A stretch of DNA of 48,321 nt from NCBI GenBank assembly GCA_027028005.1, contig JALVKE010000318.1:1-48321 (forward strand). Direction: 5' to 3'. This DNA comes from Persephonella sp. (GTDB lineage: Bacteria; Aquificota; Aquificia; Aquificales; Hydrogenothermaceae). The notes under the pieces are model-generated. The model was not told the origin of the DNA, ran no database searches, and saw only the letters and a program-made list of their open reading frames with translations. A program made the position numbers and the translations under genes. Within the stretch, counting starts at the first letter, position 1. Each line of letters begins with the position of its first letter. Positions 1 through 48,321 of this stretch are shown piece by piece.

Positions 1-241
1 CCTCATTTATAGCAGATATTAAAAGTTCCTTTAAAACTTCATAGTTTTCTTCATTTAACATACTTTTATCTATATCAAGGTCTATAACCTCTCCCATACC
101 ATTTGTTATAAGCTTTACCATTCCACCGCCAACTTCAACAACAATCTTTTCATTCCTAAGTTCTTCTTTTGCCTTTTCCATATTCTCCTGCATATTTTTT
201 AGCTGTTTCATCATCTCGCCAAGATTTCCAAAGTTAAACAT
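1..241 (-). CDS. ybaB: YbaB/EbfC-family nucleoid-associated protein (3' part runs off window)
   Basis: The minus-strand frame starts at the ATG at 241-239 and stays open to the window edge, so the C-terminal end is missing. The visible protein begins MFNFGNLGEMMKQLKNMQ and continues through a helical, Lys/Glu-rich segment into a VEVGGGMVKLITNGMG stretch, which is typical of the small YbaB/EbfC DNA-binding dimer. The family binds DNA without strong sequence specificity and is often linked to recombination repair through recR. Its start follows the dnaX stop codon with no gap, and its GGAGGAG ribosome site lies inside the last dnaX codons, so translation is probably coupled. dnaX-ybaB is a widely conserved gene order, which supports the call. 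Confidence 0.9.
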   Translation of the reverse strand, partial: MFNFGNLGEMMKQLKNMQENMEKAKEELRNEKIVVEVGGGMVKLITNGMGEVIDLDIDKSMLNEENYEVLKELLISAINE

Positions 242-1684
242 TTACTCCTCCTTATACGTGATTATTTTTCCTTTAAAAAGTTCTAAAACTTTGTCAACTG
301 CTTCATCTCTTTTTTTCTGTTTTTTCTCTTTTTTATGCTCTATCCCTTCAACTTTTACAGGTTTAGGAAAATGTTTAGAAATTATATCAATCTTTTGTTC
401 TATTATATCCACAAGACTTTTATCAACAAGTATCACAAATTCATTATCTGTCTCTTTTATATTAGCCTTCTTTAAAGCTGCTGAAACAATTCCTCCAGCT
501 TCTTTTCCAGCTTTTAAGATGGCATTCTGTATGTTAAAAACAGGCTTTTTTTCTTCCTGTTTTTTTTCTGTCTTTGTTTGTATTTCCTGAGGAGATACCT
601 CAACATTTCCCTGAAGAAGCTCTTTTATAGAAACAAGATTTTTTATGTATTTAAGCTTAAGCACTGCAAGTTCGTATATATGCTTAGGATTTGGGAAATT
701 CTTTGCTTCAGAGAAAGCTTTTGTAAAAATATTTTGTATATATATAAGATCTTCTATATCCTCCTCTGAGAAAAATTTTCCCTTTCCTTCCAAAGAAGCA
801 TTTATAAGCTCAGAATGTATATCATCTGTAACCTGTTTCCATAAAACGTTTAGATCGTATCCATCTGCATCAAGCTTCTCTAATCCTTTTATAAGGGTTT
901 TAATATCTTTCTCTTTAAGAAGCTGCAAAAATCTATCTACTATCTTTTGAGGTATAACTCCTAGAAGTTCCTCAGTTGATTTTACATCTACCTTTCCACC
1001 TCCATATGTGACAGCCTGATCTAGAAGACTTGCAGCGTCCCTAAGTCCTCCTGCACTAGCTTCTGCAATTAGATCAAGGGCTTTATCTTCATACTCAATT
1101 CCCTCTTTTTCTAAAATCCTTCTTAGATACTCTTTTATCTGTTTTACTGTTGGTGGTTTAAATATGAATGTCTGACATCTTGATTTAATAGTGTCAGGTA
1201 TCTTGTGAAGCTCTGTTGTTGCAAGGATAAATATATTGTTAGGTGGAGGTTCTTCCAGTGTTTTCAGCAGAGCGTTAAAAGCTTCTCTAGTTAGCATATG
1301 GGCTTCATCTATTATATAAACCTTGTATCTTCCTTTTATTGGTGCGTATGTAACATTTTCCCTTAATGCTCTTATATCATCTATTCCTCTGTTAGAAGCT
1401 GCATCTATCTCGTACATATCAGGAAAAGAACCTTTGTCTATCTCCTGACAGTTTTCACATACTCCGCATGGCTCAGAGGTTATTCCCTTTTCACAGTTTA
1501 AACATTTTGTAAGAATTCTAGCTGTAGTTGTTTTTCCTAGACCCCTTGAACCTGAAAATATGTAAGCATGGGAAAATCTATCAAGCTCAATAGCGTTTTT
1601 TAGTGTTCTTACAATAGGTTCCTGACCTACAATCTCATCAAAGGTTTTAGGTCTGTATTTCCTTGCAAAAGCTTCGTAAGCCAA
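242..1684 (-). CDS. dnaX: DNA polymerase III subunit gamma/tau (clamp loader)
   Basis: This is the 480-residue ATPase core of the clamp loader, which opens the beta clamp during replication. Residues 1-16 (MAYEAFARKYRPKTFD) are the usual DnaX start. The Walker A motif GSRGLGKT lies at residues 45-52, a cysteine zinc cluster spans about residues 61-79, the DEAH-type Walker B is near residue 125, and an arginine sensor region follows. Domains I-III end near residue 370. The remaining roughly 110 residues are Lys/Glu-rich and short compared with E. coli tau. The start codon is TTG at 1684-1682, placed eight bases after a GGAG site. It is cotranscribed with ybaB downstream. Confidence 0.97.
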   Translation of the reverse strand: MAYEAFARKYRPKTFDEIVGQEPIVRTLKNAIELDRFSHAYIFSGSRGLGKTTTARILTKCLNCEKGITSEPCGVCENCQEIDKGSFPDMYEIDAASNRGIDDIRALRENVTYAPIKGRYKVYIIDEAHMLTREAFNALLKTLEEPPPNNIFILATTELHKIPDTIKSRCQTFIFKPPTVKQIKEYLRRILEKEGIEYEDKALDLIAEASAGGLRDAASLLDQAVTYGGGKVDVKSTEELLGVIPQKIVDRFLQLLKEKDIKTLIKGLEKLDADGYDLNVLWKQVTDDIHSELINASLEGKGKFFSEEDIEDLIYIQNIFTKAFSEAKNFPNPKHIYELAVLKLKYIKNLVSIKELLQGNVEVSPQEIQTKTEKKQEEKKPVFNIQNAILKAGKEAGGIVSAALKKANIKETDNEFVILVDKSLVDIIEQKIDIISKHFPKPVKVEGIEHKKEKKQKKRDEAVDKVLELFKGKIITYKEE

Positions 1685-1811
1685 TATAAACTCCTACTTT
1701 CAAAGGTTTTATATTATTTTAAGCAAAATTATAATTTTAACAATCACTTAGCTTTTTCATATAAGCCTTGTAAAATATTTTTAAATTATACTTTATTTTA
1801 GGAGGTTCAAA

Positions 1812-2360
1812 ATGAGGTTAATGTTTTTAATATTATCTCTTTTAATAACATTTTCTTCTTTTGCAATGGAGAAAGAGTCGTATCTACATGGAAAGATTTT
1901 TATTTTAAAGATAAAAAAAAGTAAACCTGTAAAACTTCCATTCACAAATAACTACATATATCTACTAAAAACAGAAGATGGTGTTGCATATGTTTGGATT
2001 AGTTCAGAAAGCCCTCCAGGGGAAGTAGAAAAGATAAACAAGCTAAAACCTAATCTTTACATAGGTGATATTCTAGAAAATGCTGTTAGATATAAGATAG
2101 ACTGTAAGTCAGGAAACGTTATCTCTTCAGAAGAAATAAAAGACTTTAAGGATGTAAAATGTTCTGTTGAAAAGGATATGTGTAAAGAAAAAGGCTTTTA
2201 TTATGATGAAAGGTGTAACTCAAAAGTGTTTCCTATAATGGAGTTTGGAAGATACTATACAAAAAGATGGGGATTTACTGTTTCTATTATAGATAATGAT
2301 GAGATTGTTATATCTTATACAACAAATAAAATAGAGAAAAAGGAAGTTCCTGTACATTAA
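1812..2360 (+). CDS. Secreted protein of unknown function
   Basis: I do not recognise this 182-residue protein. Residues 1-18 form a clear signal peptide (MRLMFLILSLLITFSSFA), so it is probably periplasmic. The mature part is Lys/Glu-rich with alternating beta-like segments, and its C-terminal half holds four cysteines (in DCKSG, VKCSV, DMCKE and ERCNS) that could form two disulfides. An AGGAGG site lies six bases upstream of the ATG. The stop codon is one base from the bioW start, so the two genes are likely cotranscribed. Nothing in the sequence links it to biotin synthesis. Confidence 0.75.
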   Translation: MRLMFLILSLLITFSSFAMEKESYLHGKIFILKIKKSKPVKLPFTNNYIYLLKTEDGVAYVWISSESPPGEVEKINKLKPNLYIGDILENAVRYKIDCKSGNVISSEEIKDFKDVKCSVEKDMCKEKGFYYDERCNSKVFPIMEFGRYYTKRWGFTVSIIDNDEIVISYTTNKIEKKEVPVH

Positions 2361-2361
2361 T

Positions 2362-3108
2362 ATGGAGAAACTTTACAGTGTTAAGGCGAGAGCTTCTTTA
2401 AAAGGAAGACATCTCTCAGGTGCAGAGAGAATAGTAAGAGAAAGTGAAATAGAAAATGTTTTGGAAGAGATATATAAAAGGGTTCGCAGAAAAAATCCTG
2501 ACAGTGTAAATATAAAAATTGAAAGAATAGAAGAAGAACCTCTATTGATAGAAAAAACCTTAAAGATAAAGGATCTTCATTTTTCAAACTACACAGAAGC
2601 TAATAAAAAGGCCGTTGAGATATTAAAAAGAGAAACAGGTATACCTGAACGTATACTATGGAAACGTATTGAAGAAGTTCATACAGGAGCCGCTCCAAAC
2701 AAAGAAAATATGAGAGGAGCAATGATTGTAAATGAGAAGGGAGAGAGAGTTGAGCTAGACAGCTATAGAGGGATTAGAACAACAACTGTAGATTTTTTAG
2801 ACAGGAGAAAAGCACTGGAAAAACTTTTAGAAAAAGGATATACAGAGAGAACCCTTGATGCTTTAGCTTTAACAAAAAAAAATCTCCTGTATCTATATAT
2901 AATAGCTGAGTACTGTATATCAGATGAGCCTGATTATACTGCTGGGTATGTGTCTACAAAAAAATACTACTATAGATTTTCTCCTTTAAAAGAGTTTGGA
3001 AATCCTAAGGGAGGTAGAATCTATTTTGTCAAAAATGGAATAAATCTTCAGAAGCTCTATGACTTTTTACAAAAAAAACCTGTTCTTATAAAAGATGTTG
3101 ATATTTGA
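2362..3108 (+). CDS. bioW: 6-carboxyhexanoate-CoA ligase (pimeloyl-CoA synthetase)
   Basis: BioW activates pimelate to pimeloyl-CoA with ATP, giving the first committed intermediate of biotin synthesis. The 248-residue length fits the family. The N-terminus LYSVKARASLKG-RHLSGAERIV matches the characteristic BioW opening, with the ISGAER-type loop near residue 20. The RGIRTTTVDF segment near residue 140 and the TKKYYYRF segment near residue 200 are also family-like. Crystal structures of BioW are known from Bacillus and Aquifex, which fits this lineage. It starts one base after the preceding gene. The other bio genes are not in the window, and a biotinyl protein at 45291-47132 is one possible consumer. 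Confidence 0.92.
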   Translation: MEKLYSVKARASLKGRHLSGAERIVRESEIENVLEEIYKRVRRKNPDSVNIKIERIEEEPLLIEKTLKIKDLHFSNYTEANKKAVEILKRETGIPERILWKRIEEVHTGAAPNKENMRGAMIVNEKGERVELDSYRGIRTTTVDFLDRRKALEKLLEKGYTERTLDALALTKKNLLYLYIIAEYCISDEPDYTAGYVSTKKYYYRFSPLKEFGNPKGGRIYFVKNGINLQKLYDFLQKKPVLIKDVDI

Positions 3109-3161
3109 AAGAAAAATGTATCTCTATATAATAGTTAAAAAAACATTAAGGTAATAAAACA

Positions 3162-3767
3162 TTGGCAGAGTACTCAAAATTAGGATACGAAATTTTTTAC
3201 AAAGTAAGACCTGTTTTTAAAAAACTTTTAAGAATAAATGTAGAAGGTTTAGAAAATATTCCCACAGATGGTGGATGTATTATTGCTTCTAATCACAGAA
3301 GTAATTTAGACCCTTTTGTATTAAACACTATATCTACTAGACCTATATTTTTTATGGCAAAAGAAGAACTTTTTAAAATACCAGTATTAGGCTGGGCAAT
3401 AAGAAAAGCGGGAGCTATACCTGTTAAAAGAAACAAGAGAGATATTGGAGCACTAAAGAAAGCGTCTCAGCTTTTAAAGGAAGGATACTGTATAGGTATA
3501 TTTCCTGAAGGACATAGAGCAAAGCCTAAACAGTTTAGAAAACCTCAAAGTGGTGTAGGTCTTCTTGTATCAAAAACAAAAGCTCCTGTTATACCTGTTA
3601 GGATAGAGGGAACTGATGATGTTTTTCCAGTAGGTTCCTCTTTTCCTAAGCTCTTTAAATACCCAATCTATGTAAAAGTTGGAAAGCCTATCTTTTTTTC
3701 TAATATAGAAAATAAAGATTATCAAGAGATAGCGAACTATATTATGGAAGAAATTAAAGCTCTATAA
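3162..3767 (+). CDS. plsC: 1-acyl-sn-glycerol-3-phosphate acyltransferase
   Basis: This enzyme transfers an acyl chain to lysophosphatidate to make phosphatidate, at the inner membrane face. The 201-residue protein carries the acyltransferase HX4D motif (NHRSNLDPF, near residue 45), the substrate-binding FPEGHR motif near residue 120 and the VIPVRIEGT block, in the usual order. The start appears to be TTG at 3162 (TTG-GCA-GAG) with AAGGT nine bases upstream, and no better ATG precedes the domain. It lies 11 bases before ispH and probably shares its mRNA. Some relatives act in other lipid transfers, so the exact substrate is inferred. Confidence 0.92.
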   Translation: MAEYSKLGYEIFYKVRPVFKKLLRINVEGLENIPTDGGCIIASNHRSNLDPFVLNTISTRPIFFMAKEELFKIPVLGWAIRKAGAIPVKRNKRDIGALKKASQLLKEGYCIGIFPEGHRAKPKQFRKPQSGVGLLVSKTKAPVIPVRIEGTDDVFPVGSSFPKLFKYPIYVKVGKPIFFSNIENKDYQEIANYIMEEIKAL

Positions 3768-3778
3768 GGAGGAAAAAT

Positions 3779-4639
3779 ATGGCTAATATAAAAGTTGCAG
3801 AAAGTGCAGGATTTTGTTTTGGTGTAAAGATAGCAGTTGATGCTGCTGTAGATGCAGGAAAAAAGTTAGGTGGTGCCTATACAGATGGACCTATCATTCA
3901 CAACAAGCAGGTGGTTCAATTTTTAGAGAGTTTAAATGTTAAACAGCTCTCTCCAGATCAAAAACTAAAAGAAGGGGATACAGTCCTTATCCGTTCCCAC
4001 GGTGTTCCTCCAAAAGAAGAAAGAAGACTTCAGGAAGCAGGAGTAAACATAATAGACGCTACATGCCCCTTTGTTAAAAAGGTTCATGAAAAGGTAAGAC
4101 AGCTAGTAAATGAAGGATACTATGTTGTTATCATTGGTGAGGAAGGACATCCAGAGGTTATAGGAATTTTGGGACATTTAGAGGAGGCAGGTGGGAAAGG
4201 TATTGTTGCTTCTAACATGGAAGAGCTTATTAGAAAGCTTCCAAGAAGAAATAAGATTGGAGTAGTTGCTCAGACAACCCAGAGTGAGGACTTCTTTAGA
4301 GAAGCTGTTGGATACATAGCTGAAAATGCAGAGGAAGTAAAAATATTTAACACAATCTGTGATGCTACATCTGTAAGACAGGAAGAGGTGAAAAAGTTAG
4401 CCCCAACTGTTGATGTCATGATTATAATCGGTGGAAAACACAGTGGAAACACAAACAGATTAGCTCAGATATCAAGAACTTTAAATCCAAATACATATCA
4501 TATAGAAAAGGCAGATGAGCTTGATCCTGAATGGTTTAAAGGAGTTGAAAATATTGGTGTTTCTGCTGGAGCTTCTACTCCAGATTGGATTATAAAAGAG
4601 GTTGTAGAAAGGATAAAAGAGTTAACAGATAATCAGTAA
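3779..4639 (+). CDS. ispH: 4-hydroxy-3-methylbut-2-enyl diphosphate reductase
   Basis: IspH is the last enzyme of the MEP pathway. It reduces HMBPP to IPP and DMAPP with a [4Fe-4S] cluster. All three cluster cysteines are visible: Cys13 in AGFCFGV, the second in DATCPFVKKVH near residue 99 and the third in TICDATSVRQ near residue 196. The histidines in IIHNKQVV, RSHGVPP and EEGHPEV and the acid in GEEGHPE fit the substrate pocket. SGNTNRL and GASTPDWI complete the family signature. The length of 286 residues is standard and a GGAGG site precedes the ATG. Ferredoxins are known electron donors for this family, but a link to the ferredoxin at 15274 is only a possibility. Confidence 0.97.
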   Translation: MANIKVAESAGFCFGVKIAVDAAVDAGKKLGGAYTDGPIIHNKQVVQFLESLNVKQLSPDQKLKEGDTVLIRSHGVPPKEERRLQEAGVNIIDATCPFVKKVHEKVRQLVNEGYYVVIIGEEGHPEVIGILGHLEEAGGKGIVASNMEELIRKLPRRNKIGVVAQTTQSEDFFREAVGYIAENAEEVKIFNTICDATSVRQEEVKKLAPTVDVMIIIGGKHSGNTNRLAQISRTLNPNTYHIEKADELDPEWFKGVENIGVSAGASTPDWIIKEVVERIKELTDNQ

Positions 4640-4681
4640 ATTTCCGAATAAAAGATGTACAAAAGGAAGGGAGAGTGAGTT

Positions 4682-5734
4682 TTGGATGAAAGAGTAAATA
4701 TACTTGTTAAGGCATGGAGGAAAACAGTAGAGGAAGGGGTTAACCCTAAGCATCTACTCTATGTATTTTTAGGTTTTTCTATCATTGTTTTAACAATTTA
4801 TATAACAGCAAAGGTTAAAGACTATCTCCATGAGAAACATAGAAAGAAACTATTCATAGATTCAGCAAAAGCTTTAGGACTAACAGAAAAAGAGGCAGAA
4901 ATTCTTTGGGAGTATGCTCAGGAAGTAGAAAGAGATCCATTTCTTGTTCTTGAATTTAAAGCCCCTTTTGAAAAGGTTGTGCAGAAGTATATAGAAGAAA
5001 ATCCAAACTTTGATGAACATCTTATAAAAGATATGAGGAGAAAATTAGGTTTTGACGAAGTTCCTGAAGGGCTACCCCTTATATCTACAAAAGATATAGA
5101 ACTTTTCCAGACAGGAAATCTTATTGCTGGCAAAGGGAAAATATTACCTGTAGCTCTCTATGATAAAGATGAAAAGTATATGTACTGGTATCTTATAGAT
5201 CAAAAACCTCCCTTCCCTTTTAAACCAGGGGATAAAGTAAAAATAAGATTTTTAAGAACAGAAGATGGTATGTATACATTTGAAGGGATTGTAGAGGATA
5301 TCTTAGAGGAAGATGGAAAGTATATTGTTAAAATACCTCACACATTTAACCTTGAAAGAATTCAAAGAAGAAAAGAGATAAGAGTAAAGATATCAAAGCC
5401 AGTAGAGGTAAAGTATAAAACTAAAGATGGTCAAGAACATCATATATATACAAAACTGTGGGATATATCAACTCAAGGAGCAAAATTCTGTATTAGAAAA
5501 AAAGAAGCAAAAAAAGAAAATTTAAAAATAGGAATGGAGTTAGTTTTAAGCTTTGAGTTGGAAGGAGAAAAGATAGCAACAGAGGCAATATTAAAAAATA
5601 TAACAGAAGAAAACGATAATGAATGTTATGGTGTTCAGTTTCAGAATATTGATAAAAAAGCTAGTAATATCATTCTAAAATTTATTCAAAAAGAACAGCA
5701 TAGGATGTTAAGGAAGGTACATAGAAGAGAATAA
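4682..5734 (+). CDS. Membrane-anchored PilZ-domain protein (c-di-GMP-responsive flagellar brake type)
   Basis: This 350-residue protein has one membrane segment at about residues 22-42, a cytoplasmic alpha-helical linker, a YcgR-N-like beta domain at about residues 130-220, and a C-terminal PilZ domain. The PilZ c-di-GMP signature is intact: RRKEIRVK (the RxxxR element) near residue 226, then DISTQGAKF (the D/NxSxxG element) near residue 262. The start is TTG at 4682 after a GGAAGGGAG purine run, because the nearby ATG at 4686 is out of frame. It lies 28 bases upstream of motA, so it very likely tunes stator activity in response to c-di-GMP. The membrane anchor differs from soluble YcgR. Confidence 0.88.
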   Translation: MDERVNILVKAWRKTVEEGVNPKHLLYVFLGFSIIVLTIYITAKVKDYLHEKHRKKLFIDSAKALGLTEKEAEILWEYAQEVERDPFLVLEFKAPFEKVVQKYIEENPNFDEHLIKDMRRKLGFDEVPEGLPLISTKDIELFQTGNLIAGKGKILPVALYDKDEKYMYWYLIDQKPPFPFKPGDKVKIRFLRTEDGMYTFEGIVEDILEEDGKYIVKIPHTFNLERIQRRKEIRVKISKPVEVKYKTKDGQEHHIYTKLWDISTQGAKFCIRKKEAKKENLKIGMELVLSFELEGEKIATEAILKNITEENDNECYGVQFQNIDKKASNIILKFIQKEQHRMLRKVHRRE

Positions 5735-5762
5735 AGAATATAAAAGGCGGGATGAGTGAATC

Positions 5763-6524
5763 ATGGAAATTTCTACGATAATAGGTTTAGCTGCAGCTAT
5801 TCTTCTCATTGTTGTATCTATTGCTATAGGTGGTAGTCCTTTAGCTTTTGTAAATATTCCATCTTTACTTATCACCGTTGGTGGTGGTTTTTCTGCAACA
5901 TTAACATCATTTCCTATGAAAGATTTTTTATCCGGTCTAAAAGCTATAGGAAAAGCATTTAACCCAGGATTACCAGATCCTGTAGAACTTATAGATTATC
6001 TTGTTAATGTAGCAAATAAAGCAAGAAGAGATGGAATACTTGCACTAGAGTCAGATATTGATGAATACTACTCGAGAGATCCATTCTTTGGAAATCTTAT
6101 GAGAATGCTAATCGATGGTCAGGATATTGAGGAGATTAAAAGTAATGCAGAAACAGCACTAATGAAAATAGAACAGGATCTATCCACAGAGGTTTCTGTA
6201 TGGGAAGCTTTAGGAGAGCTATTCCCTGCTTTTGGTATGATTGGAACCCTCATTGGACTGATTCAGATGCTGCAAAACCTTAATGATCCTTCTGCACTTG
6301 GTCCAGGTATGGCTGTTGCAATGATTACAACATTATACGGAGCTATTTTAGCTAACGTTTTATGTGTTCCTATAGCAAAAAAATTAAAGCTTTTTAAGGA
6401 TCTAAATCTTCTCTTTAAAGAAGCTTATATACTCACTGTTGAAGCTATAAATAACGGGACAAATCCAAATGTATTAAGAAGTAAACTACTTTCTCTCTTT
6501 GGTATTGAAGGTGGAGAAGAATAA
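5763..6524 (+). CDS. motA: Flagellar stator protein MotA
   Basis: MotA forms the ring of the ion-driven stator that turns the flagellar rotor. The 253-residue protein has four predicted membrane spans: two near residues 5-50 and two in the C-terminal half. The helix LFPAFGMIGTLIGLIQML contains the conserved proline, and GMAVAMITTLYGAILANVL is the fourth span. The large cytoplasmic loop between spans 2 and 3 carries the charged residues that contact FliG. It lies between the PilZ gene and motB, two bases from the latter, as part of one operon. Whether H+ or Na+ is used cannot be settled by eye. Confidence 0.96.
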   Translation: MEISTIIGLAAAILLIVVSIAIGGSPLAFVNIPSLLITVGGGFSATLTSFPMKDFLSGLKAIGKAFNPGLPDPVELIDYLVNVANKARRDGILALESDIDEYYSRDPFFGNLMRMLIDGQDIEEIKSNAETALMKIEQDLSTEVSVWEALGELFPAFGMIGTLIGLIQMLQNLNDPSALGPGMAVAMITTLYGAILANVLCVPIAKKLKLFKDLNLLFKEAYILTVEAINNGTNPNVLRSKLLSLFGIEGGEE

Positions 6525-6526
6525 AT

Positions 6527-7225
6527 ATGGCCCGCAAAAAAAAGGAGGAGTGTAAAGGAATACCTGGATGGCTCATTAGTTTTGGAGACCTGATGTCACT
6601 CCTCCTTACATTTTTTATTCTTCTATTTTCTATGGGAACTATTTCTTTAGAAAAGTTTCATATGGTTATAAAAGGTATTACGGAATCTTTAGGTGGAAGA
6701 AAAGTATATCTAGAAAATAAGATAATGAATAATACAAATATAGAAATAGAATTTAAAAATATGTATCCAAAAGTAAAAAAAAGACAACGTTTAGAAAAAA
6801 GTCTACATCAATTAGAACAGGAATTAAAAAAGTATGGTATTGATAGTGAAGTAGAAGGACATGGCTCACTCCTCAGATTTAGAGTAAATGTATCAAAGAT
6901 GTTTCCCCCAGGCTCTGAAAAACCAATACCAGAAGCTGAAAAAATCATAAAAATGATATGTGAGAAGTTAAAAGAGGCTTCTTATCCCGTGGTTATAGAG
7001 GGCCATACAGATGATACTCCAGTTAGAGGAAAGTTTAAAAATAATTTAGAGCTTTCATTAGCAAGAGCTATGTATATATTAAAAAAATTTATAGAGTGTG
7101 GTTATGATCCTTCGCTTTTAGCAGCAAGAGGTTATGGACCTTACAGACCTCTAGTTCCTAACAACTCTCCTAAAAATCGTGAAAAAAACAGAAGAGTTGA
7201 ATTTGTTATAAAAATAGAAGGATAA
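6527..7225 (+). CDS. motB: Flagellar stator protein MotB
   Basis: MotB has a short Lys-rich N-terminus (MARKKKEECK), one membrane span with the essential ion-binding aspartate (Asp21 in SFGDLMSLLLTFFILLFSM), a linker or plug region, and a C-terminal OmpA-like domain that binds peptidoglycan. The OmpA signature is canonical: EGHTDDTPV near residue 160, LSLARAMYI near residue 183, and a closing NSPKNREKNRRVEFVI. It starts two bases after motA and is followed two bases later by a second MotB homologue. The intact peptidoglycan motif suggests that this copy is the standard anchor. Confidence 0.95.
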   Translation: MARKKKEECKGIPGWLISFGDLMSLLLTFFILLFSMGTISLEKFHMVIKGITESLGGRKVYLENKIMNNTNIEIEFKNMYPKVKKRQRLEKSLHQLEQELKKYGIDSEVEGHGSLLRFRVNVSKMFPPGSEKPIPEAEKIIKMICEKLKEASYPVVIEGHTDDTPVRGKFKNNLELSLARAMYILKKFIECGYDPSLLAARGYGPYRPLVPNNSPKNREKNRRVEFVIKIEG

Positions 7226-7227
7226 AA

Positions 7228-7923
7228 ATGGCTAAAAAAAAGAAAGAGGAATGTCCCAGTGTTCCAGCATGGATAATAAGTTTTAGTGATTTAATGTCCC
7301 TCCTTTTAACATTCTTTATTCTTCTATATTCAATGTCTGTTCTTGATATAAAAAAGCTGATGAAATTTCTGTGGTACTTTCAAGGGGAACAGAAGTTTCA
7401 GGCAATAAAATCTGTACAGGTTATTCCTCCAATATCTCTTATGAGAGAAGATATGGCAAAACTTTTAAGAGAGAGGATAGATAGAATTCTACCTCCTCAT
7501 GCTTTTCAAATTGCTGTTATAGAGGATTATATAATAGTTAGACTGTTTAATGATGTAACTTTTGAAGAGAACTCATCTGAGCTTACTGACAAAGCCCAAA
7601 ATGCTCTTAAAAGTGTAGCAACTGTTTTAAAATCCTTAGATAACTCTTTAGGAGAAATACTTATAGAAGGACATGCAAATAGAGAAGAAAAAAATCCATG
7701 GATCTTATCTGCAAAAAGAGCTTTAAAAGTTGCTGAGTTTCTTATATCTCAAGGAGTAGACCCTAAAAAGATTTCTGTTACTGCCTATGGAAATACAAAA
7801 CCTCTATACACATGGAATCATCCTCTTTTAGTTAGAAGAAATAGCAGAGTGGAGATCAAGATAAAACTTAAACAGATAAGGAAAGATGTTTTAGAGAATA
7901 AAAAAGAAAAAGGTTCTTTTTAG
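7228..7923 (+). CDS. motB2: Second MotB-like stator protein with a divergent OmpA domain
   Basis: This 231-residue paralogue shares the N-terminal layout of the upstream MotB: MAKKKKEEC, then PAWIISFSDLMSLLLTFFILLYSM with Asp21 aligned to the ion-carrying residue. Its C-terminal domain is OmpA-like but altered. The HTDDTP segment reads EGHANREEKN, so the acidic residue that contacts diaminopimelate in OmpA-type domains is missing. The later Arg of SAKRALKVAEF and the RRNSRVEI end remain. From memory, Aquifex aeolicus also has one MotA with more than one MotB, so duplication may be a lineage trait. The role could be an alternative stator, or a mixed one with the first MotB. Confidence 0.88.
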   Translation: MAKKKKEECPSVPAWIISFSDLMSLLLTFFILLYSMSVLDIKKLMKFLWYFQGEQKFQAIKSVQVIPPISLMREDMAKLLRERIDRILPPHAFQIAVIEDYIIVRLFNDVTFEENSSELTDKAQNALKSVATVLKSLDNSLGEILIEGHANREEKNPWILSAKRALKVAEFLISQGVDPKKISVTAYGNTKPLYTWNHPLLVRRNSRVEIKIKLKQIRKDVLENKKEKGSF

Positions 7924-8195
7924 TAAGCCTTTATAGAATACTTAGGAGAAATCTATTTTAACTAAAAAACTTCCTTTTTTCGTTATAGGATGAAAAAAAG
8001 AGCAGTAAAAAAACTATAAGAAGTTTTCAATTAAAGATGAAAATTTTCCATATATAGTAACTAACAGGAGCAACACCTGTTAGGAATAAGGCAACCTTTC
8101 AATAGCATCCCTATTGAGAAGCAATAAATCTAGAATCTGAGCAAGTCTAAGATATAGAAATTTAGTTGGTACGTATTTTATAAAATCTACTAACT
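7924..8195 (+). other. Intergenic region with three hairpins, possible remnant of an IS200/IS605-type right end
   Basis: No gene is visible in these 272 bases between motB2 and gmhA. The first 130 bases are plain AT-rich DNA. From 8061 three hairpins occur in a row. CTAACAGG at 8061-8068 pairs with 8076-8083, TCAATAG at 8099-8105 pairs with 8111-8117, and TCTAGA at about 8129-8134 pairs imperfectly with TCTAAGA near 8146-8152. The second hairpin is followed at once by GAAGCAA and a TAA stop (8118-8127). From memory, a GAAGCAA(T/G)AA tract next to hairpins is common at the end of tnpB genes, where the OMEGA RNA is made. No tnpB body remains. An unrelated structured RNA is also possible. Confidence 0.35.
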
Positions 8196-8777
8196 TTACT
8201 TTTCAATCTCGCCAGTTAAATACATCTCAATAATCTTACATAGAGTATGTTCTAGCGTTAGATGAACCTCCTGAATTCTAGCTGTGCTGCTATGCCTTAC
8301 AATAAATGCTTTATCAACAATATTCTTTAGTTTCCCACCATCCTTTCCTAAAAAACCTACAGTAAAAATCCCCATCTCTTTGGCTTTTTCAACAGCCTTT
8401 ATAACATTCTCAGAGTTTCCACTAGTTGATATGCCAACTAAAATGTCCCCTTTTTCCCCTAGAGCTTCAACCTGTCTTGAAAAGACCTTATCAAACCCAT
8501 AATCATTTCCAATGGCAGTTAAGGCAGAAGTATCTGTTGTTAAAGCTATAGCAGGAAAAGCCCTTCTCTCTTTTTCAAATCTTCCAACAATCTCAGCTGC
8601 AAAATGCTGACTGTCTGCAGCACTACCACCATTTCCACATATTAAAATCTTATATCCAGCTTCTAATCTTTTCCCCATCAGTATTCCAAGGTTAACAATA
8701 GCTTCTGCATACTCTTCAACAAACGCTCTTTTTAAAGAAGCACTTTCATCAAAAACATCCATAACTAAATCAACCAT
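8196..8777 (-). CDS. gmhA: Phosphoheptose isomerase
   Basis: GmhA converts sedoheptulose 7-phosphate to D-glycero-D-manno-heptose 7-phosphate, the first step to the heptose of the lipopolysaccharide core. The 193-residue protein is a single SIS domain with the family-specific loop [16 protein letters not shown] (about residues 47-62), followed by [20 protein letters not shown], the phosphate-binding [11 protein letters not shown], and EVHLTLEH, which holds the catalytic histidine. AGGAGGG lies six bases before the ATG at 8777. The gene stands alone on the minus strand between two plus-strand blocks. It implies a lipopolysaccharide-bearing outer membrane. Confidence 0.96.
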
Positions 8778-8858
8778 TTTAGCCCTCCTATTTCCTGAAA
8801 ATTTCGCTAAAATTTTATAAAATTTGCGATTACAAAATAAAACTCCTTTGGAGATAAA

Positions 8859-10616
8859 ATGTTAAGAATTCTCACAGAGTTTATTAATATGTTAAAAGCT
8901 ATTGTTTTTATAATTATTCTTTTTTTACCTATCTACTTTATTACACCTTCAAATGAAAATGCAAATAAAGATGTAATAAAAAAAGTAAATCCAGAAACGT
9001 TTAGAATAGAGATAGGAAAAGAGGGTGGAGTTCTACATAGAGCATTAGCAGGAGATGCCAAAACATTCAATCCTGTAATGGCACAGGAAACAACATCAAC
9101 TGCTGTAATAGGAGTTTTATTTAACGGTCTTACAAAAATAAATGTAAAAACGCTTCTTCCTGAGCCAGACCTTGCAGAAAAATGGGAAGTAGACAAAACA
9201 GGAACAAGATGGAGATTTTATTTAAGAAAAGATGCTAAATGGTTTGATGGTAAATCGGTAACCGCTGATGATGTTGTTTTTACATATAATCAGATATACT
9301 ACAACCCAGATATTCCCTCATCGTCAAAGGATATTCTTACAGTAGAGGGAAAAAAGTTTATTGTAAAAAAGATAGATAAACATACTGTTGAATTTGTTAT
9401 TCCAAAGCCATTTGCTCCATTTTTGCAGGCTGTTGGGCAACCTATACTACCAAAACATGTTTTAGAAGAGACTGTTAAGAATAAAACCTTTACATCAACA
9501 TGGGGAATAAACACTCCCCCAGAAAAACTTATAGGAACAGGCCCATACAGACTAAAAAAGTATGTTATAGGACAGTTTGCTGAATATGAGAGAAATCCAT
9601 ACTACTGGGAAAAAGATCCAGTTGGGCAGAAAATTCCTTACATTCCAAATATAAAAGCTCAGATTATTGGAGATCCAGATGTTAGACTTGTTAAGTTTCT
9701 AACAGGGGAAACAGATTACTACGGCGTTAGAGCATCTGATCTTACTGAGCTTGTTCCAAAGGCAAAAGAGAAAGACTTTACCATTTATAACTTAGGGGCA
9801 ACACCATCAACACTTTTTGTTGTTTTTAACCAGAATCCAAAAGCACCTATACCAAAATACAAGTTAAAATGGTTTCAAAACACAAAGTTTCGTCAGGCTA
9901 TATCCTATGCAACAGATAGAAAAGGTATCATAAATATTGCCTACAATGGGTTAGCTTACCCTATATATACTGCTGTAACTCCCGCTAATAGAAGACTTTT
10001 TGATGAAAATTACTATCCAAAGTATCCATTTAATCTGAAAAAGGCAAAACAGCTTCTTCTGTCTATAGGATTTCATGAAGGGGAAGATGGATATCTATAC
10101 GATAAAGAAGGACATAAACTTTCCTTTACTCTCATAACAAACTCAGGAAACAAAGAAAGGGAAATAATAGGAAACATTCTAAAAGATGATCTAAAAAAGA
10201 TAGGTATAGAGGTTAACTTTCAGGCAATAGATTTTAATAACCTTGTAACAAGACTTATGTCAAACTATGACTGGGAAGCAGTTATTATAGGATTGACAGG
10301 AAGTATGGATCCTTACTTTGGACAGAATGTATGGCTTTCTTCAGGACATCTGCATATGTGGTATCCAAATCAGAAAAAACCAGCAACAAAGTGGGAAGCA
10401 AAGATAGATGAACTTTTCCAAAAGGCAGCAGTGGAACTAGACCCTAAAAAAAGAGATGAGCTTTATAAAAAAGCTTTTAAGATTATAGGAGAGCAGCAAC
10501 CTATGATTTTTATAGCAGCTCCTGAAGAACTTTTAGCTGTAAAAAATAAATTAAGAAATGTGTTCCCTACTGTATGGGGATGGTATAAAGAAAATTATGT
10601 ATATATAAAGGAATAG
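8859..10616 (+). CDS. Oligopeptide-type ABC transporter substrate-binding protein (SBP family 5)
   Basis: This 585-residue protein is an extracellular solute-binding protein of family 5 (DppA/OppA type). It has a hydrophobic N-terminal segment (about residues 11-29) that acts as a signal or anchor, and no lipobox cysteine is evident. The mature protein shows the family landmarks: [65 protein letters not shown] and [11 protein letters not shown]. It probably binds a peptide or another small ligand in the periplasm. No permease or ATPase genes are adjacent. Instead it heads a compact run of small unknown genes, so it may work with permeases encoded elsewhere or have a different role. GGAG lies seven bases before the ATG. 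Confidence 0.92.
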
Positions 10617-10626
10617 CGGAGGAGAG

Positions 10627-11529
10627 ATGAGAAGGAGTTCTTTAGGATTTGTTTTTTTACTACTATCAATTTTCTATCTTTCTAGAGGAGAAATAGAGGT
10701 AAATCCTCTGTATCTTAATGAAGGGTTAACAGAAAATCAGATAACTAATATAAGACTGTACACAACAAGAGCAGAAAACCTTGTGCTTGATGCTTATAAA
10801 TCTTTAACTCATAGAAAGATACGTTGGAGGGAGACAGATAAATACCTTAAAGCAGCCCTATTCTTTCTAAATGAGGCAAAACAGTATTCACCTTCGTATC
10901 TTGTAAAAAGACAACTTGAAGCTATATCTAAAAGAATAGATCTTTATCCCGGTGAGGATTACTCAGATGATCTAAAAAGTTTGTATATATATATTGAAGA
11001 GATATCAGGTAACCTTGATAACTATGATGAAATAAAAGCTCTTTTACTTGAGATAATACAAAATGCAGAAATGAGACAGAACAACTATGTTAGAGATAAG
11101 ATAGAAATTCTCAGTGATAGAATAAAGATAAAACTTATAGATACACCTATAAATGAAGCTCAAAATCTTATAGGTATAGCTAAAGATCATCTTCAGGCTA
11201 GGAACTATAAAAAAACAAAACAAGCGTTAGAATTAGCTTTAGAGCCTCTTATAAAAATATCCTTTAGAGATTATCTTTATGTAGCCCTTGTTAGAGAGTA
11301 TATATACAAAGCTTACTTAACGTACAATTATGATCAGGTTATTTCCTTAAAATATGTAGACTCAGCTTTAATAGCTATCAATAAGGCTTATTACGTTGCT
11401 ATACCAGAGGACAAAGAACTTATAACAAAGATAAGAAAAATGATTAGAAAACTTCCAGGTATATTTGATAATAAGGAGGAAGCCGAAAAGTTATTTACTG
11501 ATATAATAGGTTTACTTCGCATTATGTAA
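10627..11529 (+). CDS. Exported helical protein, unknown (faintly YfdX-like)
   Basis: This 300-residue protein has a signal peptide (about residues 1-21, FVFLLLSIFYLSRG), and the rest is predicted almost all alpha-helical, with repeated Ala/Leu/Lys helices. Segments such as AKDHLQARNYKKTKQALELA and KYVDSALIAINKAYYVA resemble the helix pairs of YfdX or TPR-like proteins, but I cannot assign it firmly. It starts 10 bases after the solute-binding protein, with GGAGGAG just before the ATG. It is followed 11 bases later by another exported small protein. The arrangement suggests a periplasmic partner or scaffold for its neighbours. Confidence 0.75.
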   Translation: MRRSSLGFVFLLLSIFYLSRGEIEVNPLYLNEGLTENQITNIRLYTTRAENLVLDAYKSLTHRKIRWRETDKYLKAALFFLNEAKQYSPSYLVKRQLEAISKRIDLYPGEDYSDDLKSLYIYIEEISGNLDNYDEIKALLLEIIQNAEMRQNNYVRDKIEILSDRIKIKLIDTPINEAQNLIGIAKDHLQARNYKKTKQALELALEPLIKISFRDYLYVALVREYIYKAYLTYNYDQVISLKYVDSALIAINKAYYVAIPEDKELITKIRKMIRKLPGIFDNKEEAEKLFTDIIGLLRIM

Positions 11530-11540
11530 GGAGGTTAGTT

Positions 11541-11888
11541 ATGAAAAAAATAATATTAGCTTTTGCTCTTATTATAAGTGTTTTCACAACAAGAAGTTTT
11601 GCTCTAGATGGAGAGATTATATTTAAAGATGCAATGTATGGGGCGGCAATTGGTGGACTAGCAGGTGGGGCTTTATACCTTGTAGATAGTAATGACTTTG
11701 GAGCAAAGTTTGGTATTGGTGTATTTTTAGGTTTACTAGCAGGTGCAGCTTTAGGAGTATACGAGTCTGAAGGAGCATTTGTTCAGATAGATAATGGAAA
11801 GGTAAAATTAGCTATGCCAGATATAAAATTTGAGAAAAATGAGCTTGATACATTTACAAAAGTAAATATTCTAGGAGCTAAGTTCTAA
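11541..11888 (+). CDS. Small exported glycine-zipper protein, unknown function
   Basis: The 115-residue product begins with a signal peptide (about residues 1-21, MKKIILAFALIISVFTTRSFA). Two glycine- and alanine-rich hydrophobic stretches follow, YGAAIGGLAGGALYL and LGLLAGAALGVY, spaced like a glycine-zipper hairpin that could insert in or pack against a membrane. The C-terminal third is polar. GGAGG lies eight bases ahead of the ATG. Its TAA stop overlaps the next ATG (TAATG), so translation of the two is coupled. Glycine-zipper proteins of this size are often envelope proteins, but the actual function is unknown. Confidence 0.72.
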   Translation: MKKIILAFALIISVFTTRSFALDGEIIFKDAMYGAAIGGLAGGALYLVDSNDFGAKFGIGVFLGLLAGAALGVYESEGAFVQIDNGKVKLAMPDIKFEKNELDTFTKVNILGAKF

Positions 11889-12181
11889 TGCTTTCAAAGG
11901 AACTCGAAGAAAAGCTTTCTAATCCCCCAAGAAAAGGTGTAAATTTAGTCGTAAAAGTAGATCCTAAAAAACTAAACTTTATATCTATGGTTGTAGATGG
12001 ACATGGAAGAATAGCACTTCCTAGAACAAGAAGTGGAAAACAGGGTATATTGGACTTTTTAACCTCTCCAGACTGTGTAGACGATTTACTTCTTATTTTG
12101 GAAAACATTAAGAAAGAGTATGATCCAACACTAGAAATAATAAAAGACTTAGGAGATAACTGGTTAGAAGCGGTAACGTAA
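11888..12181 (+). CDS. Small cytoplasmic protein, DUF4911-like
   Basis: The 97-residue protein has no signal peptide. The core reads VVKVDPKKLNFISMVVDGHG, then RIALPRTRSGKQGILDFLTS, and then a helix DLLLILENIKKEYD. This beta-alpha pattern, VDP-(K/E)-x-hydrophobic followed by a short hydrophobic strand with R-T, resembles the DUF4911 family as I remember it, and its biochemical role is not known. Its start codon overlaps the stop of the upstream glycine-zipper gene, so it belongs to the 8859-12181 transcription unit. The rel gene follows after 57 bases. Confidence 0.65.
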   Translation: MLSKELEEKLSNPPRKGVNLVVKVDPKKLNFISMVVDGHGRIALPRTRSGKQGILDFLTSPDCVDDLLLILENIKKEYDPTLEIIKDLGDNWLEAVT

Positions 12182-12238
12182 ATGTTGAAAAAAGCAATTT
12201 TTGTCTTAGTTTAATCATCAAAAAAGCGAGTATTTATC

Positions 12239-14389
12239 ATGGCTAGCGTAGCTGAAAAATCAATAGAGGATTTAATAAATAAGGTTTCTTATCTTTCAGA
12301 AGAAGATAAGGAGGAGATAAAAGAGGCAGCTGAATATATAATTAAAAAGCATGAAGGCCAGTTTAGAAAATCTGGTGAACCTTACTACATACATCCAATA
12401 GAAGCATCAAAGATATTAGCAGATCTGAAGTTAGACAAAACAACTATAGTTTCAGGTCTTTTACACGATGTTGTTGAAGATACAGATACCACTTTAGATG
12501 AGATTGCTGAAAAGTTTGGAAGTGATATAGCACTGATAGTGGATGGTGTTACAAAAATAGGAAAGTATAAGTTTACAAGTAAAGAAGAGGCAGAAGCTGA
12601 AAACTTCCGTAAAATGCTTGTTTCAATGGCTAAAGACATAAGGGTGATACTTGTAAAACTTGCAGATAGATTACACAACGTTAGAACCCTTCAGTATCTT
12701 CCTGAATACAAGCAAAAAAGAATAGCAAAGGAAACCCTTGATATATATGCACCTTTAGCAGCTAGATTAGGTCTATGGAAGATTAAAAGTGAACTAGAAG
12801 ATACATCTTTTAAGTTTTTCAATCCTGAGGAGTATAAGAGAATAACAACCTATATAGCCCAGTCAAAAGAGGCTCAGGAAAAATTCTTAAGGGAAGAGGT
12901 TGTTCCAAAGATAAAAGAAATTTTAGAGAAACACGGTATAAAAGCTGATATTCAGTATAGAACAAAACATATATATAGTATCTATGAAAAAACTATAAGA
13001 AAGAACATAAGTTTAGGGGATATTTATGATATCTACGGTATAAGAATTTTAGTAAATGATATCAAAGACTGTTATCTAACCCTTGGTATTATCCACTCTC
13101 TCTGGCCACCAGTACCTGGAAGATTTAAAGATTATATATCTCTTCCTAAATCAAATATGTATCAGGCTCTTCATACAACAGTTATAACAGAAAAGGGAAA
13201 GTTTGTTGAAATTCAGATAAAAACATACGATATGCACAAAGTAGCTGAGGAAGGTATTGCTGCCCACTGGAGATATAAAGGGGGAAAATATCTATCAGAT
13301 AAAGATCTAAAATCGTTTACATGGCTTAGAAATATTTTAGAGTCTTTAAAAGAAGAGAAATCAAAAGAAGTCATATCTTCTATTAAGCATGATATAGCAA
13401 GTGATGAAATTTTTGTTTTTACTCCAAAAGGGGATCTAATAAAACTTCCTGTAGGAGCTACCCCTGTAGATTTTGCATACTACATACACACGCAGGTAGG
13501 ACATAAAACAGCAGGGGCAAAGGTAAATGGCAGAATAGTTCCATTAGACACAAAGCTAAAAAATGGAGATGTTGTAGAGATAATAACAGCAAAGGTAAAT
13601 AAACCTAGTAGAGACTGGCTAAAGTTTGTAGTTACTACAAAAGCAAAAACCCATATAAAACAGTATCTTGCAAAGCAGGAGAGAAAAAGACTTTTAAAGT
13701 TTGGAGAGAAACTTTTAAATAAGTTTCTAAAAAAAGTTGATAAGACTGTTCAATCTTTAACAGAAGAAGATAAGAAAAAACTGTTAGAAAGATTTAACTT
13801 CAAAAACTTTGATGATTTTTTAATAGCTGTTGGTGAAGGAAAGATATCTCCTCAAAAGATTGTAAGAACATTAAGGGGAGAACAAGAAAAGTCAAAAACA
13901 GAAAAATCTTCATCTCAATCAAATGTGAAAGAAGCTGTTGTAGAAGTTGATGGTCTTTCTAATATCTTAACTTCTATAGCGAAATGTTGTTGTCCTATTC
14001 CTGGAGATGAGATTGTAGGAATAATACTAAAAGGAAAAGGCATATCTATACACTCTAAAGAATGTCCAAATATAAAAAACATTTTAGAGAATGAACCTGA
14101 TAGAGTTATTCTTGCTGAATGGAAAAAAGAAAATCTAAAACCTATATTTCCTGTAAATATAAGGGTTGTATCTCAAGATAAACCTGGGTTACTTGCCGAG
14201 ATGTCTGCAGCAATTGCAAGCACAAAAACAAATATATCTAGTGCAAAAATAAGAACTAGAAGAGATGGAAAAGCTGTTAATGATTTTAAGGTAAATGTAA
14301 AAGATATTGAACATTTAAATAAGATCATAAACAACCTGAAGAAAGTTAAAGGTGTAGACAGCGTAAGTAGAATCTGTTTTAGAAAATAA
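12239..14389 (+). CDS. rel: Bifunctional (p)ppGpp synthetase/hydrolase
   Basis: Rel makes and degrades the alarmones ppGpp and pppGpp. Domains run in the standard long-RSH order over 716 residues. The HD hydrolase (about residues 45-150) carries HDVVEDTD and KLADRLHNVRTL, both expected for an active hydrolase. The synthetase (about residues 240-350) carries RFKDYISLP and NMYQALHTTV, the RFKD form being typical of bifunctional enzymes. The TGS domain (about residues 385-450) contains DFAYYIHTQVGH. A zinc-finger region AKCCCPIPGDEIVG lies near residue 580 and an ACT/RRM domain occupies about residues 640-716. The ribosome site is weak. It follows an unrelated block of small genes with a 57-base gap. 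Confidence 0.97.
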   Translation: MASVAEKSIEDLINKVSYLSEEDKEEIKEAAEYIIKKHEGQFRKSGEPYYIHPIEASKILADLKLDKTTIVSGLLHDVVEDTDTTLDEIAEKFGSDIALIVDGVTKIGKYKFTSKEEAEAENFRKMLVSMAKDIRVILVKLADRLHNVRTLQYLPEYKQKRIAKETLDIYAPLAARLGLWKIKSELEDTSFKFFNPEEYKRITTYIAQSKEAQEKFLREEVVPKIKEILEKHGIKADIQYRTKHIYSIYEKTIRKNISLGDIYDIYGIRILVNDIKDCYLTLGIIHSLWPPVPGRFKDYISLPKSNMYQALHTTVITEKGKFVEIQIKTYDMHKVAEEGIAAHWRYKGGKYLSDKDLKSFTWLRNILESLKEEKSKEVISSIKHDIASDEIFVFTPKGDLIKLPVGATPVDFAYYIHTQVGHKTAGAKVNGRIVPLDTKLKNGDVVEIITAKVNKPSRDWLKFVVTTKAKTHIKQYLAKQERKRLLKFGEKLLNKFLKKVDKTVQSLTEEDKKKLLERFNFKNFDDFLIAVGEGKISPQKIVRTLRGEQEKSKTEKSSSQSNVKEAVVEVDGLSNILTSIAKCCCPIPGDEIVGIILKGKGISIHSKECPNIKNILENEPDRVILAEWKKENLKPIFPVNIRVVSQDKPGLLAEMSAAIASTKTNISSAKIRTRRDGKAVNDFKVNVKDIEHLNKIINNLKKVKGVDSVSRICFRK

Positions 14390-14505
14390 AGTTATGTAAT
14401 TATAATTAACAAAACGTAAAAAAACTTGAAACTTATTTGCGTTTGTAGTATAAATAAAGTTAACAGTATAATAAATATTTGTTATTAGCTTATTATTAAA
14501 ACTTA

Positions 14506-14522
14506 GGGAGGGAGAGGGGGAG
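14506..14522 (+). other. G-rich purine tract (C-rich tail on the minus-strand transcript)
   Basis: The plus strand reads GGGAGGGAGAGGGGGAG in otherwise very AT-rich DNA. It lies just past the stop of the minus-strand repeat-protein gene, so that transcript would end in a pyrimidine run rich in C. C-rich, G-poor tails are the kind of sequence Rho loads on, and no hairpin terminator is seen for this gene. On the plus strand, three G-runs are present but a fourth is lacking for a standard quadruplex. Confidence 0.4.
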
Positions 14523-14525
14523 CCT

Positions 14526-15116
14526 TTATTTTAGGTATTTTAAAGCCTTTTCAAGGTCCCTCTCTAAATTTTTCAAAATATATATAAGCTCATCTTCATC
14601 AAAATCCCTTGATATCTTTTCTTTTTTCTCAAAGTCGTATATAAAGAAAATCTCTTCTCCATAACTTCCAACAACATATTTAGAAACTCCAATTAATGCT
14701 CCAGCTATAACAGAAGATTTAAAATCAGGTGTCAGTTTCTCCCCTGTTTCTATGTTGTATAGGGCAAATGTTTTATCTTTCTTTCCCCAAAAGTAAGGAC
14801 TTTCTCCTGTTAAAGTGCCTCTATCTCTAATCTTATCAAACCAGTCTGTTACCTGCCCTTCTAATGTAAAAATAGCTTCTTTACCTTCTTTTGTTCCTCT
14901 AAAGTAAGGAGATTGTCCCTTTACAAGCCCCAAAGGAGATATCCAATCAAAAAGCTGTGAAACCTGTTCTCCTTCCCTGTTATAGATAGCCCATTTAACT
15001 TTTTTTAAATCCTTTAAAGGATTTTCTTTGTCTAACGGCTCTGTTGTTGCAATAAAATACTCACTTTCCCCTTTTGGAAGTCCTTCTTTAAAGTAATATG
15101 TAAATCTTTCAAACAT
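14526..15116 (-). CDS. Four-repeat beta protein of unknown function (WG-repeat-like)
   Basis: This 196-residue protein has no signal peptide and I do not recognise it as a family. It is built from about four imperfect repeats of 40-45 residues. Each opens with G-x-x-x-G-x-S-x-Y-F/V, as in GLPKGESEYF, GLVKGQSPYF, GTLTGESPYF and GALIGVSKYV. A K-x-x-A/W-I/F-Y/T-N/D strand with a G-E/K turn follows, as in WAIYNREGEQV, AIFTLEGQVT and FALYNIETGEKL. This pattern suggests a small propeller or beta-solenoid related in style to WG/KWG repeats. A helical Glu/Lys-rich tail closes it. It stands alone on the minus strand, convergent with rel. Confidence 0.75.
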   Translation of the reverse strand: MFERFTYYFKEGLPKGESEYFIATTEPLDKENPLKDLKKVKWAIYNREGEQVSQLFDWISPLGLVKGQSPYFRGTKEGKEAIFTLEGQVTDWFDKIRDRGTLTGESPYFWGKKDKTFALYNIETGEKLTPDFKSSVIAGALIGVSKYVVGSYGEEIFFIYDFEKKEKISRDFDEDELIYILKNLERDLEKALKYLK

Positions 15117-15273
15117 CTTTCTCTCCGAAAATTTTTATACATAATAGACCTTTTTAGGAATGTGTTATATGAGCTCTTTCATTGAATAATATTATCCAAA
15201 TATAACCAAAATCATTTTTACCTATCTTTCCTGTTTATAAAATGTTTTTCAAAACAAAAATCGGAGGTAAAAG

Positions 15274-15603
15274 ATGGCTTCAGAATTTAAACATGTATTT
15301 GTCTGTCTTCAAAGAAAACCACCTGGTATGCCTTCCTGTGGCGCCAATGGTTCAGAGCAAGTTTTCCAAAAATTTCAGGAAGAACTTATGATGAAAAATT
15401 TATTTGATAAAATGGCAGTAACACCAACAGGTTGTATGGGACCATGTATGATGGGACCAACTGTTGTTGTTTATCCAGATGCAGTGTGGTATGGAAATGT
15501 TAAACCTGAAGATGTTCCTGAAATAGTAGAAAAACACATCTTAGGTGGACAACCTGTTGAAAGACTAGTTACATCTGTAGGAAAACCACCAGGAATGTTT
15601 TAA
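15274..15603 (+). CDS. Thioredoxin-like [2Fe-2S] ferredoxin (Aquifex type)
   Basis: The 109-residue protein closely matches, from memory, the thioredoxin-fold ferredoxin of Aquifex aeolicus. The shared features are the opening EFKHVFVC, VTPTGCMGPCMMGP, VVVYPDAVWYG-VKPEDV, and the terminal GKPPGMF. Cluster cysteines are Cys11, Cys22, Cys54 and Cys58, the expected spacing for the 2Fe-2S site. These proteins are soluble electron carriers of uncertain partner. GGAGG lies eight bases before the ATG, and a strong terminator follows the stop at once. It appears monocistronic. The high similarity is one of the best taxonomic clues in the window. Confidence 0.95.
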   Translation: MASEFKHVFVCLQRKPPGMPSCGANGSEQVFQKFQEELMMKNLFDKMAVTPTGCMGPCMMGPTVVVYPDAVWYGNVKPEDVPEIVEKHILGGQPVERLVTSVGKPPGMF

Positions 15604-15607
15604 TATT

Positions 15608-15630
15608 TACACGGGCTTTTTGCCCGTGTA
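15608..15630 (+). terminator. Intrinsic terminator of the ferredoxin gene
   Basis: TACACGGGC pairs perfectly with GCCCGTGTA across a five-T loop, giving a nine-base-pair stem four bases after the ferredoxin stop. ATTTCT follows. The stem is far more GC-rich than its surroundings. Confidence 0.88.
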
Positions 15631-15698
15631 TTTCTCTAACTATTAAAACTGATGATAGTTTACTGAACTTGATTAAAATCCATAAATAGTGGCTATTA

Positions 15699-16688
15699 TT
15701 AGGCAGTTTTCAATAAAACTTTTTCCTCTGATTTTCCAAGTTCCTCTTTAATTGCATTTAATATTTTTTCTTTTACCTCTTTTTCACTTCCCTTTAGCCT
15801 ACAACCGGCAGCATCTTTATGACCACCACCACCAAGTTTTCTGGCTATTTGCTGAACATTTACCTTACCTTTTCCCCTTAGGGATACTCTCCACGTTTCT
15901 TTATCAGGTTTCTGTATCATAATAAATGCAACTTCTACTCCCTCTACACCTCTAGCAAAGTTTACAAAACCTTCTGTTTCTTCCTCTTCTGCACCTGTTT
16001 TATCTAAAAACTCCCTTCTAACAGTAAGAAAAGCCACTTTTCCATTTTCATGAAATTCAAGAGTAGATAAAACTTCTTTTAAAAGAAATATTGTGCTAGG
16101 CTTATTCCTCTCAAATATCATTGTTGACATATAGTTTGGATCAACACCTTTTTCAACTAAAAACTCCGCAAATGCAAATGTTTCTTTATTAACGTTGTTA
16201 TATCTAAAAGAACCTGTGTCAGTTAACAAACCTGCATATAAGCACATTGCTATGTCTTTGTCTATTGCATCTTCATCCCAGTATCTTAATATTCTTCCTA
16301 AAACTGTTGTTGTAGATGGAGCATAAGGGTCTACATAATCGTATATACTCTCTACATTTCCACCAATATGGTGGTCTATTCTTATTATTTCCTTCGCTTT
16401 TATATCTGCACCGGCTCTAAAACTTCCTGCAGCATCTACCAAAATAGCTAAATCAAATTCTTCATCTAAAGGAAGTTTTTTTATATCGTGAGCGTTAGGC
16501 AGAAAATCGTATATATGAGGAAGTGGATCTTTCATAGCACATGTAACATTTTTTCCTTTCTTCCTTAGAAAGGAACATAAGGCAAGCATACTTCCAATTC
16601 CATCTCCATCTGGATTTTCATGTGTGAAAATGAGTATTTTTCCATTTTCCCTCTTCAACCTTTCTACTATAGGTATAACGTAGTTCAT
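15699..16688 (-). CDS. nrnA: DHH-family phosphoesterase (oligoribonuclease / pAp phosphatase NrnA type)
   Basis: The protein cuts short RNA oligonucleotides and probably dephosphorylates pAp. It has the two-domain DHH/DHHA1 layout over 329 residues. Metal-binding motifs are HENPDGDGIGS near residue 24, the Asp of LVDAAGS near residue 86, the name-giving DHH in RIDHHIGG near residue 106, and DTGSFRYNN near residue 156. The C-terminal DHHA1 domain closes with GGGGHKDAAGCRL. The usual third motif VDxG reads VDAAG here, with Asp kept. AGGAGG lies seven bases before the ATG. It stands alone between the ferredoxin and nth. RecJ-like roles are unlikely given the short length. Confidence 0.92.
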   Translation of the reverse strand: MNYVIPIVERLKRENGKILIFTHENPDGDGIGSMLALCSFLRKKGKNVTCAMKDPLPHIYDFLPNAHDIKKLPLDEEFDLAILVDAAGSFRAGADIKAKEIIRIDHHIGGNVESIYDYVDPYAPSTTTVLGRILRYWDEDAIDKDIAMCLYAGLLTDTGSFRYNNVNKETFAFAEFLVEKGVDPNYMSTMIFERNKPSTIFLLKEVLSTLEFHENGKVAFLTVRREFLDKTGAEEEETEGFVNFARGVEGVEVAFIMIQKPDKETWRVSLRGKGKVNVQQIARKLGGGGHKDAAGCRLKGSEKEVKEKILNAIKEELGKSEEKVLLKTA

Positions 16689-16812
16689 CTTTATTCCTCC
16701 TAAACTACAACTTACTTCAGCAACAAAATCAACAAACTATTATGTTTCTTTCTAAAAAACTGTTTATTACAAAAATCATTGAACTGTTTTTCATAAAAGA
16801 AAACTCATTGCT

Positions 16813-17499
16813 TTAAAGATTTTTCTTGTCATAAGGACATATATCTAAAAGATAACACTCCTTACATTTTGGATTTTTAGCAGTACATATATACCTTCCA
16901 AATAGAACTAAAGCATTTGATATGTAAGCCCAATTCTCTTTAGAGAAAAATTTTGCAAGATCCTGTTCTATCTTTTCTGGATCATCGTGACAGGTAAGTC
17001 CTAGTCTTTTACTAACCCTTTTTACGTGTGTATCAACAACAATTGCAGGTTTGCCAAATCCATTAACAAGAATCACTGATGCAGTTTTCCTTCCAATTCC
17101 TGGAAGCTTAACTAACTCTTCTAATGTATCTGGAACCTTTCCATTGTATCTCTCAACAAGTATTCTAGATATCTCTTTTAATCTTTCTGCTTTCTTTCTA
17201 TAAAAGTTTATAGGCTTTAAAATTTCATAAAGATCTTCTATAGGAGCATTTGCAAGAGCTTCTGGCGTTGGGTATTTTTCAAAAAGTTTTGGTGTAACTT
17301 CATTTACCTTTTTATCTGTTGTTTGAGCTGATAAAAGTACTGCAACTAATAGCTCAAAAACATTTTTAAATTTAAGCTCAGTTTTAGCCTCAGGGAAATG
17401 TTTTTTTAACCTTTCTATTAACTCTTTTTCTGTAAAAGGAGGTTTTACATCTTCACACTTTTTTTTCTTTTTCTTTTCTAGTGTCTTCTTCTTTACCAT
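16813..17499 (-). CDS. nth: Endonuclease III (DNA glycosylase/AP lyase)
   Basis: Nth removes oxidised pyrimidines and cleaves the abasic site. The helix-hairpin-helix LPGIGRKTASVILVNGF, with the catalytic Lys, lies near residue 135, and the catalytic Asp is in VVDTHVKRVSKRLGL. The [4Fe-4S] cluster uses the C-terminal C-x6-C-x2-C-x5-C set (CTAKNPKC-KEC-YLLDIC). At 228 residues it is slightly longer than usual because of a Lys-rich N-terminal tail (KKKTLEKKKKKK) that may add DNA affinity. It starts eight bases after the stop of the 5'-3' exonuclease gene, and AGAGGT precedes the ATG, so the two repair genes form a likely operon. Confidence 0.97.
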   Translation of the reverse strand: MVKKKTLEKKKKKKCEDVKPPFTEKELIERLKKHFPEAKTELKFKNVFELLVAVLLSAQTTDKKVNEVTPKLFEKYPTPEALANAPIEDLYEILKPINFYRKKAERLKEISRILVERYNGKVPDTLEELVKLPGIGRKTASVILVNGFGKPAIVVDTHVKRVSKRLGLTCHDDPEKIEQDLAKFFSKENWAYISNALVLFGRYICTAKNPKCKECYLLDICPYDKKNL

Positions 17500-17507
17500 T
17501 TTTACCT

Positions 17508-18395
17508 CTAAAATAAGGTATTCTGTTTTATGGCTGTTTCTTCTTTAGGCTTATGTATATCTTTTATAAGAGACTTAAAACCAAGCTCTTCAAACTCCTC
17601 TTTAAGTTTCTGTAGATCTGCTTTTTCTTTTCTAAGATCTTCTATAGCTATATCTATAGGAACATCTGTTTTAAGTTTTACAAGAAAAATATTCTCTTTT
17701 ATTCTGTCCTTTGCTTCTAAGAAAGCTTCTTTTAGTTTAGGTTTTAGTTCATCAAGATGAGCATAAATGTTTTCTATAGAACCGTATTTATTTAACAGCT
17801 TTTGAGCTGTTTTTGGACCCACTCCTTTTACTCCAATGATATTGTCAACAGTATCACCAATCATAGCTAGATACTCTACAAACTGCTCAGGATATACTCC
17901 ATACTTTTCTTTTACTTTTTCTTTATCAAATATTTCACCTGTTACAGGATTTAGTATTTTTATATTCTCATCTACTAGCTGCATCATATCTTTATCAGGA
18001 GTAACAATTATTACCTCGTATCCTTCCTTTTCTCCTTTTTTAGCTAATGTTGCAATGATATCATCAGCTTCATATCCAGGAAGTTCTAAGATCTTTATTC
18101 CCCATAGCTTTATAAGTTTTTTTATCTCTGGTATCTGAATTTTTAAATCATCAGGAGTTTCTTTTCTGTTTGCTTTGTATTCCTCATACTTTTCATGTCT
18201 AAATGTTTTTCCAGGAATATCAAAAGCTACTGCTATATACTCAGGAGACAGATCTCTCATTAAAGAAGAGATCATCCTAATAAATCCATAGATAGCTCCA
18301 GTAGGTTTCCCTTTAGGGCTTTTTAAAGGTGGTAGTGCGTAATAAGCTCGATATAAGTAAGAAGAACCATCTACCAAAACTAATCGTTTTTTCAT
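17508..18395 (-). CDS. Free-standing 5'-3' exonuclease (Pol I N-terminal domain type)
   Basis: This 295-residue protein equals the 5'-nuclease domain normally fused to DNA polymerase I. It has the PIN-like acidic residues (LVDGSSYLYRAYYAL, AFDIPGKTFRHE, GYEADDIIATLA, VTPDKDMMQLV, GDTVDNIIGV) and the helix-3-turn-helix KGVGPKTAQKLLNKYG. Its job is to remove RNA primers and nick-translation flaps. No polymerase domain follows: the frame ends with KQNTLF. In Aquifex, Pol I lacks this domain, so the separate gene fits that lineage. It is the upstream partner of nth. Confidence 0.95.
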   Translation of the reverse strand: MKKRLVLVDGSSYLYRAYYALPPLKSPKGKPTGAIYGFIRMISSLMRDLSPEYIAVAFDIPGKTFRHEKYEEYKANRKETPDDLKIQIPEIKKLIKLWGIKILELPGYEADDIIATLAKKGEKEGYEVIIVTPDKDMMQLVDENIKILNPVTGEIFDKEKVKEKYGVYPEQFVEYLAMIGDTVDNIIGVKGVGPKTAQKLLNKYGSIENIYAHLDELKPKLKEAFLEAKDRIKENIFLVKLKTDVPIDIAIEDLRKEKADLQKLKEEFEELGFKSLIKDIHKPKEETAIKQNTLF

Positions 18396-18518
18396 GATAT
18401 AAATATAGTCTTTGAATTTTTTCGAATCATAGAAGAAGTTCTCCTATTTGGTTTGAATAATAACTATACATGTTTAAATTTAAAATAAATTTTTATAAGT
18501 ATCAAATTTAAGAAATTC

Positions 18519-18857
18519 CTAATCTTCATCAAACTGATGTAGAAGTGGATTTGGAATAGCAGTAACCTGTACAATCATATCTTTTATAGCTTCATAACCG
18601 TGAGGTTCACCTTTATCATAAACAATTGTTTCCTCTTCTGTTAGATGTTCAACATTTTCTTCACTTCCAACAAAAAATTTACCTTCTCCCTGTATTACTG
18701 TTATAACCATGTATGATTTTGAAGTGTGCAGATCAACTTTTTGACCTGCTTTCACATATACGTGAAATAGGGCAAATTCAGGGGTTTCTAAAATAATCTC
18801 TGAGTAAGGTTCTCTCTCATTAAACTTTTCAGCTACAGGATACAGCTTTATGGCCAT
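18519..18857 (-). CDS. Cupin-domain protein
   Basis: This 112-residue protein is a small single cupin barrel. Motif 1 is present as VDLHTSKSYMVITVIQGEGKFFVG and motif 2 as KGEPHGYEAIKDMIVQVTAI, with histidines in each that can hold a metal. The usual first-motif GxxxxxHxH reads GQKVDLHTS, so one histidine is replaced. The ligand is not predictable from sequence: small cupins bind metal, sugar or act as sensors. AAGGAGAG lies six bases before the ATG. It lies on the same strand just upstream of the 5'-3' exonuclease gene but 123 bases apart, and downstream of gapA with a hairpin between them. Confidence 0.85.
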   Translation of the reverse strand: MAIKLYPVAEKFNEREPYSEIILETPEFALFHVYVKAGQKVDLHTSKSYMVITVIQGEGKFFVGSEENVEHLTEEETIVYDKGEPHGYEAIKDMIVQVTAIPNPLLHQFDED

Positions 18858-18882
18858 TTTTCTCTCCTTAATAATATTTTTA

Positions 18883-18905
18883 GCCCCTCTTAAGAGGGGC
18901 TTTTT

Positions 18906-18907
<2 letters not shown>
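18883..18907 (+). terminator. Perfect hairpin with T-run on the plus strand
   Basis: GCCCCTCTTAAGAGGGGC at 18883-18900 is a perfect inverted repeat followed on the plus strand by seven T. Both neighbours (gapA, cupin) are transcribed leftwards, for which the sequence after the hairpin is TAAAAAT without a U-run. The element therefore reads as a plus-strand terminator, or as a gapA 3' hairpin that works weakly. Confidence 0.65.
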
Positions 18908-19934
<1,027 letters not shown>

Positions 19935-19942
19935 TTAACTTT

Positions 19943-19962
19943 TTATCATTATATAATGATAA
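19943..19962. promoter_or_regulatory. Perfect 20-base palindrome in the gapA / PLD-HerA divergent promoter
   Basis: TTATCATTATATAATGATAA is its own reverse complement. A perfect TATAAT lies inside it on each strand, so it could hold the -10 elements of both divergent promoters. The arms contain ATAATGATAA, similar to the GATAAT hexamers of Fur-family boxes. The ATG of the plus-strand gene is 22 bases past its end. Which factor binds, if any, is inference, since AT-rich palindromes can also arise simply as promoter DNA. Confidence 0.55.
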
Positions 19963-19983
19963 TATACGTGGAAGGTTTGACAA

Positions 19984-21936
19984 ATGCATATTCTAAAAAA
20001 AGAAGAGATATATCCTTATACCATTGAATTATCTAAAAAGGCAGAAAAATATATTCTTATATCATCCCCCTGGATCAAGTTAGGTATTCTAAAAGACATA
20101 TTAAAGAACGTAAAAGTAGAAGTTATAATCCGTTCTTCTCAACTAGAAGATCTGTTTATAACAGACAAGGATGTTTTTAGATATATAAAAAACATAAATG
20201 GAAAGATATATCTGAATCCTGATATTCATGCAAAGTTTATTATTGTAGATGGAAAGGAAGCTATTGTCGGTTCTGCTAATTTAACTAATGCTGGGCTTCT
20301 TGAAGACGGAAATATTGAAACAGCTGTTTTAATAGAAAATAAAAAAGAAATTGAAAAACTGGAAAAATACTTTCGAGAGATAAAAGAAAATTCTATAGAT
20401 CTTTTTTCAAATATTGCAGGAATTATAACTAATAGCTTAAATTCAAGAAACAGTGAAGGATTTCTTCTGGAAAAAATTCCAGAACAAACATACATAAAAA
20501 TCCCTGTAGATAAAGATGCTTTTTATCTAGGAAGAGTTGGAACTGTAAAGGAGATAAATACTTCCTTTTTATCCTCTTTTTATTCTTTTCTATCTAAAGG
20601 AATGTTTGCAGATGCAGAAAAGCTGAGAAAAATATTTGCAGAAAAGGATGAACTTTGGAGAAAAGCTGCAATTTTCTCATATATAAATGAAAAAGTTCCT
20701 GATATATCTCTATGCAGTATAGAGATATTAGCTGAATTTAATCCAAAAAAGATAAAAGAGAAAGAAAGTATCTTAAAAACTCCTGTTATTCCCCCTGTAT
20801 CAGGTTCTCCGTTTGTTCTTATAGAAAAGGAAGAGGATATAAAGGATATATTAAAAATAAACCATGCAGGATACTGGATGGGGAAACCTGTAAGCTTTGG
20901 AAAGTTATTTAATACAAACTTAAATGCGTATGTAGATCTTGAGAAGATCTACACAATGCATATGGCAGTTCTAGGAACAACTGGTTCAGGAAAGACAACA
21001 TTTTTAAGAAGACTTTTTGAAAATATGAAATATGAAGATATATATACTTATATTTTTGATCTTTACGGTGAATACTTTGATAGTTTAAAAAATGCAGGAG
21101 TAAAAAGTATAAAAAAGTATGAAATAGAGAATACAATGTTCCCTATAACAGCAGAACAGATAAAGGAGATATTTAAAAGTTACGGAATTCCTCTACAAGA
21201 AAAATCTTCAGAAGAAAAAAGAATTGTATCTTTTTTTAGATTATCTTTAAAACCTGACTTATCTATCTTATCATATAAGAAAAAAACGTTAGAAGATCTT
21301 CTGTTAGAGGCAGTGGATTTAGCAGATATAGAAAGTCCTCTTAAAGGTGAGATATATGAACTTATAGATATGCTTAAGGCAGATTTTGGAGAAAAAGCCT
21401 TAAATAATCAACCAGAAATTGTATCCAAGATCTTTTCTTCTTTAAAAGATAAGACTAACATTATTGTTTACGATTTTAAGAGTGTAGAAGATCCAAATTC
21501 CAGGATAAATATAGCTGGACTTATAATGAAAGAACTTTTTAGACTTTCTAAAAAAGATGATAGAAAAAGGATGGTTGTTTTAGAAGAAGCACAAAACTTT
21601 GCTCCTGAAAAAGGATTTGGAGAAATTGAAGCAGGTTCCGAAAATCTCTCATACATTATGGCAAGGAAAATAGCTACAGAGGGAAGAAAATTTAAACTTG
21701 GATTAATTGCCGTTACTCAAAGACCTGCAAATATAAGTAAATATGTTCTTTCTCAGTTAAATACTCAAGTTATTTTTAAATTAACGAACAAAAATGATTT
21801 AGAGGCAGTATCTCCTTTCTTTGAGTACTCTAAAGAAGATATATTTTACCTGCTTCCATTTTTAAAACCTGGGACAGGATACATAACAGGTTTAGGTGTT
21901 CCTTTTGGTATGTTTGTAGAGATAAAACTTGGATAG
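19984..21936 (+). CDS. Fusion of a phospholipase-D-type nuclease domain to a HerA/FtsK-class ATPase
   Basis: This 650-residue protein joins two modules. Residues 1 to about 135 form a PLD-like domain with one complete HKD motif: IHAKFIIVDG from about residue 81, then EAIVGSANLTNAGL. Residues about 300-650 form a HerA-type P-loop ATPase: Walker A GTTGSGKTTFLRR near residue 330, the FDLYGEYFDSL strand, Walker B RMVVLEEAQNFAPE near residue 530, and the AVTQRPANISKYVLSQLNTQ sensor/arginine-finger stretch. The middle is helical. HerA rings pump DNA and usually partner the nuclease NurA, so here a PLD nuclease may take that role in cis. A single HKD must pair with another subunit to be active. No nurA or sir2 gene is adjacent. 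Roles in break repair or phage defence are both possible. Confidence 0.9.
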   Translation: MHILKKEEIYPYTIELSKKAEKYILISSPWIKLGILKDILKNVKVEVIIRSSQLEDLFITDKDVFRYIKNINGKIYLNPDIHAKFIIVDGKEAIVGSANLTNAGLLEDGNIETAVLIENKKEIEKLEKYFREIKENSIDLFSNIAGIITNSLNSRNSEGFLLEKIPEQTYIKIPVDKDAFYLGRVGTVKEINTSFLSSFYSFLSKGMFADAEKLRKIFAEKDELWRKAAIFSYINEKVPDISLCSIEILAEFNPKKIKEKESILKTPVIPPVSGSPFVLIEKEEDIKDILKINHAGYWMGKPVSFGKLFNTNLNAYVDLEKIYTMHMAVLGTTGSGKTTFLRRLFENMKYEDIYTYIFDLYGEYFDSLKNAGVKSIKKYEIENTMFPITAEQIKEIFKSYGIPLQEKSSEEKRIVSFFRLSLKPDLSILSYKKKTLEDLLLEAVDLADIESPLKGEIYELIDMLKADFGEKALNNQPEIVSKIFSSLKDKTNIIVYDFKSVEDPNSRINIAGLIMKELFRLSKKDDRKRMVVLEEAQNFAPEKGFGEIEAGSENLSYIMARKIATEGRKFKLGLIAVTQRPANISKYVLSQLNTQVIFKLTNKNDLEAVSPFFEYSKEDIFYLLPFLKPGTGYITGLGVPFGMFVEIKLG

Positions 21937-22006
21937 TATATTGAACTTTCTCATAAAGGAAAAATCTTAAAAATGTTAAAAATATTCGAAAAAGAGGTTA
22001 AAAAAG

Positions 22007-22210
22007 ATGAAACTGATAGTAAATGGAGAAGAAAAGCATTTTGATAAAGAAAAAATGACAATAAAAGAACTTGTTAAGGAACTTGGTATAAAAGTTCCTA
22101 ATTATGCAGTAGCTGTTGGAATGGAGGTAATACCTAAAAGTGAGTATGAAACATACGTATTAAAAGATGGGGATAAAGTTGAGATTGTTACCTTTGTAGG
22201 TGGTGGATAA
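22007..22210 (+). CDS. thiS: Sulfur carrier protein ThiS
   Basis: ThiS is a ubiquitin-fold protein whose C-terminal glycine is thiocarboxylated and donates sulfur for the thiazole ring of thiamine. The 67-residue product begins MKLIVNGEEKHF, has TIKELVKELGIKVPNYAVAVG in the middle, and ends in VTFVGGG with the required Gly-Gly. AAGAGGT precedes the ATG. No thiG or thiF is adjacent. A hairpin terminator follows straight after the stop. MoaD-type carriers have a similar tail, but the size and the NYAVAVG/E segment favour ThiS. Confidence 0.93.
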   Translation: MKLIVNGEEKHFDKEKMTIKELVKELGIKVPNYAVAVGMEVIPKSEYETYVLKDGDKVEIVTFVGGG

Positions 22211-22211
22211 A

Positions 22212-22232
22212 AAAGGGGCTTAAAGCCCCTTT
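22212..22232. terminator. Bidirectional terminator between thiS and the rhodanese gene
   Basis: AAAGGGGC and GCCCCTTT form an eight-base-pair stem with a TTAAA loop between two convergent genes. The minus-strand reading ends in six T (CCCCTTTTTTATCC), so it is strongest for the rhodanese gene. The plus-strand reading has only TTT. Confidence 0.85.
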
Positions 22233-22234
22233 CC

Positions 22235-22639
22235 CTAGCATTGTTGTTTAGCTTTGTATACTTCAATAAGATCTGTTATAGGAGCATCTAAAACAAATAA
22301 GTTTTTATAACCTAGAGCTTCAAGATATCCCATAACCCTGTTTGCGAATTTTTGGAGATTACAAGCTAAAACAATAGGTGTTGTTTTGTCAGAAGGAATT
22401 CTACCATCCTCATACTGCTGATAAAACTCTGTTATAGGAACATAGTAAGCACTTGGAACATTAGCTTCTTCTGCATTTTCTCCTTCAACTTTATTTGGAG
22501 GTCTAACATCTAAAAGTATTGCCCCTGCTTCTTCAATTAGCTCTCTAGCTCTGTGAATGTCTACATGCCCTAAGTTATCCTTCTCCTTGTCTTCTTCAAT
22601 AGCTTCTTTGATGTTTTTTAAAATTTCTATATCTGACAT
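22235..22639 (-). CDS. Rhodanese-like domain protein
   Basis: The 134-residue protein is one rhodanese fold. AGAILLDVRPPNKVEGENAE is the usual LLDVR strand and loop, NVPSAYYVPI is the HIPGA-like segment, and IVLACNLQKFANRV holds the presumed catalytic Cys in the active loop. Rhodaneses carry sulfane sulfur or transfer it to acceptors. The helical N-terminus (about 25 residues) is extra. AGGAGGG lies six bases before the ATG. It is convergent with thiS, and although a shared role in sulfur transfer is attractive, no operon link exists. The partner and substrate are unknown. Confidence 0.88.
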   Translation of the reverse strand: MSDIEILKNIKEAIEEDKEKDNLGHVDIHRARELIEEAGAILLDVRPPNKVEGENAEEANVPSAYYVPITEFYQQYEDGRIPSDKTTPIVLACNLQKFANRVMGYLEALGYKNLFVLDAPITDLIEVYKAKQQC

Positions 22640-22673
22640 CTGTGCCCTCCTTTTTGTTAGTAGTTTCTAACTA

Positions 22674-23087
22674 TTATATCTTATGTTTGTTCTTTGTTGT
22701 ATCTGTTAGAAGTGATATATGTTTTCTTCCTGCGAAACCTTCCCCTATATCGTGCCAGTACTCTATCTCATCCTCATCTTCTCTCCAGCACAGATATATA
22801 GTTTTTCCGTTATACTCCGCTGGAAAGTCAACTAAAAAAGGATCTAATCCTTTTACAAAAATTCCAAAACTTTCAACAATTTCTATAAGTTCGTTAATGT
22901 TATCATTCATCTCTTTAATCTCTGTTTTTAAAAACATAACTTCAAGTTCATCATTTTTCTCTTCTATTTCTATTTCATAATTTTCTATTACATCGTAGAG
23001 TTTTTCTCTTTTTTCTTTAATCTCTTCAACGAGAAGTTTTATCTGTGGCAAGATACTGTTAGCTTCTTCTATTGTGAAATATCTCAT
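22674..23087 (-). CDS. DUF2203-family protein
   Basis: The start is set at the ATG at 23087 (MRYFTIEEANSILPQIK), because GGAGG lies six bases before it. A longer reading from 23120 has no ribosome site. The 137-residue product matches the DUF2203 pattern as I remember it: FTIEEAN-x-LP at the N-terminus, a long helical, coiled-coil-like middle (residues about 15-75), then GIFVKGLDPFLVDFPAEYNG, YLCWREDEDEIEYWH and GFAGRKHI. The function of the family is not known. The WR-x-E-x-x-x-x-YWH segment is the most conserved part. It lies 34 bases upstream of the rhodanese gene on the same strand, so they may be cotranscribed. Confidence 0.85.
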   Translation of the reverse strand: MRYFTIEEANSILPQIKLLVEEIKEKREKLYDVIENYEIEIEEKNDELEVMFLKTEIKEMNDNINELIEIVESFGIFVKGLDPFLVDFPAEYNGKTIYLCWREDEDEIEYWHDIGEGFAGRKHISLLTDTTKNKHKI

Positions 23088-23152
23088 GCTTTCCTCCAAA
23101 TTAGTAAAATCTTTTAACAAATTATATACAATTTTTTACTGTAGCAATATTT

Positions 23153-25063
23153 TTATATCTTTTCATTTAATTTCTGAACAGTAAGACAAAAAGCAGCATG
23201 GGACCACGTTAAAGGAATGACAGAAAGAGGCTCTCCTGTATGTGGATTATACTGCTCAGCCAAAAGTCCTGCCTGTGTTTGTCTTTCCACAACCCACTTT
23301 AAAAGTTCTAAAGATCTTTGAAAATCCCCTTTTTCAATATACCAGTCTGCAAGCCACATTGTAGTTATTATCCACGGGTTTCCTGGAAGTTCCTTATCAA
23401 CTCTGTGATAGTAATCATTTTCAAAACGGGCAAGGCCACCAATACCCTTCCTTATCCAGAGCTTTTCTTCAATAGCTTTCATAGTATTTACAACTTTTTC
23501 TTCATTATATGTCAACAAACCTGTAAAAAAAACAGCTGATAAACTTGCATCAACAGTTTTATCTTTTAACCATTTTCCATCTTCAGCTTTTTCTAAAGCT
23601 CTTAAAAATCTTTTTTCTTTTTCATCATAAAGATGTTTCAGAATTGCTTCTTTTAATTCACGTGCTGTCTTTCTATATCTCTCCCCCTCTTCCTGATTTC
23701 CTGTTAAAAATGCCATTTCTGAAGCTGATTCTAGACCGGCGTAAACAGTTGCACTTGTGTAGGTAAAGATGCCTCTTCTCTCTTCCCAAGGATCATAACT
23801 TTTCATAGGAAGTCCTGTGTCCTTATATCTGTAAGAACACATAAACTCTGCAGCAGGTCTAACAAGACTGTTATACATTCTGTCTATAAATTCAATATTC
23901 TTTGTTTTTTTATAGTGATTATATAAAGCCCATATAACTAGAGCTGTTTCATCTTCCTGTATAGGTAGTTGTGGATTTCTATTAGTATCACTCCAGGGAT
24001 GCCAAGATGAACCAAAGGAACCATCAGGAGAGTATTTTTGAAGGAAATAACCTCTCCTTGTTATTGTTCTTGATGCAAACTCAAAAAACTTTTTTGATAT
24101 ATGTCCTAAGCCTGCACCATCTAAAGCCATCACAATAAATGCATTATCCCTAGGCCATGAGTAACTGTAGTGGTCTTTATTAAATCTCTCAAATATACTG
24201 CTGTCAGCAGAGGCTATAATTGCACCATTTCTGTCGACATGGGCATTTATTATAAAAAGACTCCTTTGATAAAGTTTTTGTATATCTTCAGGGATATCGT
24301 ATTTTAAATCTCTTTTTTCTTTTATCCATACATTGTAGTAAATCTCTGTTTCATCTATAAGATGCTGTAACCCATCTCTCTTTATCTTTTCATTTTTTTC
24401 CTCTAGATCATCAAAGCTGTTTCCTGCAAGGATATAATAATAAAATGTACTTTCCTCTTTTTCTTTTAATTTCAAGGTATAACCAATGGCACTATCTATC
24501 TCCCCTCTTACTATTAACCTTCCTAGAAGATTCCCTTCCCTTATCTCATCTAAAGATGAGTACTCCTTTTTAGATACAGTGAATTCAAATGGATCTGGAT
24601 ATATAGAGATAAGAAAGTATGTATGTAGCTTGTAGTGAACTAATCCATTAAGCTCTGGGTGAAATAGAGCAGTATTTCCAAAAGGCGTTTCATTTAGAGA
24701 AAAATCGTGGTAAAAGTAAATTTTTATATCCCTCTCTTTTTCAGAAAGGTTTTTAACATCTATTTTTCTTATATATAAAGGTAAATACTTGTGGACAACT
24801 TCTAAAGAATGTAGTTTTACTTTTATATTTTTATTTTCTGCTATAATCTCACCTACAAGAGAATGTTCCCTATATAAAAAAGAGATATTCCACGTATCAT
24901 CTATAAAGTGTGTCTTTCCATCGATATTAACTGCAATTAGATTTTTTTTACCAGTTAGATGATTAAATAAGCCAACATGAGGATAGTAAAAGTCTCTAAC
25001 GTTTAGATGTTTGTCTAGATTAACAAACATCTGTCTGTTAGCTAATACTAATTCTCTGTACAT
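23153..25063 (-). CDS. GH15 glucoamylase-type glycoside hydrolase
   Basis: The 636-residue protein has the bacterial GH15 architecture: an N-terminal beta-sandwich (about residues 1-260) and an (alpha/alpha)6 barrel (about residues 265-636). SYSWPRDNAFIVMALDGAG, LPIQEDETALVIWALYNHY with the proposed acid Glu, MKSYDPWEERRG and AEQYNPHTGEPLSVIPLTWSHA, with the second catalytic Glu near the end, are the key motifs. No signal peptide is visible, so it probably acts inside the cell on glycogen or maltodextrins, releasing glucose. AGGGGGAT precedes the ATG. A GH57 enzyme at 43087-45150 suggests a shared storage-glucan pathway. Trehalase-like specificity cannot be excluded. Confidence 0.92.
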   Translation of the reverse strand: MYRELVLANRQMFVNLDKHLNVRDFYYPHVGLFNHLTGKKNLIAVNIDGKTHFIDDTWNISFLYREHSLVGEIIAENKNIKVKLHSLEVVHKYLPLYIRKIDVKNLSEKERDIKIYFYHDFSLNETPFGNTALFHPELNGLVHYKLHTYFLISIYPDPFEFTVSKKEYSSLDEIREGNLLGRLIVRGEIDSAIGYTLKLKEKEESTFYYYILAGNSFDDLEEKNEKIKRDGLQHLIDETEIYYNVWIKEKRDLKYDIPEDIQKLYQRSLFIINAHVDRNGAIIASADSSIFERFNKDHYSYSWPRDNAFIVMALDGAGLGHISKKFFEFASRTITRRGYFLQKYSPDGSFGSSWHPWSDTNRNPQLPIQEDETALVIWALYNHYKKTKNIEFIDRMYNSLVRPAAEFMCSYRYKDTGLPMKSYDPWEERRGIFTYTSATVYAGLESASEMAFLTGNQEEGERYRKTARELKEAILKHLYDEKEKRFLRALEKAEDGKWLKDKTVDASLSAVFFTGLLTYNEEKVVNTMKAIEEKLWIRKGIGGLARFENDYYHRVDKELPGNPWIITTMWLADWYIEKGDFQRSLELLKWVVERQTQAGLLAEQYNPHTGEPLSVIPLTWSHAAFCLTVQKLNEKI

Positions 25064-25141
25064 ATTCCATCCCCCTAATTAATTTTCTATACTTATTCGG
25101 ATATGCTAAACTAATAGCAAACCTGTTTTTGAGGTGAGAGA

Positions 25142-26605
25142 ATGAGTTTAAAAATATATAACACGTTAACTGGAAAAAAAGAAGAATTTGTACCTATAAA
25201 TCCTCCAGATGTAAAGATTTATACATGCGGAGTTACTGTATATGATGTGAACCACGTGGGACATGGAAGGAGTTTAATTGTTTTTGATGTTATAAGAAGA
25301 TATCTAAGACATCTAGGATACAATGTAAAGTTTGTTAGAAACTTTACAGATGTTGACGATAAGATTATAAACAGGGCAAAAAGAGAGTGTCTTCCTTTTA
25401 CGGTAATAGCTGATAGATATATTAAAGAGTACTTTCAGGATGCAGAAAACTTTAGAATAGAACCAGCTGATGTGGAACCAAGGGTTACCACCCATATACC
25501 AGATATCATTGATTTTATTCAGAAACTTATAGAAAAAGGTTATGCATATGAAGTTGAGGGAGATGTTTATTTCTCTGTTAGAAAGTTTAAAGACTATGGA
25601 AAACTTTCTAAAAGAAGTGTAGATGAGCTTATAGCAGGAGCTAGAGTTGAACCTGGAGAGAAGAAAAGAGATCCTCTAGACTTTGCTCTGTGGAAAGCTT
25701 CTAAAGCAGGAGAGCCTGCCTGGGATAGTCCTTGGGGAAAGGGAAGACCGGGATGGCATACAGAATGCTGTGCAATGATCTTTAAACATCTTGGAGAGAC
25801 AATAGATATACATGGTGGAGGTCTAGATTTAATATTTCCTCATCATGAGAATGAGTTGGCTCAGGCAGAGGCTCTATCAGAAAAACCTTTTGCAAGGTAC
25901 TGGGTTCATAATGGTCTTGTTACAGTTAGAGGGCAAAAGATGTCTAAATCTTTAGGAAACTACATAACATTAAAAGAGATATATGCAAGGTATGAGCCTG
26001 ATATTTTAAGACTCTTGGTTCTTTCTGTTCATTATAGAAGTCCACTAGACTTCTCATGGGAAAAGATGGATGAAACAAAGAAAGCCTATGAGAGACTAAA
26101 AACAGCCATAGAAGATTATGATATCGTTTCAAAACTTCCTGAAAATCCAGAGTTTGAAGAACATCTATACGATGCTATTGCAAAAGCGGAACAAAACTTC
26201 TACGCAGCAATGTCTGATGATTTTAACACTCCTGAAGCATTAGCTGCTCTTTTTGGGCTAGTAAGAGAGATGAACATACTTAAAGATAAAGCTGTAAAGA
26301 AAGGTGGGATATCAAAAAAGGCATTGGAATCTTATAAAGAAGCTGCAGAAACAATTCATAACATAGGTAAAGATATGTTTGGACTTTTTGATAGCTTGCA
26401 GCCTTGCATTGAGGTTGAAGAGATAAAAGCAGAGAAAAAAGAAGAAAAAATAGATGAAGAGCTTATAGAAACATTACTTGAAGTTAGAAATATAGCAAGA
26501 AAACAAAAACAGTTTGAAATAGCAGATTTAATAAGGGACAAGTTAGCACAGCAAGGCATTGTTATAGAAGATACTCCCGTTGGAACAAAATGGAAGAAAA
26601 AGTAA
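25142..26605 (+). CDS. cysS: Cysteine-tRNA ligase
   Basis: CysS charges tRNA-Cys with cysteine. The class I Rossmann fold is clear: zinc ligand Cys29 in YTCGVTVYD, the HIGH-type signature reading HVGHGRS, further zinc-site residues in [10 protein letters not shown] and [11 protein letters not shown], and an intact KMSKSLGN near residue 268. The anticodon-binding alpha-helical end contains the [15 protein letters not shown] segment. The length of 487 residues is normal. GAGGTG lies eight bases before the ATG. The menG gene starts 10 bases after its stop. Confidence 0.98.
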
Positions 26606-26615
26606 GGAGTTTAAA

Positions 26616-27299
26616 ATGCCTGAAGTAGATCTTTTAGCTCAAAAAATATTTGATAATGTTGTAAGAAGATATGATTGGTTTCTTAACTCTGCCACCTTTG
26701 GATTTATAGATCAATGGCAGCTTGATTTAATCAATAATCTTCCAGGGAAAGATATTTTTGTTGATTTAGGAACAGGAACAGGAGAAATTATAAGAAAAGT
26801 GAATAATATCTATCCTGAATCAAAGGGAATAGGTATAGATGTCTCTATGAATATGCTTAGAAAGGCCATTGAGAAAACGGAGGGAGATGTCAGGGACTTT
26901 TTCATAAGGGCATCTGCTTTAAAGATGCCCTTCAAAGATGAGTCAGTTGATGTTATAACAACATCTCTAACATTTAGACATCTTCCTCTTGAAGAAGCTG
27001 TAGAAGAGATTTTAAGGGTATTAAAGCCTGGTGGTTATCTTGGAATTCTTGATATCTCAAAACCAAGATCAAAAATTTTGTACAAAGCAGTTGATATTTT
27101 TGCAAATAAGATATTTAAGCCAGTTGGAGTTGGTATTTTCTCAAAAGAGGAATATGCTTATTTTATGGAATCTATTGAAAAGGCTATGACACCAGATGAA
27201 CTTAAAGAGGTATTAGAGTCGTATTCTTTTTCCCAAGAATATCAAAGTAGTAGATTTTTTGGTCTAATTAGTATATCTGTTTTCAGGAAAATCCAATAA
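26616..27299 (+). CDS. ubiE: Demethylmenaquinone/2-polyprenyl-benzoquinol methyltransferase (UbiE/MenG type)
   Basis: This SAM-dependent enzyme adds the last C-methyl group to a quinone ring. The start is set at the ATG at 26616, where AAGGAG lies eight bases upstream. A TTG at 26580 would overlap cysS and has no site. Family landmarks are FDNVVRRYDWFLNSATFG at residue about 12, the SAM loop VDLGTGTGEIIRKV, GIDVSMNMLRKA, ASALKMPFKDESVDVITTSLTFRH and LRVLKPGGYLGILDISKP. Menaquinone-type quinones are expected in this kind of organism. It probably forms an operon with cysS, and 3-dehydroquinate synthase II follows after 43 bases. Confidence 0.92.
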   Translation: MPEVDLLAQKIFDNVVRRYDWFLNSATFGFIDQWQLDLINNLPGKDIFVDLGTGTGEIIRKVNNIYPESKGIGIDVSMNMLRKAIEKTEGDVRDFFIRASALKMPFKDESVDVITTSLTFRHLPLEEAVEEILRVLKPGGYLGILDISKPRSKILYKAVDIFANKIFKPVGVGIFSKEEYAYFMESIEKAMTPDELKEVLESYSFSQEYQSSRFFGLISISVFRKIQ

Positions 27300-27342
27300 T
27301 ATTATAATTTCTAATTAAACTAACATTTTTAAGGAGTGTTTT

Positions 27343-28338
27343 ATGAAAGAATTTATAGTAGATGCTAGAGATTATGATAAAACATTGGTAACTACTGCTA
27401 TAGAATCAGGTGCAGATTATGTAATAATTCCTGAAGATAAGTTAGAAGAAGCGAAAAAACTAGGGAGAATAAAATTTATAACTGCAGATAAAGAAGGAAA
27501 TCTTTCTGATGATTTTGTTTTTGTTGTAATAAACAACAAGGAAGATGAAGAAAGAGCTGCTCAACTTGCAAAAGCAGGAAAGAAAGTTATCGTTAAAACT
27601 ACCGACTGGACAATAATTCCTCTAGAAAACCTTATAGCTCAGTCAGATAACATATATGCTGTTGTTAAAAATGCTGAAGAAGCAAGCATAGCCGTAGGTA
27701 TTCTTGAGAAAGGTGTTAGAGGTGTTGTTCTAGAAACAAAAGATCTAAATGAAATTAAAAAAGTTTCAGCAGTTATAAAAGAAACTGTAGAAAAGATAGA
27801 GCTTATAAAAGCAAAGGTTACAAATATTGTTTCTGTAGGAATGGGAGATAGAGTGGCAGTTGATACAACATCTTTATTTAAACGTGGAGAAGGAATGCTT
27901 GTAGGTAACTCTTCCGCTGGAATGATATTCGTTCATGCAGAGACAGAGGAAAGTCCTTATGTTGCTTCAAGACCTTTCAGGGTTAACGCAGGTGCCGTTC
28001 ATATGTATACAAGGGTACCAGGAGGAAAAACAGTATACCTTTGTGAGCTTAAAGCTGGGAAGGAAGTAATGGCTTACGATATAAACGGAAATGGAAGAGC
28101 TGTTGTTGTTGGTAGGTCTAAGATAGAAAGGAGACCTATGCTTTTAATTGAGGCTGAGTACGAAGGTAAAAAGTTAAGTGCTGTTCTCCAAAATGCTGAA
28201 ACAATAAGGCTAGTAAAAGGGGATGGTTCATTAGTTTCTGTTGTTGATCTTCAGGTTGGAGATGAGATTTTAGGTTATGTGGAAGAAGCAGGAAGGCATT
28301 TTGGAATGAAAGTAGATGAAACTATTTTGGAAATATAA
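27343..28338 (+). CDS. aroB': 3-dehydroquinate synthase II (archaeal-type)
   Basis: This 331-residue enzyme is unrelated to classical AroB. In methanogens it turns 2-amino-3,7-dideoxy-D-threo-hept-6-ulosonate into 3-dehydroquinate by NAD-dependent oxidative deamination. The landmark strings are MKEFIVDARDYDKTLVTTA, AKVTNIVSVGMGDRVAVDTT-SLFKRGEGMLVGNSSAG, VASRPFRVNAGAVHMYTRVP, and GKKLSAVLQNAETIRLV near the C-terminus. TAAGGAGTG precedes the ATG. The presence of this gene implies that the shikimate pathway starts from the archaeal-type aldolase product, with that aldolase gene elsewhere in the genome. A related bacterial role cannot be ruled out. Confidence 0.9.
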   Translation: MKEFIVDARDYDKTLVTTAIESGADYVIIPEDKLEEAKKLGRIKFITADKEGNLSDDFVFVVINNKEDEERAAQLAKAGKKVIVKTTDWTIIPLENLIAQSDNIYAVVKNAEEASIAVGILEKGVRGVVLETKDLNEIKKVSAVIKETVEKIELIKAKVTNIVSVGMGDRVAVDTTSLFKRGEGMLVGNSSAGMIFVHAETEESPYVASRPFRVNAGAVHMYTRVPGGKTVYLCELKAGKEVMAYDINGNGRAVVVGRSKIERRPMLLIEAEYEGKKLSAVLQNAETIRLVKGDGSLVSVVDLQVGDEILGYVEEAGRHFGMKVDETILEI

Positions 28339-28353
28339 GCTATCAGGAAGATT

Positions 28354-29904
28354 ATGAACTCAAAGATTGCATTTAAAGTTGGTTTATTTGTTCTTATTAT
28401 TTCTGCTATAGCAGGATATTTGATAATCATGTTTAATGGAAAAGGTTTTGGAGTTCAAACCAAGGAATACTATATCTATTTTGATAGTGTTGAAGGTCTT
28501 TCTCAAGGAGCAGATGTTCAGATAAAAGGTGTTAAGGCAGGAAGAGTTGATAGTATAACTTTCGAAAGAGGAAAAGTTAAAGTAAAGATCACAATAAGAA
28601 AAGACTTTCCTATATATAAAAATGCTAAAGCATATATAAAAACCTTAGGATTAATGGGTGATAAATTTGTATATATAGATCCTGGTAGTCCTGAAGCTGG
28701 AGAGCTAGCTGAAGGTGGTTTTATTAGACAGGCACAGGTTTATGCATCTACTGAAGATATGATGTTTTCAGTGTCTCAAGCAGCTCAAAAAATAGCTACA
28801 TTTATTGATAATCTAAACAAAACAATTGAGGAAGGAAACTTAAAGGAGCTTATAAAAAATATAAGGGTTCTAGCAAAGCATGCTGATGAGCTTGTTCAGG
28901 AAAATAGGAAAAATGTAAGGGAGACTATTAAAAATATAAAAATTCTATCAGCTACTTTGAAAAAAGATCTTCCAGTTCTCATAGCAAAAATTGATAGAGC
29001 AGCAGATAACATTGCAAAGATAACAGGAGAAAATAGAGAGGATATAAGAGAGCTTATAAGAAATCTTAGAGTTTTATCTAAAGCTTTAAAGGAAAAGACT
29101 CCGAAAGTTCTTGATAGTATGAATAAAACTGTTTCAGTTATAGGAGAAACAGTTGAAGAAAATAAAGAAGATATACATAAAACAATAGAACATCTAGAAA
29201 GATCAACTGAAAAATTTGAAAAGATTCTTGCCTATATAGAGGCAGGAAAAGGTACATTAGGTAAACTTATAAAAGAGGATAAGCTGTATGAAGATGTTAG
29301 AGGTGGAATAAAATCTTTCACAAAACCTTTTGCTCTTGTTGAAAGGTCTAGATTAGATGTTATGCTTTACGGAGAAAAACATACAGGAAATGGAGATGCA
29401 AAGGCAGGAATAGCTGCACGTTTTTCTTCTAGACCAGATAGATACATATATGTTGGATTGTTATCTAACAGCAATGGTTCTGTTACTGAAAAATATGTTT
29501 ACAGGGAAGGTACTAAAGTTAGAACAGAGTTAAAAGAAGACTATAATATTCTTTTTGATATTCAGTATGCAAGGAGATTTTTAACCTGGGAAGATAAAGA
29601 ATTTTGGGTTAGGGCAGGTATAAAAGATACAACAGCTGATGCAGGTATAGATGTAAAGTATAATCATAATTTATGGATAACTTCAGATCTATATAATTTT
29701 GATAGAGATGAGGTCCCAGGAAAGCCTAAAAATCCTCAGCTTGATGTAGGCTTTAGATACAAGTTTCCTAAATATCCTTTCTTTATAAAAGCTGGTGGTT
29801 CTGATCTTCTCAATAAAGAATATATAGGAGTGTATATTGGTGGTGGTTTCCTATTTAAAGATGATGATTTAAAGTATTTATTAGGAGCTATGCCAAAGCC
29901 ATAA
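28354..29904 (+). CDS. MCE-domain lipid-transport protein with a C-terminal beta-rich domain
   Basis: This 516-residue protein has three parts. An N-terminal signal anchor (residues about 7-27) leads into an MCE domain (about residues 38-125: YIYFDSVEGLSQGADVQIKG, TLGLMGDKFVYIDPG). Residues about 130-330 form a long run of amphipathic helices, a needle or coiled-coil region with repeated ENRxxxRExIKNI-type segments. Residues about 335-516 are beta-rich with alternating aromatic strands and a GVYIGGGFLF-type strand near the end, as in an outer-membrane or barrel-like domain. It probably bridges inner and outer membranes in lipid transfer (MlaD/PqiB/Ttg2C family). No ATPase or permease genes are adjacent. 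It starts 15 bases after aroB'. Confidence 0.85.
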   Translation: MNSKIAFKVGLFVLIISAIAGYLIIMFNGKGFGVQTKEYYIYFDSVEGLSQGADVQIKGVKAGRVDSITFERGKVKVKITIRKDFPIYKNAKAYIKTLGLMGDKFVYIDPGSPEAGELAEGGFIRQAQVYASTEDMMFSVSQAAQKIATFIDNLNKTIEEGNLKELIKNIRVLAKHADELVQENRKNVRETIKNIKILSATLKKDLPVLIAKIDRAADNIAKITGENREDIRELIRNLRVLSKALKEKTPKVLDSMNKTVSVIGETVEENKEDIHKTIEHLERSTEKFEKILAYIEAGKGTLGKLIKEDKLYEDVRGGIKSFTKPFALVERSRLDVMLYGEKHTGNGDAKAGIAARFSSRPDRYIYVGLLSNSNGSVTEKYVYREGTKVRTELKEDYNILFDIQYARRFLTWEDKEFWVRAGIKDTTADAGIDVKYNHNLWITSDLYNFDRDEVPGKPKNPQLDVGFRYKFPKYPFFIKAGGSDLLNKEYIGVYIGGGFLFKDDDLKYLLGAMPKP

Positions 29905-29925
29905 ATAATGTAGAGAGGAAAACGT

Positions 29926-30609
29926 ATGGATAAATTAGAATATCTGAAAAAATTAGATATATTCTCAGGGCTAAAAGAAGATGAGCTAAAGGAGATTGCA
30001 AAATACTTCCATCTAGAAGAGTATAAAAAAGGAGATTACATATTTTTTGAGGGTGATGAAGAGCCAGGTATATATATTGTTGTAGATGGTCTTGTAAAGT
30101 TAACAAAAGAAACAGCTGATGGTAAAACAGTTATTCTGAAACTTGTTACTCCAGGAGAAGTTTTTGGCTGGGTGGTTCTTGGAGATTCAAAGCCTACAAG
30201 TACATATACAGCTCAGGCTTTGGTTGATAGCAAAGTTTTACACATATCAAATAAAGACTTTTTAAACCTATTAACAGCTTATCCAGCAATAGCAGTTAGG
30301 ATTACATGTATAGCTTCAAAGATGGTTTTAGAAGCTTATGATAGATTAAAAAGCCTAGCTGTAGAAAAGGTTGAAGGGAGAATTGCAAATCTGCTTTTAG
30401 AACTTGGAAAAAAGATTGGAAAAAAAGAAGATGGAAAAATTGTTATTCGTTCTCCTATAACAAGACAGGATCTTGCTGAAATGACTGGAACAACTGTAGA
30501 AACTGCGATAAGAATTATAAGTAGATGGAAAAAGGAAGGTATCCTAAACACAGAGAGAGGAAAAATAGAAATTTTAGATCCAGAATATTTAGAAAGTCTT
30601 GTATCATGA
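29926..30609 (+). CDS. Crp/Fnr-family transcription regulator
   Basis: The 227-residue protein has a cyclic-nucleotide-like sensor domain (about residues 8-125, with FFEGDEEPGIYIVVDGLVKL and TPGEVFGWVVLGDSKP) and a C-terminal winged HTH (about residues 145-220: ITRQDLAEMTGTTVETAIRIISRWKKEG). The Fnr cluster cysteines are not seen at the N-terminus, and the cAMP pocket does not match CRP exactly, so its signal is unknown. It lies 21 bases downstream of the MCE gene and 84 bases upstream of the TolC gene, so it could control either the lipid-transport block or the efflux operon. No obvious TTGAT-N4-ATCAA site was noticed nearby. Confidence 0.9.
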   Translation: MDKLEYLKKLDIFSGLKEDELKEIAKYFHLEEYKKGDYIFFEGDEEPGIYIVVDGLVKLTKETADGKTVILKLVTPGEVFGWVVLGDSKPTSTYTAQALVDSKVLHISNKDFLNLLTAYPAIAVRITCIASKMVLEAYDRLKSLAVEKVEGRIANLLLELGKKIGKKEDGKIVIRSPITRQDLAEMTGTTVETAIRIISRWKKEGILNTERGKIEILDPEYLESLVS

Positions 30610-30693
30610 AAATAATCAGTTTTATCATTTGAAACTTTTTTCCTCATTTTTTATAATTATAAAAATATTCTAATATTCTAAAAGGAGAAATCT

Positions 30694-32085
30694 ATGAGAA
30701 GAGTAGGGGTGATACTGTCTATTCTTATGGCTACTGTAGCATTTAGTAAAGAACTTACTCTAAAAGAAGCAATAGATACAGCCCTAAAAAATAGCTATCA
30801 GCTAAAAGCTTCTAAAAAACTTTTAAAATCCAAAGAATATGAGTATAAAGCAACAAAAGGTTTAAGATGGCCAACTCTCAAGTTTACAGAGATGTTTATG
30901 AGAACCAATGTTCCTGGCTGGGCGATGATGAATGAGCTAAATCAGCATAGATTAACAATGCTATCCTCTGCAAAATACGTTAATATGACGGCAATGAATT
31001 ATATAATGCCAGCACCTATGTTTAGTAACCCTTCATATCCTGAATGGAATAACTGGCAGACAAAGTTAGAGTTTAAACTACCTATCTTTACAGCAGGAAA
31101 GATACCAACAGGTATAAAGATGAGGAAAAAAGAGTATGACGCTGCGAAAAAAGATGTAAAAAGAACAGAACAAAAAGTTATATATGATGTTTCAAAAGCT
31201 TACTATGGAGCCCTCCTTGCTAAAGAGGCTATCAAACTTGCAAAAGAAGCCTATAAATCTGTAGAAAAACATTACAAAACTGCAAAATCTATGTATGAGA
31301 ACGGACTTGCTATATATGCAGATGTTTTAAGAGCAAAAGTTTATTTAATGGATGTTAAAAGTAAAATAACAGAAGCGGAAAATCAGTATCTTGTTGCAAA
31401 GAAAGGACTTTTACTTGCTATGGGTGTTGAAGATGTGAATCCTGCAAGTATTGAAGTTGTTGGGGAGCTAAAATTCCATGATACAGATAAAAGTGTTGAT
31501 TACTGGGAATACTATGCAATAAATAACAGACCTGACTTTCAGGCTCTTAAAGAGAGAGTAGAAAATGCTAAAAGAATGGTTAAGTTTGTTAAAGCTGATA
31601 TGTATCCTATGGTTGGAGCTTTTGGAACATACCAGATGGACGATAAAGATAATCCTTTTGGAAGTGATGGAACAGGATGGACTGTAGGAGTTGCTTTAAC
31701 ATGGAATGTATTTGATGGATTTAAAACATTAAATAAGTATAAGGCTGCTAAAGAAACCTATAAATATTACAGTCATCAAAAAAAGGGATTTGAGGAATTT
31801 ATAAAATTCTCTGTTTTTAAAGCTTATGCAAATCTCCAAACTGCAAAAGAAAAACTTAAGACTGCAGAGCAAAATGTAGAATGGGCAAAGGAAATATTAA
31901 AGGTAACAGAAACAAGATATAAAAATCAGATGGCAACAATGATTGATCTTTTAGATACTCAAACAATGTATGATAAAGTGAAGTTCGAAAAATCAAAAGC
32001 TACCTACGATGCTAATATAGCTCTTTTAGACCTACTATTCCAGGCAGGAGCTTTAAAAAAAGAAAATAATGGAGGAGAAAAATAA
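30694..32085 (+). CDS. TolC-family outer-membrane efflux protein
   Basis: This 463-residue protein starts with a signal peptide (about residues 1-18) and consists of two repeats of the TolC fold. The LTLKEAIDTALKNSYQLKASKKLL opening is typical, and the long periplasmic helices hold ETRYKNQMATMIDLLDTQTMYDK. It would trimerise into the outer-membrane channel for the RND pump encoded just downstream. AAAGGAG precedes the ATG and the gene overlaps the next start by one base. A Met-rich insertion near residues 70-115 (MMNELNQHRLTM, VNMTAMNYIM) is unusual and might hold a metal ligand, though this is inference. Confidence 0.93.
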   Translation: MRRVGVILSILMATVAFSKELTLKEAIDTALKNSYQLKASKKLLKSKEYEYKATKGLRWPTLKFTEMFMRTNVPGWAMMNELNQHRLTMLSSAKYVNMTAMNYIMPAPMFSNPSYPEWNNWQTKLEFKLPIFTAGKIPTGIKMRKKEYDAAKKDVKRTEQKVIYDVSKAYYGALLAKEAIKLAKEAYKSVEKHYKTAKSMYENGLAIYADVLRAKVYLMDVKSKITEAENQYLVAKKGLLLAMGVEDVNPASIEVVGELKFHDTDKSVDYWEYYAINNRPDFQALKERVENAKRMVKFVKADMYPMVGAFGTYQMDDKDNPFGSDGTGWTVGVALTWNVFDGFKTLNKYKAAKETYKYYSHQKKGFEEFIKFSVFKAYANLQTAKEKLKTAEQNVEWAKEILKVTETRYKNQMATMIDLLDTQTMYDKVKFEKSKATYDANIALLDLLFQAGALKKENNGGEK

Positions 32086-33251
32086 TGAAAGGAGTTATTA
32101 AGTTCACTCTATTTTTCATTATTCCCATGGCACTATTAATAATGTGGATTGGAGGTTTCTTCTCCCATAGAATTCCTCCAGGTTACGCACAGATAGAAGG
32201 AAAAGTAATAACAGGAATTAAAACTATGAGAGTTTCCGCTGAGAAAACTAAAGCACTGTACACAGTAGATGGAACTGTAATGGCAAACAATAATGCTAAA
32301 GTTGCTACAAAGATAATGGGAAGAATTTTAGATATAAAAGTAAAAGAAGGGGATAGAGTTAAAAAAGATCAGATCTTAGCATTAATAGATACAAGTGATA
32401 TTGAGCAAAACATAAAAGAAGCAAAGGCTGCATTAGAAGAGCTTGCTAGAGGAAGAGAAGAAGCTCTAGCAGGTTTAAAAGCAGCCAAGGCAGGATATGA
32501 GTTTGCAAAAAGAACATATGAAAGATTTAAAAATTTATACAAGGAGAATGCTGTATCTAAGCAACAGCTTGAAGAGATAGAAACAAAAATGATTGGAGCT
32601 AAAGCTCAGTACGAAGCAATTCAGGCTAAACTCAAACAGTTAAATGCTAAAGAGAAACAAGTAAGAGCTAAACTTAAGTTTGCAGAGATAATGAAAAGTT
32701 ACGGTGTTATAAAGGCTCCTTTTGATGGTGTTGTTATCAAGAAGATGAATGATATTGGAGATATGGCTGCTCCTGGAATGCCTATATTTGTAATTGGAGA
32801 TAACGATTTTAGATTTTTTGCTCAGATTGATGAAAATTTTGTAGATAGAGTACATGTAGGAGATACATTTGATATACATATAGAAACTATTAGAAAAACA
32901 GTGAAAGGTACAGTTATAGAAAAAAATAGTAACATAGACCCTATGAGTAGAAGTTTTTCTGTAAAGATGAAAATCCCTTATGTTGAAGGATTAGCTTCAG
33001 GAATGTATGGAAAGTTCTACATACCAACAGAAGCTGAAGAGGAGATTTTTATCCCTTTATCAGCAGTTGTTAAATGGGGACAGCTAAATGCAGTTTATAA
33101 AGTGGATAGTAAAGGTGTCTTACATCTTACATTTGTGAAACTTGGTAAAAAAATAGGAGATAAAGTTCAGGTTTTATCTGGGGTAGAGCCTGGTGATGAA
33201 ATTGTTGTAGCTGGAACAGAAAGAGCCTGTGATGGTTGTAAAATCAGATAA
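32085..33251 (+). CDS. RND efflux membrane-fusion protein
   Basis: This 388-residue periplasmic adaptor has an N-terminal anchor (residues about 7-27), then the split lipoyl domain (ATKIMGRILDIKVKEGDRVKKDQILALIDT, and SYGVIKAPFDGVVIKKMNDIGDMAAPGMPIFVIG), with a long alpha-hairpin between them (about residues 105-205). The beta-barrel and membrane-proximal domains follow. The last residues, ERACDGCKIR, contain a CxxC pair, which is atypical and could bind metal. The ATG overlaps the TolC stop by one base (TAATG). It links the TolC channel to the RND pump. Confidence 0.93.
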   Translation: MKGVIKFTLFFIIPMALLIMWIGGFFSHRIPPGYAQIEGKVITGIKTMRVSAEKTKALYTVDGTVMANNNAKVATKIMGRILDIKVKEGDRVKKDQILALIDTSDIEQNIKEAKAALEELARGREEALAGLKAAKAGYEFAKRTYERFKNLYKENAVSKQQLEEIETKMIGAKAQYEAIQAKLKQLNAKEKQVRAKLKFAEIMKSYGVIKAPFDGVVIKKMNDIGDMAAPGMPIFVIGDNDFRFFAQIDENFVDRVHVGDTFDIHIETIRKTVKGTVIEKNSNIDPMSRSFSVKMKIPYVEGLASGMYGKFYIPTEAEEEIFIPLSAVVKWGQLNAVYKVDSKGVLHLTFVKLGKKIGDKVQVLSGVEPGDEIVVAGTERACDGCKIR

Positions 33252-33266
33252 CTCTGGAGGTATAAA

Positions 33267-36200
33267 ATGGATTATAAAAATAGAGAACTTGGTTTAGCAG
33301 GTAAAATAGCAAAGGCTTTTGTAAATTCACCTCTTACCCCTTTACTTGTTCTTGCTTCACTACTTTTAGGTCTGTTTGCTGTATTAACAACACCTAGAGA
33401 TGAAGAACCTCAGATTGTTGTTCCTATGATAGATATTATGGTTCCTGCCCCTGGAAAAGAGGCAAATGAGATAGACAAGATCATTGCTAAACCTTTAGAG
33501 AAAATAATGTGGGAAATTCCAGGGGTTGAGTATGTTTACTCTTACTCTGGAGATGGATTTGCTATCACAACAGTAAGATTTTACGTAGGATCTGATCCTG
33601 AAGATGCTCTTGTTAGACTGTACAGTAAACTTATGTCAAATATGTACAGAATGCCTAAAGGCACAATGCAACCTATTGTAAAACCAAAATCTATTGATGA
33701 TGTTCCTATTATAGCTTTAACCTTCTATAGTGATAAACATACGTCTTATGAGATAAGAAGAGTTGTTGAACAGGTAGAAGATGAATTAAAACAGCTTACA
33801 AATATTTCTGAAACTACAATTATAGGTTCTAAACCTAAAACTATATATGTTGAATTTGATCCTGCTAAACTAAATGCATACCATGTTATGCTTCCACAAA
33901 TTGTTCAATCTCTACAAAAGGCTAATGTTTCTCTTCCTGCAGGAGAATTTGATAAAGATAACTATAGGTTTAAGGTTAGAACAGATGCTTTCTTAAGAGA
34001 TATAGAGGATGTAAAAAATGTTGTTGTAGCTGTTTACAACAACAAGCCTATCTATCTAAAAGATGTTGCAAAGATATTTGAAGGGGAGGAAGAACCTACA
34101 AACTATGTTCAGTTTGGATACGGAGTGCAAGGAAAAGGAGATAAAACAAAAACATATAATGCAGTAACCTTAGCTATAGCTAAAAAAACAGGAAGTAATG
34201 CTGTTTTCGTTGCTGAGGATATACTAGAAAAATTGGAGCTTTTGAAAGGAAAAGTTATACCAGATGATATTTATGTAAAAGTTACAAGAAACTACGGTGA
34301 AACAGCTACAGAAAAGGCAAATGAACTAATTGAGCACCTTCTTATAGCAACATTCTCTATTGTTCTTCTTATTGCTGTTACCCTTGGATGGAGAGAGTCA
34401 CTTATTGTTGCGGTAACAATACCTGTTACTCTTGCAATAGCCCTTTTCCTCAGTGAGATGTATGGTTACTCTCTAAACAGGGTTACTCTCTTTGCTCTAA
34501 TATTCTCCATTGGTATCCTTGTTGATAACTCTATTGTTGTTCTTGAGAACATTCATAGATGGTTCGAGATGAGGAAACTTCCACCGGATCAAGCTGCAGT
34601 TGTAGCAACAGATGAGGTTGGAAACCCTACAATCCTTGCTACTTTTGCAGTTATTGTTGCTCTTCTTCCAATGGCATTTGTTACTGGAATGATGGGTCCG
34701 TATATGAGACCAATTCCTATTAACTCTTCTGTTGCAATGTTCTTCTCAATGATTTTAGCATTTATCCTCACTCCATATTTAGCTATAAGATGGGTTAAAC
34801 AGGAACCAGGATTAACGCCAGAACATCTTGAACATGAGATAGAAGAAAGAGCAGGATTTATGACAAAGTTATATGAAAAGATATATCTTCCTCTTTTCCT
34901 AAATAGATGGAAAAGATGGGTATTTTTGTTCTTTATGGGATTACTATTAGTGGCTTCTGTATGGCTTATAGTAAACAGGTCAGTTTTAGTAAAAATGCTT
35001 CCTTACGACAATAAAAGTGAACTTTTTATAGTTCTAGATATGCCTGAAGGAACACCTCTAGAAAGAACATATCAGGTTACTAAAAAACTTGCTGAGTATA
35101 TAAAAGGTGTAAATGAGGTTGATAACTATGTTATGTATGTAGGTGTACCTGCTCCATTTGATTTTAACGGCCTCGCAAGACACTACTACTTAAGAAAAGC
35201 TCCTTACTACGCAATGATTAAAGTAAATCTCATTGGAAAGCACGAGAGAAAAGCACAGTCTCATGAAATAGCAGAAAGAATAAGAGGAGATATCTACAAA
35301 ATAGCAATATCTGAAGGTGCAAAATATGTAGCTGTTGTTGAACCACCTCCAGGACCTCCTGTTTTATCTCCTATTGTTGCTGAAGTTTATGGGCCTGATT
35401 ACGATGGTCAGTTAGCTGTAGCAAAAGAGATAGAAAAACTATTTAAAAATACGCCAGGTATTATAGATGTTGGTATTTATGCTAATATTCCTCAAAGAGA
35501 GTACATACTTAAAATTGACAGAGAAAAAGTTAGAAGATACGGATTTGATGAGGATATGATTGTTAAAACAATGAGGATAGCTCTTGCTGGATATGAAGTA
35601 GGATATATCCATTCTTCAAGAGCTCTATATCCTGTTGGTATAGTTCTTAGATTAGATCAAAAAGATAGAACATCTATTGAGGACATCCTAGCAATGAAAA
35701 TACCTACACCCAAAGGTGCAATTCCTATTGGAACATTTGTAAAAGTAGAAAATGGTTCAACTGAACATGATATATACAGAAAGAACCTACAAAAAGTTGT
35801 TTATGTTATAGCAAATGTAAATGATACTTTAGGTTCCCCTGTTTATCCGATTATAGATCTCTCAGATAGAATAGCAAATCTACCAACTCCAGATGGAAAA
35901 GGAATAAAAATACTTTATACGCATCAGCCAGAGATTGAAGATAGATACTATGTAAAATGGGATGGGGAATGGCAGGTTACTTATGAAACATTTAGAGATA
36001 TGGGTATAGCTTTTGCAGTAGCAATTGTTGTTCTCTATATACTTCTTGTTGGTTGGTTTGGATCATTTAGAATGCCTGCTGTTATAATGTCTCCAATACC
36101 ATTCACCCTTGTTGGTATTATCCCTGGTCACTGGCTTTTAGGAGCATTCTTTACAGCAACTTCCATGATAGGATTTATTGCTTTAGCTGGTATTATTCTA

Positions 36201-36521
36201 AGGAACTCTATACTTCTTGTTCAGTTTGCAGAAGATAAATTAAAAGAAGGTTACTCTGTAGAAGAGGCTCTTTTAGAAGCAGGAATTGTAAGAACAAGGC
36301 CTATTCTTCTCACTGCAGCTGCTATTATCGTTGGTGCCTTTGTCATCATCTTCGATCCAATATTTAATGGTCTTGCAATATCTTTAATATTTGGAACTGG
36401 TGCTTCAACATTAATTACGCTAGTAGTAGTTCCAGTGCTTTACTACATGATTGAAAGAAAGAGAGCACTTACTCTTAGAGCTATGCCAGCTGTACCAATA
36501 GATGAAAAACCTAAAGAATAG
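33267..36521 (+). CDS. RND-family efflux pump permease
   Basis: The 1084-residue inner-membrane pump has 12 predicted spans and two large periplasmic loops, as in AcrB/CzcA relatives. The N-terminal helix and porter motif PRDEEPQIVVPMIDI are family-like. The TM4 motif reads SIGILVDNSIVVLENIHRW: the first of the two adjacent acids used by AcrB for proton relay (Asp407) is kept, but the second (Asp408) is Asn. The TM10 segment reads ILRNSILLVQFAEDK, with Arg where AcrB has its relay Lys940. The operon order TolC-MFP-RND is complete. The substrate is unknown, and the family also covers metal exporters. A strong terminator follows. Confidence 0.93.
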   Translation: MDYKNRELGLAGKIAKAFVNSPLTPLLVLASLLLGLFAVLTTPRDEEPQIVVPMIDIMVPAPGKEANEIDKIIAKPLEKIMWEIPGVEYVYSYSGDGFAITTVRFYVGSDPEDALVRLYSKLMSNMYRMPKGTMQPIVKPKSIDDVPIIALTFYSDKHTSYEIRRVVEQVEDELKQLTNISETTIIGSKPKTIYVEFDPAKLNAYHVMLPQIVQSLQKANVSLPAGEFDKDNYRFKVRTDAFLRDIEDVKNVVVAVYNNKPIYLKDVAKIFEGEEEPTNYVQFGYGVQGKGDKTKTYNAVTLAIAKKTGSNAVFVAEDILEKLELLKGKVIPDDIYVKVTRNYGETATEKANELIEHLLIATFSIVLLIAVTLGWRESLIVAVTIPVTLAIALFLSEMYGYSLNRVTLFALIFSIGILVDNSIVVLENIHRWFEMRKLPPDQAAVVATDEVGNPTILATFAVIVALLPMAFVTGMMGPYMRPIPINSSVAMFFSMILAFILTPYLAIRWVKQEPGLTPEHLEHEIEERAGFMTKLYEKIYLPLFLNRWKRWVFLFFMGLLLVASVWLIVNRSVLVKMLPYDNKSELFIVLDMPEGTPLERTYQVTKKLAEYIKGVNEVDNYVMYVGVPAPFDFNGLARHYYLRKAPYYAMIKVNLIGKHERKAQSHEIAERIRGDIYKIAISEGAKYVAVVEPPPGPPVLSPIVAEVYGPDYDGQLAVAKEIEKLFKNTPGIIDVGIYANIPQREYILKIDREKVRRYGFDEDMIVKTMRIALAGYEVGYIHSSRALYPVGIVLRLDQKDRTSIEDILAMKIPTPKGAIPIGTFVKVENGSTEHDIYRKNLQKVVYVIANVNDTLGSPVYPIIDLSDRIANLPTPDGKGIKILYTHQPEIEDRYYVKWDGEWQVTYETFRDMGIAFAVAIVVLYILLVGWFGSFRMPAVIMSPIPFTLVGIIPGHWLLGAFFTATSMIGFIALAGIILRNSILLVQFAEDKLKEGYSVEEALLEAGIVRTRPILLTAAAIIVGAFVIIFDPIFNGLAISLIFGTGASTLITLVVVPVLYYMIERKRALTLRAMPAVPIDEKPKE

Positions 36522-36547
36522 GATAAAATATAACGTATTAAAAATTT

Positions 36548-36572
36548 AAAGCCCCCTTAAAGGGGGCTTTTT
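36548..36572 (+). terminator. Intrinsic terminator of the efflux operon
   Basis: The stem AAAGCCCCC/GGGGGCTTT around a TTAAA-type loop is followed by a run of five T. It lies 27 bases after the RND stop codon, before the malic enzyme ATG at 36584. Confidence 0.88.
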
Positions 36573-36583
36573 AGGATTTAAAG

Positions 36584-37831
36584 ATGGAAAAAGAGAATAT
36601 TACAAAAGAAGAAGCCCTTGAGTATCACAGAAGATGTAAACCTGGAAAAATAGAAGTTTTACCTTCTAAACCTTCCAAAACAAAAAGAGATCTATCTTTA
36701 GCTTACACACCAGGAGTCTCATATCCATGTATAGAGATACAGAAGGATCCCTTAAAAGCTTATGATTACACCACAAAATCAAATCTAGTTGCAGTAATAA
36801 CAAATGGAACAGCTGTTTTAGGTTTAGGAGATATAGGAGCTTTAGCTGGTAAGCCTGTTATGGAAGGAAAAGGTGTTCTGTTTAAAATCTTTGCAGATGT
36901 AGATGTTTTTGATATAGAAGTTTCCCAAAAAGATCCAGAAAAGTTCTGTGAAGTTGTTGAATCAATAGCTATCACATTTGGTGGAATAAATCTTGAAGAT
37001 GTAAAAGCTCCTGAATGTTTTTATATAGAAGATAGACTAAAAAAACGTTTAGATATACCTGTTATGCATGACGATCAGCATGGAACAGCAATTGTATCAG
37101 CAGCAGCTTTACTTAATGCCCTTGAGATTACAGGAAAAAATATAGAAGATGTTAAAGTTGTTATTAACGGTGCAGGTGCAGCTGCTATTGCATGTGGAAG
37201 ACTATACAGAAAACTTGGAGTAAAAAATATCATAATGTTAGACAGTAGAGGAGTCATTTCCTCTGATAGAATGGATTTAAACCAGTATAAAAAAGAGTTT
37301 ATCACTGATGAAAATATACATTCTTTAGAAGAAGCTTTAAAAGGAGCAGATGTTTTCCTTGGTCTGTCAAAAGGTAATATTCTTTCAAAAGAGATGCTTC
37401 TATCTATGAATAAAAATCCTGTTATATTTGCTTTGGCAAATCCTATTCCTGAAATACTTCCAGAGGTTGCATTAGAAATTAGAAAAGACGTTATCATTGC
37501 AACAGGAAGAAGCGATTATCCAAATCAGATAAACAATGTTATAGCGTTTCCATACATCTTTAGAGGTGCTCTTGATACAAGGGCAAGAGATATAAATGAG
37601 AAGATGGTTATAGAAGCTGTTAAGGCTATAGCAAATTTAGGAAAGAGAAAAGGACTTTTGATCCCATCTCCTTTTGATAGTGATCTATTTGAGGAAGTTT
37701 CTTTTGCCGTTGCAAAGGCTGCTATTGAAAGTGGTTCAGCGAAAGACAAGAATTTTTCTCTAAGTGAATATAGAGAAAAACTTAAAGAGAGAAGGGAAAA
37801 ATTAGAAGAAATTCAGTTCGTGTGTCAGTAG
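36584..37831 (+). CDS. Malic enzyme (oxaloacetate-decarboxylating malate dehydrogenase)
   Basis: This enzyme converts malate to pyruvate and CO2 with NAD(P)+. The 415-residue form is the short bacterial/archaeal type without a phosphotransacetylase tail. The landmarks are SLAYTPGVSYPCIEIQ near residue 45 with the catalytic Tyr, GLGDIGALAGKPVMEGKG with the catalytic Lys, FYIEDRLKKRLDIPVMHDDQHGTA with the metal site, and the Rossmann loop VVINGAGAAAIACGRLY. It is flanked by a terminator upstream and by an unknown protein one base downstream. Cofactor choice is not clear from the sequence. The window's carboxylase at 45291 works on related C3/C4 intermediates. Confidence 0.95.
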   Translation: MEKENITKEEALEYHRRCKPGKIEVLPSKPSKTKRDLSLAYTPGVSYPCIEIQKDPLKAYDYTTKSNLVAVITNGTAVLGLGDIGALAGKPVMEGKGVLFKIFADVDVFDIEVSQKDPEKFCEVVESIAITFGGINLEDVKAPECFYIEDRLKKRLDIPVMHDDQHGTAIVSAAALLNALEITGKNIEDVKVVINGAGAAAIACGRLYRKLGVKNIIMLDSRGVISSDRMDLNQYKKEFITDENIHSLEEALKGADVFLGLSKGNILSKEMLLSMNKNPVIFALANPIPEILPEVALEIRKDVIIATGRSDYPNQINNVIAFPYIFRGALDTRARDINEKMVIEAVKAIANLGKRKGLLIPSPFDSDLFEEVSFAVAKAAIESGSAKDKNFSLSEYREKLKERREKLEEIQFVCQ

Positions 37832-37832
37832 T

Positions 37833-38690
37833 ATGCTTGATATACAATTTTTAAATGAAAGAGCAAAAAAGCTTAGGTCAGCTTTAAAAAAAGTAAAACA
37901 GATTATAGATCTAGGAAAGGAAACATTTGTTTCTACACCTATGTATCCTGATAGAGTTCAGTACTATATGGTTATGGCTTATGATGAGCTTGAGAAGATA
38001 GCCTGTCATATATACTCAGAAGCTACAGGAGAGAAGATATCTGAAAACTGTCTTGAAAAATTAGCTCAAACAGACATCTTCTCAGGAAAGATAAACAGAG
38101 CTATTCAGGATCTTATTAAGTTTAAAAAAGACCTATTTGAAAGTAACTTTAAATACTCTCCAGAACAGATGTATTTCACTGTTAAAAATATTTTAGATAG
38201 CCTGTATGAGCCTTTTATTAAAGAGCTAAGCAAAGTAGTAAAAGAACTTAAAGAGAAACAACCTAAACTTACTATTCCTGTAAATCTAAAGAAAGTAAAT
38301 CAACAGGCAAAAGCAATAAAATCAGAGCTTAAAAAGATAGAAACCCTTTTAACGTATCCTAAGGAGGAGTTTGTAAAAAGTGAGTATGCAATAGATAGAG
38401 GAAGATACTTTGCAGTAGTAACGGTAGATAGTGCTCTTTGGATATGCAGGCATATAGCAAGACAGCTAAAGCTAAAACCATCAAAAAACTGTTTTGAAAA
38501 TCTATACAAAGCAGGGATTTTAAAGAAAGAAACAGCAGAAAAACTTGAGAAGATAGCATCGTACAGAGATATTTTTGCAAACCCTGAAAAAGAAATAGAC
38601 CCAGAAGAGCTTTATAGAATATTAAAAGAAGATTTTCCTGTTTTCCTTGAATTTATAAAAGAAATATCAAAAGCTATATTTGGAAAGTGA
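37833..38690 (+). CDS. Tandem HepT-like (DUF86-type) helical protein, catalytic motif lost
   Basis: I read this 285-residue all-helical protein as two copies of a HepT/DUF86-like bundle (about residues 10-140 and 150-285). Both share LxxIxxLLxxxKExFVxxxYxxDRxxYxMVxxYDxLxxIAxHI-like segments: FVSTPMYPDRVQYYMVMAYDELEKIACHI, then FVKSEYAIDRGRYFAVVTVDSALWICRHI. The RX4-6H ribonuclease motif of HEPN toxins is absent. The second copy reads YRDIFANPEKEID, with Asn in the His place, and the first reads FKKDLFESNFKY, with the Arg changed to Lys. No nucleotidyltransferase (MNT) antitoxin is adjacent. It starts one base after the malic enzyme stop. It may be a structural remnant or a repurposed binding protein. 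Confidence 0.6.
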   Translation: MLDIQFLNERAKKLRSALKKVKQIIDLGKETFVSTPMYPDRVQYYMVMAYDELEKIACHIYSEATGEKISENCLEKLAQTDIFSGKINRAIQDLIKFKKDLFESNFKYSPEQMYFTVKNILDSLYEPFIKELSKVVKELKEKQPKLTIPVNLKKVNQQAKAIKSELKKIETLLTYPKEEFVKSEYAIDRGRYFAVVTVDSALWICRHIARQLKLKPSKNCFENLYKAGILKKETAEKLEKIASYRDIFANPEKEIDPEELYRILKEDFPVFLEFIKEISKAIFGK

Positions 38691-39010
38691 TGTTTTCTTA
38701 AGGTTACCTGTATTCATAATACTAATCTGCCTTTTTTAGGTATCAATCCAAACTTGGAGACCTACCGCTGGACTAGTGGGACGTTTGCTTTGCAAACTGG
38801 TGACACGAAGTGAAGCAAGTAACGCCTGTGGAGTGAGGGATATTCCACGATGATTTTAAAAAGTTTTTGAAGAAACATCTTACCGTTTATTCTAGTTTTA
38901 AAACTCTTTAAGTTAGGCAAGCCAAATATAGACAACAGATGAACTTTTTATCAATTTCTTCTAATATTTGTATTAACTGCAATTATAGGTCAGTTTGTAT
39001 AGAAAAGAAA
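38691..39010 (+). other. Intergenic region with a GC-rich hairpin cluster, possible IS200/IS605-type right-end remnant
   Basis: No functional gene is visible in these 320 bases. Between about 38740 and 38850 the base composition rises and hairpins cluster. GTTTGC-TTT-GCAAAC lies at 38783-38797, a GAAGCAA-GTAA tract at 38812-38822, and GTGGAG pairs with TTCCAC across 38828-38848. A plus-strand frame reads LETYRWTSGTFALQTGDTK and stops at 38811, and I recall C-terminal segments like it (TYxxT-G-TFACGDT) in TnpB proteins. The flank to 39010 is AT-rich and featureless. The best reading is a worn tnpB tail with its RNA scaffold, but no transposase body is left. Confidence 0.4.
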
Positions 39011-39026
39011 GAGCCCTTAAGGGCTC
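39011..39026 (-). terminator. Terminator after katG
   Basis: GAGCCCTTAAGGGCTC is a perfect inverted repeat right after the katG TAG stop, followed on the minus strand by TTTCTTTTCT. It has the polarity expected for katG. Confidence 0.85.
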
Positions 39027-41159
39027 CTAGTTACCAAATTTCAGATCAAATCTGTCAAGATTCATAACCTTATCCCATGCTTTTACAAAGTCAGATACAA
39101 ACTTTTCTTCATCTGATGCGTAAACCTCAGCAACAGCACGAAGCTCGTTGTGATGTCCTATGATCAGGTCAACTCTTGTGGCTTTCCATTTTAGCTTCCC
39201 AGATTTTCTATCATAACCTTCAAATAGATAATGGTTTTCATCTGTAGGTTTCCATTCTGTATCCATATCAAGAAGATTAACGAAGAAATCATTTGTTAAA
39301 GTGCCAGCTCTATCAGTTAACACACCTGTGCCGTCGAATCCGTAAACAGCCCCTAAAACTCTTAAACCTCCAATTAAAACCACCATCTCTGGCACAGTTA
39401 AAGTAAGAAGATTAGCTTTATCAACTAAAAGTTCTTCGGCCTTGGTTTTTGAAGGATCTTTCATATAGTTTATAAATCCATCTGCAAATGGCTCTATGAC
39501 TTTGTAAAACCTTTCTTCTATATCTTCTTGTCTTGCATCTACTCTTCCTGGAGTAAAAGGAACAGATACTTTAAACCTAGCTTCTTCAGCAGCTTTTTCT
39601 ATTGCAGCACAGCCTCCAAGGACTATAAGATCGGCTATGGACACCTTTTTCTTATCAGTATCAAACTCATTTTTTATCTTTTCATAAACGGATAACACCT
39701 TTGATAGTCTTTCTGGATGGTTTACTTCCCAGTTTTTAAAAGGAGATAAACGGATCCTTCCACCGTTTGCTCCACCTCTTCTGTCTGAATCTCTGTATGT
39801 GGATGCAGAAGACCATGCTGTATATACAAGTTCAGGAATGTCTAATCCTGAAGATAGAATTTTTTCCTTTAGAACCTTTATATCATTTTCATCTATCAGT
39901 TCGTAATCCCTTTCAGGCAATGGGTCTTGCCATATATACGTTTCTTCTGGAACCTCTGGGCCAAAATAACAGCTTTTTGGGCCCATGTCCCTATGGGTTA
40001 GCTTATACCATGCAAGTGCAAAAGCTTTCTCAAACTCCTCTGGATTTTCAAGGAAGTATCTTGAGACTTTTTCATATTTAGGGTCAAATCTTAGAGCAAG
40101 GTCAGTTGTCAACATCATAGGTTTGTGCTTTTTATAAGGATCATGGGCGTCTGGAAGCATCTCCGGAGCATCTTTTGCAACCCACTGATATTTTCCTGCA
40201 GGGCTTTTTGTAAGCTCCCATTCATACTCAAATAAAAATTTCAGAAAATAAATGCCAAACCTTGTTGGGGTTAATGACCATACAAGCTCAAATCCAGAGG
40301 TAAATGTATCAGGCCCTTTTCCCGTTTTATAGTTGTACTTCCATCCAAGTCCCTGCTGCTGAACAGGTGCAGCATCTGGAGGAGGGCCTAAATACTTTTC
40401 AGGGCCTGCACCGTGACATTTTCCAAATGCATGTCCACCTGCAATGAGTGCCACAGTCTCTTCATCATTCATTCCCATTCTGCCAAAAGTCTCTCTTATC
40501 TGTTTTGCTGATGCAACAGGATCTGGTTTTCCTTCTGGCCCTTCAGGATTTACATAAATAAGACCCATCTCTGTAGCAGCGTATGGTTTTTCAAGTTTTC
40601 CATCTTTAAACCTTTCTTTTCCTGAAAGCATTTCATGTTCAGGGCCCCAGTCTACAGATTCATCAGGTTCCCAGATATCTTCCCTTCCTCCTGCAAAACC
40701 AACAGTTTTAACTCCCATAGACTCAAGGGCAACATTTCCTGCAAGAATTATTAAATCTGCCCATGATAGTTGTTTACCGTATTTTTTCTTTACAGGCCAC
40801 AATAGTCTTAACGCTTTATCTAGATTTATATTATCTGGCCAGTCAATTCTCAGAGGAAATCTTATGGAACCTGACCTTGCTCCACCTCTACCGTCAAAAA
40901 TCCTGTAACTTCCTGCACTGTGCCACGCAAGTCTTATAAAAAGAGGCCCATAATGTCCAAAGTCTGCAGGCCACCAGTCCTGAGATGTGGTCATTAGTTT
41001 TTCCAGATCTTTCTTCAGCTGAAAGTAATCAATCTGTTTAAACTCTTTTACATAGTTAAAATCCTCTCCGTAGGGGTTTGATGTAGGACAGCTTTGTCTT
41101 AAAGGTTTTAGATTCAACCTTTCTGGAAACCAGTCTGTGATCCATCTCTTTCTGCTCAT
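39027..41159 (-). CDS. katG: Catalase-peroxidase
   Basis: KatG destroys hydrogen peroxide with a heme group. The 710-residue protein starts at [15 protein letters not shown], where GGAGG lies nine bases upstream of the ATG at 41159. A further upstream reading (MEKNYT...) covers the promoter and is rejected. The distal site is [14 protein letters not shown] with Trp and His in the expected order, followed by GGARSG. The Tyr of LIYVNPEGP belongs to the Met-Tyr-Trp adduct, and GGHAFGK contains the proximal His. The C-terminal domain repeats the fold without heme, as is usual. The gene has its own promoter with an operator-like palindrome, and a terminator at its end. Confidence 0.97.
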
Positions 41160-41191
41160 AATGTCATCCTCCAAAAATAACCTCTTGTTAA

Positions 41192-41212
41192 TAATAGTAA
41201 TGGTTACTATTA
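41192..41212. promoter_or_regulatory. Operator-like palindrome upstream of katG
   Basis: AATAGTAATGGTTACTATT is a perfect inverted repeat (eight-base arms, three-base centre), extended by one more T-A pair on each side. It lies over the spacer and -10 of the katG promoter, so bound protein would block RNA polymerase. PerR/Fur-type repressors or another peroxide-responsive factor are the likely binders by position and by the AT-rich symmetric arms, but the match to a PerR box is not exact. Confidence 0.7.
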
Positions 41213-41222
41213 AGAAAGTCAA
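41194..41222 (-). promoter_or_regulatory. katG: katG promoter
   Basis: On the minus strand TTGACT (41222-41217), a 17-base spacer, and TACTAT (41199-41194) make a good sigma-70 type promoter. Its -10 region lies within the palindrome at 41192-41212. The katG ATG lies 35 bases beyond. Confidence 0.78.
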
Positions 41223-41279
41223 TGGAAATAATGTATAATTTTTTTCCATAGTCAGATATAACAGTTAAAAGAGGAAGAT

Positions 41280-41762
41280 ATGAGACCTTCAATTTTGGAG
41301 ATAAAGCATGAGATAAATAATCTTCTGTTTAAGCTAGAAACCTCCTGGCAGATATTAGAGGATGGTAATGTAAACAGAGAGGAAATATCACAGATATCTT
41401 CAATACTAAGAAAAAACACAGATATATTGAAACAAGTATTTGATAGTCTATTTGCTGTTGAAGCTCTAGAAAAAGGTAAAATGAAAAAGGAGTCTGTAGA
41501 TCTAAAAAATCTTCTTAGGATATATCTGAATATAGATATACCTAAAACAGATATACATTTTTCATCTGATATGTTAAAAACAGCATTAAAAAATCTTCAG
41601 ATGATCAATAAGCCTGTTTCTGTTTCTAAAGAAGATGATAGGCTTATATTGTATATTCAGAAACCAGAAGGCAAGATAGATATATTTTTGCTTGAAGTTG
41701 CAAAGTATATCCTTAATAAGGCAGGTGTGGAGATAGATGAAAAAGATACTGATTGTAGATGA
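41280..41762 (+). CDS. Mini histidine-phosphotransfer protein (DHp domain with degenerate ATPase domain)
   Basis: The 160-residue protein has the dimerisation/phosphotransfer helices of a sensor kinase at residues about 4-75, with the H-box LEIKHEINNLL (His10). SVDLKNLLRIYL follows, as at the DHp-to-ATPase border of kinases. The C-terminal 85 residues have the size of a shortened catalytic domain, but the N-box reads LKTALKNLQMIN without the usual Asn-x-x-x-Asn, and no G1 or G2 glycine motif is present. It therefore cannot bind ATP as a kinase does. ChpT and Spo0B are known phosphotransferases of this build. The next gene, an NtrC-type regulator, overlaps its end by 26 bases. It is divergent from katG. 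Confidence 0.72.
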   Translation: MRPSILEIKHEINNLLFKLETSWQILEDGNVNREEISQISSILRKNTDILKQVFDSLFAVEALEKGKMKKESVDLKNLLRIYLNIDIPKTDIHFSSDMLKTALKNLQMINKPVSVSKEDDRLILYIQKPEGKIDIFLLEVAKYILNKAGVEIDEKDTDCR

Positions 41763-43044
41763 TGATAAAGACATTTTAACGCTCCTCTCTATAAAACTAA
41801 AAGGTGAAGATTTTGAAATAGTAACAATTCCATCCCCAATAAAAGCCATAGACTATCTCTCCTATCAGAAGGTGGATTTAATATTAGTAGATCAGAGAAT
41901 GCCTGAGTTGACAGGATTAGAGTTTGTAGAAATTGTTAAGGATAAGTTTGAAGATATTCCTATTATAGTTATGACTGCTCATGGTCATGTGGATGATGCT
42001 GTAAAAGCTATAAAAGCAGGTGCGTTTTACTATATAACAAAGCCTATAAATTACGATGAACTAAAAGCTTTGATACAACAGGGATTAGAAATTTCTTCCT
42101 TGAAAAAGGAAGTTAAACAGCTAAAAGAGATATTAGAATTTAATATAGTGGCTGAAAGTAAAGCTTTAAAGGATATAATAAAAACTGTTGAAAAAATCGC
42201 CCCATTTGATACAACTATTTTAATAACAGGAGAAAGTGGAACAGGAAAGGAAGTTATAGCAAAACTTATCCATAAAAAGAGTAAAAGATCAAATAAACCT
42301 TTTATAGCAGTAAACTGCGGTGCTATTCCGGAAGATCTATTAGAAAGTGAGCTTTTTGGATATAAGAAAGGAGCCTTTACTGGAGCTACATCAGACAAAA
42401 AAGGTCTTATAGAAGAAGCTGATGGAGGGACATTATTTTTAGATGAGATTGGAGATCTTCCTTTAAATCTGCAGGTAAAACTTTTAAGGGTTCTTCAGGA
42501 AGGAGATATAAAACCCTTAGGAGCATCTAAACCAAAAAAAATAGATGTTAGATTTATTGCAGCAACAAATAAAAATCTAGAAAAATTAGTGAAGGAAGGA
42601 AAATTTAGGGAAGATCTGTACTACCGCTTAAACGTTATTCATTTAGAGATTCCTCCTCTAAGAAAGAGAAAGGAGGATATTATACCTCTAGCAAAGTTTT
42701 TTATAAAAAATGTGTCTGCTAAGTACAATATTCCCCCAAAAATGTTATCTAAAAGAGCTGAAAAGCAACTTCTTGAATACCACTGGCCTGGAAATGTAAG
42801 GGAACTTGAAAATATAATAGAGAGGATAATGCTTACTAAAAACAGTTCTATTATCCACTCTATCTTTTCTTCTAAAGAAAAAAAACCAAAATCTTTTTAC
42901 GATGCAAAAGAAATATTTGAAAGAACGTATATAGAAAATTTGCTTAATTTTACGAAAGGAAATATATCAAAAGCTTCAAAAATATCAGGACTTACAAGAG
43001 CCCAAATTTACAGACTAATCAAAAGACATAACATCCAAAAGTAG
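41737..43044 (+). CDS. NtrC-family sigma-54-dependent response regulator
   Basis: The 435-residue protein has three domains. The receiver (residues about 1-115) shows ILIVDDDKD, the phosphoacceptor Asp in ILVDQRMPELTG, and VMTAHG with the later ITKPINYDE Lys. The AAA+ domain (about residues 140-360) carries GESGTGKEV, the sigma-54-contacting GAFTGA in YKKGAFTGATSD, GGTLFLDEIGDLPL and the arginine-finger stretch RFREDLYYRLN. A Fis-type HTH (NISKASKISGLTRAQIYRLI) closes it. It should activate sigma-54 promoters after phosphorylation. The ATG lies inside the end of the preceding mini phosphotransfer gene, in a different frame. Confidence 0.95.
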   Translation: MKKILIVDDDKDILTLLSIKLKGEDFEIVTIPSPIKAIDYLSYQKVDLILVDQRMPELTGLEFVEIVKDKFEDIPIIVMTAHGHVDDAVKAIKAGAFYYITKPINYDELKALIQQGLEISSLKKEVKQLKEILEFNIVAESKALKDIIKTVEKIAPFDTTILITGESGTGKEVIAKLIHKKSKRSNKPFIAVNCGAIPEDLLESELFGYKKGAFTGATSDKKGLIEEADGGTLFLDEIGDLPLNLQVKLLRVLQEGDIKPLGASKPKKIDVRFIAATNKNLEKLVKEGKFREDLYYRLNVIHLEIPPLRKRKEDIIPLAKFFIKNVSAKYNIPPKMLSKRAEKQLLEYHWPGNVRELENIIERIMLTKNSSIIHSIFSSKEKKPKSFYDAKEIFERTYIENLLNFTKGNISKASKISGLTRAQIYRLIKRHNIQK

Positions 43045-43086
43045 ATTAAAATCTATTTAAACAAATTTTCTGGAGATCTTTTAACT

Positions 43087-45150
43087 ATGAAAAAGCTTTA
43101 TCTTCTTTTTCTGTGGCATATGCATCAACCTGAGTATAAGAACCCTTTAACAGATACCTACGAGATGCCATGGACGTTTCTCCACTGTATAAAAGACTAC
43201 TATGAGATGCCATGGCATATTAGTAGATTTAAAAATATAAAGGCAACATTTAATCTCGTACCTTCACTTATAAAACAGATACAGGATTATACAAATAAAG
43301 ATGTAAAAGATAAGTTTTTACTTAGTTTAAAAAAAAGACCTGAAGATTTAACAACAAATGAAAAAAGATTCTTAATTCCTTTTCTCTTTAACGCTAATAT
43401 AAAAACAATGATAAAACCATTTCCTAGATACTATCAGCTTTTTTTAAAAAAAGAACAGTTTACAGGAAATATAGAAAATCTATTTTCTAATCAGGAGATA
43501 CTTGATATAGAAGTCCTTTTTTTACTTTCGTGGACAGGAAATTACCTAAGAAAAAGATCTGATATCGTTAGATCTCTTATAGTAAAATCCTCAGATTTTA
43601 CTCAAGAGGATAAGGAAAAACTTTTAGAAGAACTATTTTCTTTTGTAAAAGAGATAATACCCTTTTATAAAAAACTAAAAGATGAAGGAAAGATTGAGAT
43701 AAGTACAACTCCTTTTTACCATCCTATACTTCCTCTATTGATAGATATAAAATCAGCTAAAGAGGCAACTCCTGAAATAACTTTACCTAAGGTAGAGGCT
43801 TCTTTTAAAGACCATGCAGAGATTCATTTAGAAAAGGCTTTATCTTTTTATAAAGATATATTTAGAGAAGAACCAAAGGGTCTTTGGCCAGCTGAAGGAA
43901 GTATAAGTAATGATACTGTTTTACTATTTTCTAAAAAGAATATTCACTGGGCTGCATCAGATGAAGATGTTTTATTTAACTCTTTAGGAGAAAGGGAAAA
44001 AAGATATATCTATAAGATATACAGATACGAAAACACTAATCTTTTCTTTAGGGACAAAACATTAAGTGACCTTATAGGATTTACGTACAGTAATTGGGAT
44101 TCTAAAGATGCAGCACAGGATTTTATAAACAGGTTAAGGGAAATATATAACGATTTTTCTTTCTCTCCTATGGTTTCTGTTATTCTTGATGGAGAAAATG
44201 CATGGGAGTTTTATGAGAATAATGGATTTGATTTTTTCAACAGTTTATACTCCATTTTAGAAAAAGAGGAATGGATAGAAACAGTAACATTTTCTCAGGC
44301 TCTGAACTTAGAAGAAACAATTCAACTGAGTAACATTGTTGCAGGAAGCTGGATAGGTGGAAATTTTTATACATGGATTGGTCATCCAGAAAAAAATAGA
44401 GGATGGGAGCTTCTCTCTAAAGCAAAAAAATCTTTTGATAAATCTTTAAAAGAGAAGAAAGAAAAAGCTTTAGAGTATATGCTTGTGGCTGAAGGGAGTG
44501 ACTGGTTCTGGTGGTATGGAGATGATCACTATACCCCATATGCAGATAAATTTGATATGCTCTTTAGAGCAAATTTGCAAAAAGTTTATAAGATTTTAGA
44601 GATAGAACCACCTTCAGATATTTTTACTCCTATAAAGAAAACTTTTTCTTCACCATATATACAGTTTCCAAACTACTATGTGTTTCCCTTAATAGATGGA
44701 GAGATAAGTAACTACTTTGAATGGTTAAATGGGGGAATTATTAATCTCACATTTGACGCTTCAGCTATGGATACATCAAAGGTTCATCTTAAAAAACTTT
44801 ATTATGGTTATGATGAAGAAAATCTATATCTGGGAATTGATGGAAAAATAAGGGAGCTTTTAGATAAAGATTATTTTTTATCAATAGATTTTTTAGGTAA
44901 GGAAGAAGAAAAAGTTTTAATATACATAGGAAATAAAAAGCAGATAAAAAATAGATGCAGTGATATAGAGTACAGTTGTAAACATATCTGTGAGATAAAA
45001 ATACCTTTAAAATGTTTACCTTTAGAAGATGATAAGATAGAAGTTTCTTTTGGAATATACAAAAATAACAAACAGATAGAAAAAGTTCCTTTTTACAACT
45101 ATATAACCCTTGATTTATCAAGAAAATTTGATGATGAATGGTTTATCTAA
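43087..45150 (+). CDS. GH57 amylase/amylopullulanase-type glycoside hydrolase
   Basis: GH57 enzymes hydrolyse alpha-glucans with retention. The 687-residue protein begins KKLYLLFLWHMHQPEYKN, whose HQP is conserved region 1. The nucleophile motif GLWPAEGS (Glu about residue 270) and the acid motif SVILDGENAWEFYE (Asp about residue 368) are intact. NVVAGS-WIGGNFYTWIGHPE-like and DWFWWYGDDHYT segments follow. The C-terminal 200 residues form a beta-sandwich, typical of GH57 glucan enzymes. It has no signal peptide, so it is probably intracellular and partners the GH15 enzyme in glycogen turnover. Exact specificity (amylase, branching or pullulanase) is not clear. Confidence 0.92.
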   Translation: MKKLYLLFLWHMHQPEYKNPLTDTYEMPWTFLHCIKDYYEMPWHISRFKNIKATFNLVPSLIKQIQDYTNKDVKDKFLLSLKKRPEDLTTNEKRFLIPFLFNANIKTMIKPFPRYYQLFLKKEQFTGNIENLFSNQEILDIEVLFLLSWTGNYLRKRSDIVRSLIVKSSDFTQEDKEKLLEELFSFVKEIIPFYKKLKDEGKIEISTTPFYHPILPLLIDIKSAKEATPEITLPKVEASFKDHAEIHLEKALSFYKDIFREEPKGLWPAEGSISNDTVLLFSKKNIHWAASDEDVLFNSLGEREKRYIYKIYRYENTNLFFRDKTLSDLIGFTYSNWDSKDAAQDFINRLREIYNDFSFSPMVSVILDGENAWEFYENNGFDFFNSLYSILEKEEWIETVTFSQALNLEETIQLSNIVAGSWIGGNFYTWIGHPEKNRGWELLSKAKKSFDKSLKEKKEKALEYMLVAEGSDWFWWYGDDHYTPYADKFDMLFRANLQKVYKILEIEPPSDIFTPIKKTFSSPYIQFPNYYVFPLIDGEISNYFEWLNGGIINLTFDASAMDTSKVHLKKLYYGYDEENLYLGIDGKIRELLDKDYFLSIDFLGKEEEKVLIYIGNKKQIKNRCSDIEYSCKHICEIKIPLKCLPLEDDKIEVSFGIYKNNKQIEKVPFYNYITLDLSRKFDDEWFI

Positions 45151-45245
<95 letters not shown>

Positions 45246-45259
45246 AGAGGAGCTTTTAT

Positions 45260-45287
45260 ATTATATCTCACTAATTATTTTTTTCAA
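45260..45287 (-). promoter_or_regulatory. Promoter of tRNA-Ser
   Basis: On the minus strand TTGAAA (45287-45282), 16 bases, and TATAAT (45265-45260) precede the tRNA 5' end by 14 bases. This is a near-consensus sigma-70 promoter, placed between the carboxylase stop and the tRNA. Confidence 0.8.
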
Positions 45288-45290
45288 ATC

Positions 45291-47132
45291 CTAATCTGGC
45301 ATTATCCTAATTAAACATTCATCTGGATTTACTGTATCTCCTTCTCTTACATAAACCTCTTCAACTGTTCCATCTATAGGAGAGTGAATCTCATTTTCCA
45401 TCTTCATTGCTTCAACAACAAGTAGAACATCTCCTTTTTTAACTTTATCTCCAGGAGATACTTTAACTGAAACAACTTTTCCTGGCATTGGGGAACTAAT
45501 ATCACCAACATCAACAGCTTTAGGTCTTCCTGTTGTCTGTGCTTCAGATGGAAGTGTTTCTATTTTCTCTCCTACTTCAATCTCTTTTATAGGTTGAACA
45601 ATCGTTTCTTCTAGTCTTCCATCTACTCTTACAAAGTAAGGCGTTCCTCCTTCTACAGGACTACCTACACCTGCAATTTGTATATGATATGTTTCACCGT
45701 GAAGGGTTATATTAAACTCAACAGGAGCTTTTACAGTACATGCTTCTTCCTCTGAAAAATCTTCAATTTCTGGAGGTAAAGCTTCCCCTTTTTCATATTT
45801 TTCTCTCCATTCAAAAAACTCTTTAGCAACTTGCGGGAATAGACAGAAAGAGAGTATATCTTCTTCACTTCTTGCACCAAATTTCTGAGCTTCTTCTGTA
45901 CACTTGTCAAGCTCTGGTTCTAATAAATCTGCAGGTCTTACCTGTATAGGTTGCTCATCTCCAATAATTTTCTTAATGATCTCAGGCTTAATTGGAGCAG
46001 GTGGTCTACCATATAAACCTTTTACATAATCTTTTGTTTCTTTTGTAACAACTTTATATCTTTCTCCCTGAAGAACATTTAATAAAGCTTGTGTTCCAAC
46101 TATCTGAGATGTTGGTGTAACAAGTGGAGGATAACCTAAATCTTCTCTTACCCTTGCAACTTCTAGTTTCACTTCATCAAGTTTATCTAGAGCATCATTT
46201 TCTTTTAACTGATTAATGAAGTTAGACATCATACCACCTGGTATCTGATGTATAAGAACCTGAGCATCAGGCCATTTTTCAGCAGTATCGTACTTCTTAT
46301 ATTTCTTTCTTACTTCTTTTAGATACTCAGCAACTTCCTCTATTATTGAAAGATCGATATCTATCTCATATCCAAACTCTCTTAAAGCGTAAGTCATTGT
46401 TTCAACAGCAGGATGAGCTGTAAGCCAGGACCATGTAGAAACATCCGTATCAATAATATCAGCACCAGCCTCAACTGCTTTTAAATACGTCATCTCAGCC
46501 ATTGCAGCTGTAGATTGGGCGTGAACATGGACAGGTAGTTTTACCTCTTCTTTTAATCTCTTTACAAGCTCATATGCAACTTTAGGAGATAGTATACCAG
46601 CCTGATCTTTTATGGATATAATGTCCACTCCAAGATCCCTAAGTTGTTTAGCAACTCCAACAAAATAATCTACTGTATGAACAGGACTTATTGTGTAAGA
46701 AAGAACACCTTTTACAATCTTTCCTTCCTCTTTTGCTGTTGATATAGCAACTTCCATGTTTCTAACATCATTTAAAGCATCAAATATTCTAAAAACATCT
46801 ATTCCATTTTCAGCAGCCTTTCTTACAAATGCCTCTACAACATCATCAGGATAGTGTCTATAGCCAACAACATTCTGACCCCTTAAAAGCATCTCAAGTT
46901 TTGTATTGGGAGCTACCTCTTTAAACTTCCTTAATCTCTCCCAAGGATCTTCTTTTAAGAATCTCAGGCAGACATCAAAGGTAGCTCCACCCCAGACTTC
47001 CAAAGACCAAAACCCTGCTTTATCTAATTTTTCTGCAGCTGGTAGAAGATCTTCTGTTCTAACTCTTGTTGCTAATAAACTCTGTTGTCCATCTCTTAAT
47101 GTAACATCTGTAAATTCTATCTTTCTTCCCAT
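45291..47132 (-). CDS. Biotin-dependent carboxyltransferase subunit (pyruvate carboxylase B / 2-oxoglutarate carboxylase large subunit type)
   Basis: This 613-residue protein has an aldolase-type carboxyltransferase domain (about residues 1-300: FTDVTLRDGQQSLLATRVRT, LEVWGGATFDVCLRFL, and HVHAQSTAAMAEM holding metal ligands), a PYC-like middle domain, and a C-terminal biotinyl domain with VEAMKMENEIHSP (biotin on the Lys of MKM). It receives CO2 from carboxybiotin made by a separate biotin carboxylase subunit, which is not in the window. The acceptor could be pyruvate (oxaloacetate formation), 2-oxoglutarate (oxalosuccinate, the CfiA step known in Hydrogenobacter) or, less likely, a Na+ pump oxaloacetate decarboxylase. 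The sequence alone does not decide this. Confidence 0.88.
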   Translation of the reverse strand: MGRKIEFTDVTLRDGQQSLLATRVRTEDLLPAAEKLDKAGFWSLEVWGGATFDVCLRFLKEDPWERLRKFKEVAPNTKLEMLLRGQNVVGYRHYPDDVVEAFVRKAAENGIDVFRIFDALNDVRNMEVAISTAKEEGKIVKGVLSYTISPVHTVDYFVGVAKQLRDLGVDIISIKDQAGILSPKVAYELVKRLKEEVKLPVHVHAQSTAAMAEMTYLKAVEAGADIIDTDVSTWSWLTAHPAVETMTYALREFGYEIDIDLSIIEEVAEYLKEVRKKYKKYDTAEKWPDAQVLIHQIPGGMMSNFINQLKENDALDKLDEVKLEVARVREDLGYPPLVTPTSQIVGTQALLNVLQGERYKVVTKETKDYVKGLYGRPPAPIKPEIIKKIIGDEQPIQVRPADLLEPELDKCTEEAQKFGARSEEDILSFCLFPQVAKEFFEWREKYEKGEALPPEIEDFSEEEACTVKAPVEFNITLHGETYHIQIAGVGSPVEGGTPYFVRVDGRLEETIVQPIKEIEVGEKIETLPSEAQTTGRPKAVDVGDISSPMPGKVVSVKVSPGDKVKKGDVLLVVEAMKMENEIHSPIDGTVEEVYVREGDTVNPDECLIRIMPD

Positions 47133-47432
47133 ATTTCGTGCTCCTAAAGAAAATTTCTAAAATAAAGAAATGAGGTTTTATTATGATTGATTGAATATTA
47201 TACAATAGATTTGAAATGCTTTTACTAGGGGTTTCTACAAAATTAGTTAATGTAAATTTTATTTATATCAGAAATTTTCTCCTTGTAGCAAAGATAAAAA
47301 AACTTTACAGATAAGCTCCGACAAAGCCCTTCTCTTAAAAAGCTTTTTTTTAAATTATAACTGTCTCTAATTAGAGAACTTCATCTAAGGAAAAGTAACA
47401 CCTGTACTCTACATCCAATTATAGAGGTAAGG
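47133..47432. other. Intergenic region with a perfect 14-base palindrome
   Basis: About 300 bases between pabB and the carboxylase, mostly AT-rich. The carboxylase's RBS (AGGAG) is at the left edge. TCTCTAATTAGAGA at 47364-47377 is a perfect inverted repeat. On the minus strand it follows a GATGAAG tract (47385-47379) and an ACAGGTG tract (47405-47399). This arrangement loosely resembles the two other hairpin regions in this window and may be a third, more worn IS200/IS605-type end. No gene is seen. Confidence 0.3.
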
Positions 47433-48321
47433 TCATAATGAAATTCCCATAGCTTTTAAATTAGCTTTAGCCTTTAAAATTGTTTCTTCATACTCTTTTT
47501 CTGGTACAGAGTCGGCTACTAATCCACTACCAACATATATATAACATTTATGATTTTTAAAAATAGATTGTCTTATTGCAACACTCATAACAAAATCCAT
47601 ATTTGGTTTAATTAATACCGTAGCTCCACAGTAAACAGATCGATTATATTCTTCAAGTTGATTTATTATCTCAATGGCTCTTTTTTTTGGTGCTCCTGTT
47701 ACCGATCCTGGAGGAAATGTACTGTTTATTATTTTTTCTAAAGAGGGATCTTTTTCTAATGTTCCTTCTACAGTTGAAACCATCTGATAGAGTGAAGAAT
47801 ACTTCTCAATATTAAACAGTTTCTTTACCTTTACATTTCTTGCTATCTTATTTAAATCATTTCTCATTAAATCTGTTATCATCAGGTTTTCAGCTCTTTC
47901 TTTTTCAGAGTTTTTTAATTCATTAAATAGCTTAATATCTTCTCTACGATCATTTCCTCTTTTTCTAGTTCCTTTTATAGGCTTTGTTATTAATTTGTTA
48001 CCCTTCTTTTCTAAAAACAGTTCCATAGAACCAGATATTAAAGAAAAATCCTTCTCTTTAATCAACATTAGATAAGGAGTAGGTTGTGTGTTAATTAAAT
48101 TAAAAAATATATCTTCAGGATAAAAGAAACCATCTATTTCAAACCTATGGGTTATATTCACCTGATATATATCCCCTTCTTCTATGTATTTTTTAACATT
48201 TAAAATATTTGAAATATATGCATTTTTATTAGGAAATTTTATATTTTTTATAAAATTTTCTGCAAATTTGCCATTTTTTGCGTTTAGTCTTTTATAATTT
48301 TTAAAAAAAGCAAAATATATA
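47433..48321 (-). CDS. pabB: Chorismate-utilising aminodeoxychorismate synthase component I (5' part runs off window)
   Basis: The minus-strand frame ends at the TGA at 47433 and is open to the window edge, so the N-terminus is missing. A GTG at 48161 would be an internal codon: the frame continues upstream through YIEEGDIYQVNITHRF, a family-typical segment. Signatures are PYLMLIKEKDFSLISGSMELFL, KPIKGTRKRG, ENLMITDLMRNDLNKIA, FPPGSVTGAPKKRAIEII and the final YVGSGLVADSVPEKEYEET. This is the chorismate-binding fold shared by PabB, TrpE and isochorismate synthases. The KPIKGTRKRG and PGSVTGAPK strings favour PabB, which makes aminodeoxychorismate for folate. A pabC or pabA gene would be expected elsewhere. 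Confidence 0.85.
   Translation of the reverse strand, partial: IYFAFFKNYKRLNAKNGKFAENFIKNIKFPNKNAYISNILNVKKYIEEGDIYQVNITHRFEIDGFFYPEDIFFNLINTQPTPYLMLIKEKDFSLISGSMELFLEKKGNKLITKPIKGTRKRGNDRREDIKLFNELKNSEKERAENLMITDLMRNDLNKIARNVKVKKLFNIEKYSSLYQMVSTVEGTLEKDPSLEKIINSTFPPGSVTGAPKKRAIEIINQLEEYNRSVYCGATVLIKPNMDFVMSVAIRQSIFKNHKCYIYVGSGLVADSVPEKEYEETILKAKANLKAMGISL

Follow-up and report, generated by a model that had tools for sequence, protein, structure and literature searches.

The locus examined here raises the question of what the cluster of inverted repeats between motB2 and gmhA in a Persephonella genome derives from, and whether it still serves as an RNA. In the window, by which we mean the whole stretch of 48,321 nucleotides that was analysed (contig JALVKE010000318.1), motB2 (7228-7923, + strand) and gmhA (8196-8777, - strand) are convergent, with 272 bases between their stops. 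This gap contains a perfect 8-bp hairpin (arms 8061-8068 and 8076-8083), a perfect 7-bp hairpin (arms 8099-8105 and 8111-8117) with GAAGCAATAA immediately 3' of it (8118-8127), and, in the predicted fold, an imperfect third hairpin at about 8129-8158 and another that could form at 8164-8195. A preliminary description had likened this succession of hairpins, GAAGCAA, a stop and a final hairpin to the 3' end of IS200/IS605 tnpB genes, which encodes the guide RNA, and had proposed that an element was lost from the site and that only its RNA-coding end stayed, perhaps still transcribed.

The hairpins themselves say little. The two perfect ones are present as described, whereas the third is imperfect, and the stability of the segment as a folded RNA is not clearly beyond chance, whether 8040-8195 is considered (z = -1.82; 12 of 200 shuffles equal or better) or 8039-8178 (z = -1.13; 28 of 200). 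An Rfam scan of the segment, one of the checks that had been suggested, returned no family at cut-off and nothing significant even at permissive thresholds, the top sub-threshold match being HPnc0580 (E = 0.33). It is not the hairpins that rise above chance but the homology of the sequence to right ends of tnpB.

When relatives were searched at the DNA level, a congeneric genome (G002) yielded two matches, of 68-69% identity over 110-112 query bases, with E = 4e-6 for the 69% identity over 112 query bases. Both lie close to contig ends and adjoin tnpB remnants, and one of them sits where a broken tnpB reading frame ends. Among tnpB loci gathered with Pfam PF07282, right ends of the G002 type make up one tnpB family found in several genera of Hydrogenothermaceae (Persephonella-like MAGs), with the consensus AGGTGTGGTGACCACCTGTCAGGGATAAGGC..AGCAAACTCCCTGAGAAGCCACCGAC..GTCGGTGCGTAGTTCAC, beyond which the individual ends diverge. 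Aligned locally with the G002 end, the window segment scored 249, whereas six shuffled queries, run against every locus compared at that stage, did not exceed 146; a profile HMM of 13 right ends (nhmmer) had its sole significant match in the window at 8074-8177 (E = 4e-5); and a covariance model of the same 13 ends, from which the window was excluded, placed its best match at 8062-8181 on the + strand (21.3 bits, E = 0.0022), the next one reaching 10 bits. We therefore agree with the preliminary description that the segment originated as the right end of a tnpB-bearing element of IS200/IS605 type, the tnpB of which has been lost. The comparison with tnpB ends that it had called for yielded matches in congeners, so the complete lack of any match, which it regarded as fatal, is not what we observed; no matching right end was found in the same genome, where the tnpB loci belong to other subfamilies. 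Its reading of GAAGCAA followed by a stop was partly right, since GAGAAGC (8116-8122, + strand), which overlaps it, is a motif that the family conserves in the stretch separating its second helix from the terminal hairpin, and partly coincidence, because the "AATAA" occupies the place where the 5' arm of the terminal hairpin was lost.

The right end is not all that stayed. A profile of the tnpB leader and start, built from seven elements of the family, has its best match in the window at 7956-8026 on the + strand (nhmmer, E = 0.0023), and in pairwise comparisons none of 300 dinucleotide shuffles reached the scores obtained with five of the seven elements, those of the other two being reached by one and four shuffles. 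Within this stretch, alignment points to a degenerate tnpB start consisting of an ATG at 7990, nine codons and a stop (7990-8019, + strand). The match is collinear with the right end, lying upstream of it in the right order and on the same strand, and between the two there is no detectable tnpB coding sequence; when the right-end profile was extended upstream into tnpB coding sequence the signal was absent from the window, because the left-hand sequence resembles a tnpB start and not a tnpB end. Since a leader/start remnant is thus also present, the region appears to be an element from the middle of which tnpB was deleted. A tnpA or tnpB gene, by which an IS200/IS605 element is recognised, is represented only by the nine-codon start remnant, and the region is therefore a relic or derivative, an incomplete member of the family. 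It would extend over 7924-8181 (+ strand), filling most of the gap, although its left edge is uncertain because the match on that side covers few bases, rich in A and T, and the left palindrome of the element is not recognisable in the window. A candidate edge is TTTATAGA (7930-7937, + strand), which equals the left boundary octamer of many related elements; the octamer occurs five times on the + strand of the window, so that about 0.03 occurrences would be expected by chance in the intergenic region, and it is weak evidence by itself.

The state of the right end can be judged against the family scaffold, in which a first hairpin is succeeded by a helix (TCAGGG/CCCTGA) that surrounds a second one, with a terminal hairpin and then TTCAC at the end. 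The window copy lacks the terminal hairpin's 5' arm, has TTTAT for the TTCAC tip that is invariant in the family, and carries CGTATTTTAT (8172-8181, + strand) instead of the family right tip CGTAGTTCAC; intact subterminal palindromes together with a TTCAC cleavage tip are thus missing. Ancestral pairing has persisted no more than would be expected under random mutation: 26 of 38 alignable pairs are kept with L072 as reference, compared with 24.6 when the same substitutions are placed at random (P = 0.33); with three other references the outcome was alike (P = 0.12-0.57). Neither of the two clean hairpins (8061-8083 and 8099-8117, + strand), which had been taken for tnpB-end structure, is a conserved helix of the family; both are private to the window copy, and decay alone leaves them unexplained, yet they are not beyond chance. 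A 3' subterminal hairpin is a feature common to nearly all tested TnpB scaffolds (PMC10278001), and its loss here therefore makes loading of the window scaffold into TnpB unlikely. As for partner proteins, the assembly contains no match to a Y1 transposase and no intact TnpB of the subfamily of the window copy, only a stop-containing stretch of 29% identity, an absence that is not firm, given that the source MAG is fragmented, 8% contaminated and possibly lacking repeats.

Nor do relatives preserve the site. None of the other genomes examined has motB2 close to gmhA (in G001, for example, they occupy different contigs), and GmhA is absent from every other motB2 locus searched, those of named Hydrogenothermaceae and of Persephonella MAGs among them. 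A conserved structured RNA at this place in relatives without IS elements, the other outcome that had been named as fatal, was not seen; as a candidate explanation it was ruled out, the two genes never being adjacent in the relatives examined and their loci lacking the element. The only right end around motB2 or gmhA in the scanned loci is the window's own. As far as could be sampled, the motB2-gmhA junction is private to the source genome or its close kin, and no empty site came to light with which the region could be compared. Closer kin of the window copy were sought in 136 genomes of the phylum, yielding only the 69%, tnpB-associated matches of G002, and no other copy among the 136 carries the same deletion.

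We consider it highly probable that the region is a decayed, internally deleted IS200/IS605-type element. An element belonging to a tnpB family that is found widely in Hydrogenothermaceae would have arrived just behind motB2 and, on site or before its arrival, would have lost nearly all of tnpB, so that leader and start remnants, which we could align, became joined to the right end with its omega-RNA scaffold. The remnant would then have been free to mutate, and the terminal hairpin, held by TnpB, and the TTCAC tip, both used in transposition, would have been destroyed. The remaining DNA is probably inert; at most, motB2 transcripts would run through it passively and carry it as their 3' tail. 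A non-functional scar is its most likely status.

Several other explanations may be considered. The relic could have been retained by the host for a function that has nothing to do with TnpB, for instance as a terminator of the motB operon or a stabiliser of its mRNA, the selected feature being the hairpins at 8061-8083 and 8099-8117. That both are perfect and non-ancestral speaks for such a role, but neither is followed by a T-run, the fold is not clearly better than that of shuffles and no orthologous copy was found that would show conservation, and we regard this scenario as very unlikely. Slightly less probable again is an ordinary intergenic structure, a bidirectional terminator or 3'-UTR element of the convergent genes, that resembles tnpB by accident. 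Convergent genes do flank the segment, and 8164-8195 is able to form a hairpin, but accident fits poorly with several homology tests giving E-values from 4e-6 to 2e-3, collinear on both sides. An intrinsic terminator was ruled out as a candidate, none having been found.

The possibility that the scaffold is a live orphan omega-RNA, read through from the motB operon, still folding and served by a TnpB in trans, with a guide beyond 8181 antisense to the 3' end of gmhA, is one to which we give even less credence. Its strand and position fit, no terminator-like site lies between motB2 and the scaffold, and sister genera have scaffolds that are intact yet without tnpB; against this stand the broken terminal hairpin, the retention of pairing at no more than a random rate, the lack of a matching TnpB in the assembly, the failure to find a + strand promoter-like site within the relic and the lack of conservation of the site in relatives. 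The same hairpin damage, random pairing and absence from the assembly of cognate TnpB and TnpA leave without support the idea that a working or selected RNA persists. Least probable of all would be exaptation as a tnpB-free guide RNA, co-transcribed with the flagellar motor operon and directed antisense at the end of gmhA, whose TnpB is missing from the assembly.

The reading as a decayed element also gains from the comparable tnpB-less and decayed copies present in several relatives. Of 41 Hydrogenothermaceae genomes, 22 contain right ends detected by the covariance model. Where the sequence upstream was long enough to judge, tnpB is absent, or reduced to its last 30-odd codons, in more than ten cases; some of the tnpB-less ends are decayed like the window copy (L211, L216), and others are intact and multicopy.

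Among the latter is an element of about 310 bp (L201:1733-2042 in G010:C115; also L297, L307, L284, L285, L298 and L308), of which G010 holds about ten full or contig-cut copies and G022, G017 and G045 hold more, each copy having its own flank. Besides a left palindrome and a long hairpin CATATCCCGTT..AACGGGATATG, it has a promoter-like TTGACA-16-TAAAAT and an intact right-end scaffold that reaches to TTCAC, and it could be a nuclease-free, self-promoted guide-scaffold element. In the genus of the window, a right end at which the contig stops (L178; G001:C181:11170-11257) shares 98% identity with the 310-bp element of G010, another genus, which suggests recent spread between genera. The source genome itself carries two more decayed relatives of this element without tnpB (L225:1688-1850 and sequence upstream, in G000:C194; L300, G000:C47:36644-36749). 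The sequence AAATCTATTGATTTAGGCGACCGAAGGGAGCAA, a hairpin with a linker, is found near right ends of different tnpB subfamilies (L031, L033, L095, L225), sometimes within the first hairpin, and is possibly an exchangeable scaffold module. At L184 (G049:C164) a right end is fused directly to a tnpA-like coding sequence with tnpB missing, which reads like another type of internal deletion in the same family.

The single decayed copy in the window is of little importance, being a further damaged example of a kind already known. What the locus does illustrate is that the origin of an intergenic cluster rich in hairpins can be found in a tnpB right end, in a lineage whose scaffold Rfam missed, and that Hydrogenothermaceae often have ends without tnpB. 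The question whether guide scaffolds can spread independently of their nuclease is better put to the intact, multicopy, promoter-bearing tnpB-less elements of the sister genera.

Among known systems, the omega-RNA scaffold, whose 3' end is marked by the right end of the element and would be followed by the guide (PMC10278001), agrees with the window copy in position and strand, and the window copy is homologous to such ends in relatives. In contrast to such scaffolds, it has no tnpB in cis and has lost the 3' subterminal hairpin, and by the features tested it would not be a functioning omega-RNA. In Halanaerobium hydrogeniformans IS200/IS605 loci occur in all stages of decay, one of them as ends only (PMC7290912); stages from intact element to ends only are likewise seen here within one genome lineage, although the element family and the host phylum are different and tnpA and tnpB are divergent there. 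Closer still are the palindrome-associated transposable elements (PATEs) of Haloquadratum walsbyi, short IS605 derivatives with deleted cores, of which HqIRS71 is an example (PMC3119063). The relic is also short, non-coding and derived from an IS605-type element by deletion of the core, and HqIRS71, too, retains a C-terminal/right-end segment of tnpB (PMC3119063). The window copy differs in being single and decayed; of the near-terminal palindromes that PATEs have at both ends, the right one is broken and the left one not recognisable. The locus may thus be viewed as a PATE-like relic, one that resembles a dead PATE.
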